This document shows positions 1-52,894 of a stretch of 52,894 bases of DNA, piece by piece. Below the pieces are notes generated by a model. The model had not been told where the DNA came from. It did not search any database and worked only from the letters and a program-made list of their open reading frames with translations. The stretch lies in NCBI GenBank assembly GCA_018659585.1, contig JABJMC010000016.1, forward strand, positions 1 through 52,894, given 5' to 3'. The position numbers and the translations under genes were made by a program. Each line of letters begins with the position of its first letter. The stretch's first letter is position 1. The stretch is from Candidatus Peregrinibacteria bacterium. GTDB lineage: Bacteria > Patescibacteriota > Gracilibacteria > UBA1369 > UBA12473.

Positions 1-128
1 AAGAGGAAGAGGAAGAGGAAGAGGAAGAGGAAGAGGAAGAGGAAGAGGAAGAGGAAGAGGAAGAGGAAGAGGAAGAGGAAGAGGAAGAGGAAGAGGAAGA
101 GGAAGAGGAAGAGGAAGAGGAAGAGGAA
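1..128. repeat. Perfect hexanucleotide repeat (AAGAGG)n
   Basis: Twenty-one uninterrupted copies of AAGAGG followed by AA, starting at the first base of the window, so the true length is unknown. The plus strand is entirely purine. In the open frame it reads as alternating GAG and GAA codons, giving at least 42 consecutive glutamates. Changes in copy number would keep the frame because the unit is six bases. Confidence 0.97.
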
Positions 129-515
129 CCTCTCTTAGCAGTGCCACTTTCTCGTATTGATATACTTCGTTTGATTTATTTAAATATGCGTGAAGCAAAT
201 ACGCCAGAAGATATTATTGAATCTTTGGGTAGAACGAATGAAGTAGATGGGTGGGAATGGCATGAAGGAAATATTCGTGTCCCATTTCATCTTTTAGAGA
301 CGGTGCGAATAAATGCGGATGATAAAGTTGATTGGAAGACGTATCAAACAACACGCGATGTAGCTACAGTTCTTTGGTGGATAGAGGGAGCTCTTGATGA
401 GGCTGAAGGGTTGATGGATGGTGGTTTATTTGCTCGTTTTAAAGCGGTTGATGTTGAGGCAATGAAGGAAGATTTGAGACAAGGTTTACCAAAAGAGCTT
501 AGGGAATATGTTTAG
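1..515 (+). CDS. Hypothetical protein with poly-Glu tract, 5' partial
   Basis: The reading frame is open from base 3 to the TAG at 513-515 and the gene begins upstream of the window. The visible part is at least 42 glutamates, then Pro-Leu-Leu-Ala-Val, then about 124 residues of ordinary mixed sequence. A GTG at 141 could be read as a start, but the frame continues unbroken into the repeat, so the longer reading is preferred. The C-terminal part looks soluble and probably helical, with a Trp-rich patch (GWEWHEG) and no membrane segment or motif I recognise. folP follows after 22 bases. The glutamate tract is probably a flexible acidic linker or tail; the function is unknown. Confidence 0.75.
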   Translation, partial: EEEEEEEEEEEEEEEEEEEEEEEEEEEEEEEEEEEEEEEEEEPLLAVPLSRIDILRLIYLNMREANTPEDIIESLGRTNEVDGWEWHEGNIRVPFHLLETVRINADDKVDWKTYQTTRDVATVLWWIEGALDEAEGLMDGGLFARFKAVDVEAMKEDLRQGLPKELREYV

Positions 516-537
516 CCTGTGCTAAATTTCGGACGTT

Positions 538-1398
538 ATGAATTTTGTTTTAAAGTCTCGCCAAAAAACGCTTAAATTAGACTGCCCACGGATTATGGGC
601 ATCCTTAATGTGACACCAGATTCTTTTTCGGATGGGGGAGATTTGGATGGAAGTGAGGGTGGAGTGTTGGTGGAGGCTGTTGTGCAACGGGCGCAAAAAA
701 TGATTTTGGAGGGTGCAGACATTTTGGATATTGGAGGAGAGGCTACTGGCCCGGGATCAAAGGATGTAAGTTTAGAAGAGGAGCTTTCGCGAGTGATTCC
801 AGTGATTAAGGCAGTGCGAGCTGAATTGCCAGAAGTTTGGATTTCTGTGGATACGTGGAAGGCAGAAGTGGCGCGGCAGGCGATTGTGGCGGGTGCGGAC
901 ATGGTGAATGACGTGACGGCTTTACGCGGGGATGAGGAAATGGCGAACGTGGTTTTGGAGAATGAGGTGCCGATTTGTTTGATGTATTCAAAAGATGGAA
1001 ATGCGCGAACTACAACAGATTCGATTGAATACGATGATGTGATGGTGACAATTAAAGATTTTTTAAGAGAGAGAGTTGAAATGGCGCAACAAAAAGGAAT
1101 TCCACAAATTATTTTGGACCCAGGAATGGGCGTGTTTGTGAGTATGAATCCTGATTATAGTTATGAGGTTTTGGAGAAACTTCGAGAATTGGAAGAGTTA
1201 GGATTTCCAATTTTGGTGGGAACATCACGGAAGAGTTTTTTGACGGCGAGGTTTGGGGAAAAAGTGCCCAAAGAAAGATTGGAAGGATCGGTAATGACCA
1301 CTTTACAGGCAGCTTTAAATGGTGCACATATTTTGCGGGTGCATGATGTAAAGGAGACGCGAGAAATGATTAATGGAAATTTTATTTGCGTGCTTTAA
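538..1398 (+). CDS. folP: Dihydropteroate synthase
   Basis: Joins p-aminobenzoate to hydroxymethyl-dihydropterin diphosphate to make dihydropteroate in folate synthesis. The 286-residue length fits the family. Visible motifs are ILNVTPDSFSDGG near residues 22-34, DIGGEATGPG at 64-73, DPGMG, GTSRKSF and RVHDV near the C-terminus. One oddity is in the second pterin-site loop: the usual E-S-T-R-P-G reads E-A-T-G-P-G, so the conserved Arg is Gly71. The start is the ATG 9 nt after a TGcTAAATT extended -10 (520-528). The last 17 bases overlap the convergent PrsW gene. folK lies 12.6 kb downstream in the same window, supporting a working folate pathway. Confidence 0.95.
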   Translation: MNFVLKSRQKTLKLDCPRIMGILNVTPDSFSDGGDLDGSEGGVLVEAVVQRAQKMILEGADILDIGGEATGPGSKDVSLEEELSRVIPVIKAVRAELPEVWISVDTWKAEVARQAIVAGADMVNDVTALRGDEEMANVVLENEVPICLMYSKDGNARTTTDSIEYDDVMVTIKDFLRERVEMAQQKGIPQIILDPGMGVFVSMNPDYSYEVLEKLRELEELGFPILVGTSRKSFLTARFGEKVPKERLEGSVMTTLQAALNGAHILRVHDVKETREMINGNFICVL

Positions 1399-2356
1399 TT
1401 CTCCAGGCTGCAAGGTTGACTAGACGTAGTTTACGGAACGGAGCGGTGATTTTGGTGAGTGAGACTTCGCCTTTTTTAAGGTTGGATGCGGTGTCTTTAA
1501 AGCTAGAGAGAGTTTGTTTTTTGATGGAGGGGAATTGTTTGAAAAGTTTACGAAGAGCTTGGCCTTCGATGGCTAGAGTTGTGATTAGTAAAGCTAAGAA
1601 AATCCAGGGAGTTAAGACCATTCCTTTGAACCAAATGGCCGAAACATCGTGCCGAAAATTATAAATAATATGTTCGAAAGTGACCCAGCCAAAAGTTGCA
1701 ACAGGCACTAACCACCACCAAGCTTTAGCCGAAGAAAAGCGTTTTTTAAGATAGAGTCCAAGCCCTAATCCCATCCCAACTAAACCAGTAGCAGCCGCAT
1801 GCCCAATATAACCAACAGTTTCGCCGCTCATGTTTACGCCAAGGGCATCACTAAAAAAGTAAGTGTCGCCAAGGTGTGGCCCGTAAGTAAAACTGAAATT
1901 AATTCCTTCCCAAAAATATTTTTCTAACATTGAAAATCCTGCCCCGCTCATCACAGATAACAGGAGGAAGTCTGAAATATTGAAAACAGTGTGGTGGCGT
2001 TTAATGGTGATGAAAGCAGCAATTAAGACTGGTAGGATTTTGGCAATTTCTTCGATGGTGGGCATGAAAATCCCTCCAAAAAATCCTTCGGAAATTTGGA
2101 GCCCAAGGGCATTGATAATAATTCCGACAAGCAAGGTAAACCCCGCGCCAATTACTAATCCTTGAGTGTAAACAAAAAATCCATACTTGAGACTGACTGT
2201 GCGCGTAATCATGGTTAGCACTAAAATTTCCAACATAAACCAGGCTTCGATCCAAAAACTTTCAAAGTCGCCAGCTAAATATTTAAGTAAAATATAAATC
2301 ACACCGGCGATGGCCGCGATTTCGAGATATTTTTTAAAGGGAGAGGTTTTTTTCAT
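1382..2356 (-). CDS. PrsW-family intramembrane metalloprotease
   Basis: A polytopic membrane protein of 324 residues when read from the Met at 2356. It shows the PrsW family pattern: EEIAK at 102-106, Glu145 in MLEKYF, His186 in GHAAATG and His229 in FEHIIYN, all in or next to hydrophobic segments. Bacillus PrsW cleaves an anti-sigma factor during stress signalling; the substrate here is unknown. The frame is open 23 codons further upstream, but that stretch overlaps the preceding gene, so the 2356 start, 4 bases after that gene's stop, is preferred. The C-terminal ~70 residues are basic and probably cytoplasmic. Its 3' end overlaps folP tail to tail. Confidence 0.85.
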   Translation of the reverse strand: MKKTSPFKKYLEIAAIAGVIYILLKYLAGDFESFWIEAWFMLEILVLTMITRTVSLKYGFFVYTQGLVIGAGFTLLVGIIINALGLQISEGFFGGIFMPTIEEIAKILPVLIAAFITIKRHHTVFNISDFLLLSVMSGAGFSMLEKYFWEGINFSFTYGPHLGDTYFFSDALGVNMSGETVGYIGHAAATGLVGMGLGLGLYLKKRFSSAKAWWWLVPVATFGWVTFEHIIYNFRHDVSAIWFKGMVLTPWIFLALLITTLAIEGQALRKLFKQFPSIKKQTLSSFKDTASNLKKGEVSLTKITAPFRKLRLVNLAAWRIKARK

Positions 2357-2360
2357 AAAA

Positions 2361-2675
2361 TTAATTACCAAGAACGTCAGAAAGAGTGATTTGTTCGCTA
2401 GGGGAATTGCCGGCAGCCCAAACATCAGCGAGTGTGGTAGCTTCGCTAGGAGTCATTTCAAATTCATTGCCAAAAAGTTCACCAAAATCAGGGGAGCTAC
2501 TAGATGAGCCGCCAGAGCTGGCCCCGGAAGATCCGCCAAGAGTGCCTTCATAATAAGAAGTCATAACACTGTGTACCGCGCCTAAAACTCCAGCGCCAAA
2601 CAGATCGCCAAAATGTCCAAGCATGCCATTGCCGCTTCCTAACATTGCCTCGGTGAGATTTCGTATAATTTCCAT
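2361..2675 (-). CDS. Small Gly/Ser-rich hypothetical protein upstream of PrsW
   Basis: About 104 residues from the Met at 2675; a Met at 2705 would add a short hydrophobic MLTLLLLTHY lead. The N-terminal half is glycine-rich and mildly hydrophobic, the middle is a Gly/Ser low-complexity stretch (roughly GGSSGASSGG plus a serine run), and the C-terminal part is acidic. No known domain is recognised. The stop is 4 bases before the protease start, so the two are probably one transcript. Adjacency to an intramembrane protease makes a substrate or partner role possible, but nothing in the sequence shows it. The overlapping plus-strand frame is taken as a shadow. Confidence 0.5.
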   Translation of the reverse strand: MEIIRNLTEAMLGSGNGMLGHFGDLFGAGVLGAVHSVMTSYYEGTLGGSSGASSGGSSSSSPDFGELFGNEFEMTPSEATTLADVWAAGNSPSEQITLSDVLGN

Positions 2676-2756
2676 ATAGTGAGTTAACAATAATAAGGTT
2701 AGCATTTTTATTAACGTGTTGAAAAGTTTTTAATTACACAAAATCACGTTCTTAAA

Positions 2757-2785
2757 TTGACTTTTTAAGGAGTGATCACTAGTCT
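2757..2785 (+). promoter_or_regulatory. Candidate promoter for the PRK-like gene
   Basis: TTGACT (2757-2762), 17 bases, then TAGTCT (2780-2785). It leaves a leader of roughly 30 nt before the ATG at 2822. The -10 is weak; the -35 and the spacing are good. Confidence 0.45.
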
Positions 2786-2821
2786 GTAGGCGCTTTAAGG
2801 GGTTTTATTTAACTTATTTAT

Positions 2822-3688
2822 ATGCCTGATTCAGAAATTCGCCCATTTATAATTGGAATGGGAGGGGATAGTGGATGTGGAAAGAAAACTATGTCTGATA
2901 ATTTGGCTTCGATTGTAGGAGAGGAAAATTTATTGGTGATTAGTATGGATGCTTATCACAAATGGGATAGGGAAGAGATGAAAACTAAGACGATTACTCA
3001 CTTAAATCCGGGATGTAATCATCTAGAATTAGCCTTAGATCATGTAAAGCAATTTAAGGAAGGAAAAACAGTTTGGAAGGTTATTTATGATCACGCCACT
3101 GGTAAATTTACGGAACCTCAAAAAACTGAGCCACGGAAATTTGTATTGATTATGGGATTGCATCCGTATCATTTGCGAGAAATGCGTGACTTGTTTGATT
3201 TTAGAATTTTCTTAAGTCCAGACGAAGATATTCGTAAACGTTGGAAAATTTATCGTGATGTAAAAAAACGTGGTTATACTCCAGATGAAGTTGTGAAAAT
3301 TTTGGCAGATCGAAAACCGGATTCCGTGGGTTATATTAAAGCGCAGGAACAATATGCAGATTTAGTGATTAATTATTTTGCTTTGCGAGACTTAAAAGAA
3401 CGCGCTACGGACAAGGATATGGGCGTGAGTTTTATTTATCACGAAGATCCTAAGGCGGATTTGAAGTTGATGAAAAAATTATTTGAAGATCGTGATATGT
3501 ACGCGGCTCTTCAAGGCGGAGCACTCACAGTAACAGGAGGGAATTCCAAAAAAGATGTTCAAGAATTAGCAGATGTTTTGTTTGATGAAGATTCTTGTAT
3601 TTTGCAAAAAGAAGTAAAATGGAAGGCTGGAGTTTCTGGAATTTGTCAGATTTTATTGGCCTTAGAACTTGATCGACGTGTATGTTAA
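2822..3688 (+). CDS. Phosphoribulokinase-like P-loop protein with altered active-site residues
   Basis: The 288-residue protein follows the phosphoribulokinase family along most of its length: a P-loop GGDSGCGKKT at 14-23, MDAYHKWDREEMK from 43 containing the Asp/Tyr-His of the family, YDHATG at 90-95, MGLHP at 112-116, and a WKIYRDVKKRGY...RKPD...QYADLVI block. Phosphoribulokinase normally makes ribulose 1,5-bisphosphate from ribulose 5-phosphate and ATP. Two positions differ: the Walker A Ser/Thr after GK is Lys22, and the Glu of the conserved EGLHP is Met112. Both normally help hold Mg-ATP, so ordinary kinase activity is doubtful. It overlaps the next gene by 7 bases. No RuBisCO gene is in the window. 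The family is clear; the activity is not. Confidence 0.8.
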   Translation: MPDSEIRPFIIGMGGDSGCGKKTMSDNLASIVGEENLLVISMDAYHKWDREEMKTKTITHLNPGCNHLELALDHVKQFKEGKTVWKVIYDHATGKFTEPQKTEPRKFVLIMGLHPYHLREMRDLFDFRIFLSPDEDIRKRWKIYRDVKKRGYTPDEVVKILADRKPDSVGYIKAQEQYADLVINYFALRDLKERATDKDMGVSFIYHEDPKADLKLMKKLFEDRDMYAALQGGALTVTGGNSKKDVQELADVLFDEDSCILQKEVKWKAGVSGICQILLALELDRRVC

Positions 3689-4125
3689 TTACCAAAGTTT
3701 TTACATTTGATGCGGCGCACAAATTAACCGATTACTATGGAAAATGTGAGCGTTTGCATGGGCATACTTATAAGTTGGAGGTCACGGTTGAGGGCCCAGT
3801 TCATAAAAATGGGATGGTAGTGGATTTTGTGTTGTTGAAGAGGATTGTAAAGCGGCGTGTTTTGGAGAAATTAGATCATCATTATTTGAATGAAGTAGTG
3901 GAAAACCCTTCATCCGAGAGGTTGGCTTCGTTTATATGGGGGGAATTAGTGGGATTGGAGGAGTTGCTTCATGAAGAGATTGAAGATCCGAATTTAAGTG
4001 ATGATTTAAAGGCTTATTTAGAAGACACAAAAGGTTTGAAGCGGGAGGCTCAAGAAGGTGTGAAGCTTTATGAAATAAAACTTTGGGAAAGCCCGACAAG
4101 CTTTGTAGCTTATCGTGGGGATTAG
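3682..4125 (+). CDS. queD: 6-pyruvoyl-tetrahydropterin synthase / QueD family
   Basis: Acts on dihydroneopterin triphosphate. The zinc ligands are His13 (FDAAHKL), His26 and His28 (LHGH). Cys22 and Glu23 sit together in CERLHGH; GMVVDF, LDHH at 64-67, PSSE and a C-terminal WES motif are present. The family contains queuosine-type enzymes that use the Cys, folate-type (PTPS-III) enzymes that use a Glu at the next position, and members with both that can do either. This protein carries both. Residues about 92-127 are a charged insertion. It overlaps the kinase-like gene by 7 bases and is followed by a queuosine-precursor transporter gene, so both roles remain possible. Confidence 0.85.
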   Translation: MLITKVFTFDAAHKLTDYYGKCERLHGHTYKLEVTVEGPVHKNGMVVDFVLLKRIVKRRVLEKLDHHYLNEVVENPSSERLASFIWGELVGLEELLHEEIEDPNLSDDLKAYLEDTKGLKREAQEGVKLYEIKLWESPTSFVAYRGD

Positions 4126-4143
4126 TTGTGGAGGAACTTTTTA

Positions 4144-4152
4144 TGGTAAAGT
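4144..4152 (+). promoter_or_regulatory. Extended -10 of yhhQ, leaderless spacing
   Basis: TGgTAAAGT ending 8 bases before the ATG at 4161, so transcription would start at or next to the start codon. No Shine-Dalgarno site is seen. Confidence 0.5.
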
Positions 4153-4160
4153 AACACGCG

Positions 4161-4910
4161 ATGTTTGAATGGACTTTTAATGAACCGTGGTTTCTTTTGC
4201 AGGCGCTTGTGGCGCTTAGTTTTGTGTTGCTTTGTTTTCGATTGGGGCGAAGTTGGCTGATTGCATATATTGCGATTTCCGTGGTTTTGCTGAATTTAGT
4301 AGTGATGAAACAGGTTAATGTGTTTAGTTTGGAGGCCACACTTGGAAATGTGATTTATGCGTCGCTGTTTTTTGCGACAGATCTTTTGTCTGAACATTAT
4401 GGGAAAAAAGAAGCGTTTAAAGCGGTGCGAATTGGATTTTTTGCGGGGATTTTTGGAATGGTAATGTTGCAGTTTGCACTTAAATACGCGCCAAGTGAAT
4501 TTGATTTTGTGCAGGGATCTTTTGAAACGTTGTTTACTTTGGCGCCACGAATTGTAGGGGCTTCGTTGTTTACTTATTTGGTAACGCAAAATTTAGATGT
4601 TTGGATTTATCACGCTATTAAAAAAAGAACTGGGGAAAAATATTTGTGGATGAGGAATTTGGGTTCTACCGCGGCTTCGCAATTAGTGGATTCGTTTATG
4701 TTTACTTATTTGGCTTTTTACGGGCATTTTGAGGTCTTGCACGAGATTGCGTTTTTTACTTTTGTGATCAAGATGTTAGTGGCGTTTATGGACACTCCTT
4801 TTATTTATTTGTCGCGAATAGCGGCCTTGGAACCCGAAAATGTTCGTAAGCGAGAGCATACGCGAATTGGTCGATTGATTTCACGAATTTCGGGTGAAAG
4901 TGTAGACTAG
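4161..4910 (+). CDS. yhhQ: YhhQ/VUT-family queuosine precursor transporter
   Basis: A 249-residue inner-membrane protein with about six hydrophobic segments. Family signatures are ATDLLSEHYGKKEA near residues 74-87 and RNLGSTAASQLVDSFMF near residues 168-184, both matching the COG1738 pattern. YhhQ imports preQ0/preQ1 for queuosine modification of tRNA. It lies 35 bases after the QueD homologue, which fits a link to deazapurine metabolism, though a cell that imports the precursor may not need QueD for queuosine. The C-terminal tail is basic and cytoplasmic. Confidence 0.85.
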   Translation: MFEWTFNEPWFLLQALVALSFVLLCFRLGRSWLIAYIAISVVLLNLVVMKQVNVFSLEATLGNVIYASLFFATDLLSEHYGKKEAFKAVRIGFFAGIFGMVMLQFALKYAPSEFDFVQGSFETLFTLAPRIVGASLFTYLVTQNLDVWIYHAIKKRTGEKYLWMRNLGSTAASQLVDSFMFTYLAFYGHFEVLHEIAFFTFVIKMLVAFMDTPFIYLSRIAALEPENVRKREHTRIGRLISRISGESVD

Positions 4911-4934
4911 CGTTGTTCCTGAAAAGCTAAACTT

Positions 4935-5492
4935 ATGAATGAAATTGAAGTAAAAATTATTGGGATTGATGTGGATAAGTTGATTGCGCGCCTAGAGGAA
5001 CTTGGGGCGAAGGCGATTTTTTCGGGAATTGTGCGGTGTTTGCATTTTGATTTTCCAGAACATACTTTGCGAAAAAATGGACGTTTAATGAGGTTGCGCC
5101 GCTGGGAAGCAGAGGAGGGATTTAAAGATAAATTTGAAATTTGCACTAAAGGTCCCAAGGAAATTGTAGATGGTTGTAAATCGCGCGAGGAATTAGAAAC
5201 TTATGTGGAAGATGCAGATAAATTTGAGCAATTAATGTATCGGTTGGGGTTTGAGGCGACGCTAAATAACGATAAACACCGACGTTCTTATGTTTTGGGT
5301 GGGGCACACATTGATATTGATGCTTATCCGGGAGTCCCAGTTTATATGGAGATTGAGGCCATGAGTTCACACGTAGTAGATGACACGATTGAGCTGTTGC
5401 AATTACAGGAATACGAGCGAAGTACGGAGACTGCGAATGAGATGTTTAAACGATTGTATCCAGATGTGGATTTTGATAATTTAAAGATTTAA
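4935..5492 (+). CDS. CYTH-domain protein (class IV adenylate cyclase / triphosphatase-like)
   Basis: A 185-residue single-domain protein with the CYTH signature at its start, EIEVKIIG (E-x-E-x-K at residues 3-7), then basic strands (RLMRLRRW, KHRRSY) and acidic strands (HIDIDAYPG, VYMEIE) that line the triphosphate tunnel. Members hydrolyse or cyclise triphosphates: class IV adenylate cyclase, thiamine triphosphatase or inorganic triphosphatase. The sequence resembles CyaB-type members but does not fix the substrate. It stands 24 bases after yhhQ and 2 bases before the thioredoxin-like gene, so it is probably in that transcription unit. Confidence 0.85.
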   Translation: MNEIEVKIIGIDVDKLIARLEELGAKAIFSGIVRCLHFDFPEHTLRKNGRLMRLRRWEAEEGFKDKFEICTKGPKEIVDGCKSREELETYVEDADKFEQLMYRLGFEATLNNDKHRRSYVLGGAHIDIDAYPGVPVYMEIEAMSSHVVDDTIELLQLQEYERSTETANEMFKRLYPDVDFDNLKI

Positions 5493-5494
5493 AA

Positions 5495-6046
5495 ATGGCA
5501 GAATACACTCTTGCGACTAATCCGTTTCCTGTTGGTTCCAGTGCGCCGGATTTTGAATTACTTGGTGCTGATGGTGAAACGTATAATTTGGCGAGTTTTG
5601 CGGATAAGGATGTTTTGGTAGTGGCGTTTGTTTGTAATCATTGCCCGTATGTGGTGGCTTATTGGGATCGCTTGAAGGCGTTGGTAGCGGAGTTTGTGGA
5701 GGTTCAATTTGTGGGGGTAAATTCAAATGATGATGTGAATTATCCAGATGATTCTTATGAAAAAATGGTGGAGTTAGTGGCGCGTGAAGGGATTGATTTT
5801 CCTTATTTACGTGATGATTCGCAAGCGGTGGCCAAGGCTTATCACGCCGAAAGAACACCCCAAGTTTTTGTGTTTAGTAAAGACCGAAAATTAGTTTATA
5901 CGGGAGGGATTGATGATAGTTGCCGTGACCCAGAACAAGTTGGAGAACAGATGCTTAAGGATGCTTTGGTGGCAATGCGCGAAGGACACGAAATTGTAAA
6001 ACCAGAGGCGCCTTCGATTGGCTGTTCGATTAAATGGAAGTATTAG
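5495..6046 (+). CDS. Thioredoxin-like (AhpC/TSA-type) redox protein
   Basis: A 183-residue thioredoxin-fold protein. The family pattern is seen in SSAPDFELLGADG at the start, FVCNHCPYV (CNHC redox pair near residues 48-51), a cis-Pro region RTPQVFVF and the characteristic ending PSIGCSIKWK. There is no signal peptide, so it should act in the cytoplasm as a thiol oxidoreductase or peroxidase-like protein. It starts 2 bases after the CYTH gene, and its stop overlaps the convergent membrane-protein gene by 4 bases. Confidence 0.9.
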   Translation: MAEYTLATNPFPVGSSAPDFELLGADGETYNLASFADKDVLVVAFVCNHCPYVVAYWDRLKALVAEFVEVQFVGVNSNDDVNYPDDSYEKMVELVAREGIDFPYLRDDSQAVAKAYHAERTPQVFVFSKDRKLVYTGGIDDSCRDPEQVGEQMLKDALVAMREGHEIVKPEAPSIGCSIKWKY

Positions 6047-7683
6047 GTTGGTTGTATTTGTTGAAGGAAATCAGAGACTTCCATTCCAGAATTAGCTCTT
6101 TGGCGCATGGTGATGGCATCGTGAAAATCTTGTTGATTTATAACCCTTAATGGTAGGTCATATTTTTCACGCACAAACTTGTCCATGTCGCGGAGATCTT
6201 GAATGAAACCTTCGCCAACAGTCCCATCTCTGCCTAAACCATAAAACATAAGATTAACGCCGTTAAACATTACATATACAAAATATCCTTGGTGAATTGA
6301 TTCTGGGGTGGAATAGCGTTTAGTTGGTAAATCTTTGGGGTCGTTTGGTTCAAAATGGGCGCGATAAGTAGAGCCATGAGTGTCTTCCATTAGCAATTGG
6401 TCGTTATCTTGGGGGTCAAAATCAGCGAAGCTTCTAAGTAATAAACCGCTATTTTTAGTACAAAAAGAGCCGTCAAGGATTCCAATTAAATTGCCGTTGA
6501 GAGTAGTACCTTTGTCATAGTGATTAACATTAACGGCTCCAAGTGATTTGTTAGTAGGCAGAGGGCTCTTAGACGCGGATTTGTATGTTCCTGGAATTCC
6601 GTGAGTGCAGGCGTGTTCCATAATTTCAAAAGGAGCTCTACCTAAAGCCATTTCTTTAATAATTCGTTCTGCTTCGGCATCGAGGTCTGTGTCGTCAGTA
6701 ATTTCTTCGGGGGCGGGAGTTGGTGTTTCGGGTTCTGGCGGAGTGATGGTTTCATCGTCTCCTTCGGTATCTGGTTTTTGGACGAGTGAAGAGAGGAAAT
6801 TGTTGATGGCATCAGTAGGTGAAAAACCTTTTTGAAGTATTTGGGCTCCAATTAGTAAAAAAATAGCAGTAGCTACGGCGGCACTAGCAGTAAGTAAGGC
6901 CCGACTACGACGGATATTGCGACGTTGTTTGGCAAGGGCATAATTATAATCCGCATCATTAATAACTCGTAGGCTCTCATGTCCAACTTGAGCGGCTTTA
7001 ATGGCCGTAACACGCCAGCTTTCAGTTTCTTTGTTTGCTAGAAACAAATCATGTCTGAGGCTAGAAACTTCAGCTGTTTGATTAATGCGTTCTAATTCTT
7101 CACGAATAATGTTGGTGATTTCTGGGTGACGATCAGGGTTACGCCTTAAAACACGTACTAAAAATTCTATTAGTTCAAGTCGATCAATTCCACGATGAGG
7201 TAATACGATGGTGGGTTTATGTTCCTTTGGGAAGAGTATGGTTGCTTCAAATCTATTGTCAGCATCAAGGATGCGGCGAGGACGTTGTTTTTCTCTGGTA
7301 ATTAAAGATTTACTGACATGCAAAGCCGAACCTTCTCGGTTTAAAGGATGGGCTAAAGATAGTTCAAAGAAATCTAAAGATTGGGAAGTAGTAATAAAAG
7401 GATCCCGTGAAGGCTCAAAGGTAAGTTGAGCTTTTTTGTGTCTGCTTCCAGTGCTGAGGCTCGTGGTATCGGATTCAGCATCAAAGTTAAGGCCATACAT
7501 CCCAGGATCTCCGGCAATATGGTGTAAAAAAGCAATAATATCAAAACACATCTCAGGACTAGCTTCACCTTCTATTTGGGAAGTAGTGGCTTGAAGCTCA
7601 GGTTCATTTATACCGAGTTCTTCGAGGGCCCAAAATTGTTCTTGGTCTAGGTCAAGGGGCTCGGGGCCTCTAAAAGTTTTCAT
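6043..7683 (-). CDS. Unknown single-pass membrane protein
   Basis: 546 residues. The first ~260 residues appear cytoplasmic and charged, with a helical region near 165-255. One transmembrane segment follows at about 262-284 after a basic RRNIRRSR stretch. A Pro/Glu/Thr-rich linker (303-334) leads to a ~210-residue outer domain with a pair of cysteines (HACTHG, GSFCTK). No known domain is recognised. It is divergently transcribed from a class A PBP gene whose product also has a cytoplasmic N-terminal region and one membrane anchor; the promoters overlap, so a joint role in the cell envelope is plausible but unproven. Confidence 0.8.
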   Translation of the reverse strand: MKTFRGPEPLDLDQEQFWALEELGINEPELQATTSQIEGEASPEMCFDIIAFLHHIAGDPGMYGLNFDAESDTTSLSTGSRHKKAQLTFEPSRDPFITTSQSLDFFELSLAHPLNREGSALHVSKSLITREKQRPRRILDADNRFEATILFPKEHKPTIVLPHRGIDRLELIEFLVRVLRRNPDRHPEITNIIREELERINQTAEVSSLRHDLFLANKETESWRVTAIKAAQVGHESLRVINDADYNYALAKQRRNIRRSRALLTASAAVATAIFLLIGAQILQKGFSPTDAINNFLSSLVQKPDTEGDDETITPPEPETPTPAPEEITDDTDLDAEAERIIKEMALGRAPFEIMEHACTHGIPGTYKSASKSPLPTNKSLGAVNVNHYDKGTTLNGNLIGILDGSFCTKNSGLLLRSFADFDPQDNDQLLMEDTHGSTYRAHFEPNDPKDLPTKRYSTPESIHQGYFVYVMFNGVNLMFYGLGRDGTVGEGFIQDLRDMDKFVREKYDLPLRVINQQDFHDAITMRQRANSGMEVSDFLQQIQPT

Positions 7684-7702
7684 TGGGTGGATGAATTTAG
7701 GC

Positions 7703-7736
7703 TTGTCAATTGTAGGTCATTATCGTAATGTGTCAA
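7703..7736. promoter_or_regulatory. Overlapping divergent promoters
   Basis: Plus strand: TTGTCA (7703-7708), 17 bases, TAATGT (7726-7731), pointing to the PBP gene. Minus strand: TTGACA (7736-7731), 16 bases, TACAAT (7714-7709), pointing to the membrane-protein gene at 7683. The two promoters occupy the same 34 bases, so polymerase could serve only one direction at a time. Confidence 0.6.
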
Positions 7737-7762
7737 TACCTAAGTTTGTTTTCACCCCTAAA

Positions 7763-10042
7763 ATGCTATCCAAACACCCCACGGAATGGTCATCTGATGA
7801 TGAGCGTCGACAGATTGAACGTGATTTGTCTATTAAAGTACAACAAGTAATTGATGCTTCGGACAATACTGTCCCTGGTAGTTTAGGGGTACAGTTACGG
7901 GCGATTTTTGCTGACTGGCCTGGTAAGGAGATTTGGGGGCAAGATTTGGGTCCAGGAGAAATGCAAGTTGAATTAGATCAGATTTTAAGTGATGTTCGGA
8001 GAAGCGAAGTGATGGAAGGTGGTGAATTTGAGGAAATAAGAGAATGGAAAAGGCGAAAGTCTTTAGTGAGCCGAGTATCGGAAAGTGTGCACCTAAGAGT
8101 TGTGAATAAAGTTTTAATTGCGGCGATAATGGCTTTGGTATCGACCATAGTAGTGCAAATTTATGGAAAAAAGAGTGCTCGTGATGCGGTGGAAAGTTCG
8201 GCGGCTAAAACAGCGGTGAGTTTAGTGGTTCATGATCCGGATTTAGAAGGACAGCCAATTGGTTATATTTATGGAGCGCGAGCTGGGGCTGATGAGCTCC
8301 GGGGGATTGATCGTTCGATTCCGGTGCCGCCAGAAATGTTAGAACAAGACGGTTCGTTGTGGCATTGGTATCAAGGATTAGTGATGTTAGAAGATCGAGG
8401 GCATGAAGGTGGTTGGAGTGATTTTACAGGAGTAAATCCAACTGGAATTGCACGAGCGGTATTGAGTTTAGGTGAGTCTGGTGGAGGGTCGACTTTGGCG
8501 GATCAGGCTTGTGGACAACTTCGGGCTGGGACTAATGGTTATGAAGAATCTTCACGCTGGGAGCGAAAATTATTAGATACAACTTGTGGGATTGGAATGG
8601 CAAATTTGTATACACCAGAAGAAATTGCGGCGCATTACGCGACGTTTGGTTATTTAGGTCCAAAAGCACAGGGGGTGGAATTGTTTGCGCGATTGTATTG
8701 GGGGTTTGAGGGTGTGGAAGATTCGCGAATGACAATTGGTCATCAATTAGTATTAGCTGCGATGGTTCGTTATACCTGGGATTCAACGCAAAATCGTTGG
8801 GATGATCCAGGTTCGCATAATGATATTGTGGGGAGAGCTTCGTATGCTTTGGATTTATTGATTGAAAAAGGAGTTATTTTTGAAAAAGATCGAGAAGAAA
8901 TTCAGCAACAAATTTTGGCGGCTAAACCGCGAACAAAAAGTGATGTAGGAGAATCAAGGAGGGGGTTTAGTGTGGCGCCAACCGCGGGTTATGATTATGC
9001 GATTGTGTTGGCAATTGAGGAGGCTCGGCAGCGGTTTGGTGATAATTGGCGTGAAGTTGTGAAAAGCATTTTTTTAACAATTGATCCGAATGTGCAGGGG
9101 ACAGCAGTGCGATCGAGTAAACAAGAGTTAGGGCGATTGGAAACTGATAAAGCGCGTTCAATTGTGGTAGTGGTGGATTCAGAAGGACGAATTATTGCAG
9201 CGCACGCTGGTGATGAAAATGGTTTTGATGGAATCGGAGGAATGGATGCTAATCAATCTGTTGGGTCAGTTGGGAAATTGTTGCTAGCATCTAGTGTGGC
9301 GGGGAAAGGATTAAGGCCTGGTCATAAAAGGGCTAGTGATTTTCGGGATGATTTAAGAATGTCGCGATCAGATATTATTAGAGAAGCAACAGCTGTTGGA
9401 GCTTCGCAAGAACGAGCACATAGATTAATGAATTGTTATGGCCAAACGCATGCCGATAGTGGTCGTAACTGGTTTAGAGACGCTGCTTTAGGGGTTTGGG
9501 ATCCAAGTCCTCGAACTTTACTTCCTTTTATGGAAGCAGCGAAAAATGGGCAGGTAATGCCGAGTCCGCACGTGGTTCAGTCTTTTGAAATGCGCAATGG
9601 AACAGTGGTGACACCAGAGCTCCATTTTGAATATCCAAATGGTGAAGACAGTGCAAGTAGTTGTGCAAGGTTGGCGCATGCGAATGGCGCAACTAGTTCA
9701 TGGTTGGCAGTTCCATTAGAAAAAGAAGGAACTTTGGAAGATTTGAACGGACTTATTGATGGTGGGAAAACCGGGACTGTGGAGCCAGTGCGAAATGGTC
9801 GGCCAGTGCGAGGGGCCACAAATATGGCTTGGGTGCTGGGTTATTCACAAGCGCTTGATTCAAATGCTCCAAATGGATACACAATTTTAGCGGGATTGAT
9901 GGGGGATGATTTAAGTGTAAACCTAGGGAATGATGTTAGCGGTGGTGATAATGCCGCTGGGATTGTTCGAAGAGTCTCGTTAACTTTACGAGATCGATCA
10001 AAGAAAAAAATGTTATTACCAGAATCAGGTAATTTCGAGTAA
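7763..10042 (+). CDS. Divergent class A penicillin-binding protein
   Basis: A bifunctional peptidoglycan synthase in outline. Numbered from the upstream ATG at 7691: cytoplasmic N-terminal region; one transmembrane segment at 139-158; a GT51-like glycosyltransferase domain with VMLEDRGHEGG (Glu234), GGGSTLADQ and RKLLD; then a transpeptidase domain with S526-V-G-K529 and KTGT at 693-696. The glycosyltransferase motifs are far from consensus (GGSTLTQQ reads GGSTLADQ, the usual second Glu region is RKLLD), and no clear SxN motif is seen. The 7763 ATG (residue 25) is preferred because a promoter at 7703-7731 lies between the two ATGs; 7691 remains possible. The 3' end overlaps the FKBP gene by 18 bases. 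Confidence 0.8.
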   Translation: MLSKHPTEWSSDDERRQIERDLSIKVQQVIDASDNTVPGSLGVQLRAIFADWPGKEIWGQDLGPGEMQVELDQILSDVRRSEVMEGGEFEEIREWKRRKSLVSRVSESVHLRVVNKVLIAAIMALVSTIVVQIYGKKSARDAVESSAAKTAVSLVVHDPDLEGQPIGYIYGARAGADELRGIDRSIPVPPEMLEQDGSLWHWYQGLVMLEDRGHEGGWSDFTGVNPTGIARAVLSLGESGGGSTLADQACGQLRAGTNGYEESSRWERKLLDTTCGIGMANLYTPEEIAAHYATFGYLGPKAQGVELFARLYWGFEGVEDSRMTIGHQLVLAAMVRYTWDSTQNRWDDPGSHNDIVGRASYALDLLIEKGVIFEKDREEIQQQILAAKPRTKSDVGESRRGFSVAPTAGYDYAIVLAIEEARQRFGDNWREVVKSIFLTIDPNVQGTAVRSSKQELGRLETDKARSIVVVVDSEGRIIAAHAGDENGFDGIGGMDANQSVGSVGKLLLASSVAGKGLRPGHKRASDFRDDLRMSRSDIIREATAVGASQERAHRLMNCYGQTHADSGRNWFRDAALGVWDPSPRTLLPFMEAAKNGQVMPSPHVVQSFEMRNGTVVTPELHFEYPNGEDSASSCARLAHANGATSSWLAVPLEKEGTLEDLNGLIDGGKTGTVEPVRNGRPVRGATNMAWVLGYSQALDSNAPNGYTILAGLMGDDLSVNLGNDVSGGDNAAGIVRRVSLTLRDRSKKKMLLPESGNFE

Positions 10043-10447
10043 TTCTACTTCGAATTGAAGAGTTGAATTAGGTGGAATTACACCAGGAATTCCATTTGCA
10101 CCGTAAGCCATGCCCGGAGGAATAGTTAGTGTGCGTTTTCCGCCAATGTTCATTCCAACAACACCTTCATCCCAGCCTTTAATGACATAACCATCACCAA
10201 GTCTAAATTCAAAAGGTTTGTTTTTGGCAACAGAACTATCAAAAACCGTGCCATCCATTAAGGTCCCGGTGTAGTGCACAGAAACCATATCTCCAGTTTG
10301 GGCTTCGTCTCCATCGCCAACTACAACATCTTCGATTATAAGTTCACCATCTTCGGTGGTAATAGTTTCTTTTTTGCACGCAGTAGCGGTTATTGCTATG
10401 CTACCAATCACTAAGATTAGAGCGAGGAAAAGTAAGGTATGTTTCAT
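10025..10447 (-). CDS. FKBP-type peptidyl-prolyl isomerase, probable lipoprotein
   Basis: A 140-residue exported folding catalyst. A short signal peptide (KHTLLFLALILVIGSIAI) ends in ATAC-KK, an imperfect lipobox. The FKBP domain follows, with GDMVSVHYTGTLMDGTVFDSS, FRLGDGYVIKGWDEGVVGM, GGKRTLTIPP and AYGANGIPG.IPPNSTLQFEVEL, the full active-site set. The Met at 10447 is chosen because it starts the signal peptide; the frame is open to a Met at 10474. It lies tail to tail with the PBP gene, which fits an envelope role. Confidence 0.88.
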   Translation of the reverse strand: MKHTLLFLALILVIGSIAITATACKKETITTEDGELIIEDVVVGDGDEAQTGDMVSVHYTGTLMDGTVFDSSVAKNKPFEFRLGDGYVIKGWDEGVVGMNIGGKRTLTIPPGMAYGANGIPGVIPPNSTLQFEVELLEIT

Positions 10448-10488
10448 TTTGAAAGGGTTAGTGTTCCGCGACATATTAACTTTAAATT

Positions 10489-11655
10489 ATGGCTACGGCA
10501 ATCATTCATTATCACGAGATCGCTTTGAAAGGAGGGAATAGGAGTTTTTTTGAAGCGAAATTAAAGGAGAATTTGGCGCGCGTAATGGTGGGTTTTGAGG
10601 GGGCGAAGGTAGAAAAAAAGCACGATCATTTTCGAGTTCATTTTGAAAAAAGTGATGAGGATAGTGTGCGCGAGATTTTAGGAGAAGTTTGTGGGGTGGA
10701 GAACTTTTCTTTTGTTTCGAGTGTGGCTAGGGATTTTGAGGAAGTGATAGCGCGTGGGTTGGAGATGGTGCAAGCGGAAGTGGGAGAGAGCGAAGAAGTG
10801 ACTTTTCGGGTGGCAGTGCATCGTAGTGATAAGAATTTTGAAATGAATTCCATGGAGATTGCCAAAAAGATTTCCGCGGGAATTTTGCCAGTGATTGGAA
10901 GTTTGAAGGTGAATTTAAAAAAAGCAGAAGTGGTTTTGTACGTGGATTGGGGTGCAAAAGAAGTGCAACTTTCAGTAAAAAAAGAGCCGGGGTTAGGAGG
11001 TTTGCCAGTGGGAGTAAGTGGCAAAGTTGTTTCTTTAATTTCGTCAGGATTTGATTCGCCGGTGGCAAGTTTTATGATGATGCGTCGGGGGGCAACTGTG
11101 ATTTATGTACATTTTCATAGTTATCCAGCTACAGGAATGGAAAGCATGGAAAATGTGAAAAAAATCGTGGAAAAATTGAATCGATTTCAAGGAAAAAGTA
11201 AGTTGTACATGATTCCGTTGATTGATTTTCAGAAGGAGGTGGTGAAGGGGGCGGATGCCGCCCTAAGAGTTCTTTTGTATAGGAGGATGATGATTCGGCT
11301 GGCGGAAAGAGTAATGCGTCGTGAGAAAGCAAAAGCTTTGGTCACGGGTGAGAGTTTGGCGCAGGTAGCATCACAGACTTTAGAAAATATGAATGTAGTA
11401 AATGTTTTGGCGAGTCGGCCGGTGTTGCGACCACTTATTGGCATGAATAAAAATGAGATAATTAAAATGGCGGAACAGATTGGAACGGCGGAAATTTCAA
11501 TGCAGCCGTATGACGATTGTTGTTCACTTTATATTCCAAAAGCTCCGGCACTTTCGGCGCGGGTAGAGGAATTAGAGGAGGCCGAAAAAAATCTTGATAT
11601 CGAAAAATTTGAGCAGGAATTATGGGAGGCGCGGGAATTAATTAAGGTTGGTTAA
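10489..11655 (+). CDS. thiI: tRNA 4-thiouridine synthase ThiI
   Basis: Adenylates and thiolates U8 of tRNA. The 388-residue protein has an N-terminal ferredoxin-like/THUMP region, then a PP-loop SSGFDSPVA at 185-193 (usual form SGGIDSPVA) and a YDDCCSLYIPK motif with Cys344/345. The rhodanese domain found in the E. coli enzyme is absent, as in many Gram-positive relatives. No cysteine desulfurase gene is in the window. The ATG lies 9 nt after TATTAA (10474-10479). The stop overlaps the convergent formyltransferase-like gene by 4 bases. Confidence 0.93.
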   Translation: MATAIIHYHEIALKGGNRSFFEAKLKENLARVMVGFEGAKVEKKHDHFRVHFEKSDEDSVREILGEVCGVENFSFVSSVARDFEEVIARGLEMVQAEVGESEEVTFRVAVHRSDKNFEMNSMEIAKKISAGILPVIGSLKVNLKKAEVVLYVDWGAKEVQLSVKKEPGLGGLPVGVSGKVVSLISSGFDSPVASFMMMRRGATVIYVHFHSYPATGMESMENVKKIVEKLNRFQGKSKLYMIPLIDFQKEVVKGADAALRVLLYRRMMIRLAERVMRREKAKALVTGESLAQVASQTLENMNVVNVLASRPVLRPLIGMNKNEIIKMAEQIGTAEISMQPYDDCCSLYIPKAPALSARVEELEEAEKNLDIEKFEQELWEARELIKVG

Positions 11656-12482
11656 ACCTTCCGCCCAAATTTTTTCCAGATGAGACATAAGTTAAATAGT
11701 TTTTTTCCTCGTGCGAAAAAAGCGGCGAATTGTTTTTTGTTGGGCAGAGAATAATATTTGGGTTTGCCTTTGATTTTAAGGGGTTTGATTTTTACGCCCT
11801 GCTTCATTTTGGCTAGGGTTTTGGCTAGTAATTTACTGCCGTGATGGGCGGATTTTAAGGAGAGGGAGACTTTTGAATCTTTTTCTTTGATAGGAAATTT
11901 CATTTGAGCGATTATTTCGCCAGCATCGACCTCTTCGGCGATGTGGTGAATGGTAACTCCAGCGTATTTTTCGCGGTTATGTAGTTTCCAGAAATTAGGC
12001 CAAATACCGCGGTATTTTGGTAGTAAACCAGGGTGCATATTTAGGGCTGCAATTTTTGGGATTTCAATAACTTTTTTATTAAGGATTTGATCAAAAGAAA
12101 GGGAAACAATGACATCTGGTTTCCACGATTTTAAGATTTGAATTGATTTTTTGGAGTTGATATTGTCAGTGTCGTGAAGTTTAAGGTTGTGAATTTGGAC
12201 TAATTTGGAGCTAGTGCGCCAACTGCGTTTACGGTGCCAATAAAAAAGCCCAGCTAGAGCCACACCAATAAATTCAAAATAAACCATGAGTCCAATCACA
12301 ATGGCGTAAAAAAGACCGGCTCTTCGAACTCCATAACGCATGTATTTCCAGTATTTTTTGGAAAAAACCGAAATATCGGACCGAATAAGCCCAATAATCT
12401 CTAGATCAGGGCGGCGAATAAGTTTATTGAGAGCCAATTCTGCCCCAGCATGCATTTTTGGCAGAAGAATCACGATTTTCAT
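11652..12482 (-). CDS. Formyltransferase-fold protein with membrane-like insertion
   Basis: The C-terminal two thirds carry the formyltransferase signature: LNMHPGLLPKYRG with Asn148 and His150, and VDAGEII with Asp186, the N-H-D set of formyl-tetrahydrofolate enzymes. Between the first strand region and this core (residues ~51-92) lies a strongly hydrophobic stretch, GLFYAIVIGLMVYFEF then a second one, followed by basic residues. PurN and Fmt lack such a segment. This suggests a membrane-associated enzyme, perhaps one that formylates an amino sugar or lipid-linked substrate; the substrate cannot be read from the sequence. The C-terminus is very basic. Start is the ATG 6 nt after TATACT on the minus strand. 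Confidence 0.75.
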   Translation of the reverse strand: MKIVILLPKMHAGAELALNKLIRRPDLEIIGLIRSDISVFSKKYWKYMRYGVRRAGLFYAIVIGLMVYFEFIGVALAGLFYWHRKRSWRTSSKLVQIHNLKLHDTDNINSKKSIQILKSWKPDVIVSLSFDQILNKKVIEIPKIAALNMHPGLLPKYRGIWPNFWKLHNREKYAGVTIHHIAEEVDAGEIIAQMKFPIKEKDSKVSLSLKSAHHGSKLLAKTLAKMKQGVKIKPLKIKGKPKYYSLPNKKQFAAFFARGKKLFNLCLIWKKFGRKV

Positions 12483-12511
12483 GGTTGGAGTATATCTGGT
12501 ATAAGAGAACT
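12483..12511. promoter_or_regulatory. Back-to-back leaderless -10 elements in a 29-bp divergent gap
   Basis: The entire intergenic space is 29 bases. Minus strand: TATACT (12494-12489), 6 bases, ATG at 12482. Plus strand: TGgTATAAG (12497-12505), 6 bases, ATG at 12512. Both transcripts would begin at or beside the start codon. Confidence 0.65.
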
Positions 12512-13093
12512 ATGGAAGAAAAAGAAAGATATTTTTTTGCTTTGAATATTCCGGAGGAAATGATTAAGCCTCTTAAGTTGGCGCAAGATCATCTGCCTCA
12601 AGATGGAATTCGTTATAGTTTAACCAATTATTTTCACGTTAGTTTGAAGTTTTTGGGAGAACTACCAGATTTAAAAGAGATGGGGGTGCGTTTGAAGGCC
12701 AAGGAAATAGCCCAAAAAGTTATTTTTTCAGAAAAAGATTTAGAAATGTCGTTTGGGAAGGCAGGGGTGTTTTTTAGAGGAGGGCAGCCAAGTGTGGTGT
12801 GGGCTGGGGTTTATTTACCGCCGGCATTGCTGGATTTTCAGAGAAATTTAACAGAAGGGCTTAATCAAATTGGGTTTGCGATTGAGAAAAAACGTTTTCG
12901 TCCGCATATTACTTTGGCTCGAGTTCGTGATGTTAAGGGTTTAACAACAGAGACAATCGAAAAAATGAGGCGTTTGGGAGTCCAAAGAAGATCTTTTAAA
13001 TTAGACAAATTTTATCTGATGAAGAGTCATTTAAAACCGAATCAGGCTCCAGAATATAAAATTATTGAAGAGTATAGGTTTAATAAAGGGTGA
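12512..13093 (+). CDS. thpR: RNA 2',3'-cyclic phosphodiesterase
   Basis: A 2H phosphoesterase of 193 residues with the paired motifs FHVSLKFLGE (His42) and FRPHITLARV (His132). The family hydrolyses 2',3'-cyclic phosphate ends of RNA and was first described as a 2'-5' RNA ligase. The frame is open 18 codons upstream, but the Met at 12512 starts exactly 6 nt after the TGgTATAAG promoter and gives the usual family N-terminus (RYFFALNIP), so it is chosen. Confidence 0.9.
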   Translation: MEEKERYFFALNIPEEMIKPLKLAQDHLPQDGIRYSLTNYFHVSLKFLGELPDLKEMGVRLKAKEIAQKVIFSEKDLEMSFGKAGVFFRGGQPSVVWAGVYLPPALLDFQRNLTEGLNQIGFAIEKKRFRPHITLARVRDVKGLTTETIEKMRRLGVQRRSFKLDKFYLMKSHLKPNQAPEYKIIEEYRFNKG

Positions 13094-13100
13094 AATTGAC

Positions 13101-13165
13101 TTGACATTTTCATTGACAAATCCTAGAATATCATCTTAATTTAGCACGATTTGTGCTTTTATAAT
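13101..13165 (+). promoter_or_regulatory. Two stacked promoters with an intervening hairpin
   Basis: First promoter: TTGACA (13101-13106), 17 bases, TAGAAT (13124-13129). A small hairpin AGCAC-GATTT-GTGCT (13143-13157) followed by TTTT could end transcription from upstream or attenuate it. Second element: TATAAT (13160-13165), 7 bases before the ATG at 13173, with leaderless spacing. Confidence 0.55.
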
Positions 13166-13172
13166 ATGAGTT

Positions 13173-14015
13173 ATGTCAATGGCTGCCACAAAAACTGGCC
13201 CAGGTGAGGACTCCCCAGATGAGGGTGTATTGGAAGAGGGTTCAACTCCACAAGCTTCAGTGCCTGAAGCGACTGCTGATATAGCTAAAATCTTGGAAGA
13301 TGCGGTAGCTGCTTTGAAAGAGGCGCCAACAACCAAAGAGGGGGTTCAGGTTATGATTGATGAGGGTAAGGCTCCAAGGGCTATTACTAAGGTTTTATTA
13401 TCAGTTCGAAAAAGATTGTGTCCTAATACCTCTAAAGGAGGAATGGAGCCTACGGTAAAAATCCCAGAGGCTTTAGCAATGTTGGATGAGATTAGAGAAG
13501 GAGAGGTTGGTATTAGTTTAGTAGAGGCTTATAGAGCTTTTAATAAGGCATATTTAGTGTGGAAAAAAGAGAGGGAGGGTGAAACTGAGTTGTATTTAAA
13601 GTGGCGTATATTAAAAAGAGATTATTGTAGAAAGAGAGGGGCGTTTAATTGCGCAAAAAGAGAGTTTGATGAGGTTTATTCAGCTCATGATGGTAAAAAT
13701 AACCCTGATGAGCCTGAGATAAAGACGGCAAGAGACGTAATGACTTTAGCGAAGGGAGTGTATAGATTAGCGGAATCAGCTTTAGCGCCAGTTCGCGAAG
13801 CCTTAATGGCTGAGCGTCGTGCTGCTAAATTAGAACGTGATCGAGTATGGAGGGCTAGATTTCCAAAGCCATTATGCGAAGGAGGCCTACCTCCTGAAGA
13901 TAAAGAAGTAGTGCCAGCGCAAACCGATGATGCTGATGAAGGAGAAGAGGTCCCAAGTGATGATGTGACGGATGACACGATGGATGGTAATAGTTGGTTT
14001 GTTGATGAAGAGTAG
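13173..14015 (+). CDS. Hypothetical acidic-ended protein
   Basis: 280 residues with no recognised domain. The first ~40 residues are acidic and Gly/Pro/Ser-rich, probably disordered; residues ~40-235 are mostly charged and helical with a Lys/Arg-rich middle; the last ~45 residues are strongly acidic (DDADEGEEV, DDVTDD) ending in WFVDEE. There is no signal peptide or membrane segment. It has its own strong promoters and is followed by folK after 22 bases with a separate -10, so it is not clearly co-regulated with the pterin gene. Confidence 0.7.
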   Translation: MSMAATKTGPGEDSPDEGVLEEGSTPQASVPEATADIAKILEDAVAALKEAPTTKEGVQVMIDEGKAPRAITKVLLSVRKRLCPNTSKGGMEPTVKIPEALAMLDEIREGEVGISLVEAYRAFNKAYLVWKKEREGETELYLKWRILKRDYCRKRGAFNCAKREFDEVYSAHDGKNNPDEPEIKTARDVMTLAKGVYRLAESALAPVREALMAERRAAKLERDRVWRARFPKPLCEGGLPPEDKEVVPAQTDDADEGEEVPSDDVTDDTMDGNSWFVDEE

Positions 14016-14025
14016 AAATAATGAG

Positions 14026-14031
14026 TATAAT
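14026..14031 (+). promoter_or_regulatory. -10 of folK, leaderless spacing
   Basis: TATAAT ending 6 bases before the folK ATG at 14038; no Shine-Dalgarno site is visible. Confidence 0.5.
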
Positions 14032-14037
14032 TGAGTT

Positions 14038-14544
14038 ATGATAAATTGCTTTTTAAGTTTGGGGTCGAATTTGGGGGATTGTGTGGGTAATTTAAAGCGA
14101 GCCAAAAATCGGCTAGTAGAATTGGGAGTGGAGATTGTAGAAGAATCGTCTATTTATGAATCTGAGCCAGTGGTGGATTGTCCGGAAGATGCAAGTCAGC
14201 CTTGGTTTTTGAATCAGGTTATTAAAATTGAAACTAAAATTGTGCCGCAAGATTTATTAAAAATTTGTAAAAAAATTGAGGAGGAATTAGGACGTGAATC
14301 AAAAAAAACCTTAGAGCAAAATAATTTTTTGGATAAAGATGGAAAACGTCGTTATTTTCCTCGAGAAATAGATATAGATATTTTGATTTATGGAGAAGAA
14401 AAAATTAATGATCCAAATTTAAAAATTCCACATCCTCGTTTAAAAGAACGAAAGTTTGTTTTGATGCCGTTAGCAGAAATTGATAAAGAGTATGCCCCTC
14501 TCTTGAGGGCTTGCTTAGATTCCGCTACAGTACGTTTACTATGA
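14038..14544 (+). CDS. folK: 2-amino-4-hydroxy-6-hydroxymethyldihydropteridine pyrophosphokinase
   Basis: Transfers pyrophosphate from ATP to hydroxymethyl-dihydropterin, the step before FolP. The 168-residue protein shows SLGSNLGD at 6-13, SSIYESEPV, FLNQV, IEEELGR, PREIDIDILIYG (Mg-binding Asp pair) and IPHPRLKERKFVLMPLAEI. The catalytic loop has a somewhat long insertion (KKTLEQNNFLDKDGKRRYF). Its TGA stop overlaps the next ATG as ATGA, indicating translational coupling to the transketolase-like gene. Confidence 0.95.
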   Translation: MINCFLSLGSNLGDCVGNLKRAKNRLVELGVEIVEESSIYESEPVVDCPEDASQPWFLNQVIKIETKIVPQDLLKICKKIEEELGRESKKTLEQNNFLDKDGKRRYFPREIDIDILIYGEEKINDPNLKIPHPRLKERKFVLMPLAEIDKEYAPLLRACLDSATVRLL

Positions 14545-15299
14545 CTACCACCTTTCGATTAGATATTTTGGAAATGATTAATCGCTCCAAAACAGGCGAT
14601 GTTGGGTTGGCATTTTCATACGCTGATTTAGTGGAGGCTCTTTATTTTGGAGATTCTCACGGGCAGTCTGTTTTGAAATATGATGCAGCTAAGCCGCAGT
14701 GGGAGGGCCGAGATTATGTAGTTTTGTCTAATCCAGAAGCTTGGCCGGTTTTTGAGGTGGCTTTGAAAAAAGCTGGTTTTTTGGATGAAATATTGTCATC
14801 AAAAAAGTGTTTAAAAATTCCCGGATTAGAAATGGCTTTTAAATCACCAGGTCAGGGTTTGTCAGTGGCTTATGGTGTGGCGCAATCTTTACAAATAAGC
14901 AAAAAAAAGAATCGAATTTATGTGCTTTTGGATGATGAAGATTTGAAAAATGGACAGGCTTGGGAGGCGATAATGGGGATTGCTTATGATCGGTTAAGTT
15001 CGGTAATGGCTATTTGTAGTCATAGTGGGACGTCTAAATTAGAACCACTTCAAGATAAGTTTGAGGCTTTTGGATGGAAAGTATTTAAATTAATGAATGG
15101 GCATGATCAGAATGAGATTTTGAATACGATTGCTAAAGCTAAACAAGTTGAACGACAGCCAGTTTTATTGTTGGCGCCAACAGTTTTAGGTAAGGGAATC
15201 CCGTTCATGGAAGGAAAGCAACAATATAAAGGAGCTCTTTTTTCTGAAGCTGAAATGGAGGAAGCAGTTGAAATTCTTAAAGCCCAGAATGATGCTTAA
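14541..15299 (+). CDS. Transketolase N-terminal-domain homologue lacking catalytic residues
   Basis: 252 residues that follow the N-terminal (diphosphate-binding) half of transketolase from end to end, but with every recognisable active-site landmark changed: KSGHPG reads KTGDVG, LSNGH reads LSNPE, GDG...EG reads DDEDLKNG, the metal-binding Asn region (YDDNG) reads CSHSG, and the late His (HGAP) reads YKGA. Neutral fold positions such as FEAFGW, NGHD and TVLGKG are kept. Thiamine diphosphate binding is therefore unlikely. The frame is clean and coupled by ATGA to folK. The matching pyrimidine-domain half is at 15752-16183. It is probably a pseudoenzyme or has a different ligand; the fold assignment is firm, the function unknown. 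Confidence 0.75.
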   Translation: MTTTFRLDILEMINRSKTGDVGLAFSYADLVEALYFGDSHGQSVLKYDAAKPQWEGRDYVVLSNPEAWPVFEVALKKAGFLDEILSSKKCLKIPGLEMAFKSPGQGLSVAYGVAQSLQISKKKNRIYVLLDDEDLKNGQAWEAIMGIAYDRLSSVMAICSHSGTSKLEPLQDKFEAFGWKVFKLMNGHDQNEILNTIAKAKQVERQPVLLLAPTVLGKGIPFMEGKQQYKGALFSEAEMEEAVEILKAQNDA

Positions 15300-15762
15300 A
15301 AAGCTGGGGGTTTTTATTTTTTTAATTCTATTAAGCGGTTGTTCTCATATAAATAACACTAGTAATATGCCAACAATTTCTATAAATGATACTCATGAGT
15401 TTGAAGTGACGATTGCGGATAGTAATGAGGAAAGAATGAGTGGTTTGCAGCACGTTAGTGATCTTAAAAATAACGAAGGAATGTGGTTTGTGTTTGATGC
15501 TCCACAAGTATTGAGTTTTTGGATGAAAGACACATTAATTTCGCTGGATATTATTTTTGTAAATGAGAATTTAGAGATAATTAATATTGCGGAAAACGTA
15601 CCACCGTGTCGGGAAGCCAGTCCGGAGCAATTGTTTTGTGAGAGTTATTTTTCGGATGAACCAGCTAGTTATGTTTTGGAAATAAATGGTGGTCTTTCTG
15701 AGGAGTTAGGAATTCTTAAGGGTGATGTTATTAAACTTTTAAATTTTGAAGATGCTGTCTAA
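15289..15762 (+). CDS. DUF192 lipoprotein
   Basis: 157 residues. A signal peptide (LKKLGVFIFLILLSGC) with lipobox LSGC places it on the outer face of the membrane. The rest is a DUF192 domain, with the typical R-x-x-GL-x-x (ERMSGLQHV), GMWFVF, FWMKDT.ISLDIIFV and an S/C-containing P-C-R region; the family function is not known. The ATG at 15289 (or 15292) overlaps the end of the transketolase-like gene, and its own end overlaps the next gene by 11 bases, so it is embedded in the operon between the two halves of the transketolase homologue. Confidence 0.85.
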   Translation: MMLKKLGVFIFLILLSGCSHINNTSNMPTISINDTHEFEVTIADSNEERMSGLQHVSDLKNNEGMWFVFDAPQVLSFWMKDTLISLDIIFVNENLEIINIAENVPPCREASPEQLFCESYFSDEPASYVLEINGGLSEELGILKGDVIKLLNFEDAV

Positions 15763-16183
15763 TGTTTTTTTTGATGAATTAATTAAAGTAGGAGTTCGTT
15801 ATAAGAACTGGGTGGTGTTGGATGCGCGGGATTCTTTTTATGGGGAAAATGATTTTAAGAAAGTTTTTGGGGAGCGGTATATTGAAGTTGATTTAAAGGG
15901 GATTTGTATAAATCAGGCCGTGGGGTTAGCGTTAACTGGAAAAATTCCGATTGTATTAGGGGGTGCGGAAATGTTTTTGAATAGTTTAAAAGAGATTCAA
16001 GATAATTTGTCGGGAAATTGTTTAAATATAAAAATGGTGGGGATAGGGGATACCAAGGCAAAGGATCATATTGAAAAATCACCTTATATGAATGTGATTG
16101 CTCCAACCAATGAAGCTGATGCAAAAACAGCCGTGCTTTCTATGATCGAAGGGTATGGGCCGATTTACGTCCATGTGATATAG
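15752..16183 (+). CDS. Transketolase pyrimidine-domain homologue, shortened
   Basis: 143 residues matching only the PYR domain of the C-terminal transketolase subunit: FFDELIKVGVRYKNWVVLDARD, RYIEVDLKGICINQAVGLALTGKIPIVLG, a mid-domain VGIGD stretch, NVIAPTNEADAK and PIYVHV. The invariant catalytic Glu of the GIAEQ/GVREF motif is missing (Gly-Ile-Cys-Ile-Asn there), the usual His residues are absent, and the C-terminal third domain of a ~310-residue TktB subunit is not encoded anywhere nearby. With the 14541 gene it makes a two-subunit pseudo-transketolase. The next gene is prs, so a role sensing or channelling pentose phosphates is conceivable but only inferred. Confidence 0.65.
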   Translation: MLSNVFFDELIKVGVRYKNWVVLDARDSFYGENDFKKVFGERYIEVDLKGICINQAVGLALTGKIPIVLGGAEMFLNSLKEIQDNLSGNCLNIKMVGIGDTKAKDHIEKSPYMNVIAPTNEADAKTAVLSMIEGYGPIYVHVI

Positions 16184-16184
16184 T
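16176..16184 (+). promoter_or_regulatory. Extended -10 of prs
   Basis: TGaTATAGT overlapping the stop codon of the upstream gene; it would give a leader of about 20 nt before the ATG at 16212. No matching -35 is seen. Confidence 0.4.
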
Positions 16185-16211
16185 TTGGTCGAAAATTTGA
16201 CCCTTCCAAAA

Positions 16212-17162
16212 ATGCCTCCAAAAAAATCTAAGTTAAAAATCTACTCGGGTAGCTCACACCCGGCTTTGGCGAAAGAAATTGCCAAAGCATTAAAAGTGAA
16301 ATTGTCGGAAATGGATATTCAGCGGTTTGCTAATGGTGAAATTTACGCTAAGCCGATGGATACAGTCCGTGGTTGTGATGTTTATGTGATTCAATCTGCC
16401 TCACGCAATGTAAATGAAGATATGATGGAATTGTTTGTGATGTTGGATTCTTTTAAACGGTCGTTTGCCAGGAGTATTCATGTGGTTTTACCTTCTTATC
16501 CGTATGCGCGGCAGGACCGTGTGGCTACGCCGCGGGAACCTATTTCAGCTAAATTAATGGCGGATTTAATTTCGGCAGCTGGGGCAACACACGTCATTAC
16601 TTTGTCTCTTCATTCTGGACAAACACAAGGATTTTTTGATTCACCAGTGGATAATATTCATACTCATCATTTGTTTGTGAATTATTTTAAAAAGAAAAAG
16701 TTAAAGGATTTAGTGGTGGTCTCACCAGATGCTGGTGGAGGTAAATCAGCTAAGCGTTTGGCAGAGCCGCTGGGTGCAAGGTTAGCCATTGTAAACAAAA
16801 TGCGACCTAAGCATAACAAGGCAGTAGCGCACTCAATTGTGGGTGATGTAAAAGGAAAAACATGTATTTTGTTAGATGACATGATTGATACGGGTGGCTC
16901 AATTATTGCGGCTCGTGAAGCTTTGATTAAAGCAGGTGCAAAGAAAGATATTTACGTGGCAGCAACGCACGCGGTTTTTTCACCGCCTTGTGTGGATCGG
17001 TTCAAAGAAGCTGGATTTAAGGAAATTGTAGTTACAAATTCTTTACCAATCCCAGAAGCAAAGAAACTTAAAAATTTAAAACAGATTTCAGTAGCGCCAC
17101 TTATCGCAAGTGTAGTTAAGAATGTTCATGAGGCGCGTTCAGTTACCGGTATTTGGAAATAA
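16212..17162 (+). CDS. prs: Ribose-phosphate pyrophosphokinase (PRPP synthase)
   Basis: Makes PRPP from ribose 5-phosphate and ATP for nucleotide synthesis. At 316 residues it is full length: KIYSGSSHP start, FANGEIY, PSYPYARQDR, SLHSGQTQGFFD, VVSPDAGGGKSAKRLA and the PRPP loop LLDDMIDTGGSI. The usual D-L-H-S-x-Q-I reads S-L-H-S-G-Q-T. The ATG at 16212 gives the expected N-terminus; a TTG at 16185 would add nine residues and is not favoured. rpiB follows after 15 bases, so supply of ribose 5-phosphate and its use are encoded together. Confidence 0.95.
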   Translation: MPPKKSKLKIYSGSSHPALAKEIAKALKVKLSEMDIQRFANGEIYAKPMDTVRGCDVYVIQSASRNVNEDMMELFVMLDSFKRSFARSIHVVLPSYPYARQDRVATPREPISAKLMADLISAAGATHVITLSLHSGQTQGFFDSPVDNIHTHHLFVNYFKKKKLKDLVVVSPDAGGGKSAKRLAEPLGARLAIVNKMRPKHNKAVAHSIVGDVKGKTCILLDDMIDTGGSIIAAREALIKAGAKKDIYVAATHAVFSPPCVDRFKEAGFKEIVVTNSLPIPEAKKLKNLKQISVAPLIASVVKNVHEARSVTGIWK

Positions 17163-17177
17163 TTAAATTAAAAAAAT

Positions 17178-17627
17178 ATGCTTATTTATATTGGTTCAGA
17201 TCACGCGGGATACAATTTTAAGGGAGTTTTAAAAGATCATATGGAGGCGCAAAGTCACGAAGTAATAGATTTAGGAGCTTTTAGTGAGGATAGTGTTGAT
17301 TATCCAGATATTGCGCGTGAAGTAGCGGAAAAAGTTTATGAAAATCATGCGTCGTTTGGGATTTTGGTTTGTGGAACTGGGACAGGGATGAGTATTGCCG
17401 CGAATAAACACATTGGCATTCGAGCAGCATCTTGTACTAGCGAAATTATGGCGCAGTATGCACGGACTCATAACAATGCGAATGTTCTTTGTATTGGTGA
17501 ACGTATTTTGGAAAACGAGGAAGATGCCAAAAAAATTGTAGATGTGTTTTTGGGATCTGAGTTTGAAGGCGGGCGTCATCAAGATAGAGTAGATAAAATG
17601 ATGGCTATGGAAAAAGAGGGGAGATAG
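17178..17627 (+). CDS. rpiB: Ribose 5-phosphate isomerase B
   Basis: Interconverts ribulose 5-phosphate and ribose 5-phosphate. The 149-residue protein has IGSDHAGYNFK at the start, SVDYPD, the catalytic-Cys motif CGTGTGMSIAANK and ARTHNNANVLCIGER, all typical of RpiB. It stands 15 bases after prs and ends 2 bases before the convergent VapC gene. Confidence 0.95.
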   Translation: MLIYIGSDHAGYNFKGVLKDHMEAQSHEVIDLGAFSEDSVDYPDIAREVAEKVYENHASFGILVCGTGTGMSIAANKHIGIRAASCTSEIMAQYARTHNNANVLCIGERILENEEDAKKIVDVFLGSEFEGGRHQDRVDKMMAMEKEGR

Positions 17628-17629
17628 TT

Positions 17630-18031
17630 TTAGCGAAGGAATTCTATTTTTAGATTTGGCTCGTTTTTGGCAATAATTTCTAATTCGTGACGATCGCAAG
17701 TTAGGAAGGTTGTGTCGGCGAATTTACTAAAAGCTAACCCAATACTATCGGCGAGTGATAGGTGGTATTTAGTTTTTAAATAACGTGAGTAATTAGTAAT
17801 TTCCTCTGTTAAAAGTTGAGCTACGGTTATAGGAAGATGTTTTAAGATTTTTTTAGATTGGGGCCATAAATGAGGAAATTTTATTTTAGATTTATATTCT
17901 ACTTCTAAAAAATTAATGCTGTGCATAAAGGGCCGAGAGTTGCTTTTAAGGATTTTTTTTAATTTTTCATGGCCTTTTTCTTTTTGAGTAAAAGCCATTA
18001 AAGCTGAGGCATCCAAAGTATAGGCAATCAT
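17630..18031 (-). CDS. vapC: VapC-type PIN-domain toxin
   Basis: A 133-residue PIN-domain ribonuclease. Acidic residues expected in the active site are seen in YTLDASAL (Asp near the N-terminus), INFLEVEY (Glu), SLADSIGLA and TCDRHE. VapC toxins cut specific RNAs, often tRNA, unless bound by their antitoxin. Its start overlaps the end of the antitoxin gene by 4 bases, the usual coupled arrangement. Confidence 0.88.
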   Translation of the reverse strand: MIAYTLDASALMAFTQKEKGHEKLKKILKSNSRPFMHSINFLEVEYKSKIKFPHLWPQSKKILKHLPITVAQLLTEEITNYSRYLKTKYHLSLADSIGLAFSKFADTTFLTCDRHELEIIAKNEPNLKIEFLR

Positions 18032-18303
18032 TTTGAATTAGGTTTAAGGGTGCGATATTCTTTTTCGACTTCTTTGTGCTTTTCGGCTAGATATTCTTCA
18101 AGCATGTCGCTCCCAGCGAACATTCCACAGGCTTCATCAACCCAGTCATTAGTGGTTTTTTCGTTGTTTACAGGGTAAAGGAGTATAACGTTATTTTCAG
18201 TGTCAACCTCCCATTCAATTTTAGTGCCAGGTTCTATTTTGAATTTTTTGCGGATAGGCATGGGGATGGTGGCTTGTCCTTTTGGTGAGACAGATGTGTT
18301 CAT
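18028..18303 (-). CDS. vapB: AbrB/SpoVT-type antitoxin (VapB)
   Basis: 91 residues with an N-terminal swapped-hairpin DNA-binding domain, VSPKGQATIPMPIRKKFKI.PG (AbrB/MazE pattern), and an acidic C-terminal tail that would wrap the toxin. It is first in the operon and coupled to vapC. An inverted repeat just upstream (18312-18339) is a likely site for autorepression. Confidence 0.87.
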   Translation of the reverse strand: MNTSVSPKGQATIPMPIRKKFKIEPGTKIEWEVDTENNVILLYPVNNEKTTNDWVDEACGMFAGSDMLEEYLAEKHKEVEKEYRTLKPNSK

Positions 18304-18311
18304 AATAATTG

Positions 18312-18339
18312 GTATTACTTTATATATAAATTGTAATAC
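18312..18339. promoter_or_regulatory. Inverted repeat operator of the vapBC operon
   Basis: GTATTAC (18312-18318) and GTAATAC (18333-18339), 7-bp arms with a 14-base AT-rich spacer containing TATATA, starting 9 bases before the vapB start codon. This is the position expected for an antitoxin operator. Confidence 0.55.
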
Positions 18340-18572
18340 TTTTAGTGAGAAAAGTAAAGATTAAGTTAGGGAAGGAGGGTTTTTGGATGAGTACAATAGC
18401 TTGACTCGTATGCCATATTTAAACCTGGCAGGAACGTGTTGTGTCAAACGTAACGTACAATAAGGAGGGGTTTTTTGGGTGTTAATATTAATTTTCTTAA
18501 ACTATAAAATAAAGAAATAAAGTCCTTCTCCTTTCTCATAGTATCGTTATCTGATACGATTTCGTCAGTCTT
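18340..18572. other. Intergenic stretch with imperfect direct repeat
   Basis: No gene-sized frame is seen in the 288 bases between vapB and rpe. Two similar G-rich/T-run strings occur 90 bases apart: AAGGAGGGTTTTTGG (18372-18386) and AAGGAGGGGTTTTTTGGG (18462-18479). Their role is unknown. Confidence 0.4.
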
Positions 18573-18578
18573 TATAAT
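18543..18578 (+). promoter_or_regulatory. rpe promoter with near-palindrome
   Basis: TATAAT at 18573-18578. ATCGTTATC-T-GATACGAT at 18543-18560 is palindromic apart from one extra T and covers the -35 position, so it may be a repressor site. The leader to the ATG at 18592 is short. Confidence 0.45.
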
Positions 18579-18591
18579 TTTCGCTCAAAAT

Positions 18592-19257
18592 ATGCAAACT
18601 TCGTCACAGCATCATATTTCTCAGGAGAATCATGTAAAAATTGGGCCATCAATACTTTCCGCTGATTTTGGAAAATTAAATGAAGAGGTTGCGACTGTTG
18701 ATGAATACGCGGATTTTATTCATGCGGATGTGATGGACGGGCATTTTGTGCCAAATTTGACGTTTGGGGCACCGGTAGTGGCAAAATTACAGAGTAAATT
18801 ACCAGTTGAATGTCATTTAATGATTAGTGAGCCAGAAAAATATGTAGAAGATTTTGTAAAGGCTGGGGCGTGGATGATTACAATTCATGTTGAGGCTTGC
18901 TCCGAAAAAACAGGTGAAGTTTTGGAGCAAATTCGGGGATTAGGAGTGAAAGTTGGACTTTCTTTGAATCCCGGAACAAAAGTTGAGGAAATTGAGCCGT
19001 ATTTGGATATGGTGGATATGGTGTTAGTGATGACAGTGGAACCTGGGTTTGGAGGGCAATCATTTATGCATGAGTGTTTAAATAAGATTAAATGGGTGCG
19101 CGAAAAGAAGCCAAATTTAGCAATTTGTGTGGATGGGGGAGTAAAGGATGATACCGCTAAATTATGTGTAGAAGCGGGAGCAAATATGTTGGTGGCAGGT
19201 TCGTATATTTTTGGAGCAGAAGATCGGAAGGAGGCGATTGAATCACTCAGAGGTTGA
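18592..19257 (+). CDS. rpe: Ribulose-phosphate 3-epimerase
   Basis: Interconverts ribulose 5-phosphate and xylulose 5-phosphate. The 221-residue TIM barrel has IGPSILSADFGKL, HADVMDGHFVPNLTFG, CHLMI, a VEPGFGGQSF phosphate loop and a final VDGGV, i.e. the metal-binding His/Asp residues and the catalytic Asp pair. The first ~15 residues (MQTSSQHHISQENH) precede the conserved start and may be a natural extension or a mis-chosen start. rpe, rpiB and prs together cover pentose-phosphate interconversion and PRPP supply. Confidence 0.95.
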   Translation: MQTSSQHHISQENHVKIGPSILSADFGKLNEEVATVDEYADFIHADVMDGHFVPNLTFGAPVVAKLQSKLPVECHLMISEPEKYVEDFVKAGAWMITIHVEACSEKTGEVLEQIRGLGVKVGLSLNPGTKVEEIEPYLDMVDMVLVMTVEPGFGGQSFMHECLNKIKWVREKKPNLAICVDGGVKDDTAKLCVEAGANMLVAGSYIFGAEDRKEAIESLRG

Positions 19258-19263
19258 ATGGGC

Positions 19264-19292
19264 TTGATTTTATGGGATGTTTTCTATAGATT
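19264..19292 (+). promoter_or_regulatory. Candidate promoter of the tRNA-Arg gene
   Basis: TTGATT (19264-19269), 17 bases, TAGATT (19287-19292), about 20 bases before the mature tRNA end. Confidence 0.45.
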
Positions 19293-19312
19293 AGGCGCGT
19301 TAGTTTAATCGT

Positions 19313-19389
19313 GTCCTCGTAGCTCAGCTGGATAGAGCGCAAGCTTGCGGAGCTTGAGGCCACAGGTTCGAATCCTGTCGGGGACACCA
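19313..19389 (+). tRNA. tRNA-Arg with anticodon GCG
   Basis: A full 77-nt cloverleaf: acceptor GTCCTCG/CGGGGAC, D stem GCTC/GAGC, anticodon stem CAAGC/GCTTG around loop TTGCGGA, variable loop AGGCC, T stem ACAGG/CCTGT with TTCGAAT, discriminator A and encoded CCA. Positions 34-36 are GCG, which reads CGC and CGU. A20 in the D loop and C35 fit arginine identity. Bacteria usually read these codons with tRNA-Arg(ACG) carrying inosine. Confidence 0.95.
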
Positions 19390-19415
19390 GATTTTAAATA
19401 TTTATTGTTTTAATT

Positions 19416-20021
19416 ATGTCTGTAGCGCTGAGCTTTGATGGAGAAATAGATTATGCGGATTTAGCTACGTTAAATCCTTGGGGAGCGCAGACTAATGTTC
19501 CGCGAACTGAAAAAGCTGATTTTGAGCGAACACATGAAGAACCTAGAGTTTATTTGCAAAAGGAGCATGTTCGAACTGGTCAGGAAGAATTGGATAATTT
19601 TATGAATAGATTTAGGTTGTTGTTAAATGGCTTGGGTTTTAAAAAGAGTACGCATGATAGTGAGGCCGATGTTTTTGAAAGTGAACAAGGAAGCCTACAA
19701 GTATTATTACATCGCTGGCGGGGAGCATTAAAAGAAGGAGAAGGATTGGAAGTTGGTCCTAAGCATGTTTCGGCTAGAAAAATGCCAGAAGGAGACATAG
19801 ACACTGAGGGTTGGGCAATTGCAATGAGAGGCACCGGACCAGAGTTGGCTGGAATTACAGCTCTTGTTTTGAAAAATTTTCCTTCAATGACACCTATTCG
19901 AACCAATGAAGGAAGCGTGGTTTATGCTTTTGGGCATCCAGTTGAGCAAGAAGCCAGACAAGTTTTACCAGAATTAGGGATGAGGTATGAAGAAAAAGAG
20001 GGACTAGGAATGGGAATGTAA
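19416..20021 (+). CDS. Hypothetical protein
   Basis: 201 residues, soluble, no recognised domain. The N-terminal ~60 residues are polar and probably flexible (NPWGAQTNVPRTEKADFERTH); the middle contains a possible alpha/beta domain (FMNRFRLLLNGLGF, LQVLLHRWRG, GWAIAMRGTG, ALVLKNFPSM) and the end is glycine- and methionine-containing. It starts 26 bases after the tRNA and may be read from the same transcript. Composition matches the host, unlike the following transporter gene. Confidence 0.7.
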   Translation: MSVALSFDGEIDYADLATLNPWGAQTNVPRTEKADFERTHEEPRVYLQKEHVRTGQEELDNFMNRFRLLLNGLGFKKSTHDSEADVFESEQGSLQVLLHRWRGALKEGEGLEVGPKHVSARKMPEGDIDTEGWAIAMRGTGPELAGITALVLKNFPSMTPIRTNEGSVVYAFGHPVEQEARQVLPELGMRYEEKEGLGMGM

Positions 20022-20071
20022 ATAAGTTATTTGGCCAGATTTTGGGAAGGTTGAAAAGGGCGTTTTTTTGC

Positions 20072-20100
20072 TTGTATAAGCGGTTTTTTGATTGTATTAT
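20072..20100 (+). promoter_or_regulatory. Candidate promoter for the OPT leader transcript
   Basis: TTGTAT (20072-20077), 17 bases, TATTAT (20095-20100). It would give a leader of about 165 nt before the ATG at 20274, far longer than the neighbours' leaders. A short GCTT-GTAT-AAGC hairpin followed by a T run overlaps it and could end the upstream transcript. Confidence 0.45.
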
Positions 20101-20128
20101 CATAACTTATGTCCTTTGATAAATTGGC

Positions 20129-20236
20129 TTCAATAGAGAGAAGTGTGTCCCTTAAGTGTGGACAAAGTTTCATCGTTCGCGTTTGCGGAGGGTGGTGATT
20201 TTGTTTCGAGTAAGGGATAAGCCACTCTCTATTGAA
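20129..20236 (+). ncRNA. Long hairpin in the OPT leader
   Basis: A 108-base region closes with a perfect 12-bp stem, TTCAATAGAGAG (20129-20140) with CTCTCTATTGAA (20225-20236). Inside are a 7-bp stem TCCCTTA (20148-20154)/TAAGGGA (20211-20217) and smaller ACAAA/TTTGT, TCATC/GGTGA and CGC/GCG pairings towards the tip. The outer internal loop is 7 x 7. It could be a structured RNA leader or the remnant of a palindromic recombination site; it matches no riboswitch class I know. Confidence 0.45.
20211..20232. repeat. Left inverted repeat flanking the OPT cassette
   Basis: 22 bases that pair with 22033-22054 in inverse orientation at 18 of 22 positions, with 12 consecutive perfect bases (GCCACTCTCTAT, 20221-20232). 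It also shares its ATAGAGAG core with the hairpin arm at 20129-20140. Confidence 0.6.
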
Positions 20237-20273
20237 AGAAAATATTAACTACCTGATAAAAAGGGGCTCGCTC

Positions 20274-21971
20274 ATGTTCTTCCGGACTAACTTGTCGGAG
20301 ACGGGGCGGAAGTCCCTCTCTATAATTCCTCCTTGGGTGATTAAGGTCTATCGGTTTGCAGTGGTCCTCGGGATCGCAGCACTGATGAGCCTGATCACTC
20401 TCAACCTACTCCTCCGCGTTGGTCTCGTGGTGGGGGGCAGCCTGACGGCTGTCATTCTGTACATGCTCTTCGGCATGGACAGCAATAAGCACCGGGCCAA
20501 CCTGGCCCAAACCGCTGGTTCGGGGGCTAGCTTTGGGGTCTGCGGTATGGTGGTGATCTTCGCGTTGATGATCATCGACCACCCGGATTCTGGGGATACG
20601 CCCTTCCGACTGGGAGCCTGGCAAGTCATGGTTCTCATGCCGGTGGTGTTTGTGCAGGGCATCCTGTACGCGCTTCCGGCGCGGCGGCTTCTCGTTCACA
20701 AGCTGGGTCTCCCATGGCCCACCGCAACAGCTTGTGTGAAGATTCTTAATAACCTTGAGAACATCGTCAATTTTGGCGATTGGAGAGTGCTGGTCAAGAA
20801 CTGGCTGCACCTCCTGGTGTCCGTAGGATGGGCACTGTTCGGTAATTTCCGCGGGATTTCCCCCTACTTCGACCCCCTTTACATGGGGTTGGGGTTCCTG
20901 ACGCGGTACCAAATGGGCCTCTCCTTGTTGCTAGGAACGGCCTTCTTCGCCTACTTTGACCTTCCGTTCATGGGCGAAGAACCTTGGAAGAGGTGGTTTG
21001 CGATCGCGTTGATGACCACGGCCAGCCTGTCGGCCTTGGTTACGCGGTTGTGGATCGAACTGAAAGAAATCAAGTTGGACAGGCAAGTTGAGGAAGAGAA
21101 GTTCGCCTTCTGGGGAAAGGAACTCTTCGGTGTGCAGAGCAAAGTCGCGGCCTATGGTCTCTACGGAGGCGTGTTCGTGGCCAACGCTGCACTGTTGGTG
21201 TTCCTCCTTCACGCCTTCGTGGAGGTTCCGATTCTCCCCGCGTCCCTGATGTTGTTGGGGGCGTGGCCTGTGGTTCTGCTCGTGGGGTTCTGTGTCGGTT
21301 CGATCGACGTGAACCCGACCGTGTCGATGATCAAGGCGCTGATGGTTCTGACGGCCTTGTTTGGATTCACGGGAGGAGCCTGGGAGCTGATGGGTCTCAT
21401 GGTGATCGGCGCAAGTGCAACGATCGCAGGGGACTGGCTCCTTGATACCCGAACGGGAGACCAAATTGGGACGCCCTTCCGGCTGCGGCTGGGGGCAGAA
21501 CTGTTGGGTTGCCTGGTCGGAGTAGGAGTCGCCACGCCCATGCTGTACGAGCTTGTTCGTCGGTACGGGATCGGAGATGAAGGCAGCAAGTTGATGTCCG
21601 CGCCAGGCGCTCGTGCCTTGGCGGAGCTGGCCGAAGCTGCAGCTGGTGGAATGGACTTCTCGCGAAGTATGTGGTTGGTGATCATGGTAGGAGCATACAT
21701 AGGCGTCAAGTGGGGCAAGATGGAGGCCAAACGAAGGAATTCGTCCTTCTTCGTGCCGTCGGCAATCGGATTCGGCACGGCCTGGTTCCTCTTCGGTGGA
21801 AATCCAGCTGGTCTGGCCATTGGTGTGGCCATGCTCCTGGGCGGCCTGTTGCGCCTGATGACCGAGAGAAAGCTGAAGTCGTGGGACGATAAGTACGCGG
21901 AGATGGTCGGTGGTGGTTTCATCATCGGTGATGCCATCTTCACTGTGCTGGTGTTCTGGCTCCTAGCGTGA
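20274..21971 (+). CDS. OPT-family oligopeptide transporter, GC-rich and probably acquired
   Basis: A 565-residue polytopic membrane protein with about 14 hydrophobic segments. OPT-family landmarks are ANLAQTAGSGASFG near the N-terminus, PARRLLVHKLGLPWPTATACVKIL, LDTRTGDQIGTPFRLRLGAELLGCLVGVGVA and a final GGGFIIGDAI. OPT proteins import peptides or metal chelates by proton symport. Base use is unlike everything around it: 60-base lines I counted inside are 58% and 68% GC against 42% in the neighbouring gene, and codons are CTG/CTC/GTC/GCC-rich rather than TTG/TTA. The ATG at 20274 follows AAGGGG at Shine-Dalgarno distance, unusual here; a TTG at 20232 is not favoured. Inverted repeats lie on both sides. 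Recent horizontal transfer is likely. Confidence 0.85.
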   Translation: MFFRTNLSETGRKSLSIIPPWVIKVYRFAVVLGIAALMSLITLNLLLRVGLVVGGSLTAVILYMLFGMDSNKHRANLAQTAGSGASFGVCGMVVIFALMIIDHPDSGDTPFRLGAWQVMVLMPVVFVQGILYALPARRLLVHKLGLPWPTATACVKILNNLENIVNFGDWRVLVKNWLHLLVSVGWALFGNFRGISPYFDPLYMGLGFLTRYQMGLSLLLGTAFFAYFDLPFMGEEPWKRWFAIALMTTASLSALVTRLWIELKEIKLDRQVEEEKFAFWGKELFGVQSKVAAYGLYGGVFVANAALLVFLLHAFVEVPILPASLMLLGAWPVVLLVGFCVGSIDVNPTVSMIKALMVLTALFGFTGGAWELMGLMVIGASATIAGDWLLDTRTGDQIGTPFRLRLGAELLGCLVGVGVATPMLYELVRRYGIGDEGSKLMSAPGARALAELAEAAAGGMDFSRSMWLVIMVGAYIGVKWGKMEAKRRNSSFFVPSAIGFGTAWFLFGGNPAGLAIGVAMLLGGLLRLMTERKLKSWDDKYAEMVGGGFIIGDAIFTVLVFWLLA

Positions 21972-21978
21972 CATTGAA

Positions 21979-22009
21979 GGGGCGGCGCGCTCCTAAAGCG
22001 CGCCGCCCC
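21979..22009 (+). terminator. Strong GC hairpin after the OPT gene
   Basis: A perfect 13-bp stem, GGGGCGGCGCGCT (21979-21991) with AGCGCGCCGCCCC (21997-22009), loop CCTAA, 7 bases after the stop. There is no T run after it, so it may act with Rho or as an mRNA-end stabiliser. Its GC content shows it arrived with the transporter gene. Confidence 0.7.
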
Positions 22010-22032
22010 CAGGGTTGTTAGTAAAATTTTTT

Positions 22033-22054
22033 ATAGAGAGTGGCAAATACCTTT
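22033..22054. repeat. Right inverted repeat flanking the OPT cassette
   Basis: Inverse partner of 20211-20232, with perfect 12-base core ATAGAGAGTGGC (22033-22044). No flanking target-site duplication is evident. Confidence 0.6.
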
Positions 22055-22065
22055 TTAAAAAAAGG
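22050..22065. terminator. AT hairpin downstream of the second TA module
   Basis: CCTTTTT-AA-AAAAAGG, a 7-bp stem just past the stop codon of the minus-strand PIN toxin gene. The runs of T and A allow it to act in either direction. Confidence 0.4.
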
Positions 22066-22066
22066 C

Positions 22067-22507
22067 TTATTTAGTTTGCAAAAATTTTTCGGGAGTCAGG
22101 GTTTCTATCTCTGATGAGACATTTAGTAATTGTTTGTCCCAAGTAATTAATGGACATTTTAGACGATGAGCAGTAAGGGCAACAATGGCGTCAGCGGTTT
22201 TTAATTTAAAACGATGATGATGAGCCGTAAAGTAAACTAATTCTTGCGCTTCGATGTTTAAAAATCGGATTTGGCGGGTCAGATTCCATTCAATCATTTT
22301 TTTATAAAGTTGATCAGTTTTTGTTAAATCGTTAAAAGCGCGATGGCAAGCGTGTAGAACTTCCATAAACGTTGTTAGGGGGATTAAAATGGGGATGTTT
22401 TCTTTGGTGATTTTGTTAATAAAATCTCTAGAGATTTTGTAGTTAGGATCAGTTTCTAAAAAACTAGATACAAAAACTGAGCTGTCGATAGTGATTGTTT
22501 TGGGCAT
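22067..22507 (-). CDS. PIN-domain toxin (VapC-like), second module
   Basis: 146 residues with the PIN acidic set: TIDSSVFV (Asp8), TFMEVLH (Glu), KTADAIVAL (Asp) and TWDKQL (Asp). A probable RNA-cutting toxin. It starts 2 bases after the stop of a Phd-type antitoxin gene. It is not closely similar to the VapC at 17630-18031, so the two modules look independently acquired. Confidence 0.87.
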   Translation of the reverse strand: MPKTITIDSSVFVSSFLETDPNYKISRDFINKITKENIPILIPLTTFMEVLHACHRAFNDLTKTDQLYKKMIEWNLTRQIRFLNIEAQELVYFTAHHHRFKLKTADAIVALTAHRLKCPLITWDKQLLNVSSEIETLTPEKFLQTK

Positions 22508-22509
22508 GT

Positions 22510-22797
22510 TTAATCTCTTAATTCACGAATAAGCTTAACAGCGTCTAATCCTCCTTTTTTAATGATAAATTCTTCTGGAGGGTTTATAAAAAAATCAGCT
22601 CCGAAAGGATAATCGTCTTTAGGAACGGAGGTAGTTTTTTGACGTTTTTCAAAAGTTTCAATACTCATCACAACTAATTTGGGTTGTGATCGGGAAAAAA
22701 CAATAATAGGACTATCGCTGGTGTCTATTTCGTCTAAGACATCGTTCATATGATGGCGCAAATCCGATATTTTGAGTGTGTTTCGGGATATGTACAT
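22510..22797 (-). CDS. Phd/YefM-type antitoxin
   Basis: 95 residues with the Phd fold pattern: an N-terminal KISDLRHHMNDVLDEI helix, then SPIIVFSRSQPKLVVMSIETFEK, and a longer polar tail ending in a predicted toxin-binding helix. It precedes the PIN toxin by 2 bases. A 13-base palindrome lies just upstream (22809-22821), fitting autoregulation. Confidence 0.83.
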   Translation of the reverse strand: MYISRNTLKISDLRHHMNDVLDEIDTSDSPIIVFSRSQPKLVVMSIETFEKRQKTTSVPKDDYPFGADFFINPPEEFIIKKGGLDAVKLIRELRD

Positions 22798-22808
22798 AAA
22801 AGATATTT

Positions 22809-22821
22809 TAAAGTGACTTTA
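22809..22821. promoter_or_regulatory. Palindromic operator of the Phd-PIN operon
   Basis: TAAAGT-G-ACTTTA, a perfect 13-base palindrome 12 bases before the antitoxin start. A minus-strand TGtTACAAT extended -10 lies immediately upstream of it. Confidence 0.5.
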
Positions 22822-22862
22822 TTGTAACATTTATAAAAAGGAAGGTCAATTAAGGGCATCTA

Positions 22863-22890
22863 TTGACTTATTTATTAAATCTGTTAAGAT
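22863..22890 (+). promoter_or_regulatory. Promoter of the small-ORF/23105 operon
   Basis: TTGACT (22863-22868), 16 bases, TAAGAT (22885-22890) with TG two bases upstream. It favours the ATG at 22914 over the earlier in-frame start. Confidence 0.55.
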
Positions 22891-22913
22891 ATAAACCTTT
22901 TACAAATTCTATT

Positions 22914-23105
22914 ATGACTCCAGCACACTATCGTTACATGGCTTTGATTGATTTGCGTTTGCGCGCCGAGCTAACTATGAGTGCCTTAAATTTGGTGTGT
23001 TCAAGCGAGTCCCCACAAAATTTCATTGAAAAATCGCGTTATTTAAGGTTAAACTTGTTTAACGAAATTGTTGATCATTTAATTTGTAAATATCGCGTAA
23101 AATAA
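22914..23105 (+). CDS. Small hypothetical protein
   Basis: 63 residues: MTPAHYRYMALIDLRLRAE start, helical and amphipathic, no recognised domain or membrane segment. It lies directly behind a good promoter, and its TAA overlaps the next ATG (TAATG), so it is translationally coupled to the 289-residue unknown gene. That arrangement supports it being real despite its size. Confidence 0.6.
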   Translation: MTPAHYRYMALIDLRLRAELTMSALNLVCSSESPQNFIEKSRYLRLNLFNEIVDHLICKYRVK

Positions 23106-23974
23106 TGGATGAAGTTGTTGATTTAAGTAAACACCGATTAGATGCAGCCCGAGCTGAGGCGTCTTTTTCAGTTGAGAGAGAAGAGTTATGCCAACTTGAT
23201 CTTATGGAAGATCCTCGTGTGAATGTTTGTTTAGAAACTTGGAAGGGTTCAGCTCAGGGAAATTTGGGTCGGTTTTTGTTTGATTTAGCTAGTAGAGGGC
23301 CTGGCGGAATTTATTCTCAAGTGTTTTTAAATCCAAGTTCAGATTTCACGACATATGGGTTAAAAGGTAAATTTAAAGTTAAGGTTTGTTTTTTTGGAGG
23401 AGAATTTCATTTTGCTTTTGAAGATTTAGAGGTTAGTCCGGAAATGGAAACACAGCGTCATTTAGATTGGGCTCGAAATCAAGCGCGTGAAGCTGTTAGA
23501 AAACCAGGTTGTTTAGGAATTGAAATACCAAATATGCATATTGGTGACACGAGAACTCTGAGAGACCTCCCTTTTGTAAAGAGTGATGAGAGAGATTTAG
23601 GTAGTGTAGTTCTAACAAATTTAATACATTCAGCAAGAGAGAGAATAGCGCGTAACAGGAATAATGAGTCGGGAGTTGATCGAGGATTAAGGCTTATCCC
23701 AAATCAGCGAGAAGACTCTAATTTGGTTCAGTTGCGACCTTTTTGTGCTCCAGCGCAGGGTAGTGAGATAGATTTTTTGGATTTGGTGGAGGAGGCAATC
23801 CCTTGTGATGTTTCGAAGGAGGGAGAGCCAGAATCAATGCAGCTTTTTAGAATGGAAATTCCGAGACAAGGATTTTTGAATCAAATCGCAGCGTTAAGTA
23901 GAATTCGAGAAGTTCAAGTTTGCGGAATTCCAGAAACCAGGGGAGGGGATAAAATTGTGGCGTGGACTAATTAG
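23105..23974 (+). CDS. Hypothetical protein
   Basis: 289 residues, soluble, not recognised. It contains a probable alpha/beta region (FKVKVCFFGGEFHFAFEDLEV), an Arg/Asn-rich helical part (ARERIARNRNNE) and six cysteines scattered without a clear metal motif. It is coupled to the 63-residue protein upstream; uvrB follows from its own promoter. Confidence 0.7.
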   Translation: MDEVVDLSKHRLDAARAEASFSVEREELCQLDLMEDPRVNVCLETWKGSAQGNLGRFLFDLASRGPGGIYSQVFLNPSSDFTTYGLKGKFKVKVCFFGGEFHFAFEDLEVSPEMETQRHLDWARNQAREAVRKPGCLGIEIPNMHIGDTRTLRDLPFVKSDERDLGSVVLTNLIHSARERIARNRNNESGVDRGLRLIPNQREDSNLVQLRPFCAPAQGSEIDFLDLVEEAIPCDVSKEGEPESMQLFRMEIPRQGFLNQIAALSRIREVQVCGIPETRGGDKIVAWTN

Positions 23975-23996
23975 GATTTAGTAAGATCCTTTAATC

Positions 23997-24005
23997 TGGT
24001 AGAAT
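23997..24005 (+). promoter_or_regulatory. Extended -10 of uvrB
   Basis: TGgTAGAAT ending 9 bases before the uvrB ATG, so the leader would be absent or one or two bases long. Confidence 0.5.
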
Positions 24006-24014
24006 CTTTTTGTT

Positions 24015-25991
24015 ATGTCGCAAGATTTTCAACTTATTTCGGATTTTGAGCCCAAAGGGGACCAGCCTGCAGCTATCAAGGCTTTGGTTAAAGGTGTAAA
24101 TAATGGAACAAAGTTTCAGACTTTGTTGGGAGCCACAGGAACTGGGAAAACTTTTGTGATTTCAAACTTGATTCAACAGGTTCAAAAACCAACGCTCGTG
24201 GTTGTTCATAACAAGACTTTGGCGGCGCAGCTTTGTACGGAATTTAGGGAGTTTTTCCCAAATAATTCAGTGCATTATTTTGTGTCGTATTATGATTATT
24301 ATCAACCCGAGGCGTACAATCCGACTACAGATACTTTTATCGAAAAAGATGCTTCGATTAATGAGGAAATTAATAAATTTCGACATTCGGCCACTACGAG
24401 TTTGTTAACGCGAAAAGATGTAATTGTTGTGGCTTCGGTTTCTTGTATTTATGGTCTTGGTTCGCCGCAGGAATATTTGGATTTGAGTTTGGAAATTAAG
24501 GCTGGGCAGGAGATTCCGCGGGATCGATTATTGCGGAAATTAACAGATTTGCAGTACATTCGTTCGCAGAATGATTTTAATCAGGGTATGTTTCATGTTT
24601 TGGGTGATACGGTAGAGATTTTTCCACCGAGTTCGGATTCAGTTTATCGGTTAGAATTTTTTGGAGATGAGATTGAACGGATTTCCGAAGTGGATCCTTT
24701 TACGGGTGAACTTTTTAATGAATTAGAAAAGATTTTAGTATTCCCAGCTAAGCATAGTGTGACCACTCCGGATAAGATTGAAAAGGCAGAGGATGGGATT
24801 CGAAAAGAATTAAAAGAACGGTATGACCAATTAATTAAGATGGGTAAAAACTTGGAGGCAGAAAGATTGAAAACGCGCACAGAATATGATTTAGAAATTT
24901 TGAAGGAAACGGGGTTTTGTCAGGGAATTGAAAACTACACACGCTACTTGAATGATATAAAAGCAGGTGAGCCGTCAGCGGTGTTGTTAGACTTTTTCCC
25001 AGATGATTTTTTGGTGGTAATTGATGAGTCGCATATGACTATTCCGCAAATTGGGGCCATGCATAGTGGGAACTACAGTCGCAAAAATACTTTGGTGGAA
25101 TATGGGTTTAGATTGCCTTCAGCGCACGATAATCGTCCGCTTAAATTTGAAGAATTTGAAAATTACATGAATCAGGCAATTTTTGTATCAGCCACTCCTG
25201 GAAAGTACGAGGCTGAGTATGTAAAAAAGAAGGACATTGTGCAGCAAATTATTCGACCGACAGGGTTATTGGATCCGGAAATTTCAGTGCGTCCGACTTC
25301 GGGACAAGTTTTGGATTTATTAGAGGAAATTAATAAACGAACCGCGAATAAAGAACGAACACTGGTTACAACTTTGACGAAAAGATCAGCTGAAGATTTA
25401 ACAGAATTTATGAGGGAAAAGGGAGTGCGGGTGCAGTATTTGCATTCGGATGTAGATACCATGGAGCGGATTGAAATTTTGCGTGATTTGCGGTTGGGAG
25501 AATTTGATGTTTTGGTGGGAATTAACTTGCTTAGAGAGGGATTGGATTTACCAGAGGTTTCGTTAATTGCGATCTTGGATGCTGATAAGCAGGGATTTTT
25601 ACGGTCAACAACGGCGTTGATTCAGACTATTGGGCGCGCCGCCCGTAATGTGAATGGCACGGTGATTATGTATGGCGATAGAGAAACTGATGCCATGAAA
25701 GCGGCTATATTTGAGACGAATCGGCGGCGCGCCATTCAACATGCGCATAATAAAAAACACGGGATTACTCCGGAAACAATTGTAAAAGCAGTTAAAGATT
25801 TAGGTTTACGCAAAAAAGAAGAAGCCAAGAAGCAAGTCCGTCATTATGACACCAAAAAAGTACCTAAAGAAGAGATTGAAAGACTTATCAAATCCCTTAA
25901 CATGGATATGGATATTGCGGCCCAAAACATGGAATTTGAAAAAGCAGCCGAACTCAGAGATGAGATCGACCGCTTAAAAGATGAACTTTAG
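24015..25991 (+). CDS. uvrB: Excinuclease ABC subunit B
   Basis: The damage-verifying helicase-like subunit of nucleotide excision repair. The 658-residue length is normal. Walker A is GATGTGKT at 39-46; the DNA-gripping beta-hairpin region YYDYYQPEAY is at 92-101; DESH is at 337-340; the helicase block ends in QTIGRAARN, and a C-terminal UVR motif (MEFEKAAELRDEIDRL) contacts UvrC. The sequence is intact. uvrA and uvrC are not in the window. Confidence 0.98.
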   Translation: MSQDFQLISDFEPKGDQPAAIKALVKGVNNGTKFQTLLGATGTGKTFVISNLIQQVQKPTLVVVHNKTLAAQLCTEFREFFPNNSVHYFVSYYDYYQPEAYNPTTDTFIEKDASINEEINKFRHSATTSLLTRKDVIVVASVSCIYGLGSPQEYLDLSLEIKAGQEIPRDRLLRKLTDLQYIRSQNDFNQGMFHVLGDTVEIFPPSSDSVYRLEFFGDEIERISEVDPFTGELFNELEKILVFPAKHSVTTPDKIEKAEDGIRKELKERYDQLIKMGKNLEAERLKTRTEYDLEILKETGFCQGIENYTRYLNDIKAGEPSAVLLDFFPDDFLVVIDESHMTIPQIGAMHSGNYSRKNTLVEYGFRLPSAHDNRPLKFEEFENYMNQAIFVSATPGKYEAEYVKKKDIVQQIIRPTGLLDPEISVRPTSGQVLDLLEEINKRTANKERTLVTTLTKRSAEDLTEFMREKGVRVQYLHSDVDTMERIEILRDLRLGEFDVLVGINLLREGLDLPEVSLIAILDADKQGFLRSTTALIQTIGRAARNVNGTVIMYGDRETDAMKAAIFETNRRRAIQHAHNKKHGITPETIVKAVKDLGLRKKEEAKKQVRHYDTKKVPKEEIERLIKSLNMDMDIAAQNMEFEKAAELRDEIDRLKDEL

Positions 25992-25999
25992 TTCTCGAT

Positions 26000-26263
26000 T
26001 TATTGTTCTGGGGTTTCTTGGGCTGGTTTACCGCGTTGCATTCGTGTGCGAACTTTGGTTGCGCCTTCTTGTAAAGCTTCTTCTCCGGCTAATTGTAAAG
26101 TTCCGTCGGGGCCTCCGGATGTTCCTAGTTTTTCTGCTTTGAGAGCAGCAACAGCTAATTCTTCCTCAAGTCCTTTAGCTTCTTCTGAAAGATCTAGAAC
26201 GCCATCTCTCATTCCGGGAGCTTCTTCTCTTTTTGGTTCAGGTGGTGGTGCGCCTTTAGCCAT
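26000..26263 (-). CDS. Small hypothetical Ala/Glu/Pro-rich protein
   Basis: 87 residues on the minus strand, convergent with uvrB (8-base gap). The ends are Pro/Lys/Glu-rich and probably disordered; the middle (LSEEAKGLEEELAVAALKAEKLG) could form an amphipathic helix. No domain is recognised. The opposite-strand frame over the same bases is Ser/Pro-rich and judged a shadow. There is no obvious Shine-Dalgarno site, as is usual here. Confidence 0.5.
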   Translation of the reverse strand: MAKGAPPPEPKREEAPGMRDGVLDLSEEAKGLEEELAVAALKAEKLGTSGGPDGTLQLAGEEALQEGATKVRTRMQRGKPAQETPEQ

Positions 26264-26343
26264 AATGTATGTGGTTAAGTAAGTAATTTTTTGAGAGGAA
26301 TACGATCGTAGCGCAAAGTTTTAATCTTTGTCAAGGTTTTGGG

Positions 26344-26372
26344 TTGTGTTGTTTATGGTTTAGTTTTATAAT
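26344..26372 (+). promoter_or_regulatory. Promoter of the 1296-residue protein gene
   Basis: TTGTGT (26344-26349), 17 bases, TATAAT (26367-26372). It supports the TTG at 26400 as the start codon, with a leader of about 20 nt and no in-frame ATG or GTG between. Confidence 0.6.
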
Positions 26373-26399
26373 TACTCTCCTTTAAATAACCTCGTAGCT

Positions 26400-29300
26400 T
26401 TGCCTGCAGAATTACCTGATAGTGGAGAAATTTTAGAAAAGCCTTCAACCGGTCCTCGTTCAGTACATTTGGATACGGAAATTTGGGAGGCGCAACCTGA
26501 GGATTCGGGAAGAGAGCACCCTCATCAGGCTATTTTGGGATTGGTTCCTGGTCATATGCAGTCATTGCAGGGGCCAATTTTGTCAGCGATTGATGGTGAA
26601 GATGAGGTTGATAGGTTGGAATTGCAGCTTTTTGCGGCTTCTGATGATGAAGCTCAAGACATGGCGGCTTGTGATAGTGATGGTTTGAGTGGAGTGCAGT
26701 TGGCGGTTCGTTATGTTCTGATGCCTGACCCAAGAATAGGTGATGTGTTAACACTTTCTATTAATGACCAGGAGCAAATGGCTCTTGAGAAAACTCTTTT
26801 TGAAAGATTTGGGACTGAGCCAGTGATGACAATGATTGCGACTGGAGATGAAGTTAAAGAGAAAATAAAAGTTATGGTGCGGGCTTATTATGATACTTCG
26901 GAGAATGCTCGTAATAGGGGAAGTACGCATAAAGAAGGGTTACATATTTTTTCTGATCGACCGGTTTTGCAGGAACGAGTTGAGGCTATGCGACAATTAC
27001 GTGGAAGAATTTTTCATGAAGATGAAACCTTTTTATCACCTAGTCCGAAGAATTATTTTACAGGAGTGGCGGAAGAAAGAGCAGCTTATTGGGAATCTAA
27101 GGCTTGGATTGAACCCTTGCAGAACCTTGGGTTAAAAGAAGCAGATAAAGATGTCCAATTGGGAGCCTCAGAACAAGAGCCTCAAGAAGAGGATGTCCCT
27201 TTTGCTGTTGGACATTTGTCGGAATTAGCGCGGCGTTTAGTGATGGAAAAAATTGATATTCGGCCGATTGAAGAAAGATTGCTAGCTGAGGATGATAAAT
27301 TATTAAACAGGTTGCAAGCTAGGGGTGTTTTAGCCAAAACTGCTCCGAGACCAATTGAATCAAGTCAGGTGAAAGTATTAGAGCGCACATGGGAGTTAGA
27401 TGGTTTAGAAATTAGAAACTTAGTGGATTTATTAAATGGTCGTAATCCTGGAGATGCTGATAAAGAACAAGCTTATTTAGAATTAATTAGGAAAATGGCG
27501 AGTTTGGTGCACGCTGAACATGAAACAACCAAAAGGGGACAAATATTAAGGGTTCCTAAAGATGACACAAGAGTTACTCGTTATCGTGAAAAAATGAGAC
27601 CTTCGGACGTGGGAGTATTTAATTTAGCTCCACAACAGGGTCCTTATCGAACGATTTTCCCGGTTTTTGAAAAAATGTTAAACCAAGTGGGTATAGATGT
27701 ACGAAGTTTAAGAGAAAGGATAGATGTTTTAGGGGAAGATGTTTGGGCCCGGGCGAGTCGACAGGGAGTATTAGACGCTGATGCGGCGCAGACTTTTGAG
27801 GTGGTCCCATTACATTATTTAGAGCCATTGCGAACAGCTCCTTGGTCTTTGGGAGATGATAAAATTGAAATTTTGTGTAGTTTCTTAAATGGGCAAGTGC
27901 CTAACCCAGTTGATCTTTTAGAAAATTTGCTTGTAGAGTTGTTTGTTCGTTATCAAGAATTAGTAGGCGCACCAGCTTTTGTGGTGTTGGATTTGCATCA
28001 GGCTGCTTCTATGGATGAGGAAAGCAGACGTTTAATGGAGCGTGTTAAAGAACAGCCTCGGGCTCAGAGTCAGCCTTTGATTGTGACGGCAGTTCCTTAT
28101 CCTGGTGAAAATAAGGCGGTAGGAATGAATGTTTTGGAGCATCAGTTAGAAACTGCTTTACAGATGCCTGGTTGGAAAATGGATAGACTAAAAGCAATTG
28201 AAAAATGGAGTACTATTATTGGTCAGCAGCAAAACCATCGGGAAGCGTTAGAAGTTTTGCAAAGAGTTATGAGGCGCGAACAGGTCTTGAGTGTTTTAAG
28301 AAAAATTGAAGGAGCTGGAGAACCGCATGTCTTACAAAGAGGACAAGGAGATGTGGCGGAATTATTGCCGCTTGTTAGAAATAGCTCGGATAGCCGGGCT
28401 AAGACTATTAAAGAAAGGTTAACTGCTCTTAGAGATGCCTCGGAACAAATAACATTAACAGCAGACGATATATCATATTTGCGAGGGGTGGCGACCCGGA
28501 GTTTAACGGGGGATTTATTAGGGATAGCGAAAGGTTTAGTTGATACAAGATCGCAATTAGATGAGGCTGTTGATGATGAAGAAAGAGAGCAAAAATTACT
28601 TAAATTAAGAACATCAGATAGGTTCTTCTTAGTTGCTTTATTGCCTGGTCTGGTAGAACAAGGAAGGATGGCGGCGGCTGATACGGATCCAGCTTCAGCT
28701 AAGTATGCTGTGGAATTAGGAAAAGAAGTTATTAGTCTCCTAAAACTAGGAATTGGGGATAAAGGTTTTTCAAAAGAAGAAGCAGCTATGGTGCGTGAGT
28801 TGGCAAAATTAAATGATTCTTTATTAATGATGTTTTGTGATTATTACGCAGCGCACGGACGAGAGGAATCCAGCGAAGATGTTTGGGCTCGTATTTATGA
28901 AGCTTTGAAAGATTATTATAAGTTACAAGGGGCTCATTTGTTAGCTCGAATTGAGTATGAAGAGCAGGATATTTGGGAAGTAGCCTTGAATTTAGGACGA
29001 AGAATTTGGCCCTGGGCGCAAGCTGTAGAACCAAAATTAGTAATGGGTTGTTCTTGGGAGAGATTTGAGAAAGAAATGGATGATATTGAGGCTGACGAGG
29101 ATACTTGTTTAGAATTAGATTTAAGTGAAAAATGTTCTTTAGGTGCTTCTCCAGCTGCAATTTACGCCTTAGCGCAACGTAGTCACTGGAAGGGAGAAGA
29201 GTCATATCATTTAGTTGTTTATTTGGCTCAGAAATTATATTTTGGGGAGTCTAATGTCCCTTATGGTGTTGAGTTTAGAAATAAAGTTACCTCGGATACA

Positions 29301-30290
29301 GCGATGCGAAGATCACGCCTAACAGAAGCAGCTCCAGGGACTTTAACAGGCTTTGCGCCGGTGGTTTACGAAGATGATGATCGGTTGTGTTTAGAGGTAG
29401 TGCGATTGGGGATGCAGGCGGCACACCAAATTCTAAAAGGTTTATATGCCAAAAAGAAAGCACATACCAGTAATAAAGAGCCTATCCCGGAGGAGCTACG
29501 AGAAGAAATTGAGGAAGCCGAGAGAAACTATAAAGAAATGGCTGGTAAATATCGTTTATTAGAAGGATTGGCTGGTTCAACTCAGTCTAGACGTAGACGA
29601 TTTAATGGAGCATCTACCATGGGGATGGTTGCGTTGGAAATAGATGGGGATCCAGATAAAGCGAGTCCTTATTTTGAAAGGGCAGAGGCGACCTTGATCG
29701 ATGAAGATGGAGATCCTCTCCCGGGTAAGGTTGTTGATTATAGGCGAGCTCTTCATATGCGTGGTGAAGTATGGCGTAGTTTAGCGGAGGGGTTTTGGAC
29801 AGAAATAGAGCGTGAAGGAGCTGAAGAGCCATCAGCGGAAATAGTGATGAAGACTTGTTCTCGAGTGGCGACTTCATTGGCGATTGAGCAGGATATTTTG
29901 CGACGTGAAGGGCGTGACATGGAAAATGCGACTGAATATAAAATGACTTACTTTGAAGGGTTAGTGATGGCTACTGCGTTATTAACTAGGTTTGGCGATA
30001 AGGTTCAATGGAGAGAAATGCCTCCTGTTAGAATGGGTAATCGGGAAATTCCAGTAGATCAAGTTTTGCCAGCAGATTATGAGGATCTTTTACTGGCCGC
30101 TTCTCGTGATGGAATTACAGCTATGCGTGAGCAATGTAAGGCTTCTCCGCGTTTAATGGTATACGTGCCGATGTTTGCTAATTATGCGCGTAGTTTTGCT
30201 GAACGGGCGCCAGAAAGTGAAGCTTTACAGTCTGTAGCTCGGCATTGGATTGAATTTGATGAGGAAATAAATGGTGGTGCTGAAGAATAA
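26400..30290 (+). CDS. Giant hypothetical protein with internal duplication
   Basis: 1296 residues, acidic, no signal peptide or membrane segment, so presumably cytoplasmic. No catalytic motif is recognised. Two parts resemble each other: about 268-371 and 416-523, sharing IDIRPIEERL / IDVRSLRERI, ARGVLAKT / RQGVLDAD and WELDGLEIRNLVDLLNG / WSLGDDKIEILCSFLNG, offset by roughly 150 residues. The C-terminal half is strongly helical, and the stretch near YRRALHMRGEVWRSLAEGFW looks like tetratricopeptide-type helices. A scaffold role is possible. The start is TTG, chosen from the promoter position. It has its own promoter and a terminator-like hairpin after it. Confidence 0.8.
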   Translation: MPAELPDSGEILEKPSTGPRSVHLDTEIWEAQPEDSGREHPHQAILGLVPGHMQSLQGPILSAIDGEDEVDRLELQLFAASDDEAQDMAACDSDGLSGVQLAVRYVLMPDPRIGDVLTLSINDQEQMALEKTLFERFGTEPVMTMIATGDEVKEKIKVMVRAYYDTSENARNRGSTHKEGLHIFSDRPVLQERVEAMRQLRGRIFHEDETFLSPSPKNYFTGVAEERAAYWESKAWIEPLQNLGLKEADKDVQLGASEQEPQEEDVPFAVGHLSELARRLVMEKIDIRPIEERLLAEDDKLLNRLQARGVLAKTAPRPIESSQVKVLERTWELDGLEIRNLVDLLNGRNPGDADKEQAYLELIRKMASLVHAEHETTKRGQILRVPKDDTRVTRYREKMRPSDVGVFNLAPQQGPYRTIFPVFEKMLNQVGIDVRSLRERIDVLGEDVWARASRQGVLDADAAQTFEVVPLHYLEPLRTAPWSLGDDKIEILCSFLNGQVPNPVDLLENLLVELFVRYQELVGAPAFVVLDLHQAASMDEESRRLMERVKEQPRAQSQPLIVTAVPYPGENKAVGMNVLEHQLETALQMPGWKMDRLKAIEKWSTIIGQQQNHREALEVLQRVMRREQVLSVLRKIEGAGEPHVLQRGQGDVAELLPLVRNSSDSRAKTIKERLTALRDASEQITLTADDISYLRGVATRSLTGDLLGIAKGLVDTRSQLDEAVDDEEREQKLLKLRTSDRFFLVALLPGLVEQGRMAAADTDPASAKYAVELGKEVISLLKLGIGDKGFSKEEAAMVRELAKLNDSLLMMFCDYYAAHGREESSEDVWARIYEALKDYYKLQGAHLLARIEYEEQDIWEVALNLGRRIWPWAQAVEPKLVMGCSWERFEKEMDDIEADEDTCLELDLSEKCSLGASPAAIYALAQRSHWKGEESYHLVVYLAQKLYFGESNVPYGVEFRNKVTSDTAMRRSRLTEAAPGTLTGFAPVVYEDDDRLCLEVVRLGMQAAHQILKGLYAKKKAHTSNKEPIPEELREEIEEAERNYKEMAGKYRLLEGLAGSTQSRRRRFNGASTMGMVALEIDGDPDKASPYFERAEATLIDEDGDPLPGKVVDYRRALHMRGEVWRSLAEGFWTEIEREGAEEPSAEIVMKTCSRVATSLAIEQDILRREGRDMENATEYKMTYFEGLVMATALLTRFGDKVQWREMPPVRMGNREIPVDQVLPADYEDLLLAASRDGITAMREQCKASPRLMVYVPMFANYARSFAERAPESEALQSVARHWIEFDEEINGGAEE

Positions 30291-30297
30291 TAAAAAT

Positions 30298-30347
30298 CCT
30301 CCCCCTAAATTGGTTAACAAATCAGGGAGAGGTTTTAGAGTTTTTTT
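30298..30347. terminator. Hairpin between convergent genes
   Basis: CCTCCCC (from 30298) pairs with GGGAGAGG (30325-30332) with one bulged A, followed on the plus strand by TTTT and then seven T at 30341-30347. It lies between the ends of the giant gene and the VLFPNN gene. Confidence 0.5.
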
Positions 30348-30359
30348 AACTAGACAGCT

Positions 30360-30656
30360 TTAGTTATTTGGGAAAAGGACGTTGTTTGGAAAAAGAACGT
30401 CATTTACTTGTTCCTGTTCAATGTTGTTGGGGAAAAGTACACCTTGAGAGGCCCCTTCAGTAAGATTGTTAGGGAAAAGAACACCTTCGGAGGTGTCTTC
30501 AGTAACATTATTTGGGAAAAGAACATCGTTACGAAGAATCGTGTTTTCGATGTTTTCTCCAGGTACACCAAGTTTGTAAACTACGGTGACAAGAACGGCT
30601 CCTACGAGAATACCAAGTAGAAAAATAATAGCTGGGTGAAGTTTTAGTTTATCCAT
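30360..30656 (-). CDS. Small membrane protein with VLFPNN repeats
   Basis: 98 residues. A short basic start (MDKLKLHP) leads into one transmembrane segment at about 9-27; the remainder is acidic and polar. VLFPNN occurs five times, at residues 45, 59, 73, 87 and 93; the first four are exactly 14 residues apart, and the last two are back to back at the C-terminus. The spacer residues vary (VTEDTSEG, LTEGASQG, IEQEQVND), so the motif itself appears to be selected. A good promoter lies upstream. No known family is recognised. It may display a binding or processing motif on the cell surface or on the cytoplasmic face. Confidence 0.75.
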   Translation of the reverse strand: MDKLKLHPAIIFLLGILVGAVLVTVVYKLGVPGENIENTILRNDVLFPNNVTEDTSEGVLFPNNLTEGASQGVLFPNNIEQEQVNDVLFPNNVLFPNN

Positions 30657-30686
30657 TTATTTTGGTTTTAAAAATTACTTCATTTA

Positions 30687-30715
30687 ATAATAACATATTT
30701 AATTCAATAAAGCAA
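30687..30715 (-). promoter_or_regulatory. Promoter of the VLFPNN gene
   Basis: On the minus strand: TTGCTT (30715-30710), 17 bases, TATTAT (30692-30687) preceded by TGt (extended -10). The leader is about 25 nt. Confidence 0.6.
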
Positions 30716-30729
30716 GTCTAAATAGCTAA

Positions 30730-30754
30730 TTTAAACCATTGGAAATGGCTTAAA
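30730..30754. terminator. Hairpin after the ATPase operon
   Basis: TTTAAACCATT-GGA-AATGGCTTAAA, an 11-bp stem with one G-T pair and a 3-base loop, about 25 bases past the end of the D-subunit gene. There is no T run, so efficiency is uncertain. Confidence 0.45.
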
Positions 30755-30780
30755 CAAGCGGTTTTTGGCGGTTAAGGCTT

Positions 30781-31407
30781 TTAGGCTTCGTTCTTAGCTT
30801 TTACAATCATAGAAACAATGCGTTCAGAGCGATCGCGCTCTTCTAGATTTTGGCTAATGAACTTAATCGTATCTTCTACATTTGGAATCATTACGTGCTC
30901 AAGAGCATTCACCCGGCGACGAGTTTTTTCAAGTTCGTCAGCCATGCGTTCGGCTTTTTTCTCGGTTTCGGCTAATTGAATTAAAAGTGGCAAAATTTCG
31001 CGTAGAGAAGTAAGGGCAGTGTCCAATTCACCAGAGGTCTCTGTAAAACCATAACTTAGGACATCTCCAACTATGTCAGCTTTGATATCAGCTAGTTTTA
31101 CACTCATTACATTCTTGGTTTCGATATCAAGCTCAACTTTAGTTGTAGGAGCTAAGAGAGCGGTTTCTAGGTACTCTGGGTGAGGGATAACAGCCGAAGC
31201 TAGCAAAAGATTTTGGAAAACTAAACCAAGTTCTTTTTCTACTTCTTTACGAAGTTTTTGCACCTCTCGAATAATGTCCATAAAAGCTTTCATCAAACCT
31301 TCTTGTTTATCCTTGAGCAGCTTGTGACCTTTTTTGGCACGTTGGAGCTTATTTTTAAGCTCTAGTAGCGCCATTTTTGTCGGTTTGTAGCCAGTTAATA
31401 TTGCCAT
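30781..31407 (-). CDS. atpD: V-type ATP synthase subunit D
   Basis: The central-stalk subunit, equivalent to F-type gamma, that couples rotation to the A/B head. The 208-residue protein is a long antiparallel coiled coil with the family start PTKMALLELKNKL and the C-terminal ADELEKTRRRVNALEHVMIPNVEDTIKFI motif. It is the last gene of the operon. The N-terminal MAILTGYKP is typical. Confidence 0.95.
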   Translation of the reverse strand: MAILTGYKPTKMALLELKNKLQRAKKGHKLLKDKQEGLMKAFMDIIREVQKLRKEVEKELGLVFQNLLLASAVIPHPEYLETALLAPTTKVELDIETKNVMSVKLADIKADIVGDVLSYGFTETSGELDTALTSLREILPLLIQLAETEKKAERMADELEKTRRRVNALEHVMIPNVEDTIKFISQNLEERDRSERIVSMIVKAKNEA

Positions 31408-31452
31408 ATAAATTAGGTTTATCGTCCGCTAGACGCGGGACAATCATTAGGA

Positions 31453-32874
31453 TTAAGCCTCAGCTTTTTCGCTGGTTTGGGCGGCTGCGCCGCCTTTCAT
31501 ATATTTCTCCATGTATTCCTTTTTCACACGTTTAAGTTCAGTTTCTGGGATTGCTTTGAGTAGTTCCCAGCCAAGGTTTAGAGATTCTTCAATTTCACGG
31601 TTGGTTTCGCCTTGAGAAATGAATCGTTCTTCGAATTGTTCAGCGAATTTAAGGTGAGCACGATCAGAATCAGAAAGAGAACTTTCACCAAGAATAACCG
31701 CTAATTCACGCATTTCTACACCATAAGCATAGGAAGCAAAGAGCTGTGCAATTACATTAGAATGGTCCTCTCGAGTTTTGCCTTCACCTTGTCCTTTACC
31801 CATCAAACGAGAAAGGGAAGGAAGCACGGCTACTGATGGATAAAGACCTTTTTTGTGAAGATCACGTCCGAGTACAATCTGACCTTCGGTAATATAACCG
31901 GTAAGGTCAATAATTGGGTGCGTAATATCATCATTCGGCATAGTCATAATTGGGAGTTGAGTCACAGACCCGCTCTTGCCTCTGATGCGACCAGCTCGTT
32001 CGTAGAGAGTCGAAAGATCAGTGTACATATAACCTGGGAAACCACCACGACCTGGCACTTCTTTACGAGCCGCAGACACCTCGCGCAAGGCTTCACAATA
32101 GTTAGTAACATCAGTGTAAACAACCAATACGTGTTTACCTTTTTCAAAAGCTAAATATTCAGCGGTAGTAAGCGCTAGCCGAGGAGTGGCAATACGCTCG
32201 ATAACAGGATTGTCAGCGGTGTTAATGAACAAAACAGATCGTTCGATCGCACCGGTTTTTTTAAACTCGTTAATAAAGTATTGAGCTTCTTCAAATGGCA
32301 CACCCATAGCGGCAAACACAATTGAAAATTCTTCGCCACCTGAGCCGTCAGCAGAGCGTACCTTAGCTTGACGAGCGATTTGAGCAGCTAATTTGTTGTG
32401 AGGAAGACCAGAACCAGAGAAAATTGGTAGTTTTTGGCCACGCACCAACGTATTTAGAGCATCAATAGTAGAAACACCAGTTTGGAAAAAGTCATCTGGC
32501 ATTTCGCGAGATGCGGGATTGATTGGAGCACCATTAATATCGATTCGTTTGTCAGCAATGATTTTTGGGCCACCATCAATTGGTTGACCACGTCCATCAA
32601 AGGTGCGGCCAAGCATGTCTTCAGACACAGCAAGACGGAAGGTTTCTCCTAAGAAACGGGCTTTTGACCCTTCGGTGGAGATTCCTTGTGGAGACTCAAA
32701 AAGTTGGACAATGGCCAAATCTTTTTGAGCGTCGAGGACTTTACCAAGACGTTCTTTACCATCAGCCAGGGTTAGGATAACCAACTCCTCATAGGTTACC
32801 TTTTCCCCTTCTGGCAGCTCGATGAAAGCCAGAGGCCCGACGATATCGCGAACGGTTTTAAATTCTTTTTGCAT
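31453..32874 (-). CDS. atpB: V-type ATP synthase subunit B
   Basis: The regulatory, non-catalytic head subunit (473 residues). It shows [15 protein letters not shown], a nucleotide region without a P-loop ([18 protein letters not shown], as expected for B), and the downstream [24 protein letters not shown] and [17 protein letters not shown] blocks. It forms the hexamer with subunit A. It stands 33 bases after the A gene. Confidence 0.97.
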
Positions 32875-32906
32875 GGAATAATAAGGTTATTAGCGAGATT
32901 AATTAA

Positions 32907-34706
32907 TTAAGCAAGTTTCTGAACTTCAGTATTGATCTTGTCGATGAGGGCTTGGAATTTTTCTTCCTCTTCCTCTGGAATCTCTTTTACGCGAGCCACT
33001 TCTTGAATAAGTGAGTGGTTTTTAAGCCCATCAATATCAAAACTTTCATTTTTTACAAGATCACGAGCAGCGTAGAAAATAGTCATAATACATTTGAGCA
33101 TCCAGTATTGCTTTTTGAGTGGAGTACGAGCGTCTTCAGCATCAAAAGCATTTTGGAACAAGAAGTCTTCACGAATAGATTTAGAAACTAAAAGTAAGAG
33201 CTGTTCACGAGCAGACAAGGAGTCAGCACCAACCAAGCGCACTAATTCTTGTAATTTCGCTTCTTGTTGTAGGACGTCCATGGCTTCGTTTCGAATTTGT
33301 GGGTAATCCTCGGCAATTTCAGTTTTTAAGTAGTTTTCAATATTGTCAGTATAAAGAGTATACGACGTAAGCCAGTTAATTGCGGGATAGTGACGAGCGT
33401 AAGCAAGCTTAGAATCTAGACCCCAAAAAGTTTTGGTAACACGAAGAGTGTTTTGAGTAACTGGCTCAGAGAAGTCACCACCAGGAGGCGATACCGCTCC
33501 AATAACAGATAAAGAACCATCACGATCTTCGTTACCTAAACAAGCAACGTAACCAGCTCTTTCGTAGAAAGCAGCAATACGAGAAGCAAGGTAAGCAGGA
33601 TATCCTTCTTCACCAGGCATCTCTTCTAAACGACCACCCATTTCACGCATGGCCTCGGCCCAACGAGAAGTAGAGTCAGCCATCAAAGCCACGTCATAAC
33701 CCATATCACGGTAGTATTCCGCAATGGTAATTCCAACATACACAGACGCTTCACGAGCAGCCACTGGCATATTAGAAGTATTGGCAATCAGAATTGTTCG
33801 TTTCATAAGTGGTTCACCAGAATTTGGATCTTCTAAGTGAGGGAATTCAACCAACACCTCAGTCATCTCGTTACCACGTTCTCCACATCCAATATAAACA
33901 ATAATTTGCGCGTCGCAGAACTTAGCCAGTGCTTGTTGAGTAACAGTTTTACCAGCTCCAAAAGGTCCTGGAATACAAGCTGCACCACCTTTAGCCAGGG
34001 TAAAGAAAGTATCAACAGAACGACCACCGGTTTTTAGTGGCATGTAAGGAACTTTTTTTGCTTTGGATGGGCGAGGAATACGAATTGGCCATTCTTGAAT
34101 CATGTTAATGGCGTGAACCTTGCCGTCAGCGTCTTCGATTTCTGCAACGATTTCTTTGATAGTTAAGCTCCCACCCTTGATGGATTTAATAGTTCCTTCG
34201 ATGTGTGGTGGGACCATAACTTTGTGCTCAATAAGAGTTGTTTCTTGAATTGTCCCGAGAACATCACCACCAGTTACTTTGTCATTGTTGTTAGCCACGG
34301 CTTTAAAATCCCATTTTTTATCGTAATCAAGTCCCGGCACTTCGACTCCACGTGTAATAAAAGATCCAACTTTAGATTCGATTCCAGCTAGTGGGCGTTG
34401 GATTCCATCGTAAATAGAAGTAAGAAGACCAGGTCCAAGCTCCACAGTCATAGTTTCACCAGTAAGTTCAACTGGTTCACCAGGTCCAATTCCAGCAGTT
34501 TCTTCGTAAACCTGAATCGCTGCTTCATCACCATTTAGACGAATGACTTCTCCCATTAAACGTTCGTCACCAACACGGGTAACTTCGAACATTTTGGCGT
34601 TTTTCATACCATTGGCAATCACGAGCGGACCAGCCACACGGAGAATAGTTCCGCTAGTAGCTTTGCTCTTAGTTTGAGGGGCTTCTTCAGCCGTTTGAGT
34701 GTTCAT
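32907..34706 (-). CDS. atpA: V-type ATP synthase catalytic subunit A
   Basis: The catalytic head subunit, 599 residues. Walker A is GPFGAGKT at 247-254; downstream are the typical GCGERGNEMTEVL and LMADSTSRWAEAMRE motifs with a PGEEGYPAYLASR block. The non-homologous region that marks A/V-type subunits is present between residues ~115 and ~190. An N-terminal extension (TQTAEEAPQTKSK) precedes the beta-barrel. Confidence 0.98.
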   Translation of the reverse strand: MNTQTAEEAPQTKSKATSGTILRVAGPLVIANGMKNAKMFEVTRVGDERLMGEVIRLNGDEAAIQVYEETAGIGPGEPVELTGETMTVELGPGLLTSIYDGIQRPLAGIESKVGSFITRGVEVPGLDYDKKWDFKAVANNNDKVTGGDVLGTIQETTLIEHKVMVPPHIEGTIKSIKGGSLTIKEIVAEIEDADGKVHAINMIQEWPIRIPRPSKAKKVPYMPLKTGGRSVDTFFTLAKGGAACIPGPFGAGKTVTQQALAKFCDAQIIVYIGCGERGNEMTEVLVEFPHLEDPNSGEPLMKRTILIANTSNMPVAAREASVYVGITIAEYYRDMGYDVALMADSTSRWAEAMREMGGRLEEMPGEEGYPAYLASRIAAFYERAGYVACLGNEDRDGSLSVIGAVSPPGGDFSEPVTQNTLRVTKTFWGLDSKLAYARHYPAINWLTSYTLYTDNIENYLKTEIAEDYPQIRNEAMDVLQQEAKLQELVRLVGADSLSAREQLLLLVSKSIREDFLFQNAFDAEDARTPLKKQYWMLKCIMTIFYAARDLVKNESFDIDGLKNHSLIQEVARVKEIPEEEEEKFQALIDKINTEVQKLA

Positions 34707-34738
34707 GAGGTTAGGTTATTAGAGTTTTTTTAGTAAAT

Positions 34739-35101
34739 TTAAGATCTTTCCTTAAGGATATTGGAACCAATTGCTTTTTCCACGATTTCTCCGAGTCGAT
34801 CTAAGCCGAATCCGGTGGCTCCTTCGGGTCCGGGTAAGGCGATAATGGCTGGTAAAGCGTCAGCTGTAATTTTTTTGTACTCGTCTTGCGGAATGGCTTT
34901 GGCGTCTGATTCTAGAATAAAAATAATCGCGTAACGACATAAGTCTTTGCCTTCGATAGTCTCTGCTTTTAGCTTTTGGAGGGTTTCGAGAGTTTGCTCG
35001 GCATTTTCAGTAAAATGAGTGCAGACTCCGATTGCTTTGAATCCGAGAACAATATCTTTTGGTCCGATAATAGCGAGGTCGTGATTAGTAGTTTTAGACA
35101 T
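34739..35101 (-). CDS. atpF: V-type ATP synthase subunit F
   Basis: A 120-residue Rossmann-like stalk subunit that binds subunit D. The family pattern is LAIIGPKDIVLGFKAIGV near the start, YAIIFILESDA, PAIIALPGPEG and the ending VEKAIGSNIL. It sits between C and A, 2 bases from the C-subunit gene. Confidence 0.93.
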   Translation of the reverse strand: MSKTTNHDLAIIGPKDIVLGFKAIGVCTHFTENAEQTLETLQKLKAETIEGKDLCRYAIIFILESDAKAIPQDEYKKITADALPAIIALPGPEGATGFGLDRLGEIVEKAIGSNILKERS

Positions 35102-35103
35102 AA

Positions 35104-36141
35104 TTAAACATAAAGTTTATGAATTCGGTCACGTAGCATTTCTTCGTTAATGCCACGGAGTTTGCCAACCATAATCATGCGGATAATGCGGGCGTTATTT
35201 TGTTTGGCAAAGAAATAAGCAAGCACTGCCTCGGGGCCAGAATCGATATAACGGGAAGAACGAGCAAAATCGATTAAGACTTCTTCGGCGTATTTTTCTA
35301 AATAAAGGAATGATTTGAACTTGTCGTAGGCTTCGAGGCCACGATTTACCACTGATTCATAGTCAGTGCCTTTAAAAATTCCAGTTAAAGAATTTCTATC
35401 AGCTTCCATACCGTCTTTATATTTGTAAGTTGGTAGGGTTCCTTTCTTTAGGAATACTTCGTCGAGTAAATTGTTAGTAGTGAAAAATTCTTCTTGGCCA
35501 AGTAGTTTGATGCGTAAAAATCCTTTGATGTTAGTTAAATCAATCCATTTTTGAACAAATTTGATTACAAAAGAATTACCAGTTTTTTTAGCAATTTCAG
35601 CTAACATTTCGTATAGAACGCGATCCAAAATAAGGTCAATAAAACGAGGATCATTAGTTTTTTCATAAGTTTGACGTGCTTTTCTGATGCCTGTTTTAAT
35701 TTTTTCAGTGTGAGCTTCGTCGAGTGGGAAGAACTCATGATCTTTTTCAAAGAAGAAAGCTTCGAGAGCTTCGAGTGGGATCCGTCCCATGGGCATTAAT
35801 TGTTCACGAATTTCTTCTCGGTCTTTATCGCCAGCAAGTCCTTTTAGAACGGTTTTGAAATTGTGGAAGTCGAACGGTAAAAATAGGATGTCGAGTAATA
35901 ATGGGTCAGGCACAATACGATCGAGTAATTCCTTGGCATCATGCAGCCCAGCATCAATTACTTCTTGGAAATCTTCGGTTTTTTCAATATCACCAACGTG
36001 ATTGGCGTAAGCCGTGTCATTCAAAATTTTGTAAGCTTCTTTAGCTTCTTTGGCACCCAACATTCGTTCGACATCAGTCATGTCGAGGAGCATGGGTTCA
36101 AGCGAGCGGACGCGAGCGGTAGCGTAAGAAAATTGGCTCAT
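35104..36141 (-). CDS. atpC: V-type ATP synthase subunit C
   Basis: The socket subunit that joins the central stalk to the proteolipid ring (345 residues). The family start [16 protein letters not shown] and the helical repeats with the ending [22 protein letters not shown] match the AC39/NtpC type. Gaps of 2-3 bases on both sides show tight operon packing. Confidence 0.95.
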
Positions 36142-36144
36142 AGT

Positions 36145-36711
36145 TTATGGAAAAAGTAGTTGATTAAGTTGCATTTCAAGTTCACCCCAAAGTTCTTTTG
36201 TGAGGAGTGACTCAATGGAGAAGTCGACTTCGACTTTGCCGGAGCTAAGTAGGAATCCACCTTTAATAGGAGCGGATTCGTTACTTAAACTAAAGGAAGC
36301 TCCAGCGGCTTCGATTGCCTTTTTTGTTTCGTTTTCTTTGCCTTTGGGCGAGAAAACAGTTCCTTCGTTGAATTCTTTGGCAGCTTTTTTAACAAGAGCA
36401 GTCACAATACTAACGTACTGATCAGAGCTAACAAGAGCTTCGATAGTATCAGTTGAAACAGCTTCTAAGATATCGCGTTTTTTGCGGAGCATATTATTAC
36501 GAGTTTCCATTTTAGCGAAAACTGCGGCGCGGTTTTTAGCTTTAACACAGTTGTCTGCAATTTTTCCGTCCATTTCGATTTTGCGTGTTTTGCGTTTTTC
36601 TTCATAGCTAGCCGTAATTTGAGCAATGGCAGCATCGCGTTCTTCATTAAGTTTAGCGATTTCTGCCTCAGCAGCTTTTTTGATTTGGTCTAATATGTCT
36701 TTTAAAGCCAT
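36145..36711 (-). CDS. atpE: V-type ATP synthase subunit E
   Basis: A peripheral-stalk subunit (188 residues). The N-terminal half is a charged coiled coil (LDQIKKAAEAEIAKLNEERDAAIAQI); the C-terminal domain includes IKGGFLLSSGKVEVDFSIESLL, the usual end domain of subunit E. It pairs with the G/H-type subunit at the start of the operon. Confidence 0.92.
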   Translation of the reverse strand: MALKDILDQIKKAAEAEIAKLNEERDAAIAQITASYEEKRKTRKIEMDGKIADNCVKAKNRAAVFAKMETRNNMLRKKRDILEAVSTDTIEALVSSDQYVSIVTALVKKAAKEFNEGTVFSPKGKENETKKAIEAAGASFSLSNESAPIKGGFLLSSGKVEVDFSIESLLTKELWGELEMQLNQLLFP

Positions 36712-36776
36712 TTTTTATTGTTAAATTTAAATTCATTTCGAGAGATGAACGAATTCATCTCCCGTTAGAGTTCAAA

Positions 36777-37247
36777 TTAAACTTCGATGAAAGCCCAAAG
36801 AAGTAGGGTGATCAAAAGACCAATAACCGCGTAAGTTTCTACCATAGCCGCCATAATAACGGCTTTACCAACATTAGCTTGATCTTTAGCAACAGCGTGA
36901 AGACCAGCAGCAGCAACTTTACCTTGGTAAATACCAGAAACAAGACCAGTAATAGCAACTGGAAGACAAGCAAAGAAAAGTAGCCAGCCAGTTTCCATAG
37001 AAATAGCAGCAACTTCGCCACTAAATAAACCAAGCTTAAAGATAACAAGAAGACCTCCTAGGAAGCCGTAAATACCTTGAGTACCAGGTAGCGCTTGAAT
37101 AAGAAGAACTTTACCAAAAAGTTCAGGTTTTTCACTAATCACTCCAGCACCAGAAAGACCAGCAAGTCCGACTCCAACGGCGGATCCAGCTCCTCCGAGG
37201 AAAACAGAGATGGTTGCTCCAGCGATAGCAATAGCAACAGCAGACAT
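36777..37247 (-). CDS. atpK: V-type ATP synthase subunit K (proteolipid) with sodium signature
   Basis: The rotor-ring subunit, a duplicated two-hairpin proteolipid with four transmembrane helices. Read from the Met at 37247 it has 156 residues, matching Enterococcus NtpK; the frame extends 27 codons upstream, but those residues do not fit the family. The ion-site residues of the sodium-type NtpK are all present: Thr56, Gln57 and Tyr60 in LPGTQGIYG, Gln108 in YQGK, and Glu137 in MVETYA. Sodium transport is therefore the likely coupling ion. Confidence 0.93.
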   Translation of the reverse strand: MSAVAIAIAGATISVFLGGAGSAVGVGLAGLSGAGVISEKPELFGKVLLIQALPGTQGIYGFLGGLLVIFKLGLFSGEVAAISMETGWLLFFACLPVAITGLVSGIYQGKVAAAGLHAVAKDQANVGKAVIMAAMVETYAVIGLLITLLLWAFIEV

Positions 37248-37269
37248 AATAATAAGGGTTAAAGATTTT

Positions 37270-39240
37270 TTAAGTAATATTGATGTATTTGCAGGTGCGT
37301 TTGAATGGTTTGAAACCAATCCCGCCACCTTCCATAAATTTACTAAAGAACTCTACAAATTGAAGACGTGCAGAGTGAATAAAGGCTCCAAGGGCAGATA
37401 GTACTAAGTTCATCGTGTGACCCAGAATTAAAACAATAATCGCGACAACAATTCCAACGTAAGGGATAAGATCATAAGCAAGGGCAGCAATAATATTCAT
37501 GGCAAAAGCAATAATTCCGGTACCAAGTCCGAGCGCCATAATACGAGAGTAAGAAAGAATATCTCCTAAGTAACCAACTAATCCGTATAAGGAGAGGACT
37601 CCAATACCGAACTTAGCGGGGATGCTTTTTTGTTTGCGGCCTTGAGTTAAAATCATGGCAGCTACACCACCTAAGGTAAGCCATTTAAATAAACCGGCGT
37701 ATTCAACTGGGATTAAAGCCCCGCTTGAAGCAAGTCCAAATCCAATAATCGCGAGTAAGAAGTAAATCCAAAGGAAACTATCAAACACAGCATCTAAATA
37801 TTGTTTCTGTTTAATCTTCCACCAACCGTCAATCGCTTTACCAATTAAAACTTGAACAATTCCGAGTACTAGCGCTAAAACCAAGAAAATAAGAGGTCCA
37901 GAGCCAGCCGCGGGATTTAAGATTTGGCCTTTAAAAGCGCCATCTTTAATCATAAAAGCCGGTGCTTGTTCTACGGTGAGCCCAAAATAGCCACCAAAGA
38001 AATAACCAGCCACCATAGTAAGGACTCCACCCCACATTAGGAGGCGAATTAAACCAGTGCTTTCTTTGGGAAGATTAAAGAACCTAAGCATTAGGAACAT
38101 AATCACAAAAAGCATAAGTCCGTAACCAGCGTCTGTTAAACAAAGCGCAAAAAACACAATAAAGAAAGTGGCCAAAAATGGAGTAGGATCCACCTCGTTA
38201 GCAAGAGGGAATCCATAAAGTCTAGTCACAGATTCAAAAGGCCAAGAGGTTCGTTTGTTGTGTAGTAAAATTGGCGGATCTTCGCCTTCTTCGGGTTTGA
38301 TTTCTTGGATGGCTGTGGATGGATATTTTTCGTTTAGCTCTTTTTGAATTTTTTTAAGGTCAAGCTTGGCAATCCAGCCGGTAACCACAAAACTATAAGT
38401 AGTTCCTTTTAGTTTTTCGCGGACACGTTGTTCTTCTTGTTGCCAAGCAAAAACATCATGAACAATTTGTAGGTTTTCAAGATGTTTTCCTAAACGAGTG
38501 AATTCTTCTTTGTTTTTAGTGATTTCTTGTTCAAGGTCTTGTTTTTGAGTCGTAATTTCTTTGAGTCTTTCGGGGACAGTCATTGCAAGTTCTGGGAGTT
38601 CGATTTCTTGGAATTTCATTTTAGATAAAAGCTGCTTGCTTTCATCTTCGTATTCTTTGGAAATAGCCACTACTGCATAAGTGTGAGATCCTTCTTCGTG
38701 AACTTTGTTGATGCTAGTAAGTTCGCCGAGTTCTTTGAGAGCAGCTTTTAGAGCGTCGTATTCAAGGGTTGGAACTTCACCTAAGTGAATGCGAGCGTGA
38801 GCAGTGTCTTTTACAGTATCGAGAGCAAAGTTTAATTTCCCCCAATTTTGAAGAAGTTTTTCTTCGGTTTCGAGGGCAGCGAGGTTGTTTTGGTCAGCGT
38901 TATGTTTTTCTTCGGCAGACTGACACTCCTTAATAATAGCGCGATAATCAAAGCCGCCTTTGACCGTACCAATAGCACTTTCGGAGGTCAGGGTAGGTTT
39001 TCCAGCCCAAATTGGGCGCTTAAGGGCATAAGGAGTTAGTAACTTAATTGCAAAATCAGTGTTTGCAACAATAAAATCAATGTCATGATCCTCCTTTTCA
39101 ATATTTTCTAGCTCAAATTCAGCGCCTTCGCTGATCTCTTCGACCTGCATAACGCCTCGTTTTTGGAGGAGAGTTAGAATTTTTTCAAGGTCCGTCTTCA
39201 TGCCTAGAATCTGGACCTTTTCCATGGCGAGAACAGCCAT
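37270..39240 (-). CDS. atpI: V-type ATP synthase subunit I
   Basis: The membrane stator subunit (656 residues) that forms the ion half-channels. The N-terminal ~330 residues are soluble and partly coiled coil (LKEITTQKQDLEQEITK); the C-terminal half has about seven membrane segments, ending in the family signature GHTMNLVLSALGAFIHSARLQFVEFFSKF. It starts the membrane part of the operon and lies just after the G/H gene. Confidence 0.96.
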   Translation of the reverse strand: MAVLAMEKVQILGMKTDLEKILTLLQKRGVMQVEEISEGAEFELENIEKEDHDIDFIVANTDFAIKLLTPYALKRPIWAGKPTLTSESAIGTVKGGFDYRAIIKECQSAEEKHNADQNNLAALETEEKLLQNWGKLNFALDTVKDTAHARIHLGEVPTLEYDALKAALKELGELTSINKVHEEGSHTYAVVAISKEYEDESKQLLSKMKFQEIELPELAMTVPERLKEITTQKQDLEQEITKNKEEFTRLGKHLENLQIVHDVFAWQQEEQRVREKLKGTTYSFVVTGWIAKLDLKKIQKELNEKYPSTAIQEIKPEEGEDPPILLHNKRTSWPFESVTRLYGFPLANEVDPTPFLATFFIVFFALCLTDAGYGLMLFVIMFLMLRFFNLPKESTGLIRLLMWGGVLTMVAGYFFGGYFGLTVEQAPAFMIKDGAFKGQILNPAAGSGPLIFLVLALVLGIVQVLIGKAIDGWWKIKQKQYLDAVFDSFLWIYFLLAIIGFGLASSGALIPVEYAGLFKWLTLGGVAAMILTQGRKQKSIPAKFGIGVLSLYGLVGYLGDILSYSRIMALGLGTGIIAFAMNIIAALAYDLIPYVGIVVAIIVLILGHTMNLVLSALGAFIHSARLQFVEFFSKFMEGGGIGFKPFKRTCKYINIT

Positions 39241-39261
39241 AGTCTTGGGTTAGAAATTATA

Positions 39262-39585
39262 TTAAATACCAACAAATTCATGGAAAGCTTTGACAGCTTG
39301 GCGAGTAGCCTGCTCTTTGCGCATCTCTGCTTCCCGTTCTAGGGTTTGGATTTCTTTTTCACCGCCAGACAAAGCTTCTTTGCAGATTTGACTGGCTTCA
39401 GTTTTGGCAGTGGCGATTTTTTCTTTGCCAGCTGTTTTTTCAGTATCAACAAAGTCATCAAATTCTTTTTGAGATTTTTCCTTTGCTTCAACTATCATTT
39501 TATCGTTTCGTTTCTTGGAGTCTTCTATCATTTTTTTGGCCTCCTTTTCAGTGTCATGGATATCTGTAATTGGATGTTGTGTCAT
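39262..39585 (-). CDS. atpH: V-type ATP synthase subunit G/H
   Basis: A 107-residue charged coiled-coil protein at the head of the ATPase operon, ~20 bases before the subunit I gene. The sequence is rich in Lys, Glu and Ala (KEAKKMIEDSKKRNDKMIVEAKEK), which fits the peripheral-stalk partner of subunit E. Position and composition support the call more than any sharp motif does. Confidence 0.85.
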   Translation of the reverse strand: MTQHPITDIHDTEKEAKKMIEDSKKRNDKMIVEAKEKSQKEFDDFVDTEKTAGKEKIATAKTEASQICKEALSGGEKEIQTLEREAEMRKEQATRQAVKAFHEFVGI

Positions 39586-39612
39586 AATTAGGATTATTTT
39601 AGATCGCGCGTA

Positions 39613-39641
39613 AGTTTAGATAGGGTTTGCAAAAAAATCAA
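39613..39641 (-). promoter_or_regulatory. Promoter of the ATPase operon
   Basis: On the minus strand: TTGATT (39641-39636), 17 bases, TAAACT (39618-39613), with a leader of about 20 nt before the ATG at 39585. It is the only good promoter seen ahead of the nine genes. Confidence 0.6.
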
Positions 39642-39696
39642 GGGTCTAAGGGTGATTTTCTTTGGAATTTAAAGGAAAAAGCTTGACTGCTGGGGG

Positions 39697-42024
39697 TTAA
39701 GCATTTTGGCATATATCTTTTACAGATTTAGTAAACTTTTGATCATAGTCATTGAATCGGGGATCTAGGATGTGAATAGTACGTACTCCGGTTTTGGTTA
39801 AAGCCCAGAAAATAAAGCGTTTTAACCTTAAAACTGCTTGTGGAAGACTGTATTCATACCAACTATTAGTGAGTTTTTCGCATTCTTTTTGGTGGACGGG
39901 ATGAAAGGGTGGGATGAAAGGTAGGCGATGAATGAGTAAAGTTTCGATTTTTTGAGAAGAATTGGGTGTGTTTTTTAAAATTGAGCGATAGAGCCTTTCG
40001 GTTCCTATAATAAGGACACTTTCTTTGGCTTTTTTGAAACGTTGTCCAACTTTGCCCATTCCACCGGAAATTCCTTGGGAAAGAAGCATGATTTCGGCCT
40101 CTTTAATAGGATCGGCGAGTTTTTCGTGGAGGCTGGAGACAGCAGAGACTGCGTTTACAAGGAGGAAGGTGGTGGTTTTGGGAGCTTCTTTCTTAATAAA
40201 TTCAGTGGTTGCGTTTAGGTTTTTTGGGTGACGGGGGTTAGGGAGTTCTGGGTGTGCGTAAAGTTCGATGTGATGAGTTTTTTCGGGAGAAGGGAGAATG
40301 ATTTCAAGGATATTTTTGTCGAGATGGAGACGTTCTTTAATAAAGGAAAAAGATCCTTCTAAGCTGCCGTAATGACTTAGGAAAATTAAACTGCCAGGAA
40401 TTTTGTCCCAAAGTTCTTGTTTAAGAAGAGGGGCTAGGTGTTTAGGGCAGGTGCGAATTACCGGTTCATCGTCATAGCTGAGCATAATCCAGGTGAGTAC
40501 CGCGGGATTACCCGCAAAAGCTTTGCCTAAGATTTCAATGTCTTTTTTGAGAAGTCTTTGATTGGAAGAAGTCGGGATTTGAGCAATGAGTTCGGTGAGG
40601 TTTTCTAAGGTGGCTAGGATTTTTTTACCTTCAGGGGTTAAGAGGTGTGAGGGTTCTAAAATAACTTGTTTTTGAAAAGCGTCTTTGGCCGCGTATTTAT
40701 CGATAAACATTCCGAGTAAGCCAAAGAAAATTTCAAAACGTGAAGAGAGTTGTTCGTCCAGACTTTGGGCAAGGTTGGCCAGGCGGTTAAGGGCGTAATA
40801 TTTAGTAAGGGCCATTAAGGTGGTTTCTTCGATTTGCTCGATGCTTTCGATTAAGTGATGAGGTTTTTGAGGAATTAGGGTGCCGCGACGAGTGAAGTTG
40901 TCGATGTATAAATGAGTTGATACGACGAGGAGCGGGGAGAGGGATGCTTTTTGAAAAGCTTTTTCGTAGTAGCAGTCTGGGTTGCCGCAGGATTCATAAA
41001 GATGAGGTAAGGCAGAGATTTGTTCCCAAACTGGGTGTTCGTCATCACCAACTACGATTTCGTTTTTTTCGCCGGTCCCGCCTTTAGCTAACCAAAGAAA
41101 AATCTTAACTAATAATCGAATTTCACTAGTGTCAAAAGAGTCTTTTTTGAGGAATTCTTGAAAGCGAGTTTGGCATAAATAGCGAGCGGGATGTTGGAGG
41201 TGGGCCACGCGAGCATCACGCTTTATTTGTTGTGGTTCGGGAGTGATAAGTAAGCATTTTTCACCAGATTGTTCAGAAAAATTGATAGCGGCAATGGCTA
41301 AATCTTCGGCGTTGCTAAGTGGTGCCTCAAAAATAGCACTGCCTTGATGTGCTAGGACTTTTTGAATTTGTTGTTGTAGTTCGGGGAGAGCTCCTTGGCG
41401 AGGAGGGTCAGATTTTTTTTGTGGGGGAGATGTGGTGATTTTTTCGGTAGAAAGACTTTTTTCAAAAATTTCTTTCCAGCCCCATTCGCATTTTGGTAAA
41501 AGTTCGCGGATTTGCTCAGCTGCTTCAAACGGAATTTCTTGGATTCTATTAAGGAGTAGTTTGTAGAGCTCAACCGCAACCTTGGTATCGTCTAGGGCAC
41601 GGTGTTTGCTTTCGTGAAGGAGTTCGAATTTTTCACTTAAAATTTCTAAACTATAAGACGGTTCATTAATTAAAAGAGTCTGAGAAAGATGAAAAGTGTC
41701 TAAAACAGAACCTTTTACTGGGATATCGTTGGCTTCTAAAAAATTAATATCAAACTGAACAGAATGACCAAGAATTGGTGCCTCTCCAATAAATTCAATG
41801 ATTTCCGCACGGACTTCATCAATTTTAGGGGCGTCTTTTAAATCATCGTCAGTTAAACCTGTTAAATGACGAATTATTTCGGGAAGAACTACCCCTGGAT
41901 TCACCAGGGTTTGAAATTCATCTTGAATAGTGCCATCTTCAGAAATTCGAACAGCCGCGACCTCAATGATTTGGTCTTTTTCGGAGGAGAGGCCAGTGGT
42001 TTCTAAATCTATGGCTACGAACAT
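39697..42024 (-). CDS. DnaQ-type exonuclease fused to a degenerate DinG-like domain
   Basis: 775 residues. Residues 1-~165 are a DEDDh exonuclease with an intact active site: Asp6/Glu8 in DLETTG, HSVQFD at 87-92 and HRALDDT at 141-147. The rest follows the DinG/XPD helicase layout, but its motifs are lost: the P-loop EAGTGTGKS position reads EAPLSNAED (233-241), the DEAH position reads PHHL (388-391), and the GR-x-IR motif is LRLKRF. Of the four iron-sulfur cysteines three remain (Cys284, 346, 351) and the fourth is Ala356. Bacillus-type DinG proteins also join these domains, usually with ATP motifs. It probably acts as an exonuclease on nucleic acid ends, with the second half as a binding platform. 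Confidence 0.8.
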   Translation of the reverse strand: MFVAIDLETTGLSSEKDQIIEVAAVRISEDGTIQDEFQTLVNPGVVLPEIIRHLTGLTDDDLKDAPKIDEVRAEIIEFIGEAPILGHSVQFDINFLEANDIPVKGSVLDTFHLSQTLLINEPSYSLEILSEKFELLHESKHRALDDTKVAVELYKLLLNRIQEIPFEAAEQIRELLPKCEWGWKEIFEKSLSTEKITTSPPQKKSDPPRQGALPELQQQIQKVLAHQGSAIFEAPLSNAEDLAIAAINFSEQSGEKCLLITPEPQQIKRDARVAHLQHPARYLCQTRFQEFLKKDSFDTSEIRLLVKIFLWLAKGGTGEKNEIVVGDDEHPVWEQISALPHLYESCGNPDCYYEKAFQKASLSPLLVVSTHLYIDNFTRRGTLIPQKPHHLIESIEQIEETTLMALTKYYALNRLANLAQSLDEQLSSRFEIFFGLLGMFIDKYAAKDAFQKQVILEPSHLLTPEGKKILATLENLTELIAQIPTSSNQRLLKKDIEILGKAFAGNPAVLTWIMLSYDDEPVIRTCPKHLAPLLKQELWDKIPGSLIFLSHYGSLEGSFSFIKERLHLDKNILEIILPSPEKTHHIELYAHPELPNPRHPKNLNATTEFIKKEAPKTTTFLLVNAVSAVSSLHEKLADPIKEAEIMLLSQGISGGMGKVGQRFKKAKESVLIIGTERLYRSILKNTPNSSQKIETLLIHRLPFIPPFHPVHQKECEKLTNSWYEYSLPQAVLRLKRFIFWALTKTGVRTIHILDPRFNDYDQKFTKSVKDICQNA

Positions 42025-42047
42025 GGGAACCTAGAATAGCGAACTTT

Positions 42048-43271
42048 CTAAATCTGCGCTAGAAGTTCCACAATAACCTTACAAACTTGAGCGCGAGTCA
42101 TGTTGTCGCCAGGGCCAAAGTTGCCATTGTCGTAACCACTAATAATGCCCATGGAATAGGCGGTGGCCACGTATGATGCATACCAAGCCTCTTCATCAAT
42201 GTCTGGGAAATCTAATAATGAATCAGTGACATCAGTGCCAGCTGCTCCGAGTAGAATTTTAACGGCTTCGGCGCGGTTGATGTAGTTGGCAGCTCCAAAA
42301 GTACCATTATCATAACCTTCGACAATTCCTTCGTCATAAGCAGTTTGAGTGTAGGGGGTGTACCAAGTGTCTAATGGAGCGTCAGAAAAACTACTTTCAG
42401 AAATAGAGTCTGGGATTTCGTAACCTAAGGCTCCTAAAACAATTTTGGTAAATTCAGCGCGATTAATAGGGCTATCAGGGAGGAAAGTTCCATCATCATA
42501 ACCTTCAACTACACCAGCGGTTATTAGTTCAATAATGTAGTCTTCGGCCCAGTGCCCAGAAATATCGGAAAGTACAACAACTGTGGTGTCGGTTTCATCG
42601 TTGGTGTCAGTTTCGTTTTCGTTAATAGTTTCTTCTTCGTCGGATGCTTCTTCAATTTCCACTTTGGTGGAGGCACTAATGTTATTGGCGTCGTCTTGTA
42701 AAACAAATTTAAAGGTATTGTTTGCGTCTTGTTCTAGATCGAGTGTAATTTCAAAATACCCATCAGAATCAACAGTAACACTTATATCAGAATAGGTTTC
42801 AGTGAGAGTGGTATCAGCTTCGCCATAACCAGTAAAAGTGTAGGAATCAGCGTTAATTGTTTCGGGGGCATCATCAACGTCTGGGGCGCCTGGGGCAGTG
42901 TGATCTCCGCCTCCAGAAGCTTCGGCTTCGGCCGCCGCTGTTTCTCCTTCTACAATAACAATTTGAAGGGTGTCACTAGAATTGCCATCGCCATCTTGGA
43001 CTTTAATACTAAAAGTGTTGGTGGATTCTTGAATTAAGGCCACAGTTATTTCGAAATAACCACTGGAATCAGCGTACACAGGAGAAATTTGGGAAGTTCC
43101 GCCAGTGACAACGACTTTATAATCAGCTTCGGTAGTTCCGGAAATAACGGCTTTGGTGGCATCAATAGGAGAGACAATATCGTCTAAAGTTGGGGTGTCT
43201 ACAGCAAGAGCAGCGGGGATAAGTAATCCAAAACAAAAAATAGTCAGGATTAAGCGAGAGAGGGTTCGCAT
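42048..43271 (-). CDS. S-layer-type protein with two Ig-like and three SLH domains
   Basis: 407 residues, exported: signal peptide RTLSRLILTIFCFGLLIPAALA. Two related beta-sandwich repeats follow (each with a SSGYFEITV.L / SDGYFEITL.L strand and a D-D/G-N turn), separated by Glu/Ala- and Asp-rich linkers. The C-terminal third holds three SLH motifs, with HWAEDYI...GVVEGYDDGTF...INRAEF, a second with INRAEAVK and a third with MTRAQVCK. SLH domains bind secondary cell-wall polymer, so this is a surface protein held on the wall. Confidence 0.92.
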   Translation of the reverse strand: MRTLSRLILTIFCFGLLIPAALAVDTPTLDDIVSPIDATKAVISGTTEADYKVVVTGGTSQISPVYADSSGYFEITVALIQESTNTFSIKVQDGDGNSSDTLQIVIVEGETAAAEAEASGGGDHTAPGAPDVDDAPETINADSYTFTGYGEADTTLTETYSDISVTVDSDGYFEITLDLEQDANNTFKFVLQDDANNISASTKVEIEEASDEEETINENETDTNDETDTTVVVLSDISGHWAEDYIIELITAGVVEGYDDGTFLPDSPINRAEFTKIVLGALGYEIPDSISESSFSDAPLDTWYTPYTQTAYDEGIVEGYDNGTFGAANYINRAEAVKILLGAAGTDVTDSLLDFPDIDEEAWYASYVATAYSMGIISGYDNGNFGPGDNMTRAQVCKVIVELLAQI

Positions 43272-43293
43272 TTTTAAGGGAGGTTAAAGATTA

Positions 43294-43306
43294 GCCCGTG
43301 GCGGGC
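43294..43306. terminator. Small GC hairpin after carA
   Basis: GCCCG-TGG-CGGGC, a perfect 5-bp stem 6 bases after the carA stop and before the SLH gene on the same strand. A weak T-containing tail follows; it may be a terminator. Confidence 0.4.
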
Positions 43307-43311
43307 GAGTT

Positions 43312-44385
43312 TTATAAAAGATCGACAAACTTGTCGAATAGATAATTAGTGTCAGTGGGGCCGGGAGTGGCTTCGGGATGGAATTGAACTGAGAAAAAAG
43401 GAAGAGTTTTGTGTTTAACTCCTTCCACGGTTTGGTCATTAGCGTTTTCAAACCAAACTTCCCAGTCTTTGTCTAAGGATTTGGGATCGACAGCGTAACC
43501 ATGATTTTGTGAAGTGATATAACAACGGCCGGTTTCTAAGTCGATGCAGGGTTGGTTTTGAGAGCGGTGTCCGAATTTAAGTTTGTAGGTTTTTCCACCA
43601 CCAGCAATTCCCATTATTTGCGAACCTAAACAGATTCCAAAGGTTGGGATTTTTCGTTCAAAGCCTTTTTTCATGATGTCGAGAGTTTCTTTCATTAAAG
43701 ATGGATCGCCGGGGCCATTGGAAAAGAACACGCCATCAAATTTTTGGTCCATTTCCCAGATATCATAATTCCAAGGAACGCGGGTAACAGAGATGTCGCG
43801 ATTTAAAAAGCTGCGAAGAATGTTGAGTTTCATGCCACAATCAATAATGGCCACGTGTTTGGGGCCAGCTTGGTAAGTTTGGGGCTCTTTGATAGAGACT
43901 TTGGCCACTAGATTTTCTTGGTTGGGATCGTAAAAATCGATTTTGTGTTTATCACGAGAAAGGGTGCCAAGCATGGCTCCTTTAGTGCGAATTTTTTGGG
44001 TAAGAGCGCGCGTGTCTACTCCTGTTATGGCTGGGATGTTGTGTTCTTTGAGCCATTCTCCGAGTGATTGAATCGATTGGTGATGGCTGTGGTTTTCGGA
44101 ATATTCAGTAACAATAACTCCTTTAATATGGAGTCCTTGGCTTTCGAAATTTTCTTCAATTTTGTGATCCGATTCAGCGGATTTTGGAACACCATAATTC
44201 CCAACTAACGGATAAGTGACAATAATAATTTGTCCTTTATAAGAAGGGTCGGTGAAAGTTTCGGGATAGCCAACCATCCCAGTATTAAAAACCACTTCAC
44301 CAGCAGACTCAGTATGGGCTCCAAAAGATTTGCCTTTGAGTTTGGTTCCGTCCTCGAGGGTGAGAGTGAGTTGGTCGTTAGTCAT
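43312..44385 (-). CDS. carA: Carbamoyl-phosphate synthase small subunit
   Basis: The glutaminase subunit that feeds ammonia to CarB for pyrimidine and arginine synthesis. The 357-residue protein has the N-terminal CarA domain (LTLEDGTKLKGKSFGA, GMVGYPETFTDPSY, ITGVDTRALTQKIR) and a class I glutamine amidotransferase domain with FFSNGPGDP, the nucleophile Cys in FGICLGSQIM and FHPEATPGP. The usual His after G-C-L-G is Ser, but the catalytic Cys-His-Glu remain. carB is not in the window. The gene is divergent from purL. Confidence 0.95.
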   Translation of the reverse strand: MTNDQLTLTLEDGTKLKGKSFGAHTESAGEVVFNTGMVGYPETFTDPSYKGQIIIVTYPLVGNYGVPKSAESDHKIEENFESQGLHIKGVIVTEYSENHSHHQSIQSLGEWLKEHNIPAITGVDTRALTQKIRTKGAMLGTLSRDKHKIDFYDPNQENLVAKVSIKEPQTYQAGPKHVAIIDCGMKLNILRSFLNRDISVTRVPWNYDIWEMDQKFDGVFFSNGPGDPSLMKETLDIMKKGFERKIPTFGICLGSQIMGIAGGGKTYKLKFGHRSQNQPCIDLETGRCYITSQNHGYAVDPKSLDKDWEVWFENANDQTVEGVKHKTLPFFSVQFHPEATPGPTDTNYLFDKFVDLL

Positions 44386-44393
44386 CGGGGGGT

Positions 44394-44422
44394 ATTTTAG
44401 GGCTTATTGTGGGGGAGGGCAA
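44394..44422 (-). promoter_or_regulatory. carA promoter, leaderless spacing
   Basis: Minus strand: TTGCCC (44422-44417), 17 bases, TAAAAT (44399-44394), 8 bases before the ATG at 44385. Confidence 0.55.
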
Positions 44423-44440
44423 GGGGAGTCGATTTCAATC

Positions 44441-44469
44441 TTGTTTTTCATTTAGGGCTGTGCTTTAGT
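44441..44469 (+). promoter_or_regulatory. purL promoter
   Basis: TTGTTT (44441-44446), 17 bases, TTTAGT (44464-44469) with TGc upstream; leader about 30 nt. Confidence 0.45.
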
Positions 44470-44507
44470 ATGGAAGCTTATTGCTAACCTAATCTTTAAA
44501 AATTCAA

Positions 44508-47471
44508 ATGGCTCATCGTATTGAAGTTGGCTCTTTGGTCCCAGACACCCGCGCCCAAGTCCGCCTTTTAAACTTCCGCCAGCAAGCTTTTGGTGAACAT
44601 ATCAAAAGTGTTTTTGTGGTGGATGTTTACACTACTAATCGTGATTTTTCTGAGGAAGAATTGGAAAAAATTGCGAATTCTTTAACAAATCCAGTTACGC
44701 AGGCTTATGCGATGAATAAATCGTATGAAATTGCGGATTTTGATTACGCGATTGAGGTTGGTTTTCAACCTGGTGTGACTGATAATGTTGGTCATACAGC
44801 GCGTGAGATTGTGGAGGATTTGTTAGATACTAAATTTGAGGGAGAAGAAGATGTTTTTACTTCGCAAATCACTTATGTAAAAGGTGATCTTACGGAAGAT
44901 CAGGCGAAGGAGTTAGGAGCTTCGATGGCTAACGGACTTATTCAACGAATTTTAGTGAAGTCGAAAGAAAAATATGACGCAGATGGTGGGATGGATGTAA
45001 AAGTGCCAAAAGTTGACCTTCATCACGAACCACAAGTTAAGGAGGTGAATTTAGAGATTTCAGATGAGGAATTACAAAAAATTGGAAAGCAGGGGATTGA
45101 AAATGATGATGGGACTCGGCGAGGTCCATTAGCCTTGGATATGGATTATTTGCGGACAATTCAGGAACATTTCCGAGGACTTGGACGCAATCCAACCGAT
45201 GTGGAGTTGGAATCTTTGGCGCAAACTTGGTCTGAGCATTGTAAGCACACGATTTTTGCGGCCACCATGGATGATATTAAGGAGGGAATTTATAAACATT
45301 ATATTAAAAGGGCAACGAATGAGATTCGGACCGCAAAGGGTGATAAAGATTTTTGTGTGTCAGTGTTTGAAGATAATTCCGGAGGAGTTGTTTTTGATGA
45401 AAAATGGATTGTAACAGATAAAGCAGAGACTCATAATAGTCCATCGGCACTTGATCCGTTTGGTGGATCAATTACTGGGATTGTGGGAGTGAATCGTGAC
45501 ACAATTGGATTTGGGAAAGCAGCCAAGCCGGTGATTAATCGGTATGGTTTTTGTTTAGCAAACCCAGCTGATGAAAGGCCTTTATATAAAGGTGCCAATA
45601 ATACACAAAAAATGTTGTCTCCCCGCCGAATCATGGATGGGGTGATTGACGGAGTGAACGTCGGCGGGAACTGCTCTGGGATCCCTACACCACAAGGGTT
45701 CCTTTATTTTGATGATCGCTATAAAGGGAAACCATTAGTTTTTGTAGGAACAGTTGGTTTAATGCCTCGAGATTTGAATGGCACACCAAGCTGGGAAAAG
45801 TGTGCAAAACCAGGTGATAAAGTAGTAGTTGCCGGTGGAAAAGTTGGGCAAGATGGTATTCACGGTGCGACTTTTTCATCTGAAGCTATGGACTCTGGTA
45901 GTCCTTCGACTGCGGTGCAAATTGGCGACCCGATTACTCAGAAAAAAATGAGCGATGCCATTGTGAAAGAAGCCCGCGACTTGGGTCTTTATAATAGTAT
46001 TACCGATTGTGGCGCGGGCGGCATCTCCTGTTCAATTGCCGAGATGGCAAAGGAATGTGGCGGATGTTATGTAGAGCTCGATAAGGTGCCACTTAAATAT
46101 CCTGGACTGGATCCTTGGCAAACCTGGATTAGTGAGTCCCAGGAGCGCATGACTATGTCGATCCCACCGGATAAAGTTGATGAATTTTTGAATTTAATGG
46201 AGCGCCGAGGCGTGGATGCCTGGGTGGTTGGAGAATTTAATGATTCTGGGAAATGTGAAGTGGTTTCTGGAGGCGATAAAATTATGGATTTGGAACTTTC
46301 TTTTCTTCATGACGGACTCCCTCACAAAACACTAACTACGACTTACACAAAAGAAACTCATGATGAACCAGATATGGAATGCCCAGCTGATTTAACAGAT
46401 ACGCTGCAAACCATGATGGCGCGACTTAATTTAGCTAGTTTTGATTTTATTTCACATCAATATGATCATGTGGTGCAGGGCGAAACTATTGTTGGTCCGC
46501 TGCATGGTAAAGGCCGAGTAAATGGTCATGCTTCGGTGATGGCACCGGTTTTGAATTCTACGAAGGGTGTGGTTGTTTCGCAGGCGATTAACGCTAAATA
46601 TAGTGATATCGACACTTATCACATGGCCGCTTGTGCGATTGATTCTGCGATTCGAAATATTGTTTCAATTGGTGGCCCATTAGATCATCTCGCGCTTATG
46701 GATAATTTCTGCTGGTGCTCTTCAAACGAAGAAGAACGCCTAGGACAATTAAAAGAAGCCGCGCGTGGTTGTTATGATTATTCCACGGCTTATGGAACAC
46801 CGTTTATATCTGGAAAAGACAGTATGTTTAATGACTTTAAAGGATATGATGAAGACGGAAATCCCGTGAAAATTTCTGTGCCACCGACTCTGTTGATTTC
46901 TTCTTTGGCGGTAATGGAGGACTATCGAAAATCTGTAACTTTGGACGTTAAGTTCCCTGGTGATTTGGTTTACGTGGTCGGGGAAACAAGTGATGAGCTT
47001 GGGGCGAGTGAATATTTTGAACAACTTGGCTTTATTGGGAATAACATTCCAAAAGTTGATGCTGAGAAAAATATGAAGATTTACCGCGCTGTTGAAAAAG
47101 CAATTCAAGCTGGACTTTTAACTTCTTGTGAAAGTGTACTCTTAGGTGGACTTGGAGTGGCTCTAGCTCGAAAAGCAGTGGCCGGACAACTTGGAATGGA
47201 TATTTCGCTAGAAAATCTACCAGTAAAAGGTGAGGTAACTCGTCCTGATCATTTGCTCTTTTCCGAAAGCCAAGGTCGTTTAATTATGAGTATAAATCCA
47301 GCTAAGAAAGATGAGTTTGAAGCCTTGTTTACTGATCTTCCGCTAGCGCAAATTGGCACAGTTCGCGAAGATGAAAAATTCACTCTAACAGATTTGGAAG
47401 GCCAAACTGTAATTGATACTGATACTTCTACCCTAGATAAAAATTACCGTTTAACTTTTAAAGGATTCTAA
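44508..47471 (+). CDS. purL: Phosphoribosylformylglycinamidine synthase, PurS-PurL fusion
   Basis: Converts FGAR to FGAM in purine synthesis. At 987 residues it lies between the small PurL (~740, needs separate PurS) and the large E. coli form (~1300). The N-terminal ~170 residues look like a PurS-type domain (FVVDVYTTNRDFSEEELEKI, IEVGFQPGVTDNVG); then come the linker and two AIR-synthase-like halves with TWSEHCKHTIF, AETHNSPSALDPFGGSITG, GGCYVEL and GKDSMFNDF. The glutaminase domain is a separate protein, PurQ, whose ATG overlaps this stop (TAATG). Confidence 0.95.
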   Translation: MAHRIEVGSLVPDTRAQVRLLNFRQQAFGEHIKSVFVVDVYTTNRDFSEEELEKIANSLTNPVTQAYAMNKSYEIADFDYAIEVGFQPGVTDNVGHTAREIVEDLLDTKFEGEEDVFTSQITYVKGDLTEDQAKELGASMANGLIQRILVKSKEKYDADGGMDVKVPKVDLHHEPQVKEVNLEISDEELQKIGKQGIENDDGTRRGPLALDMDYLRTIQEHFRGLGRNPTDVELESLAQTWSEHCKHTIFAATMDDIKEGIYKHYIKRATNEIRTAKGDKDFCVSVFEDNSGGVVFDEKWIVTDKAETHNSPSALDPFGGSITGIVGVNRDTIGFGKAAKPVINRYGFCLANPADERPLYKGANNTQKMLSPRRIMDGVIDGVNVGGNCSGIPTPQGFLYFDDRYKGKPLVFVGTVGLMPRDLNGTPSWEKCAKPGDKVVVAGGKVGQDGIHGATFSSEAMDSGSPSTAVQIGDPITQKKMSDAIVKEARDLGLYNSITDCGAGGISCSIAEMAKECGGCYVELDKVPLKYPGLDPWQTWISESQERMTMSIPPDKVDEFLNLMERRGVDAWVVGEFNDSGKCEVVSGGDKIMDLELSFLHDGLPHKTLTTTYTKETHDEPDMECPADLTDTLQTMMARLNLASFDFISHQYDHVVQGETIVGPLHGKGRVNGHASVMAPVLNSTKGVVVSQAINAKYSDIDTYHMAACAIDSAIRNIVSIGGPLDHLALMDNFCWCSSNEEERLGQLKEAARGCYDYSTAYGTPFISGKDSMFNDFKGYDEDGNPVKISVPPTLLISSLAVMEDYRKSVTLDVKFPGDLVYVVGETSDELGASEYFEQLGFIGNNIPKVDAEKNMKIYRAVEKAIQAGLLTSCESVLLGGLGVALARKAVAGQLGMDISLENLPVKGEVTRPDHLLFSESQGRLIMSINPAKKDEFEALFTDLPLAQIGTVREDEKFTLTDLEGQTVIDTDTSTLDKNYRLTFKGF

Positions 47472-48271
47472 TGTCTAAACCTAAAGTACTAGTCATGGCC
47501 GGTTATGGAATTAACTGCGAAGAAGAAACTTCGTATGTGTTCGAAAAAGCCGGAGCTGACACCGAAATCATCCACGTCAATGACCTAATTGATGGTCGAA
47601 GTAGCATGAAAGATTTTCAAATTATGGCCTTCCCCGGCGGATTTTCTTATGGGGATGATACTGGCTCTGGAAATGCTTATGCTAACAAAGTTCGTAATCA
47701 TTTATGGGAACAAGTGCACGATTTTGTGCAACAAGATAAGTTGGTAATCGGGATTTGTAATGGTTGCCAAATTATGGCGAATTTGGGGCTTGTCCCAGGT
47801 TACGAGTTTGGTAAACGTGAAGTTGCGTTGATGCATAATAAGACGGCGCGGTATGAGTGTCGCTGGATAGATATGAAAGTAACTAGTGAAAAATGTGTTT
47901 GGACTAAGGGGATTGATGTGTTGCGTTGCCCAGTTTCACACGGAGAAGGGAATTTTTATGCGGAACCAGATGTGATTGCTAAGTTAAACGAAGGCGATCA
48001 AGTAGCTTTTCGTTATGTTAAACCTGATGGTTCATTAGCTGGCGGTGAATTCCCACATAATCCAAATGGTGCGGTCGAAGATATGGCGGCAATTTGTGAC
48101 CCTAGTGGTCGAATTATGGCTGTGATGCCACACCCAGAACGTAATTGGACTTTCTACAATCAAGATAACTGGACTTTGATTAAGGAAAAAGCCGAGCGTG
48201 AAGGAGTTGCTTTGCCAGAAGAAGGGCAAGGTATGAAGATTTTCCAAAATGGAGTTTCGTATTTTGGGTAG
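47471..48271 (+). CDS. purQ: Phosphoribosylformylglycinamidine synthase glutaminase subunit
   Basis: Supplies ammonia to PurL. 266 residues, class I amidotransferase: AGYGINCEEET, FPGGFSYGDD, the nucleophile Cys in GICNGCQIMANLG, VSHGEGNFY and AVMPHPERNWTF with the catalytic His and Glu. Translational coupling to purL by a one-base overlap gives equal subunit supply. Confidence 0.96.
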   Translation: MSKPKVLVMAGYGINCEEETSYVFEKAGADTEIIHVNDLIDGRSSMKDFQIMAFPGGFSYGDDTGSGNAYANKVRNHLWEQVHDFVQQDKLVIGICNGCQIMANLGLVPGYEFGKREVALMHNKTARYECRWIDMKVTSEKCVWTKGIDVLRCPVSHGEGNFYAEPDVIAKLNEGDQVAFRYVKPDGSLAGGEFPHNPNGAVEDMAAICDPSGRIMAVMPHPERNWTFYNQDNWTLIKEKAEREGVALPEEGQGMKIFQNGVSYFG

Positions 48272-48289
48272 ATTGGGTGGTGAAGAAGA

Positions 48290-48318
48290 TTGCAAAAAGG
48301 TTGTTTTTCTGGTATGAT
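48290..48318 (+). promoter_or_regulatory. Promoter of the SH3-like gene
   Basis: TTGCAA (48290-48295), 17 bases, TATGAT (48313-48318) with TGg before it. The leader of about 20 nt leads to the ATG at 48346, excluding the upstream in-frame GTG at 48277. Confidence 0.6.
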
Positions 48319-48345
48319 AATTGGAATAATTTAACAAAAATAAAC

Positions 48346-49263
48346 ATGTTTTTTAGTAACCGTTTAGTTTTTCAAAATGCGGCTCCTTCAGGTGGGCCTG
48401 GTAATAGGGAAAATTTTTCGTCCAGGGAGTGTTTAGTTCAATTTGCAGAGAGCTTTGCTGAGGCCCCGGACTTTATAAGTGAATACGGAGTAGAAGGTTT
48501 AGAAAGTCTTAATGAAGCTGTGCAATCTTTGGCACCTATGTTAGATAATATTTTGCCTGGTGAAATTTCAGATCGCTCTTATTTTGGAGGAGGGACAGAT
48601 TATGAAAGTTCTCATTCTTATGCTCGGTTTTATGAAGATGAAGATTATGGAATTCGAATTGAATATCAAGAATTTGCCCATGGTGAAAGTGGTGAGGGTG
48701 GATTAGGAATGACTCATTATTGGCGGGTAGAGATAGCGAACAGTGATTTAAGTGAAATAACTACACTTTATATTACTAAGAGTGCTGCTTGTGGGGATTT
48801 TGATCATTATGGAAAAATACAGTTAGATGCGTATGTTTTTCATCCTTATAGCAATATACATCGAAATGCGGATACTAGTCCGATTACTAAGGAAGCAGTA
48901 GAAAAAGTTGTGGAGTTGGTGCAAAAAGAAGTTGAGCATCCTCGTGTTATGAGGGTGGTAGATCCCGATGGAGAAGTTTCTAAAAATGGAGGATTGAATG
49001 TGCGTAATATGCCTTTGGGGTATGTATCAGAAGTTCCAGGGAGTAGGTCAAGAAGAGAAAGTCAATTACCAGTTGGAAATTATGTGAGAATTTTGGATGT
49101 TGATACTGATCATGAAACTGGGGCAGAGTGGGCTTTGATTATTCCAGAAGAATATGGTGATGACCAAAAACGTTCGCAAGAGTATTTACGCGAACATGGA
49201 AGATCTTCTTGGGTTGTAATTTCCAATAACGGCAAGACTTACTTGGAGACGGTGGAGGAGTAG
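48346..49263 (+). CDS. Hypothetical protein with C-terminal SH3-like domain
   Basis: 305 residues from the ATG at 48346. The N-terminal ~190 residues are not recognised, with a Tyr/Glu-rich central part (YEDEDYGIRIEYQEF). The C-terminal ~90 residues fit a bacterial SH3 domain: GGLNVRNMPLGYV, then LPVGNYVRILDVD and EWALII, ending WVVISNNGKTYLE. Such domains often bind cell-wall peptides, but no signal peptide is seen here, so its location is unclear. Confidence 0.7.
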   Translation: MFFSNRLVFQNAAPSGGPGNRENFSSRECLVQFAESFAEAPDFISEYGVEGLESLNEAVQSLAPMLDNILPGEISDRSYFGGGTDYESSHSYARFYEDEDYGIRIEYQEFAHGESGEGGLGMTHYWRVEIANSDLSEITTLYITKSAACGDFDHYGKIQLDAYVFHPYSNIHRNADTSPITKEAVEKVVELVQKEVEHPRVMRVVDPDGEVSKNGGLNVRNMPLGYVSEVPGSRSRRESQLPVGNYVRILDVDTDHETGAEWALIIPEEYGDDQKRSQEYLREHGRSSWVVISNNGKTYLETVEE

Positions 49264-49275
49264 GTTATAATAACC
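49243..49275 (+). promoter_or_regulatory. Promoter with palindrome over the -10
   Basis: TTGGAG (49243-49248), 17 bases, TATAAT (49266-49271). The -10 lies at the centre of GGTTAT-A-ATAACC (49263-49275), a perfect palindrome that could be a repressor site for the 49296 gene. Confidence 0.5.
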
Positions 49276-49295
49276 TCCAAAATTAATTTTAAAGA

Positions 49296-49979
49296 ATGTC
49301 TTTAGGGAAAGCTCCAGCGGTATTTTTGTTCACAACTTTGGCAGCGCAAACAGGTTGTGCGGCTTTAAGAGAGGCAGTGCCAGTTGGTCCTTTTGTGCCG
49401 GTTGATAATGATCCGCCAACCGTGACTTTGCAGGAGGTGCAGCATGATTCTGCCCCAGCGGTGTTGCCACGCAGTAATTGGACAGAGAATATGCCAAGTA
49501 GAGACACTCGTAATACGTTGAGTGATTTGCATGGGCAGTGTGAATGGGTGTTAGAAACTCCTGATGATGTTGTGATTCATCGAAATACGGAAGTGGATAC
49601 TCACGTGGAGTTTTTTAGAGGAGATTTCAGATGTGCTTTTTCAATTGATGATGAGGTTTTTGCTGTTTCGGCGGGGCGAGTATCGGTGCCGGATCATGAG
49701 CCGAATGGAGTGCAAAACGGAGTGATATTTAATGGAAATGTTTTAGTGGGAGAAGCGAGTCAGCAGGGTTATATAGATGGTGAAATAGATGGCCCAGCTC
49801 GAATAGCGCGCGCTAATTCAGCTATGGGAGGAGAAGCTTTGGTAGCGGAGTTGCATCGGTCGGTGAGTCGATTTATGGGGTTGTTAGAAGATTTTTTAAG
49901 GAAATGTGATATTACACTTGGAGGCACTGATTCGAAGTTTCCATTTGATTGGTGGGAAAGGGTTGAGGGGGAGAAGTAG
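49296..49979 (+). CDS. Hypothetical protein, possible lipoprotein
   Basis: 227 residues. The start, LGKAPAVFLFTTLAAQTGCAAL, resembles a short signal peptide with a weak lipobox (QTGC). The rest is polar: a Pro-rich linker (PVGPFVPVDNDPPTV), a probable beta-rich domain with two cysteines (GQCEWVLE, FRCAFSI) and a helical C-terminal part with a third (LRKCDITLGG). No family is recognised. A palindrome-covered promoter precedes it; pyrB follows from another promoter. Confidence 0.65.
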   Translation: MSLGKAPAVFLFTTLAAQTGCAALREAVPVGPFVPVDNDPPTVTLQEVQHDSAPAVLPRSNWTENMPSRDTRNTLSDLHGQCEWVLETPDDVVIHRNTEVDTHVEFFRGDFRCAFSIDDEVFAVSAGRVSVPDHEPNGVQNGVIFNGNVLVGEASQQGYIDGEIDGPARIARANSAMGGEALVAELHRSVSRFMGLLEDFLRKCDITLGGTDSKFPFDWWERVEGEK

Positions 49980-49983
49980 GATA

Positions 49984-50012
49984 TTGTTTTTTTGGGTTAC
50001 ATGAGATATCGT
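49984..50012 (+). promoter_or_regulatory. pyrB promoter, leaderless spacing
   Basis: TTGTTT (49984-49989), 17 bases, TATCGT (50007-50012), 8 bases before the ATG at 50021. The -10 is a weak match. Confidence 0.4.
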
Positions 50013-50020
50013 TCTAAGCG

Positions 50021-50968
50021 ATGAACTTTCAAGGACAACATCTTTTATCTGCACGTACGCTTTCGAAGGAGGCGATTGAACGGATTTTGGAGGTGGCGAA
50101 GGAGATGGAACCGTATGCGCAAAAGGAAGAAGCCTCGGATTTGTTGAAGGGGAAGGTTTTGGCAACGTTGTTTTTTGAGCCTTCTACTCGGACGCGGTTT
50201 AGTTTTGAAACGGCTATGTTGCGGTTGGGGGGAAGTGTTATTTCGAATTATACGATGAATGAGAGTTCGTCGATTAAAAAGCGGGAGAGTCTTTATGATA
50301 CGGGGAAGACAGTAAGTCAGTTTGCAGATGTGATTGCGATGAGGCATCCGGTTGAGGGGGCGGTTAAAGAGTTAGCAGAAGGTTCGGAGGTGCCGGTTTT
50401 GAATGGAGGAGACGGAGGGGCGAATCATCCGACGCAGGGACTTTTAGATATTTATACAATTCATAAGAAATTTGGACATTTTGGAGGGCTCACTTATGGG
50501 TTAGTTGGGGATATGAAGAATAGTCGAGTGGCTCATTCACAATGTCGATTAATTAAGAATTTTGGCCCGGCGGAGGCGCGGCCAAAGTTTATTTGTGTGG
50601 CGCCACAGGGATTGGAATTGCCAGAAGATTTGAAAAAAGAGCTTACGGATTCTGGTTGTGAAATTCGTGAAACAACAGATTTAGAAGAGGTGATTGGAGG
50701 ATTTGATGTTCTTTCAAATACACGAATTCAGGAAGAGAGATTTGAAAATGCGGAAGCGTTTGAAAAGTATCGGGGAGTTTATTCAATTACACCTAAATTG
50801 CTTGAGGGGGCGAAAGAGGAAATGATTATTTTAGATCCATTACCAAGAGTGGATGATCAATTAAAAGTAGCGGTGGATGATGATCCGCGGGCTAAATATT
50901 TTGAGCAAATTGGGAATGGAGTGGCGGTTCGAATGGCTTTGCTGGCTTTGGTTTTGGGAAAAATTTAA
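50021..50968 (+). CDS. pyrB: Aspartate carbamoyltransferase
   Basis: Joins carbamoyl phosphate and aspartate in the first committed pyrimidine step. 315 residues with the carbamoyl-phosphate loop FFEPSTRTRFSFETAM, the SSIKKRESLYDT loop, MRHPVEG, GGDGGANHPTQGLLD and DPLPRVDD, all active-site positions intact. pyrC follows after 9 bases, so the two form an operon; carA is at 43312-44385 on the other strand. Confidence 0.96.
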   Translation: MNFQGQHLLSARTLSKEAIERILEVAKEMEPYAQKEEASDLLKGKVLATLFFEPSTRTRFSFETAMLRLGGSVISNYTMNESSSIKKRESLYDTGKTVSQFADVIAMRHPVEGAVKELAEGSEVPVLNGGDGGANHPTQGLLDIYTIHKKFGHFGGLTYGLVGDMKNSRVAHSQCRLIKNFGPAEARPKFICVAPQGLELPEDLKKELTDSGCEIRETTDLEEVIGGFDVLSNTRIQEERFENAEAFEKYRGVYSITPKLLEGAKEEMIILDPLPRVDDQLKVAVDDDPRAKYFEQIGNGVAVRMALLALVLGKI

Positions 50969-50977
50969 AATTAAATA

Positions 50978-52258
50978 ATGAAAGATTTACTCCTTAAAAA
51001 TGGGACTTTATTAACGCCGAAAGGTAAGCGGTTGGCTGATCTTTTGGTACGTGAGGGAAAAATTGTGGAGATGGGAGAGGGTTTAAGTGAGGAAGGGGTA
51101 GAAATTGTGGATTGTGAGGGTAAATTTGTGTTGCCTGGGGTGATTGATGTACATGTTCATTTGCGGGAGCCAGGAGGGGAGGCAAAAGAAGATTTTTTAA
51201 GTGGGACAGCGGCGGCTTTGGCGGGTGGCGTTACCTATGTTTTGGATATGCCAAATAATTCACCGGCCACAATTAGTCGCGAATTATTGAAGGAAAAGAG
51301 GGAATTGGTGACTTCTAAAGCAAAAGTCGATTTTGATTTGTATATGGGGGCCGCGATTAATGAAGATGGGTCTACGAATGTGGATGAGTTTTTGGAATCA
51401 GATGCAATTGCTTATAAAATTTATGTAGGAAGTTCAACTGGGAATTTGTTGGTGTCGAAAAAAGAGGCTTTGGAAGAAATTTTTGCCAAAGTAGCTGAGG
51501 CTGGGAAATTAATTTGTGTGCATGCGGAGGATGAAGTAATGATCCAGCAAAACATGAAGTTATTTGAAGGCCAAGATGATCCGATGATTCACGGAAAAAT
51601 AAGAAGTGAGGAAGTGGCGTATCAGTCTACTAAAATGGTTTTGCATTTAGCTAGAAAATACGAGACGCGGGTAAATATTTGTCATTTAAGTACCAAGCGA
51701 GAATTAGATGAGTTTGCGGCTTTTAAATCTGAAAAAATTACTTGTGAAGTAGCCCCACATCATTTGTTTTTGACGGAATTAGAATTAGAGAGACAAGGAA
51801 ATTTTGCCAAAATGAATCCACCTCTCCGTCGCGAAAAAGATTGTAAAGCTCTGATGGAAGGGATTAAAAATGGCCTGATAAATATGGTGGCTACTGATCA
51901 CGCGCCGCACTTAACATCCGAAAAAGAACAACCATATCGGGCGGCGCCCTCTGGCGTCCCAGGGCTCGAAACTTCACTTCCTTTGATGCTAAATGCCGTA
52001 AATAATGGTCAATTAACCCTAGAAGATGTGGTGCGCGTAATGTGCGCGGAGCCGGCTCAAATTTTTGATTTAATAGGAAAAGGGCGGTTAGAAGTTGGGG
52101 CGGATGCGGATTTGGTAATTGTGGATATGGATCTGGAAAAGACGGTGGAGAATGGTGGCCCAGGGGCAGAATTTACTAAATGCAAATGGAGTCCTTTTGC
52201 TGGACAAAAATTAAAAGGTTGGCCCATAAAAACCATGATTAACGGTGATTTTGCTTGA
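50978..52258 (+). CDS. pyrC: Dihydroorotase
   Basis: Cyclises carbamoyl-aspartate to dihydroorotate. 426 residues, type I amidohydrolase: DVHVHLREPG (metal His pair), the Lys-bearing KIYVGSSTGN region, VHAEDE, ICHLS and MVATDHAPH with the catalytic Asp. The class and metal ligands are complete. The stop overlaps the -35 of the next gene's promoter. Confidence 0.96.
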   Translation: MKDLLLKNGTLLTPKGKRLADLLVREGKIVEMGEGLSEEGVEIVDCEGKFVLPGVIDVHVHLREPGGEAKEDFLSGTAAALAGGVTYVLDMPNNSPATISRELLKEKRELVTSKAKVDFDLYMGAAINEDGSTNVDEFLESDAIAYKIYVGSSTGNLLVSKKEALEEIFAKVAEAGKLICVHAEDEVMIQQNMKLFEGQDDPMIHGKIRSEEVAYQSTKMVLHLARKYETRVNICHLSTKRELDEFAAFKSEKITCEVAPHHLFLTELELERQGNFAKMNPPLRREKDCKALMEGIKNGLINMVATDHAPHLTSEKEQPYRAAPSGVPGLETSLPLMLNAVNNGQLTLEDVVRVMCAEPAQIFDLIGKGRLEVGADADLVIVDMDLEKTVENGGPGAEFTKCKWSPFAGQKLKGWPIKTMINGDFA

Positions 52259-52283
52259 GTTTAACGATATTTTCTGATATTTA
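52255..52283 (+). promoter_or_regulatory. Promoter of the 52311 gene
   Basis: TTGAGT (52255-52260), 17 bases, TATTTA (52278-52283) with TGa before it; leader about 20 nt. Confidence 0.45.
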
Positions 52284-52310
52284 TACGAGCCGGAAAATAA
52301 ACTTTTTTGT

Positions 52311-52894
52311 ATGCGCCCGCCTAATATTTCTGACGCTGGTTCTCGTCGCGAAGATCCTTGTTACCCTTTGGATTTATGGGAGGATTTACCAGAGTTAATA
52401 CAGCATGGTTTAGGGCTTAATGGCCCAGGAGAAATGGATAAAGATTTTCGTGTGCATTGTATGGTGCCAGCTCAAGTTGAACAGGGTTTGACGCAAGAAG
52501 TATTGGTGATTCCAGCAGAAGGATTAAATGATTTTAGTCAGTTTAGAAAAAGAGTTCGCGCTAGAACTGGATCAAAAGTTGGTGTTATTGGCGATATAGT
52601 GATTCCAGAGGAGGAGCCTAAAAAAGTTTCTTTGGGTGAAACTATAGATACAGCTAGAGAACGATTGATTTTTTTAATGGATGCCTCGTCAGGAGCTATG
52701 CAAAGATCTTTAGAAGATGAGAAGTATAGAAGGCGATTTTTGGGAGGGGTGGCAGAGCGTTTATGGGATGATTGGTTGGCACCACATTTAAAAAATCCAC
52801 AGTGTCCTGACGAAGATCATTTAGCACTAAATAAGTGGCATCAAGTTGCTATGCGCGAGGTGGAGGCTTATGTGACAGACCCAAATCAGCTTAG
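52311..52894 (+). CDS. Hypothetical protein, 3' partial
   Basis: Open from the ATG at 52311 to the end of the window, 194 codons visible, stop not reached. The visible part is soluble and mixed: a Pro/Asp-rich start (MRPPNISDAGSRREDPCYPLDLW), a possible alpha/beta stretch (EVLVIPAEGLNDF, GVIGDIVIPEEEP) and a helical part (RRRFLGGVAERLWDDWLAPHL). No family is recognised. A promoter precedes it. Confidence 0.75.
   Translation, partial: MRPPNISDAGSRREDPCYPLDLWEDLPELIQHGLGLNGPGEMDKDFRVHCMVPAQVEQGLTQEVLVIPAEGLNDFSQFRKRVRARTGSKVGVIGDIVIPEEEPKKVSLGETIDTARERLIFLMDASSGAMQRSLEDEKYRRRFLGGVAERLWDDWLAPHLKNPQCPDEDHLALNKWHQVAMREVEAYVTDPNQL

Follow-up and report, generated by a model that had tools for sequence, protein, structure and literature searches.

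A probable pseudoenzyme derived from a split transketolase in a folK-prs-rpiB-rpe operon of Candidatus Peregrinibacteria

Introduction

Transketolase can be encoded as two separate subunits, and the structure of such a split enzyme has been solved for Carboxydothermus hydrogenoformans (PDB 6yak and 6yaj; PMC7661550). The isolated N subunit of this enzyme is a dimer on gel filtration, has a small interface and is inactive alone (PMC7661550). In humans, a deletion that mimics the transketolase paralogue TKTL1 abolished thiamin binding and activity (PMC3485151), and the inactivity of TKTL1 itself is disputed (PMC6334435). Our search of the open-access full-text literature gave no bacterial pseudo-transketolase. 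In the metabolism of PRPP, mammals possess PRPP-synthetase-associated proteins, which are catalytically dead and regulate PRPP synthesis.

Here we analyse a window of 52,894 nucleotides, by which we mean the whole stretch of DNA under study (contig JABJMC010000016.1, positions 1 to 52,894), from a Candidatus Peregrinibacteria bacterium. A first-pass annotation, made from the letters alone, had pointed to two genes with transketolase domains in which the landmark catalytic residues had been replaced. We propose that this pair is very probably a conserved pseudoenzyme, based on its residues, its relatives in the order and the selection acting on its N subunit.

Gene order and homology of the two subunits

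The two genes, which we call pseudo-tktN and pseudo-tktC, lie in a run of genes on the forward strand (Table 1). The translational link to folK that had been noted earlier takes the form of an ATGA overlap, in which the ATG of the N gene at 14541 shares 4 bases with the folK stop. The DUF192 gene, whose product has the lipobox LLSGC, starts within the 3' end of N and the C gene starts within the 3' end of DUF192, so that in the window sequence overlaps run from folK to C, and the frames are clean, as had been claimed. Immediately upstream of folK there is a 280-aa charged open frame (13173-14015) that was not seen in this place in the operons of relatives. Further downstream, rpiB and rpe, which are neighbours in relatives, are separated by an insertion of PIN-domain-like and AbrB-like genes on the minus strand (17630-18303); by eye, these two resemble a VapC/VapB-type toxin-antitoxin pair.

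Table 1. Features of the locus, in window coordinates, with the basis on which each was assigned
Feature	Position	Strand	Basis
folK (HPPK)	14038..14544	+	Pfam HPPK 2.4e-35; sequence
pseudo-tktN, PP (diphosphate-binding) domain subunit of split transketolase, 252 aa	14541..15299	+	Pfam, PDB sequence match, AF2/Foldseek
Asp20 codon, at the His of SGHPG in split transketolases	14598..14600	+	alignment; sequence
Glu66 codon, at the His of LSKGH in transketolases (ChTK His70)	14736..14738	+	alignment mapping
DDED (residues 131-134) replacing GDGE; metal Asp132 alone kept	14931..14942	+	alignment mapping
Lys230 codon, at the late His of YHG in transketolases	15228..15230	+	alignment mapping
DUF192 (COG1430) lipoprotein gene, between N and C	15289 or 15292..15762	+	Pfam DUF192 7.1e-30; synteny
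pseudo-tktC, lone Pyr domain of split transketolase, 143 aa	15752..16183	+	profile match, AF2/Foldseek
prs, ribose-phosphate pyrophosphokinase	16185 (TTG) or 16212 (ATG)..17162	+	Pfam Pribosyltran_N 2.8e-44
rpiB, ribose-5-phosphate isomerase B	17178..17627	+	named from sequence; conserved synteny with prs and rpe
rpe, ribulose-phosphate 3-epimerase	18592..19257	+	named from sequence; conserved synteny

Window N matches Pfam Transketolase_N at 1.7e-20 and the NCBIfam transketolase model NF004559 at 2.5e-39, and its best sequence match in the PDB is 6yak (5.7e-35). When the AF2 model of this subunit (pLDDT 83.7) was compared by Foldseek with all PDB chains, 6yak was again the top match (E 2.3e-21, TM 0.87). 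Window C, when taken alone, falls under the Pfam cut-off for Transket_pyr (0.0065); a profile comparison with the C subunits of intact split transketolases gives a probability of 98.5 (E 3.4e-15), and the top Foldseek match of its AF2 model (pLDDT 82.9) among all PDB chains is 6yaj (E 8.8e-8). The AF2 alignments for both subunits included canonical relatives, which pull the models towards the canonical fold, and the fold match is therefore partly dependent on the sequence match. These Pfam, profile and fold matches bear out the original assignment of a PP and a Pyr domain gene split by a DUF192 lipoprotein gene, and together with the PDB search they exclude chance similarity or a fold other than that of transketolase. 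We also rejected 1-deoxy-D-xylulose-5-phosphate synthase (DXPS), as DXP_synthase_N matches at 4.1e-6 compared with 1.7e-20 for Transketolase_N, and all NCBIfam dxs matches lie far under their cut-off.

Using the Carboxydothermus N subunit (ChTK-N) as reference and its list of ThDP and metal contacts (PMC7661550), we mapped the corresponding residues and found that window N retains the metal Asp (Asp132) alone. From ChTK-N to the window, the replacements are Lys68 to Asn64, His70 to Glu66, Gly117 to Lys101, Leu119 to Pro103, Gly149 to Glu133, Glu150 to Asp134, Asn178 to Ser162 and Lys240 to Leu, and the loop following the Asn178 position is deleted. Histidines are lost as well, with Asp20 at the His of SGHPG, Lys88 at the His of LQGHP and Lys230 at the late His of YHG. 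In window C the catalytic Glu of GIAEQ is missing, the sequence being DLKGICINQ instead, and the segment with the later His is shortened. The absence of the third (TKC) domain, which had been reported from the outset, is evident from the length of window C, 143 aa compared with about 310 aa in intact relatives. Thus, the earlier view that the active-site residues are gone stands for the His residues, the Asn, both Gly of GDG and the catalytic Glu, but not for the metal Asp, which is kept within DDED.

The single-chain models resemble transketolase and the contact residues have been replaced, in keeping with the suggestion that the fold was kept without thiamine chemistry; judged by these residues, ThDP chemistry by the window pair would be very unlikely. 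Because the third domain, the ThDP/metal motif (GDG...N with the Lys and His contacts, Asp excepted) and the catalytic Glu were all tested for and are all absent, we do not class the pair as a transketolase, and would file it as a putative pseudoenzyme descended from a split transketolase.

Orthologs and repeated loss across the order

In a search of 89 genomes of the order, the orthologous pair was found in 71, as a split transketolase in a folK-tktN-(DUF192)-tktC-prs-rpiB-rpe operon, which is the arrangement at most loci with readable flanks; the DUF192 gene between N and C is also present in many of these relatives. An N subunit of the same class matches at E < 1e-93 in 70 of the 89 genomes, while G036 and G080 add divergent or broken copies. 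There are no internal stops in any listed match within the order, the exception being G080, in which the N gene is split in two. The most gutted pairs (f1, f4 and f14 with a short C) are found immediately upstream of prs-rpiB-rpe wherever flanks are readable, with the exception of G036 (f3); the degenerate pairs of family f2 likewise do not immediately precede prs. In family f8 the operon also contains, next to DUF192, a gene for a signal peptidase of the S26 type (Pfam 3.7e-39; e.g. L073 5168-5647).

The 71 genomes were scored at nine positions of N and seven of C. Of these genomes 50 are degenerate, and the other 21 showed no catalytic loss, although in a few of them C is located on a different contig or outside the flank that was fetched. 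In intact orthologs (e.g. G005, G008, G039 and G040) the N set reads HHHGDGENH and the C set DEFHDHR. Outside the order, the N set is intact in all ten same-class relatives that were checked, as are all four of the C partners that were fetched. Since the order contains 21 intact pairs and the sets outside it are intact, we conclude that the intact state is ancestral. In a phylum sample there is a clear gap between the class of window N and ordinary split transketolases, and no strong orthologs occur outside the order; degeneration throughout the phylum was therefore rejected, the ten class-level relatives also keeping the N set.

On a maximum-likelihood tree of the N subunit, the degenerate label is most parsimoniously explained by seven changes, at least four of which are forced by strongly supported branches. 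The ThDP set has been lost in 30 genomes (10 changes) and the third domain in 21 (nine changes; families f1, f3, f4 and f14). In f2 (G002, G049, G059, G068) and in G048 (f15) the catalytic Glu of C was lost first and the main His, Asp and Asn of N remain; in the majority of f14 members it was the substrate His residues that were lost first, being replaced by Tyr, Arg or Gln, whereas the Glu and the ligands of ThDP are still present. The most rewritten families are f1, to which the window belongs, and f4, which join on the N tree with support of 90/89 and in which all eight proteins have Glu at His70; both sit on long branches, so that a single joint origin is uncertain. In two members of f14 (G063 and G067; L116 and L120) the pair is intact and its N falls with f8 (96/91), unlike in all other f14 members, and replacement by transfer is possible in these genomes.

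Relatives in which the catalytic residues remain had been named at the outset as a sign that the window copy might be a lone decayed one. A full catalytic set is indeed found in many relatives, but the copy is not alone, as the catalytically dead state is common to G001, which represents a sister genus and is the only other f1 member sampled, and all six f4 genomes. Read from these residue states, the locus is not a one-off oddity but the extreme of a series of losses that runs through the order and starts from an ordinary split transketolase.

Selection on the N and C genes

Pairwise dN/dS (NG86) of degenerate N genes is 0.01-0.19 for the measurable pairs outside f1, which is similar to prs, rpiB and rpe and to the intact orthologs of f8 and f13. 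Among degenerate pairs, G047/G041 gives 0.11, G014/G075 gives 0.05 and G030/G037, with synonymous sites near saturation, gives 0.05, while the intact pairs G008/G021 and G040/G051 give 0.05 each. Within f1, N is 44% identical with saturated synonymous sites, and its neighbours folK and DUF192 are 48% and 43% identical; because of this saturation, and because G001 alone was available beside the window, f1 gives no usable dN/dS. Codon comparisons nevertheless show purifying selection on N since the residues were lost, f1 itself being judged by its identity at saturation. A pseudogene is rejected by the open frames and by dN/dS values that are not near 1, and a lone decayed copy by the shared state in G001 and f4 together with purifying selection; the earlier conclusion that this is not simple decay is thus upheld.

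The C subunit behaves differently from N, being 54-58% identical in f4, with dN/dS up to 0.34, whereas N is 82-83% identical (prs 85%, folK 74%). In G001 the N gene is retained without a C gene, which has cleanly gone, with 81 bases remaining from DUF192 to prs (L046 4593-4673); relocation of C was rejected, as a search of the genome gave the full-length enzyme only. The two genes of the window are consistent with the protein pair envisaged at first, but G001, with N only, indicates that the pair is not obligatory. By these sequence measures C is under weaker constraint than N, and because of this and of its loss in G001, N is likely to be the working part, probably as a PP-domain monomer or dimer, for which the C partner would be dispensable.

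Other transketolases in the same genome

The first-pass annotation had raised the question of a complete transketolase elsewhere in the genome, and there is one: contig C30 encodes a full-length enzyme with all motifs, adjoining pgi and cut at 595 aa by the contig end, with which window N shares only ~28% identity. A further split pair lies on contig C20; its C is intact and its N gene has one frameshift, possibly an assembly error. The window pair as the sole transketolase of the genome was rejected on account of these two copies. The C20 pair (L007 1955-2800) adjoins ilvC-, aminotransferase- and serA-like genes, and copies of its class in G008, G010, G020 and G022 have SEG for GDG, with Glu replacing the metal Asp. 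A search of the window's own genome with PF00923 found no transaldolase; transketolase, rpe and rpiB are present.

Among genomes at least 90% complete, another transketolase is present in 33 of 36 that are degenerate compared with 11 of 18 that are intact (Fisher p 0.011, kinship ignored). This association is at most suggestive, as controlling for relatedness leaves only four independent pairs. Two near-complete f2 genomes, G043 and G062, are counter-examples, as no transketolase was found in them besides their degenerate pair.

Interpretation

We hypothesise that the product of the locus is a pseudoenzyme whose ancestor was a split transketolase, once catalytic in this operon, and we give this reading as a whole a probability of about 0.6. 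A likely route is that the ancestral operon enzyme already held a second role and that its catalysis became droppable once another transketolase did the chemistry. Pseudo-TktN would then most likely act by protein contact on the pentose-phosphate-to-PRPP enzymes; a contact role is proposed because N is co-translated with, and kept beside, prs-rpiB-rpe, and its place is the strongest clue. Our leading guess for this role, which we put forward tentatively, is a scaffold or an allosteric regulator tied to PRPP, the link to Prs being a guess from gene order only. Somewhat more doubtful is a general form of the hypothesis, in which the order would have repeatedly made split transketolase a non-enzymatic controller or organiser of the flux from ribose-5-phosphate to PRPP, independently in several families.

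The next possibility, unlikely in our view, is that the old pocket was rebuilt for other chemistry or for metabolite sensing, giving a new enzyme or a ligand-binding protein; a reaction free of ThDP would be compatible with the sequence. Across the six f4 genomes, nine of the 14 positions of the pocket do not vary and new residues have become fixed at four (His70 to Glu, Gly149 to Tyr, Ile182 to Asp and the late His to Asp), while the Asp and Asn that bind the metal are retained; a subclade of f14 shows no variation at 12 of the 14, with new residues at six of these (p 0.025), and the Glu that f1 and f4 share at His70 would also suit a rebuilt pocket. However, the f4 pocket is not clearly above the rest in conservation (9/14 compared with 46%, p 0.13), only two of 12 positions are invariant when f1 and f4 are taken together, and window N is without the metal Asn, Lys68 and the post-Asn loop. 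A re-used pocket in f1 itself was rejected, since its pocket positions are conserved no better than the remainder. We consider it rather improbable that the pseudo-subunits are regulatory partners of an active transketolase, in mixed assemblies with the full-length or the second split enzyme. Transketolase active sites do lie between domains of two chains (PMC7661550), and most degenerate genomes would have such a partner to offer, but its type varies by genome, being either full-length or another split pair, none is seen in G043 and G062, and the low identity of window N to the C30 enzyme argues against it.

The remaining two explanations seem weaker still. If the pair were a passenger in slow decay, its frames would be open solely because translation is coupled through to prs, and this could be consistent with the overlapping starts and stops from folK to C, with the different order in which lineages lost catalytic residues and with a fast-evolving C that has vanished from G001. 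Yet a passenger would be expected to have a dN/dS near 1, and not values like those of functional neighbours, and although a deletion would also restore the coupling, N is present in the two f1 genomes and in every one of the six of f4; a passenger is thus a poor candidate. It is harder still to credit that the locus encodes an active transketolase working in an unusual way, for example through window N joined to a different C subunit. In favour of this, the metal Asp has been retained along with the fold, and contig C20 could provide an intact C subunit, but it is N that supplies the diphosphate and metal ligands, most of which are replaced in window N, and neither subunit of the solved split enzyme is active when isolated (PMC7661550).

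Whichever function a pseudoenzyme at this locus may have, a single syntenic locus presents a graded series, from the full enzyme through partial losses and the gutted pair to a form with N only. Most work on pseudoenzymes concerns single lost paralogues; here, where the change arose several times and selection is ongoing, it can be asked which second function outlives the lost chemistry. There is also a warning for annotation, as the 'transketolase' of the folK-prs operon is without the full catalytic set in most of the sampled genomes of the order, and the residues of the operon copy should be checked before it is counted towards the pentose-phosphate pathway.

Comparison with known systems

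The Carboxydothermus pair has the same two-gene division as the window and is the top PDB match by fold for both subunits. It binds ThDP and calcium and is active, whereas the window pair is without nearly all of the contact residues, and the TKC domain, residues 164-312 of ChTK-C, is missing from window C. Human TKTL1 is a single-chain animal paralogue without one 38-residue block (PMC3485151; PMC6334435), whereas the window type is bacterial and divided between two genes, has single-residue replacements all along its length, is short of a domain and arose several times. The intact orthologs of the order (G005, G008, G039 and G040) have the same position between folK and prs-rpiB-rpe and the same split, and are orthologous by tree, but unlike the window they keep their catalytic sets. 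The mammalian PRPP-synthetase-associated proteins, whose likeness we draw from general knowledge, are paralogues of Prs and not of transketolase.
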